From contig ONOV01000027.1 of NCBI GenBank assembly GCA_900319505.1, forward strand, positions 1 to 12,112: a stretch of DNA of 12,112 nt, written 5' to 3'. Below the pieces are notes generated by a model. The model was not told where the DNA came from, did no database searches, and was given only the letters and a program-made list of their open reading frames with translations. Source of the stretch: an uncultured Erysipelotrichaceae bacterium. GTDB taxonomy: Bacteria; Bacillota_I; Bacilli_A; Erysipelotrichales; Erysipelotrichaceae. A program made the position numbers and the translations under genes. This document shows positions 1 through 12,112 of this stretch, one piece after another (position 1 is the first letter of the stretch; each line of letters opens with the position of its first letter).

Positions 1-81
1 CAGTATGGCAGCGTGTACCGCACCAGTGATGGAACGGTTACTGTCTACTGCTATCAGAATGCGTTTACCGTAGAGCAGTAA
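1..81 (+). CDS. 3' end of an unidentified gene
   Basis: Frame 1 is open from the first base to a TAA at 79-81 and gives 26 residues, ending in AFTVEQ. The segment is rich in Thr, Val and Tyr, alternates like β-strands and contains a DGTVTV turn, which would suit the end of an extracellular or β-rich protein. No family can be recognised from so little. It lies on the same strand as the reductase gene but is separated from it by 75 bases that carry a separate promoter, so the two are probably transcribed separately. An intact reading frame ending cleanly before a promoter is the only evidence that it is coding. Confidence 0.5.
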   Translation, partial: QYGSVYRTSDGTVTVYCYQNAFTVEQ

Positions 82-83
82 TA

Positions 84-112
84 TAGAAAAAGTACAGGTT
101 TCATGATATATT
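84..112 (+). promoter_or_regulatory. σA-type promoter of the flavin reductase gene
   Basis: A -35-like TAGAAA (84-89) is followed after 17 bases by an extended -10, TGATATATT (TG at 104-105, hexamer TATATT 107-112). The predicted start near 119 gives a leader of about 38 bases that contains a strong Shine-Dalgarno GGGGAGGA (143-150), 6 bases before the ATG. The T-run at 111-118 could also act as a weak terminator tail for the upstream gene, since ATATA at 81-85 can pair with TATAT at 107-111. The promoter reading is preferred. Confidence 0.5.
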
Positions 113-156
113 TTTTTTCGCAGATCAATTGTTTCTGAAACTGGGGAGGAAATGAA

Positions 157-2061
157 ATGAAAAATCTGAACTTCAAGGTCGGAACAGTCGGTTTATTTGC
201 CGCTGCTCTGATCCTTGGCTGTCTGCCGGCATGTTCCGCAAACAAGTCTGTCAGCGGAACCTATACAGGTACAGCCAAAGGCAATGGCGGTGATGTCACC
301 GTCACAATTACCCTGAAAGATTCTGTGATTACAGATGTACAGGCGGAAGGCAAGCAGGAAACACCGGGCATCGGCTCCAAAGCGATTGACAAGATGCCGG
401 GTGAAATGGCGGATGGCAATACCATCAATGTGGATGGCGTATCCGGCGCAACCATTACCAGCAATGCCATCAAGGAAGCTGCTGCAAATGCGCTGACAAG
501 TGCGGGTCTGGATCCCAAGAATTATCAGACGGTCGCAACAGCGGCTGCGGCCAAGGATGAAGAACTTGACACGGATGTGGTTGTTGTAGGTGCCGGCGGT
601 GCCGGTATGACCGCAGCTATTACCGCTGCTGCAGACGACAAGGATGTTGTGATTCTTGAATCACAGGATGCGGCCGGCGGCAACTCCGTACGTGCTACCG
701 GCGGCATGAACGCTGCTCATACGCCGTATCAGGATGAAAACACATTCGATGAAGCAGCCGGTGTGGAAAAGACCCTGCAGGCGGCGAAGGATTCCTACAG
801 CGACAACAAGACCATTACTGATCTTGCGGCTGCCGTACAGCAGCAGTGGGATGCCTACCAGGCAAGTCCGAGCGGCTACTTTGATTCCGTTGAACTTATG
901 GAACTTGATACCATGATCGGCGGCAAGGGCATCAATGATCCGGAACTGGTCAGGACACTGGCCGAGAACAGTGCCGACGGCATTGAATGGCTCAGCAGCA
1001 TCGGAGCTGATCTCAAGAGCGTAGGTCAGTTCGGCGGCGCTTCCGTCAAGCGTATTCACAGACCGGTCAATGATCAGGGCCAGACGGTTGCGGTCGGTGC
1101 CTATGTCGTACCGATTCTGGAACAGAACTGTGAAAAGCTCGGCATCAACATTATCTACAATGCGACGGCGGATAAGATTCTGATGAAAGACGGCAAAGCT
1201 TCAGGTGTACATGCGACCGGCAAGGACGGCAATGATATTACTGTCAATGCCAAGGCGGTTGTACTGGCTACCGGCGGTTTCGGTGCCAATAACGACATGG
1301 TCAAGGAACAGAATCCTGATCTGGACGGCTACATCACAACCAATGCGGCGGGTGCCCAGGGCCAGGGTATTGTCATGGCTACGGCAGATGATGTCGGTGC
1401 GGCAACCGTTGATATGAAGCAGATTCAGCTTCATCCGACGGTACACGTGGATGATGACGGCAATGCCCATCTGATTACCGAAGGTCTCAGAGGCGATGGT
1501 GCCATTCTGGTCAACCAGGAAGGCGAGCGCTTCATTGATGAAGTCGGCACACGTGATGTTGTTTCCGCTGCTGAAAACAAGCAGACCGGCGGCTATGCAT
1601 GGCTGATCATCGACCAGCCTATGGTGGACGCATCGGCAGTCATTCAGGGCTACATTGATTCCGGCTACACCAAGACCGGCAAGACGATTGAAGAGCTTGC
1701 CAAGGCAATTGATACCGATCCGGATACCCTGGCCAAGACCATGGATACCTGGAACAAGGATGTGGATGCCCAGAGTGATCCGGACTTCAACCGTACTTCC
1801 TTTGTCAAGAAACTCGATACTGCTCCTTACTATGCCATCAAGGTACAGCCTGGTGTTCACCATACCATGGGCGGCCTGAAGATCGACAGCAGTGCCGAAG
1901 TGCTCAATGACAGCGGCAAGGCCATCGATGGACTGTTTGCCGCAGGTGAAGTCACCGGCGGCGTACATGGTGCCAACCGTCTGGGCGGCAATGCCGTAGC
2001 AGATTTCATTGTCTACGGCCGTATTGCCGGGGCAAGCGCCAGCGCTTACGCAGGCAGATAA
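157..2061 (+). CDS. Secreted FMN-binding flavoprotein reductase (fumarate reductase/flavocytochrome c type), lipoprotein
   Basis: The 634-residue protein starts with a lipoprotein signal peptide (hydrophobic residues 8-22, lipobox LPAC with Cys26), so it should be anchored outside the membrane. Residues 33-113 form an FMN-binding domain with the DGVSGAT motif. Thr99 is the expected site of covalent FMN attachment by an ApbE-type flavin transferase. Residues about 138-634 form an FAD-dependent reductase domain with GAGGAG (145-150), Glu168 and AAGEVTGG (595-602). The residues used for fumarate reduction in Shewanella Fcc3 appear conserved: His426 (QLHPT), Thr441-Glu442, the proton-donor Arg466 (TRD), the HHT pair 568-570 and Arg608. 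As I recall, urocanate reductase has Tyr and Asp at the positions of His426 and Glu442, so fumarate or a similar C4 enoate is the favoured acceptor. No heme motif is present; electrons probably come from a membrane flavin or quinone system encoded elsewhere. The start is fixed by the GGGGAGGA ribosome site. Class is certain, substrate is inferred. Confidence 0.93.
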   Translation: MKNLNFKVGTVGLFAAALILGCLPACSANKSVSGTYTGTAKGNGGDVTVTITLKDSVITDVQAEGKQETPGIGSKAIDKMPGEMADGNTINVDGVSGATITSNAIKEAAANALTSAGLDPKNYQTVATAAAAKDEELDTDVVVVGAGGAGMTAAITAAADDKDVVILESQDAAGGNSVRATGGMNAAHTPYQDENTFDEAAGVEKTLQAAKDSYSDNKTITDLAAAVQQQWDAYQASPSGYFDSVELMELDTMIGGKGINDPELVRTLAENSADGIEWLSSIGADLKSVGQFGGASVKRIHRPVNDQGQTVAVGAYVVPILEQNCEKLGINIIYNATADKILMKDGKASGVHATGKDGNDITVNAKAVVLATGGFGANNDMVKEQNPDLDGYITTNAAGAQGQGIVMATADDVGAATVDMKQIQLHPTVHVDDDGNAHLITEGLRGDGAILVNQEGERFIDEVGTRDVVSAAENKQTGGYAWLIIDQPMVDASAVIQGYIDSGYTKTGKTIEELAKAIDTDPDTLAKTMDTWNKDVDAQSDPDFNRTSFVKKLDTAPYYAIKVQPGVHHTMGGLKIDSSAEVLNDSGKAIDGLFAAGEVTGGVHGANRLGGNAVADFIVYGRIAGASASAYAGR

Positions 2062-2070
2062 GCTTTCTGA

Positions 2071-2104
2071 AGGGATCTGACACTGTTCAGATCCTTTTTC
2101 TTTT
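2071..2104 (+). terminator. Intrinsic terminator after the reductase gene
   Basis: A perfect 8-bp stem GGATCTGA (2073-2080)/TCAGATCC (2087-2094) with a 6-base loop is followed by TTTTTCTTTT. The stem can be extended by a G·T and A-T pairs. It lies 11 bases after the stop codon. Confidence 0.9.
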
Positions 2105-2109
2105 ATGCT

Positions 2110-2134
2110 ACAGATTGCACAATCTGTCTTTTTT
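2110..2134 (+). terminator. Second, tandem intrinsic terminator
   Basis: A 7-bp stem ACAGATT (2110-2116)/AATCTGT (2121-2127) has a GCAC loop and is followed by C then TTTTTT. It begins 6 bases after the T-tract of the first terminator and has no T-tract on the other strand, so it also acts in the + direction, as a backup. Confidence 0.75.
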
Positions 2135-2166
2135 GTCTTCATGAAGGTGCCGTTTGATTTGAAGTA

Positions 2167-2175
2167 TGGTATATT
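2167..2175 (+). promoter_or_regulatory. Extended -10 promoter of the VTT membrane protein gene
   Basis: TGGTATATT is an extended -10 (TG 2167-2168, TATATT 2170-2175). The -35 region at the right distance (GTGCCG, 2147-2152) is poor, as is common for extended -10 promoters. The predicted start near 2182 lies downstream of the in-frame ATGs at 2166 and 2178, which would leave them out of the mRNA and favour ATG 2196. Confidence 0.5.
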
Positions 2176-2195
2176 ACATGAGACTTGGGAAAGAA

Positions 2196-2939
2196 ATGAA
2201 GAAGAACAGTGAAAAAGCAAAGAAGATCGGCCTGCTGTTAGCGGCAGTGGCGATTCTGATACTGATTGTCTTTCTGATTGTGCACTTTTTCGGCGACAGC
2301 TTCGCAACGCTGTGGCAGCTGTTGAAAGACGGCAATCAGGAAGAAATGCAGGAATATCTCAACAGTCAGGATGAATTCTCAGGCTTGATCAGCGTGTTTA
2401 TCCTGACCGTCCTTCAGGTCATATCCATCTTCTTTCCAGGCATGATTATTCAGGTTGCGGCCGGGGTAATCTATGGCTGGTGGAAGGCGTTTATTGCCTG
2501 CTATCTCGGTTTTGTGACAGGAAATGTACTGGTATTCTATTTTGCCAGACGTTTTTCCAGCGTTATTTCATCCATCATGAATCTGGAAAAGAGGAAACAG
2601 AGCTGGATTACGGAAAAGATCAACAGTACCAAGCCGGGCTTTGTCTTTGCGCTTGCCTGCATGATCCCCGGCATTCCCAATGGCTTTATTCCTTATTTTG
2701 CCTCAAGAACAGACATCCGGATGTATCAGTATGCGGAAAGTGTGGCAGTATCCAGCTGGATTCAGATTCTGTCCAACTGCATCATCGGCCATTTCCTGAT
2801 CCGTGGAGAATACTTCTATATGATCATGTCGATTGTCCTGCAGATTGCGATCATCCTGCTTGCCATCTGGAAGAGGGACTGGTTCTTAGGCAAAGGCAGT
2901 ATTAAGAAAACAGATGCACAGAAAGTGGAAGAGAAGTGA
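2196..2939 (+). CDS. VTT-domain (TVP38/TMEM64, DedA-like) integral membrane protein
   Basis: The 247-residue protein has a basic N-terminus (KKNSEKAKK) and a first membrane helix at about residues 12-32. A hydrophilic stretch rich in Glu and Gln follows, then the VTT core. That core shows the family signature: FFPG, then an AG..YGWW..A segment, then small Gly-spaced helices ending in FYFARR, and later a PGIPNG re-entrant motif. The C-terminal helix is followed by a charged tail ending KVEEK. Related proteins act as lipid scramblases or transporters (undecaprenyl-phosphate recycling in DedA/UptA relatives), but no specific substrate can be assigned. The start at 2196 is chosen because the predicted transcript begins near 2182 and a weak GGGAAAG precedes this ATG. 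Starts at 2166 or 2178 would add 10 or 6 residues. It appears monocistronic, flanked by terminators. Confidence 0.88.
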   Translation: MKKNSEKAKKIGLLLAAVAILILIVFLIVHFFGDSFATLWQLLKDGNQEEMQEYLNSQDEFSGLISVFILTVLQVISIFFPGMIIQVAAGVIYGWWKAFIACYLGFVTGNVLVFYFARRFSSVISSIMNLEKRKQSWITEKINSTKPGFVFALACMIPGIPNGFIPYFASRTDIRMYQYAESVAVSSWIQILSNCIIGHFLIRGEYFYMIMSIVLQIAIILLAIWKRDWFLGKGSIKKTDAQKVEEK

Positions 2940-2957
2940 GAAATCATTTCTCTTTTT
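2938..2957 (+). terminator. Short intrinsic terminator overlapping the VTT stop codon
   Basis: The stem GAGAAA (2938-2943)/TTTCTC (2947-2952) has a 3-base TCA loop and is followed by TTTTT. The stem is short and A/T-rich, so efficiency may be partial. An alternative pairing AGAGAA/TTCTCT uses sequence inside the end of the gene. Confidence 0.5.
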
Positions 2958-2966
2958 GCGTTGGAA

Positions 2967-2975
2967 TGGTAAAAT
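2967..2975 (+). promoter_or_regulatory. Extended -10 promoter placed for a leaderless mRNA (small membrane peptide operon)
   Basis: TGGTAAAAT is an extended -10 (TG 2967-2968, TAAAAT 2970-2975) ending 7 bases before the ATG at 2983. No good -35 is seen at 16-18 bases. No Shine-Dalgarno precedes the ATG, so transcription probably starts at or within one base of it. Confidence 0.55.
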
Positions 2976-2982
2976 CGCGTGT

Positions 2983-3078
2983 ATGAATAACAGAAGAAAA
3001 AAGGGATTGATCCGCGATATGATCACGCTTGCCTTTCTGATTGTGATGATGATCGCGGCATATTTCATGGTGAAGTAG
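2983..3078 (+). CDS. Small single-pass membrane peptide (31 residues)
   Basis: An ATG-to-TAG frame of 31 codons encodes a basic N-terminus (MNNRRKKGLIRD) followed by an uninterrupted hydrophobic segment of about 16 residues and a final Met-Val-Lys. This is the layout of a one-helix membrane peptide with its N-terminus inside under the positive-inside rule. It is too short for standard gene callers. Support comes from the extended -10 promoter ending 7 bases before its ATG, from its place just after a terminator, and from its stop codon lying one base before the start of the M32 peptidase gene, which has only a weak ribosome site of its own. It may be a functional peptide, a leader cistron that delivers ribosomes to the peptidase gene, or both. 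I recognise no family. A type I toxin is possible but no antisense RNA promoter was identified. Confidence 0.6.
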   Translation: MNNRRKKGLIRDMITLAFLIVMMIAAYFMVK

Positions 3079-3079
3079 G

Positions 3080-4582
3080 ATGAAGGAAGAAGAACTGAAG
3101 CAGTTTGAAACATGGCAGATGCGCCTGTCTGCCTATCAGATGGCACTTGCCCTCATCGGCATTGATAAGGAAACAGTCGCACCGGAAGACGGTACGGCAT
3201 ACCGGGATGAAAGAACGGCAGTTCTGGATGGGGAATACTACCGCATCGCTTCTGATCCTGCGATCTATGCCCTGTTAAAGCGCATGAAAGAGGATGAGAC
3301 GCTGGACCATGACACAAGACGTGCGGCCGCCCTCGCCGCCCTCTATGTGAAGGATATGTCTCATACCTTATGTGTGCCGCAGGATGAATATGTGGCCTAT
3401 GGGCGTCTATTGGCGTCGGCCTATCCGATCTGGCGCAAAGCCAAGCAGCACAATGACTACGCTTCCTTTGCCCCGGTGCTCAAAGACATCATCGCCGCCA
3501 AAAAGAAGCTGTACAGCTATCGTCAGAGCTGTGAAGACATTTATGATCAGATGCTGGATGACTATGAACCGGGCATGAACCGGCGGATCTATGATGATTT
3601 CTTTGAAAAGCTGACGGAAAGACTGGTTCCTCTGATACAGAAAACTGTCAGAGCAGAACAGATTGATGACAGCTTCCTGTATCAGAACTATCCGGTGGAG
3701 GGACAGAAGGCTTTCATGAAAGATCTGCTGCAGTATGTGCAGTTTGATCCATCCTGGGGCTATCAGAATGAAACGGAACATCCTTTTACATCCTGGACAT
3801 GTGCCGGCGACTGCCGTACGACAACTAAGTATCTGCCTGATAATGTCATTTCCGCCATCCTTTCCACCGTTCATGAAACCGGCCATGCCTGGTACAGGCA
3901 TCAGATCGATCCGAAATATGACGGTACGATCCTGGCTGAAGGCGTTTCTTCCGGCATGCATGAGTCCCAGTCAAGACTCTGTGAGAACCTGCTGGGCCGG
4001 CGCAGATCCTTCTGGGAATACAATTATCCTGCCCTGCAGAAACAGTTCCCGGCTCAGCTTGGTGATGTTTCACTCGAGCGCTTTGTCAAAGGTATCAATG
4101 TAACCCGGCCCAGCCTTGTGCGTACGGAAGCGGATGAACTGACCTATCCCATGCATATAGCGGTGCGCTATGAAATGGAAAAGGGCATCTTTAACGGGTC
4201 CATTCCGGTGGAGCATCTGGAAGAAGCCTGGAATGATCTCTATGAGAAGTATCTCGGCATCCATGCCGAAACGGCAGCTGAAGGAATTCTGCAGGATGTG
4301 CACTGGGCCGATGGCGATTTCGGCTACTTTCCGACCTATGCCCTCGGCTCAGCCTATGCCAGCCAGTTCATGGCTGCCATGGAAAAACAGATTGATGTGG
4401 ATGAGGCACTGCGCAGCGGCCACTATGAAACGATCATGACCTGGCTCAGGGAACATGTCCATCACTATGGCTGTTCACTGACCAATGAGGAAATCCTGCA
4501 GAAGGCAGCCGGTGAATCATTCAATCCTGCATACTATCTGCAGTATCTGGAAGAAAAGTACAGCAGGCTGTATCAGTTATGA
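3080..4582 (+). CDS. Metallocarboxypeptidase, peptidase family M32 (carboxypeptidase Taq type)
   Basis: This is a 500-residue zinc carboxypeptidase that removes C-terminal amino acids from peptides in the cytoplasm. The active site is His265-Glu-Thr-Gly-His269 (the HExxH motif), with the third zinc ligand Glu295 in the HESQSRL motif. Other family blocks are present in the right order: HPFT, a CRTTTKY counterpart of the usual DVRITTRY, PSLVRTEADELTYPMHI, WNDLYEKYLGI, GILQDVHWADGDFGYFPTYALG. The length matches the family norm of about 500. There is no signal peptide. The start follows the stop of the 31-codon frame by one base (TAG-G-ATG), suggesting translational coupling, and the end overlaps xpt by 4 bases (ATGA). 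A role in peptide turnover and amino-acid scavenging is likely. Confidence 0.96.
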   Translation: MKEEELKQFETWQMRLSAYQMALALIGIDKETVAPEDGTAYRDERTAVLDGEYYRIASDPAIYALLKRMKEDETLDHDTRRAAALAALYVKDMSHTLCVPQDEYVAYGRLLASAYPIWRKAKQHNDYASFAPVLKDIIAAKKKLYSYRQSCEDIYDQMLDDYEPGMNRRIYDDFFEKLTERLVPLIQKTVRAEQIDDSFLYQNYPVEGQKAFMKDLLQYVQFDPSWGYQNETEHPFTSWTCAGDCRTTTKYLPDNVISAILSTVHETGHAWYRHQIDPKYDGTILAEGVSSGMHESQSRLCENLLGRRRSFWEYNYPALQKQFPAQLGDVSLERFVKGINVTRPSLVRTEADELTYPMHIAVRYEMEKGIFNGSIPVEHLEEAWNDLYEKYLGIHAETAAEGILQDVHWADGDFGYFPTYALGSAYASQFMAAMEKQIDVDEALRSGHYETIMTWLREHVHHYGCSLTNEEILQKAAGESFNPAYYLQYLEEKYSRLYQL

Positions 4583-5175
4583 AAGAGCTGGAAGACAGAA
4601 TCCGCAGGGATGGCAGAGTGCTGGCGGGCGGCATTCTCAAGGTGGATGATTTTCTCAATGTCCGCATTGATCCGGTTCTGATGGATCACATCGGTAAGGA
4701 ATTTGCCCGTCTGTTTGAAAAGGACAAGGTCACGATGGTGCTGACCATTGAAGCTTCCGGCATTGCCCCGGCTTACAGCACGGCTCTGGCACTTGATGTG
4801 CCGCTGGTATTTGCCAAAAAGGCAAGAAGCGCCAATCTTGGCCAGGGAGATGTGTATTCAGCCCGGGTCAGATCGTTCACCTATGGCCGGGACTACGATA
4901 TTCTGGTGCCTTCCCGGTTCATCACATCGGCTGATCGTGTGCTGATCATCGATGATTTTCTGGCCAATGGCTTTGCGGCAAGAGGCCTGAATGAAATCAT
5001 TCATGAAGCAGGGGCAGAGACAGCCGGGGTCGGTGTCTGTATTGCCAAGTGCTTCCAGCCCGGTATGAAATTGCTGGAAGAAGAATGCCTGCATGTGGAA
5101 GCTCTGGCGGCAATTGAAGCCATGGATGAAAACGGTATTGTTTTTCGTGAGATGAAATCAGGTGAAGAAAAATGA
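4579..5175 (+). CDS. xpt: Xanthine phosphoribosyltransferase
   Basis: The enzyme converts xanthine and PRPP to XMP for purine salvage. The 198-residue protein aligns by eye along its whole length with Bacillus Xpt (about 194 residues): LKVD.FLN..IDP.LM near the N-terminus, TIEASGIAPA, VPLVFAKKARS, the PRPP-binding VLIIDDFLANG (residues about 121-131) and a CFQPG segment near the C-terminus. In many Firmicutes xpt is led by a guanine riboswitch and paired with a xanthine permease. Here it is internal to an operon, overlaps the peptidase gene by ATGA and has neither. Its expression must therefore follow the upstream promoter. It also overlaps the next gene by ATGA. Confidence 0.95.
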   Translation: MKELEDRIRRDGRVLAGGILKVDDFLNVRIDPVLMDHIGKEFARLFEKDKVTMVLTIEASGIAPAYSTALALDVPLVFAKKARSANLGQGDVYSARVRSFTYGRDYDILVPSRFITSADRVLIIDDFLANGFAARGLNEIIHEAGAETAGVGVCIAKCFQPGMKLLEEECLHVEALAAIEAMDENGIVFREMKSGEEK

Positions 5176-5642
5176 GTGAAGAAAGTGTACGTGCACAGCT
5201 GAAAGAGTATGGCTTTGAAGACCGGATTGTCGATATGACGGACAGTCTGGCAACGGTGGCGCTGGCAGCGGAAGCACTGGGCATTGAAGAGGATGAAATC
5301 GCCAAGACACTTGCCTTTATGGTAGAGGAAAAGCCGGTGCTTGTGGTGATGGCAGGCAGAGCCAGAGTCAACAACCATAAGTTCCGTGAAACCTTCCATG
5401 TCAAGGCAAAGATGATGAACGGCCGGCAGCTGATGGATCTGGTCGGTCATCCGGCCGGCGGTGTCACCCCGTTTGGGGTCAAAGAGGGAGTAGAGATCTA
5501 TCTTGATGAGACATTAAAGCGCCATCCGGTATTCTATCCTTCCGCCGGCAGTACGGACAGTGCCGTACGGGTGAGCGTGGAAGAGATGGAAAAAATCACG
5601 CATCCGGTTAAGTGGGTAGATGTTGCCGTCGAAAACGAGTAG
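5172..5642 (+). CDS. YbaK/EbsC (ProX-like) aminoacyl-tRNA deacylase
   Basis: The 156-residue protein belongs to the YbaK/ProRS INS-domain superfamily, which hydrolyses mischarged tRNAs such as Cys- or Ala-tRNA(Pro) in trans. Visible landmarks are the conserved lysine Lys45 in EIAKTLAF (matching the catalytic Lys of YbaK), a strand-rich VLVVMAGRARVNN segment, and the GHPAGGVTPFG motif that forms the substrate pocket. The last third contains a YPSAGS segment and the usual hydrophobic strands. The gene overlaps xpt by ATGA and has a reasonable ribosome site, AGGTGA, 6 bases before its ATG. Which mischarged tRNA it edits cannot be read from the sequence. Confidence 0.9.
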   Translation: MSEESVRAQLKEYGFEDRIVDMTDSLATVALAAEALGIEEDEIAKTLAFMVEEKPVLVVMAGRARVNNHKFRETFHVKAKMMNGRQLMDLVGHPAGGVTPFGVKEGVEIYLDETLKRHPVFYPSAGSTDSAVRVSVEEMEKITHPVKWVDVAVENE

Positions 5643-5648
5643 AATAAT
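5640..5648 (+). promoter_or_regulatory. Possible -10 element immediately upstream of the flippase gene
   Basis: Overlapping hexamers TAGAAT (5640-5645, containing the stop of the preceding gene) and AATAAT (5643-5648) lie 9 and 6 bases before the ATG at 5655. No Shine-Dalgarno is present in the 12-base gap, which suggests a nearly leaderless internal transcript. No convincing -35 is seen (TTGCCG at 5623-5628 is too close), so this is tentative. Confidence 0.3.
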
Positions 5649-5654
5649 CCCGTT

Positions 5655-7304
5655 ATGAATAAAAACAGCAACAGTGAAGCAGTAAAAAAAAGTCTGGTAC
5701 TCAGCGGACTTGTCGGTACGGCAGGTCTTTTCATTGCCAAACTTCTGGGTCTTGTTTATTCGATACCGCTGTCAACGATCCTCGGTTCCGATGCCTATAT
5801 GAGCTACTACGGCACGGCCTATCGAATCTACAGCTATATCCTCAATATCTTTACCGCCGGCTTTCCTTTTGCCATTGCGACCATGGTGGCCAAATACACC
5901 GTACGCAATGACAACCGTGCACTGAAGAAGATCAGAGTCATCTCGCATACCCTGATGGCTTTAGTCGGGTTTCTCGGCATGGTGGTGATGTTTGCCTTTT
6001 CCTGGCTTCTGGCCAGGGTAGTGGCAGATGGCAGCGGGGTGAAGATCATGGGCACCTGCCTGCGTATTCTTTCCTTTGCCATCTTCCTTGTGCCGATTCT
6101 TTCCAGCTACAGAGGTTTCTGGCAGGGACGCAAGGAAATGGGGGAATATGCGCTTTCCCAGGTCTTTGAACAGATCTTCCGCGTCGGTTTTCTGCTGACG
6201 ATGGCGTTTCTGATTGTCTATGTGTTCCATCAGAAGCGGGTCTATGCGCTGTATACGGCCGTCATGTCAACGTCCATTGCGGCACTGGCCGGCATTATCC
6301 AGATCGCTTACTTCGATAAGAAAAACTATGGCGAAATCGTGGAAGGGGCAAAGAACCAGACAGCCGCAACCCGTTCCAAGCGGAAGCTCTTTCAGGAATT
6401 CATTTCCCTGGCACTGCCGTATCTTGGCGTTGCCGTACTTGGCTACAGTGATGATATCTACAACTCCATTCTGCTGCCGGCCAGCCTGAAGCTTGCCGGC
6501 TATTCCGGCAAAGACCAGGCCGTCATTCTATCGGCCACCAACTATGTCGGTACCAAGATCACTGCCATCCCGATGATTCTTTCCCCGGGCTTTGCGGCAG
6601 CTCTGATCCCGCACATCACCTCCGCCCGCACGGAAGGCGATGTCCGCAAGATTGAACACAATGTACTGGACTGCATCAACATCATCCTGTACATCGGCCT
6701 GCCGGTATCCTTCTGCATCTATCTCTATGCCAGGGATATCTACCATATTCTCTTCTATACATCCAACCTTACCCTTGCCTCGAACTGTCTGAAATGGATG
6801 GCCATTGAAGGCATCATGCAGACACTGATGCCGGTTGTCACCAATATCATGATGGCTCTAGGCATGAAGAAGGAAACACTGCAGAATCTGGTAGCCTATG
6901 TTGTGATCAAGGGTGTTTCTCTGATCGTATTCATCATGCTTTTAGGCTATCCCGGCATTGCCTTATCCAGTGTGCCCGGGGTGCTTTACATTGTGATCCG
7001 CAGCTTCCATCAGATGCAGAAGCAGTATGACATTCATTTCCAGAAGGTTATTGAAGTACTGGTGAAGTGTCTGATCGGTCTTGTCCTGATGCTTGGGGTG
7101 TGCTTTGTCTTGAGAAAGATCGGCATTGACGGCACCCAGGGCAGAAAGATCATTGCCTTAGGCAAAGTGTTCATCAATATTGTGATGACGCTGGGTGCCT
7201 ATCTGGCGCTGACTTCCGCCTTCAGACTGCCGCAGGCCGTCTTCCATACCGACATCATCAGCGCACTGAAGCGCCGTATGCATAAAAACAGGGAAACAGC
7301 CTGA
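5655..7304 (+). CDS. SpoVB/YtgP (MurJ)-type lipid-linked polysaccharide flippase, MOP superfamily
   Basis: The 549-residue polytopic membrane protein has hydrophobic segments spread over its whole length, consistent with about 14 helices, starting at residues 14-36. Family landmarks include the first-helix pattern LGLVYSIPLSTILG, GFPFAIATMVAKY (about residues 67-79), SYRGFWQGRKEM followed by SQVFEQIFRV, and a GYPGIALSS segment late in the protein. These match the Bacillus YtgP/SpoVB branch rather than Wzx or MATE drug exporters. YtgP is a lipid II flippase in B. subtilis (MurJ), but several paralogues usually exist, so the substrate is uncertain. The basic tail KRRMHKNRE should be cytoplasmic. 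The gene follows the deacylase gene by 12 bases with no terminator and no Shine-Dalgarno; read-through from the upstream operon is likely, perhaps with its own promoter. Confidence 0.9.
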   Translation: MNKNSNSEAVKKSLVLSGLVGTAGLFIAKLLGLVYSIPLSTILGSDAYMSYYGTAYRIYSYILNIFTAGFPFAIATMVAKYTVRNDNRALKKIRVISHTLMALVGFLGMVVMFAFSWLLARVVADGSGVKIMGTCLRILSFAIFLVPILSSYRGFWQGRKEMGEYALSQVFEQIFRVGFLLTMAFLIVYVFHQKRVYALYTAVMSTSIAALAGIIQIAYFDKKNYGEIVEGAKNQTAATRSKRKLFQEFISLALPYLGVAVLGYSDDIYNSILLPASLKLAGYSGKDQAVILSATNYVGTKITAIPMILSPGFAAALIPHITSARTEGDVRKIEHNVLDCINIILYIGLPVSFCIYLYARDIYHILFYTSNLTLASNCLKWMAIEGIMQTLMPVVTNIMMALGMKKETLQNLVAYVVIKGVSLIVFIMLLGYPGIALSSVPGVLYIVIRSFHQMQKQYDIHFQKVIEVLVKCLIGLVLMLGVCFVLRKIGIDGTQGRKIIALGKVFINIVMTLGAYLALTSAFRLPQAVFHTDIISALKRRMHKNRETA

Positions 7305-7310
7305 ACTGAC

Positions 7311-7340
7311 GGTACTGTTCAGAATGGACAGTGCTGTTTT
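7311..7340 (+). terminator. Intrinsic terminator after the flippase gene
   Basis: The stem GGTACTGTTC (7311-7320)/GGACAGTGCT (7326-7335) has three G·T pairs and an AGAAT loop. It is followed by GTTTT. The T-tract is short and runs directly into the -10 of the next gene. An alternative hairpin is CTGAAC/GTTCAG with a 10-base loop. Confidence 0.6.
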
Positions 7341-7345
7341 AAAAT
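7318..7345 (+). promoter_or_regulatory. Promoter of the primase-like gene, embedded in the terminator
   Basis: A -35-like TTCAGA (7318-7323, 4 of 6 consensus bases) is followed after 16 bases by TAAAAT (7340-7345), 6 bases (ACAGAT) before the ATG at 7352. This puts +1 at the start codon. No Shine-Dalgarno is present. Confidence 0.55.
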
Positions 7346-7351
7346 ACAGAT

Positions 7352-8695
7352 ATGAACACGGATCCTGTGATTGAAAAGGCAAAAGAGAACATACATGAAA
7401 AACTGCGCATGGAAGAGATCGGCTTATGGCTGTTTGGCTCACCCGATCCAAGACGCTGGCTCTGTCCCTGTCACAATGACCATCATCCCGGCAGTGTAGC
7501 CGCTTATGATGAAGGCAGAAGATTCCACTGTTTTTCATGCGGAGCAGATGGGGATGTCATTACACTTGTGATGAAGAAGAAGCACTGTGCGTTTCCCTGG
7601 GCCGTGTATCTGATTGCGGCGCAGTTTGACGGTATTGTCAATGAACAGGAATTTTCGCATCTTGCCCGGATGCTGCATGGTTCTTCCTGCCGCATGATGG
7701 AAAGCATACCTGAGAAAGACGGCATGGAAACAGATGAAGTACAGCGGGCGCCGGCCTATATTCTGGATATGGTGTACCGCATCTTCATTCAGGGCAGAAG
7801 TCTTCTGTATCCCTGCAGCGGTGTACTGACGCTGAATGATTACAGGTATCTGAGAAACAGAGGCATAGAGGATACAGTGATCCGTGAGAATCAGTACTTT
7901 ACCATGATGGATGAAACGATTCTGCCGCCTCTGATTCAGAAACTGGCCGAGAGGAACTACAGTGAGGATATTCTGATCGGCGTGCCGGGATTCTGCCGGG
8001 ACAGAAAGAGCGGCAGCATCAGGATGGCCGTTCAGAAGGGCATCGGCATCCCGATTCATGATGTCTGGGGCAATATCACGGCCATTCAGATCCGCCGCAG
8101 TACGAGTGAGAAAACACGCTACATCTGGTATTCTTCCGCTTCAGCCGGCCATCCGGAACGGATGGATGGCGTCTCCTCCGGTTCGCCCCAGGATGTATTG
8201 TGTGGAAAAGATGACAATGCGCGCGACATCCTGATTACGGAAGGCCATTTCAAGGCGGATGCGTTCCGCCGTTATGGCCATATGAGTGCCATCAGCGTGC
8301 AGGGCATTGCCAGCTGCCGTGATATTGATGTGCCGTTAAGACAGCTCATTGCGCAGAAACATAAGACATGCCGCATCCTGATCGGCTTTGACAGCGACAT
8401 GTATACCAATCCTGCCGTCTATCATCAGGCCGTGAAACTGGCGGATGACATTGTCCGGCAGAATCTGCCGGCCGTGATTGTATATCTGTTCTGGAACAGT
8501 ATGTATGGCAAGGGACTGGATGATGTGCTGCAGAACCATTATGAAAATGAGATTCATATGGCGGAGAAAGAAGACTTTGAAGCCGTCATGAGCCATTATG
8601 AAGCATTGACGCTGCATACAGATGAAGAAAGGAAAGAAGCGTTCCAGCGGGAAGTCATTGACCGGCTGAGCCAGCGCTATCTGCCGGGGGAATAG
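7352..8695 (+). CDS. Short DnaG-like protein: CHC2 zinc finger plus Toprim domain
   Basis: The 447-residue protein begins with a primase-type zinc finger: Cys38-x2-His41 and Cys60-x2-Cys63, with PCHNDHHPGS and HCFSCGADGDV matching the DnaG CPFH.E.TPS and HCFGCG.GG blocks. A middle region contains YRYLRNRGI and GIPIHDVWGN, which resemble the DnaG core blocks YL..RG and PI.D..G. The Toprim part has Glu297 in LITEGH, Asp347-Ser-Asp349 in GFDSDM, and a KGLDD motif at 387-391. These are the expected metal-binding acids, so the site looks intact. At 447 residues it lacks room for the DnaG C-terminal helicase-binding domain, so it is unlikely to be the housekeeping primase. Phage and plasmid primases of similar layout (DUF3854-like Toprim) are the closest comparison I can make. 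It probably forms a unit with the kinase gene 3 bases downstream. The role is unknown. Confidence 0.8.
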   Translation: MNTDPVIEKAKENIHEKLRMEEIGLWLFGSPDPRRWLCPCHNDHHPGSVAAYDEGRRFHCFSCGADGDVITLVMKKKHCAFPWAVYLIAAQFDGIVNEQEFSHLARMLHGSSCRMMESIPEKDGMETDEVQRAPAYILDMVYRIFIQGRSLLYPCSGVLTLNDYRYLRNRGIEDTVIRENQYFTMMDETILPPLIQKLAERNYSEDILIGVPGFCRDRKSGSIRMAVQKGIGIPIHDVWGNITAIQIRRSTSEKTRYIWYSSASAGHPERMDGVSSGSPQDVLCGKDDNARDILITEGHFKADAFRRYGHMSAISVQGIASCRDIDVPLRQLIAQKHKTCRILIGFDSDMYTNPAVYHQAVKLADDIVRQNLPAVIVYLFWNSMYGKGLDDVLQNHYENEIHMAEKEDFEAVMSHYEALTLHTDEERKEAFQREVIDRLSQRYLPGE

Positions 8696-8698
8696 GAA

Positions 8699-9601
8699 AT
8701 GAAAAAGAATTATATCAGTATTGATATCGGCGGCACCGAACTGAAATATGCCCGTATGGATGAAACCGGAAAGATCCTGAGCCATAGCTCAGTACCGGTT
8801 GCAGACAGCCTGGATGGGCTGCTGGATGAAATTGAAACAGTTTCTTCAGGAAAAGAAAACATGGACGGCATTGCCATCAGTGCACCCGGTCATATCAATG
8901 CCCGTACCGGCTACTTCTATACCGGCGGGGCACTGGTGTTTCTGAATGAAACGGACTTTGGCAGAATGGTAGAAGAGAGAATGCACTGTCCGGTATCAGT
9001 CATCAATGATGCCAAGGCTGCGGCAGCAGCGGAAGTATGGAAAGGGGCAATGCAGGGGGTGAAGACCGGACTGGTTCTGGTGCTTGGAACCGGGATCGGC
9101 GGTGCGATTGTTCTGGATGGAAAGGTATACAGAGGCTGCAGTGATGCGGCTGGAGAAGTATCCATGATTGCATCAGACTGGATAAAGCCTTATCGCAAAG
9201 GACATGTCTGGGCGGTTTATGAAGCAGCTTCTTCCCTGGTCAAGCGCTATGCGGCAGCCGCCGGTATGGACCCGGCTGCCTGCAATGGCCGGCTTATCTT
9301 TGCAAGAGCGGTTGAAAAAGAGGAAACAGCCCTGCGTGTTCTGCATGAGTTCTGTGCTGATTTTACTTCCGGTCTTTTCTCACTGCAGTCCATTCTGGAC
9401 ATGGAAAAAACAGCAGTCGGGGGAGGCATCTCCGCTCAGCCGCTGCTGTTTGAAATCATGCAGGAAGAAATTGATAAGGCCTATGCACCGTTCAAAGGAA
9501 AGGTTCCGTTTCAGAAACCGATCGTTGTACCATGCCGGTTCGGCAATGATGCCAACCTGATCGGTGCCCTCTATCATTTCTTCGAACTGTATCAGAAATA
9601 G
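8699..9601 (+). CDS. ROK-family sugar kinase lacking the zinc motif
   Basis: The 300-residue protein has the sugar-kinase/actin fold signatures of ROK proteins: ATP-binding DIGGTELKY near the N-terminus (residues 9-17), SAPGHI (61-66), the catalytic Asp104 in INDAKAA, and the second phosphate loop LGTGIGGAIV (129-138). The usual ROK segment with E-x-G-H and a CxCGxxGC zinc site is replaced by AGEVSMIASDW (150-160), with no Cys cluster and no His. Such zinc-less ROK proteins occur in Firmicutes and include β-glucoside and hexose kinases. There is no DNA-binding domain, so it is an enzyme rather than a NagC-type repressor. The substrate cannot be assigned and no sugar genes lie nearby. The ATG is 3 bases after the primase-like stop, with G-rich sequence and AGGAA as ribosome site. 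Its end overlaps the convergent repressor gene by 10 bases. Confidence 0.88.
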   Translation: MKKNYISIDIGGTELKYARMDETGKILSHSSVPVADSLDGLLDEIETVSSGKENMDGIAISAPGHINARTGYFYTGGALVFLNETDFGRMVEERMHCPVSVINDAKAAAAAEVWKGAMQGVKTGLVLVLGTGIGGAIVLDGKVYRGCSDAAGEVSMIASDWIKPYRKGHVWAVYEAASSLVKRYAAAAGMDPAACNGRLIFARAVEKEETALRVLHEFCADFTSGLFSLQSILDMEKTAVGGGISAQPLLFEIMQEEIDKAYAPFKGKVPFQKPIVVPCRFGNDANLIGALYHFFELYQK

Positions 9602-10185
9602 GTCTTGCAGGAAAGCACTCTGCCGATGATGCGCACCGGCAGCTCCCGTATTTCCTTTGCAGTGAAATAGCGGTTCTCCACCTGCGGATTGGCCGCCTCC
9701 AGCACAATCATGCCTTTGCGGATGATCACACGCTTGACCGTGACTTCATCTCCGATCAGTACAACCCCGATCTCTCCGCTTTCCAGGTGTTCCGTCTTAT
9801 GCACTAATACAAGCGACTGATCCATGATGCCGACTCCGCTCATGGAATTGCCGGTGACCCGCAGATAGTAGTCACCGGTTTTCATTTCGTCCAGCGTCGC
9901 TTCCTCTTCACCAAGATAATTCTCCTGTGCAAACAGATCATAGCCGGCCTTGACATAGCCGAGAATCGGCAGATGTACGGAAATATCCATTCCCTTCAGC
10001 AGCGGCTCCACATTGTATCCAAGCATGGCAGACAGCCGCTCCATGACATCCGAAGATACTTTACGCACTTCCCCCTTGCTCCAGCGTGATACCGTTGAAC
10101 GGTCGACTCCCAGTCTGCGGGCAATGGCCGCATCTGTTTCACCTGTCTTGTTTTTATACGTCTGAATCATCTCTTTGAGTTCCAT
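9592..10185 (-). CDS. LexA/CI-like repressor: XRE helix-turn-helix plus S24 self-cleavage domain
   Basis: The 197-residue protein has an XRE-type helix-turn-helix at residues 3-58 (IARRLGVDRSTVSRWSKGEV) and a C-terminal S24/LexA-type peptidase domain. The autoprotease features are complete: the Ala80-Gly81 cleavage site in GYVKAGYD, nucleophile Ser114 in GNSMS and general base Lys151 in VTVKRV. Such repressors are inactivated by RecA-stimulated self-cleavage after DNA damage, as in LexA and phage CI. The start at 10185 is chosen because a near-consensus promoter ends 6 bases upstream. The frame is open for 19 more codons, but that extension lies within and beyond the promoter. It is divergent from a Y-family polymerase gene, so control of that gene and of itself is the natural inference. 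It is convergent with the kinase gene, with no terminator between them. Confidence 0.92.
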   Translation of the reverse strand: MELKEMIQTYKNKTGETDAAIARRLGVDRSTVSRWSKGEVRKVSSDVMERLSAMLGYNVEPLLKGMDISVHLPILGYVKAGYDLFAQENYLGEEEATLDEMKTGDYYLRVTGNSMSGVGIMDQSLVLVHKTEHLESGEIGVVLIGDEVTVKRVIIRKGMIVLEAANPQVENRYFTAKEIRELPVRIIGRVLSCKTYF

Positions 10186-10191
10186 GCTTTT

Positions 10192-10219
10192 ATTATAGCT
10201 TTTCTGCACGGTTTGTCTA
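10192..10219 (-). promoter_or_regulatory. Near-consensus promoter of the S24 repressor gene, placed for leaderless mRNA
   Basis: On the minus strand, TAGACA (10219-10214) is followed after 16 bases by TATAAT (10197-10192), then AAAAGC and the ATG. The -35 matches 5 of 6 and the -10 matches 6 of 6 consensus bases. The start codon falls at the predicted +1, and no Shine-Dalgarno is present. Confidence 0.8.
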
Positions 10220-10231
10220 ATGACTGCTCTG

Positions 10232-10263
10232 ATATGTTGCATAAATGATTGAAATATGAAACA
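10232..10263. promoter_or_regulatory. Candidate operator: two ATATGnnnCA direct repeats
   Basis: ATATGTTGCA (10232-10241) and ATATGAAACA (10254-10263) are offset by 22 bases, about two helical turns, between the divergent promoters. The second overlaps the polymerase -35. A related ATATGATACA (11798-11807) overlaps the -10 before the nuclease-like gene. No Bacillus-type LexA box (GAAC-N4-GTTC) was seen. The motif also occurs inside genes (for example near 3353 and 10953), so this is only a candidate. Confidence 0.2.
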
Positions 10264-10276
10264 ATTTGCCTATAAT
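10249..10276 (+). promoter_or_regulatory. Near-consensus promoter of the Y-family polymerase gene, placed for leaderless mRNA
   Basis: TTGAAA (10249-10254), 16 bases, then TATAAT (10271-10276) are followed by CAGAAGT and the ATG at 10284. The match to σA consensus is 5 of 6 and 6 of 6. +1 is expected at or one base before the ATG. A strong promoter on a damage-response polymerase implies it must normally be repressed. Confidence 0.8.
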
Positions 10277-10283
10277 CAGAAGT

Positions 10284-11546
10284 ATGAAGGACAAGGTAAT
10301 CTTTCACATCGATATCAATCACTGCTATGCCCAGATTGAGGAAATGAAACAGCCTCATCTGCGTGATGTGCCGATGGCAGTCGGCGGTCATGAAGAAAAA
10401 AGGCATGGCATTATTCTGGCCAAGAATGATCTGGCCAAAGCAGCACATGTCATGACGGGAGAGAGTCTGCGGGAAGCAAAAGAGAAGTGTCCAGATCTGC
10501 TCATCATTCCGCCATCCTATGATGACTATATTTACTACACGGGTCTTGTCAAAGACATCTACCGGCAGTATTCCGATCATGTGGAGCCGTTCGGTCTGGA
10601 TGAAGCGTGGATTGATTATACGGACAGCCGGAAGCTGTATGGCGAGCCGGTGAAGACAGCCCGCCTGATTCAGGACCGGGTGGAGAAGGAAATCGGCCTG
10701 ACCGTATCGGTCGGTGTTTCCTGGAACAAGGCTTTTGCCAAACTGGGCAGCGACATGAAAAAACCGAGAGGCATGACCGTCATTACCCGTGACAATTACC
10801 AGAAGCTTGTCTGGCCGCTGCCGGCACAGGATCTTCTGTATGTCGGTCCGGCAACCATCCGTAAGCTTCATGCAAGAGGCATCATGACGATCGGTGATCT
10901 GGCCCAGTATCCTGCCGGTGTCCTGCACCATGATCTCGGTATTGCCGGCGATATGATCCAGCTCTTTGCAAGGGGAGAAGATCCTTCCCCCGTGGCTGAA
11001 AACGGGGCTTCTGCACCGATCAAATCCGTCGGTAATTCCATGACGCTTGTGCATGATGTAAAAAGCTTTGAGGAAGTGAAGCCGGTATTCTGGATGCTGT
11101 GTGAAGCTGTGGCATCAAGAGCCCGGGATGCCGGCATGGAGGGCAGTACGGTTTATGTTTCTCTGCGCAGTACGGATCTTGCCTGGGCGGGCAGACAGAT
11201 GAAGCTGGAGCGGCCGACGGATGTCAGTGATGAAATCATGACGGCGGTGGAGCTGCTGGTACATATGATGTGGCATGAGACCGTTCCGTTAAGAGCGGCA
11301 GGGGTGGCGCTTGGCAGTCTGAAAGAGGCATCCAGCTTCCGCCAGCTGAGTCTTTTTGAAGATGCAGAGCGCTTTGAAGCAGCCCGCAGATGCGATCTTG
11401 CCATGGATGAAATCCGTAATACATACGGTTTTGACAGTGTGAGGCGCTTATGTACGCTCAATGATAAGAAACTGACCGACTTCAATGTCAAGGCAGATCA
11501 TACCGTTCATCCGATCGGCTGCTTTCAGGGAAGAAAGATGGGGTGA
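10284..11546 (+). CDS. Y-family translesion DNA polymerase (DinB/UmuC type)
   Basis: The 420-residue error-prone polymerase has the N-terminal FHIDINHCYAQIE block with metal-binding Asp10 and a Tyr15 at the steric-gate position. Asp106-Glu107 lie in EPFGLDEAWIDYT, and SVGVSWNKAFAKLGSDMKKP is the family palm motif. A helix-hairpin-helix follows (VGPATIRKLHARGIMTIGDLA), then the little-finger region and a perfect β-clamp-binding pentapeptide QLSLF (354-358). The reading frame continues upstream to 10266 with a TTG, but ATG 10284 is chosen because the promoter -10 occupies 10271-10276. The sequence looks closer to the DinB/ImpB-MucB group found next to S24 repressors than to housekeeping Pol IV. 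Divergence from the repressor gene points to SOS-type induction. A small gene follows after 9 bases. Confidence 0.94.
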   Translation: MKDKVIFHIDINHCYAQIEEMKQPHLRDVPMAVGGHEEKRHGIILAKNDLAKAAHVMTGESLREAKEKCPDLLIIPPSYDDYIYYTGLVKDIYRQYSDHVEPFGLDEAWIDYTDSRKLYGEPVKTARLIQDRVEKEIGLTVSVGVSWNKAFAKLGSDMKKPRGMTVITRDNYQKLVWPLPAQDLLYVGPATIRKLHARGIMTIGDLAQYPAGVLHHDLGIAGDMIQLFARGEDPSPVAENGASAPIKSVGNSMTLVHDVKSFEEVKPVFWMLCEAVASRARDAGMEGSTVYVSLRSTDLAWAGRQMKLERPTDVSDEIMTAVELLVHMMWHETVPLRAAGVALGSLKEASSFRQLSLFEDAERFEAARRCDLAMDEIRNTYGFDSVRRLCTLNDKKLTDFNVKADHTVHPIGCFQGRKMG

Positions 11547-11555
11547 TGACAAACC

Positions 11556-11798
11556 ATGGAGTTATATAAACGCTATGTGGATGTGGTGACGCTGCAGCGT
11601 AAAAGCGGCACCATGACGCCTCTGTTTCTGGTATGGGACGACGGGCGGAAGTATGCCATTGATAAAGTGGTCAGTGTGGAAAGAAGGGCTTCACAGGTAG
11701 GAGGATGCGGCATCCGCTATGCCTGTATGATCTGCGGGCAGAGAAGAAATCTTTTTTATGAGCGAAACCGCTGGTTTATCGAAAGCACACAGCCGTGA
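11556..11798 (+). CDS. Small hypothetical protein (80 residues) downstream of the translesion polymerase
   Basis: The 80-residue protein is predicted to be mostly β: short alternating strands, a WDDGRKYAIDKV segment, a Gly-rich turn VGGCGIRYACMICG and a C-terminal LFYERNRWFIES. It could form a small barrel of SH3 type. Cys residues in GGCGIRYACMIC could bind metal, but the spacing does not match a known finger. From memory, small proteins with a GG.GIRY...I.G and LFYE..RWF pattern sit beside Y-family polymerases in other Firmicutes; that would need a search. YolD proteins, common partners of such polymerases, are longer and look different. Translation probably uses GGGGTGA just upstream, overlapping the polymerase stop, and the gene lacks its own promoter, so it is cotranscribed. 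Confidence 0.75.
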   Translation: MELYKRYVDVVTLQRKSGTMTPLFLVWDDGRKYAIDKVVSVERRASQVGGCGIRYACMICGQRRNLFYERNRWFIESTQP

Positions 11799-11804
11799 TA
11801 TGAT
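11796..11804 (+). promoter_or_regulatory. Extended -10 promoter placed for a leaderless mRNA (nuclease-like gene)
   Basis: TGATATGAT is an extended -10 (TG 11796-11797, TATGAT 11799-11804). Its first three bases are the stop codon of the preceding gene. It ends 6 bases (ACAGGC) before the ATG at 11811, and there is no Shine-Dalgarno. No strong -35 was found. Confidence 0.5.
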
Positions 11805-11810
11805 ACAGGC

Positions 11811-12112
11811 ATGCCCAAAACAGAACAGACGCTTCAGCTGGAACAGGCGCTGGAGCGGGACAGCCGGAAGAAAAGAGAATACGGATGCACGGAAGTCACC
11901 ATCGGTTTTCGTCATAACGGCCATGGGGATGAGATTGTGGATTACATGTCCATGGATGCCCGGGAGATTTTCCGCTGCTATGAGCTGAAGGTCAGTTTTT
12001 CCGATCTGAAAAGCAATAACCATCTTTCCTGGTACGGAGACTACAATTACCTTGTCATCAGTGAAAGAATGCTGCTGCGGCCGATTCCCTATGACAACTA
12101 TGTGCCGCCCTA
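11811..12112 (+). CDS. Partial protein with a PD-(D/E)XK nuclease-like (MmcB-like) pattern
   Basis: The frame runs from ATG 11811 off the end of the window, giving 100 residues. After a charged helix (residues 5-23) come a strand CTEVTIGF (Glu28), an Asp44 in GDEIVDYMSMD, and CYELKVSFSDLKS with Glu58-x-Lys60, then WYGDYNYLVIS. Helix, strand with Asp, then strand with E-x-K, followed by a D-L-K-S turn, is the pattern of PD-(D/E)XK enzymes. It recalls the MmcB DNA-repair family (…VEIKSSxxDF…). This is a motif-level judgement on an incomplete protein. Its position behind a translesion polymerase and S24 repressor supports a DNA-repair role. It has its own candidate promoter but may also be read from the polymerase promoter. 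A transport or phage function is less likely. Confidence 0.65.
   Translation, partial: MPKTEQTLQLEQALERDSRKKREYGCTEVTIGFRHNGHGDEIVDYMSMDAREIFRCYELKVSFSDLKSNNHLSWYGDYNYLVISERMLLRPIPYDNYVPP

Follow-up and report, generated by a model that had tools for sequence, protein, structure and literature searches.

Leaderless translation has a familiar example in the lambda cI transcript made from PRM, where a repressor gene lies beside a divergent promoter and the mRNA is leaderless.

In Firmicutes, leaderless initiation is not the norm, as the earlier note on this DNA correctly said, and still it is reported there (PMC3160421, PMC6431027). Leaderless genes were predicted in 56 of 209 Firmicutes genomes, with a mean of 4.2% and a range from 2.4% to 16.6% (PMC3160421), while dRNA-seq found 8.6% of the mRNAs of Streptococcus pyogenes to be leaderless, and 9% is cited in the same report for S. 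agalactiae and S. pneumoniae (PMC6431027). An AT-rich bias at positions -20 to -10 is described elsewhere as not simply attributable to leaderless promoters (PMC5397173), a warning that the sharp hexamer spacing reported below meets only in part.

The window examined here is the whole stretch of 12,112 nucleotides from an uncultured Erysipelotrichaceae bacterium. We conclude that, very probably, ordinary promoters placed at the AUG give rise in this genome to a minority class of leaderless or near-leaderless genes among Shine-Dalgarno (SD) led ones, with a spacing that recurs across the genus.

Results

Promoter-like hexamers at start codons of the window

The presence of -10 hexamers close to ATG codons is confirmed: at 2983, 7352, 10185 (minus strand), 10284 and 11811, re-reading returned the hexamers and the gaps (bases between hexamer and start codon) given by the earlier note. 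The same holds for two near-consensus -35 boxes with 16-nt spacers, TAGACA at 10185 and TTGAAA at 10284, for extended -10 elements at 2983 (TGG) and 11811 (TGA), and for the weaker case at 5655, where the TAG of TAGAAT at gap 9 is the stop codon of the upstream gene. The SD sequence claimed to be missing is indeed absent, with SD posteriors of at most 0.015 at 7352, 10284 and 10185 and of 0.052 at 5655, and by eye at 2983 and 11811. The start at 157 is preceded by GGGGAGGA. The features are as follows; posteriors are those of our gene model for the -10-adjacent class, whose scores exclude 2983 (too short) and 11811 (open end).

2931..2952, plus strand: terminator-like hairpin and T-run shortly 5' of the 2983 promoter
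2970..2975, plus strand: extended -10 TAAAAT (TGG), gap 7 to ATG 2983
2983..3078, plus strand: ORF of 31 aa that includes a hydrophobic stretch and stops 1 nt ahead of the M32 carboxypeptidase ATG at 3080
5640..5645, plus strand: TAGAAT, weak case, gap 9 to ATG 5655, posterior 0.936
7315..7331, plus strand: terminator-like hairpin, its T-run running into the -10 of 7352
7340..7345, plus strand: -10 TAAAAT, gap 6 to ATG 7352, posterior 0.969
7352..8695, plus strand: CHC2 zinc-finger / DUF3854 (primase-like) gene by Pfam, predicted leaderless
9592..10185, minus strand: LexA-like (HTH and peptidase S24) repressor gene by Pfam, predicted leaderless, posterior 0.995
10192..10197, minus strand: -10 TATAAT of the repressor gene, gap 6 to its ATG
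10214..10219, minus strand: -35-like TAGACA, agreeing with TTGACA at 5 of 6 positions, with a spacer of 16 nt before the -10
10249..10254, plus strand: -35-like TTGAAA, 16-nt spacer
10271..10276, plus strand: -10 TATAAT of the Y-family polymerase gene, gap 7 to its ATG
10284..11546, plus strand: Y-family DNA polymerase (IMS) gene by Pfam, predicted leaderless, posterior 0.994
11799..11804, plus strand: extended -10 TATGAT (TGA), gap 6 to ATG 11811, directly 3' of the upstream stop codon

Twelve starts were tested against chance (157, 2196, 3080, 4579, 5172, 5655, 7352, 8699, 10185 on the minus strand, 10284, 11556 and 11811), 2983 being excluded because its ORF had been selected for its -10. 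TANNAT at gap 6 or 7 precedes four of them, namely 7352, 10185, 10284 and 11811, where all window positions would predict 0.06 such starts (p 3e-7) and shuffled upstreams about 0.16 (p 1.5e-5).

Predicted leaderless genes as a minority class

The density of such starts in the window favours the proposal of the earlier note that operons in this lineage mainly open with a leaderless gene. Since counts from the window alone are too few, we sampled stretches of its own genome, using 64 of 81 (17 that read as N were dropped) for a total of 556,822 readable bases; among the 80 own contigs, six (C22, C138, C103, C80, C26 and C56) were taken as long ones from motif listings and the remainder by contig number. 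From 517 ORFs, 93 were dropped for a low coding score or lack of a start, and from the resulting 424 genes another 11 without usable start or upstream, which left 413. The mixture fitted to these 413 genes assigns 83% to SD, 12.5% to leaderless and 4.5% to neither. Among 171 first genes, 145 are SD-led versus 22 leaderless (posterior >0.5), and exact TATAAT before ATGs opening at least 80 codons occurs at 21 sites with gaps of 6-9 versus 74 with gaps of 18-40. The window is richer in such starts than the genome sample, and predominance of leaderless first genes is contradicted in the sampled bases unless many SD-led genes carry unseen second promoters; we consider this proposal almost certainly wrong. 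What stands of the earlier claim is the promoter-like -10 elements, whose predicted start sites coincide with the AUG or precede it by at most about 4 nt. Predicted leaderless genes make up a minority of about 7-13% of the sample in a strongly SD-using genome. An exact-pattern search for the anti-SD at the 16S 3' end gave no hit in 12 of 12 genomes, probably because such stretches are withheld from the sequences.

Spacing of the hexamers in the own genome

The positional enrichment of -10 hexamers that the earlier note expected genome-wide is present, gaps of 6-9 being favoured both with starts chosen from coding potential alone and in the mixture model. With the coding-only starts (403 sampled genes), hits of the learned -10 number 0 at gaps 0-5, 18 at 6-9, 2 at 10-13 and 0 at 14-17, and beyond gap 17 there is a broad leadered -10 peak. 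The unsupervised mixture model, started from uniform gaps 0-15, converges on TATAAT, also from a scrambled seed, with gap shares of 39% at 6, 15% at 7, 16% at 8 and 17% at 9; run in the gap windows 10-17, 18-25 and 26-33, it found no promoter-like motif. Over the whole own genome TATAATN{6,7}ATG occurs 53 times against 14 for the backward pattern, a control blind to phase and gene context and hence not used alone.

Other elements accompany the hexamer. Ten of the 30 strong cases have TGn ahead of the -10, versus 1.9 expected (p 1e-5), and so do 13 of 38 leadered TATAAT sites. Of 39 leadered TATAAT sites, 33 carry a purine 7 nt past the -10; the same position, the presumed start site, is a purine in 11 of 12 strong leaderless sites with gaps of 8-10 (14 of 18 with a looser threshold, p 0.06). 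The -35 boxes are weak, with 5 of 6 matches at spacers of 16-18 in three of the 30 strong cases.

It might be argued that the hexamers are chance matches in AT-rich DNA or codon-pair artefacts, Tyr-Asn codons standing in frame with Met. A phase effect does exist, as TANRAT occurs 15 times at gap 6, 7 times at gap 7 and never at gap 8 before 3691 internal Met codons. Against chance or artefact stand the TGn and purine signals, the scarcity of coding-only hits at gaps 10-17 (2 versus 18 at 6-9) and the genus-wide preference described below for gaps 6-7 over phase-matched ones, and we hold this account to be very improbable. The -10-like hexamer ending 6-9 nt before the start codon exceeds chance, as expected of TA-led genes. 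Chance or artefact is refuted for the class as a whole; the single sites 2983, 5655 and 11811 could be chance.

A Pfam family at E 1e-8 was found in 22 of 27 strong leaderless genes (the leaderless set being scanned by itself), and start errors are likely in two of the 27 strong cases outside the window, the genes of release factor 2 and of an IS605-type transposase, each with a TTG start. DNA-repair or SOS-type genes in the class are MutY, MutL, Tag, the Y-family polymerase and the LexA-like repressor. Intergenic regions have a median of 55 nt before six leaderless genes, one of them the transposase with the doubtful start, versus 110 nt before 45 SD genes (p 0.025), so that compaction between terminator and start is suggestive only. 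That leaderless starts are a selected device for compaction and stress robustness, by which repair and SOS genes are translated when SD initiation is impaired, seems unlikely to us. In that reading the terminator, the extended -10 and the AUG would be packed into about 40-60 nt.

Comparison within the genus, family and order

In the genus, TATAAT ends at gap 6-7 in 2949 cases versus 1791 at the phase-matched gap 12-13, and the former is higher in all 36 genomes, the own one included. The ratio is 1.65, compared with 1.55 for an earlier control at gap 13-14 that was not matched in codon phase. In another family of the order the counts are 6016 and 6041, with gap 6-7 higher in 13 of 24 genomes, whose higher TATAAT background could mask a small leaderless class. 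TATAATN{6,7}ATG versus its backward control gives 77 versus 56 in G060 (RUG14107), 36 versus 16 in G061, 56 versus 13 in G062, 96 versus 69 in Erysipelothrix anatis and 85 versus 66 in E. aquatica. The mixture model found no -10 motif in 171 genes of the same-family genome G345, and in 181 genes of G062 it gave a degenerate motif with gaps 6 and 13 that was not recovered from a scrambled seed. The pattern containing a -35 was searched class-wide in 296 genomes; our hand tally covers 53 of them, in two families, and shows little excess in f1 (27 genomes, 97 versus 81 for the spacing control) and no clear excess in f17 (26 genomes, 195 versus 159).

The divergent repressor and polymerase genes

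The gene starting at 10185 encodes an N-terminal HTH (HTH_3, PF01381, E 1.1e-5) together with a C-terminal peptidase S24 (PF00717, E 2.6e-23), the architecture of LexA/HdiR-like S24 repressors. A -10 at gap exactly 6 precedes this gene in six of nine same-genus loci, own included, and an SD in two further ones; the orthologues in the other family have an SD in all four loci. The polymerase gene is plainly leaderless in only two of 15 loci, the own one and that of G003, these 15 being the loci, of 16, with a close relative (the partial match L148 was left out).

Remaining loci and the question of coupling

The hexamers might be genuine -10 elements and yet serve otherwise, with translational coupling at 5655 and 11811, or with the promoter at 2983 giving the M32 gene a leader. 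Coupling is possible at 5655 and 11811 because both start 12 nt past the upstream stop. For the 31-aa ORF at 2983 no counterpart was seen in five named relatives and 16 same-genus M32 loci, one of which had only 51 nt upstream; these 16 and the own locus come from 24 fetched besides L023-L028, 7 being left out. By reading, TATAAT lies instead 22-25 nt ahead of the M32 ATG in three of the 16 (L199, L200 and L204). Coupling is inapplicable to 10185 and 10284, which are divergent, and to 7352, which a terminator-like hairpin separates from the upstream gene; the protein of 7352 is matched in 26 of 35 relatives searched (own genome aside), over the zinc-finger end only. For the sites it concerns we regard this account as a serious possibility, and 2983 and 5655 are weaker cases than the other four starts of the window.

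Discussion

Taking the leaderless reading as the preferred one, the promoters would be those of the housekeeping sigma factor, often with an extended TGn -10. At a gap of 6-7, RNA polymerase would start at the A of the AUG, and at a gap of 8-10 transcription would begin 2-4 nt ahead of it; promoters so placed, at or just before the AUG, would therefore yield mRNAs that are leaderless or nearly so. Lacking an SD, these would presumably be read by 70S ribosomes that bind the 5' AUG directly (or assisted by IF2).

An Erysipelotrichaceae-like lineage would thereby join those bacteria whose genomes, though dominated by SD-led genes, hold a sizeable class of predicted leaderless ones. The spacing signal is present throughout one genus and was not seen in the 24 genomes compared from another family of the order. 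The orthologues of the LexA-like repressor, predicted leaderless at some loci and preceded by a short SD leader at others, offer a natural experiment on gain and loss of such starts. Gene finders trained on SD genes only may misplace leaderless starts.

The class is of a kind already known as a minority mode from other Firmicutes. Like the TA-led genes of Zheng et al. (2011, PMC3160421), its members have TANNNT/TATAAT some 12 bp before the start and stand as a minority alongside SD-led genes, and the TG before the -10 is shared with several low-GC genomes described there. The Firmicutes cases of that study are mostly Lactobacillales and Mycoplasma, whereas here an Erysipelotrichaceae-like genome reaches about 7-13%; the words Mollicutes, Tenericutes and Erysipel- are absent from its main text. 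Compared with lambda cI, the present repressor is a chromosomal LexA-like one beside a Y-family polymerase, with its mRNA end predicted. The leaderless mRNAs of streptococci have a share similar to that found here and are conserved between species, with 5' ends measured by dRNA-seq, whereas ours are deduced from sequence (PMC6431027). In Deinococcus-Thermus, as in our reading of the present genes, expression without a leader is driven by a -10 immediately before the ORF; there this concerns about 30% of ORFs, versus 7-13% here (PMC12340547).

Predicted leaderless genes across the genome

The window corresponds to contig C127, part of a genome of 1.56 Mb in 239 contigs, with a GC content of 46-51% in the readable sampled contigs. 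Over this whole genome the pattern TATAATN{6,7}ATG, in which the -10 hexamer ends 6 or 7 nt before the start codon (the gap), has 53 matches versus 14 for its backward control. For finer analysis, genes were called in a sample of 64 readable stretches including the window (556,822 bases), and starts were picked on coding potential alone. Before these starts (n = 403) the learned -10 motif is seen 18 times at gaps 6-9, twice at 10-13 and never at 0-5 or 14-17, with a broad peak at gaps of at least 18. Exact TATAAT before an ATG opening at least 80 codons is found 21 times at gaps 6-9, 6 times at 10-17 and 74 times at 18-40 (6-9 versus 10-17, p = 3e-6). The earlier note had made its reading depend on a genome-wide positional enrichment of -10 hexamers, and such an enrichment is present at gaps 6-9 in this sample.

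A mixture model with three classes of gene start, namely Shine-Dalgarno (SD), -10-adjacent (predicted leaderless) and neither, was fitted to 413 genes with initial gaps uniform over 0-15. It converges on TATAAT at gaps 6, 7, 8 and 9 (39, 15, 16 and 17%), and is led to TATAAT at gaps 6-9 by a scrambled seed too, while gap windows of 10-17, 18-25 and 26-33 yield no TATAAT-like motif in the same genes. The fitted leaderless share is 12.5%, with 45/413 genes at a posterior >0.5 and 31/413 at >0.9; 354/413 are SD-led. The earlier note proposed that, if the pattern held genome-wide, first genes of operons would be mainly leaderless, which is contradicted by the 22 leaderless versus 145 SD-led genes among 171 first genes.

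The strong leaderless set includes relatives of mutY, mutL, tag, truB, D-Tyr-tRNA deacylase, folD and holA (names assigned from Pfam families). Two of the 27 strong calls outside the window look like start errors, namely those for an IS605-type transposase and for release factor 2; each begins with TTG. The release factor 2 ORF (stretch L022, 5685-6746, minus strand) has no good start of its own, presumably as expected if prfB has the usual programmed frameshift.

Starts in the window

Our re-reading agrees with all five -10 hexamers and spacings proposed earlier, at 2983, 7352, 10185 (minus strand), 10284 and 11811, as well as with the 16-nt -35 spacers at 10284 (TTGAAA) and 10185 (TAGACA) and the extended -10 TGn at 2983 and 11811. 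Leaving out 2983, since this ORF had been picked for its -10, TANNAT stands at gap 6 or 7 in 4 of 12 window starts, where chance expectation is 0.06 with all window positions as background (p = 3e-7) and about 0.16 with shuffled upstreams (p = 1.5e-5).

The 31-aa ORF at 2983 lies ahead of an M32 carboxypeptidase gene (3080), whose closest named relative is in a metagenome genome labelled Lachnospiraceae RUG14107 (58% identity), followed by the Erysipelotrichaceae metagenome genomes RGIG2927 and Tb.RUG.113 (46%) and then two Erysipelothrix species (38%). On the strength of these relatives the lineage is described here as Erysipelotrichaceae-like. A counterpart of the ORF ahead of the M32 gene is absent in 16/16 examined same-genus loci and in 5/5 named relatives' loci, so 2983 is either an ORF private to this genome or simply a promoter for M32. 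The gene at 7352-8695 is CHC2 zinc-finger/DUF3854 primase-like in a setting that looks chromosomal, and relatives of its protein match over the zinc-finger end only.

Predicted promoters and leader lengths, and possible compaction

TGn precedes the -10 in 10 of 30 strong leaderless cases (1.9 expected, p = 1e-5), comparable to 13 of 38 leadered TATAAT sites, and -35 boxes are poor at both kinds of site. A purine, the expected start site, lies 7 nt downstream of leadered TATAAT in 33/39 sites. At leaderless genes with gaps of 8-10, a purine occupies this position in 11/12 strong cases and, with a looser threshold, in 14/18 (p = 0.06); at gap 6 the base there is the A of ATG. These positions suggest that leaders are likely 0 nt long at gap 6, 0-1 nt at gap 7 and 2-4 nt at gap 8-10.

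Fifteen leaderless genes with posterior >0.8 have a neighbour on the same strand no more than 400 nt away. Eight of them are at least 25 nt from that neighbour, and 6 of these 8, including the doubtful transposase start, have a terminator-like hairpin with a T-run in between. The median intergenic distance is 55 nt for leaderless genes with a hairpin versus 110 nt for SD genes with one, which number 45 of 90 (p = 0.025 for the difference), a compaction of the terminator-to-start distance that is suggestive only. Two such hairpins lie in the window:

7315-7331, plus strand: terminator-like hairpin, T-run leading into the TAAAAT of 7352
2931-2952, plus strand: terminator-like hairpin ahead of 2983, outside the compaction count

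Hairpin and T-run pass almost directly into a leaderless -10 at window 7304-7352 and 2939-2983, and at L081:7478, L072:4072 and L057:5036 (minus strand) and L003:13351 (plus strand) among the sampled stretches; gene end, next promoter and start are fused there within about 40-60 nt.

Orthologous starts of the repressor and polymerase

Ten same-genus loci were compared in which the Y-family polymerase (10284) has a close relative over its full length. The LexA-like repressor gene (10185, minus strand) is divergent beside the polymerase gene in 9/10; in genome G002 this neighbour was not found. In 6/9 loci (own, G005, G003, G013, G019 and G020) the -10 is exactly 6 nt before the repressor ATG, being TATACT in G013 and TATAAT in the other five. 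G014 and G009 have an SD in place of the adjacent -10, and in G018 neither a -10 at gap 6 nor an SD is clear. In another family of the order, an SD precedes the repressor orthologue in 4/4 loci (G041, G042, G047 and G048, weakest in G041); the repressor at a fifth locus, G046, is a different one, likewise preceded by an SD-like AGGA. Only in the own genome and G003, 2/15 loci, does the polymerase gene have a plainly leaderless start. By reading of the orthologues (L134-L147), TATAAT is retained upstream in 12 of the 13 remaining loci, among which the start codon shifts, with a short SD leader before the aligned start in most; start choice is ambiguous where there is besides an in-frame ATG at gap 8 (G019, G020) or gap 5 (G041). 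Judged from these orthologous starts, -10-adjacent or SD-led, leaderless starts appear to come and go, alternating with short SD leaders.

An inverted repeat of the type TGTTGCAT...ATGAAACA lies in the repressor/polymerase intergenic region (10198-10283), and by eye similar GTTGC/GTTTC...GAAAC/GCAAC repeats occupy the same position in many orthologous loci. The repeat looks like a putative operator of a LexA/HdiR-like switch.

Spacing signal in related genomes

In 36 genomes of the genus, own included, TATAAT-ATG gaps of 6-7 number 2949 versus 1791 for the phase-matched 12-13, with an excess in 36/36 (ratios 1.17-3.29). In 24 genomes of the other family the counts are 6016 versus 6041, with 6-7 higher in 13/24; a small leaderless class could be masked there because the TATAAT background is higher. 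For the same-family genome G345 the mixture model gives no leaderless class; for G062 it gives a weak, seed-dependent one, and it failed on 74 kb of G019. Across 27 members of the family, a -35-containing pattern hardly exceeds its spacing control (97 versus 81). The spacing signal is so demonstrated for the genus.

Comparison with known leaderless genes

The predicted leaderless class here is a known kind of gene, in an Erysipelotrichaceae-like lineage for which no literature report of leaderless genes was found by title and abstract, most subscription journals being outside coverage. TA-led genes were defined by Zheng et al. 2011 (PMC3160421), where they occur in 56/209 genomes of Firmicutes at a mean of 4.2% (range 2.4-16.6%), with a concentration in Lactobacillales and in Mycoplasma, and where TG before the -10 is described in several low-GC genomes. 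For S. pyogenes, dRNA-seq put the leaderless share of mRNAs at 8.6% (PMC6431027). Nine transcripts of Mycoplasma gallisepticum appear leaderless (PMC4245973), and the proportion in Deinococcus-Thermus is about 30% of ORFs (PMC12340547).
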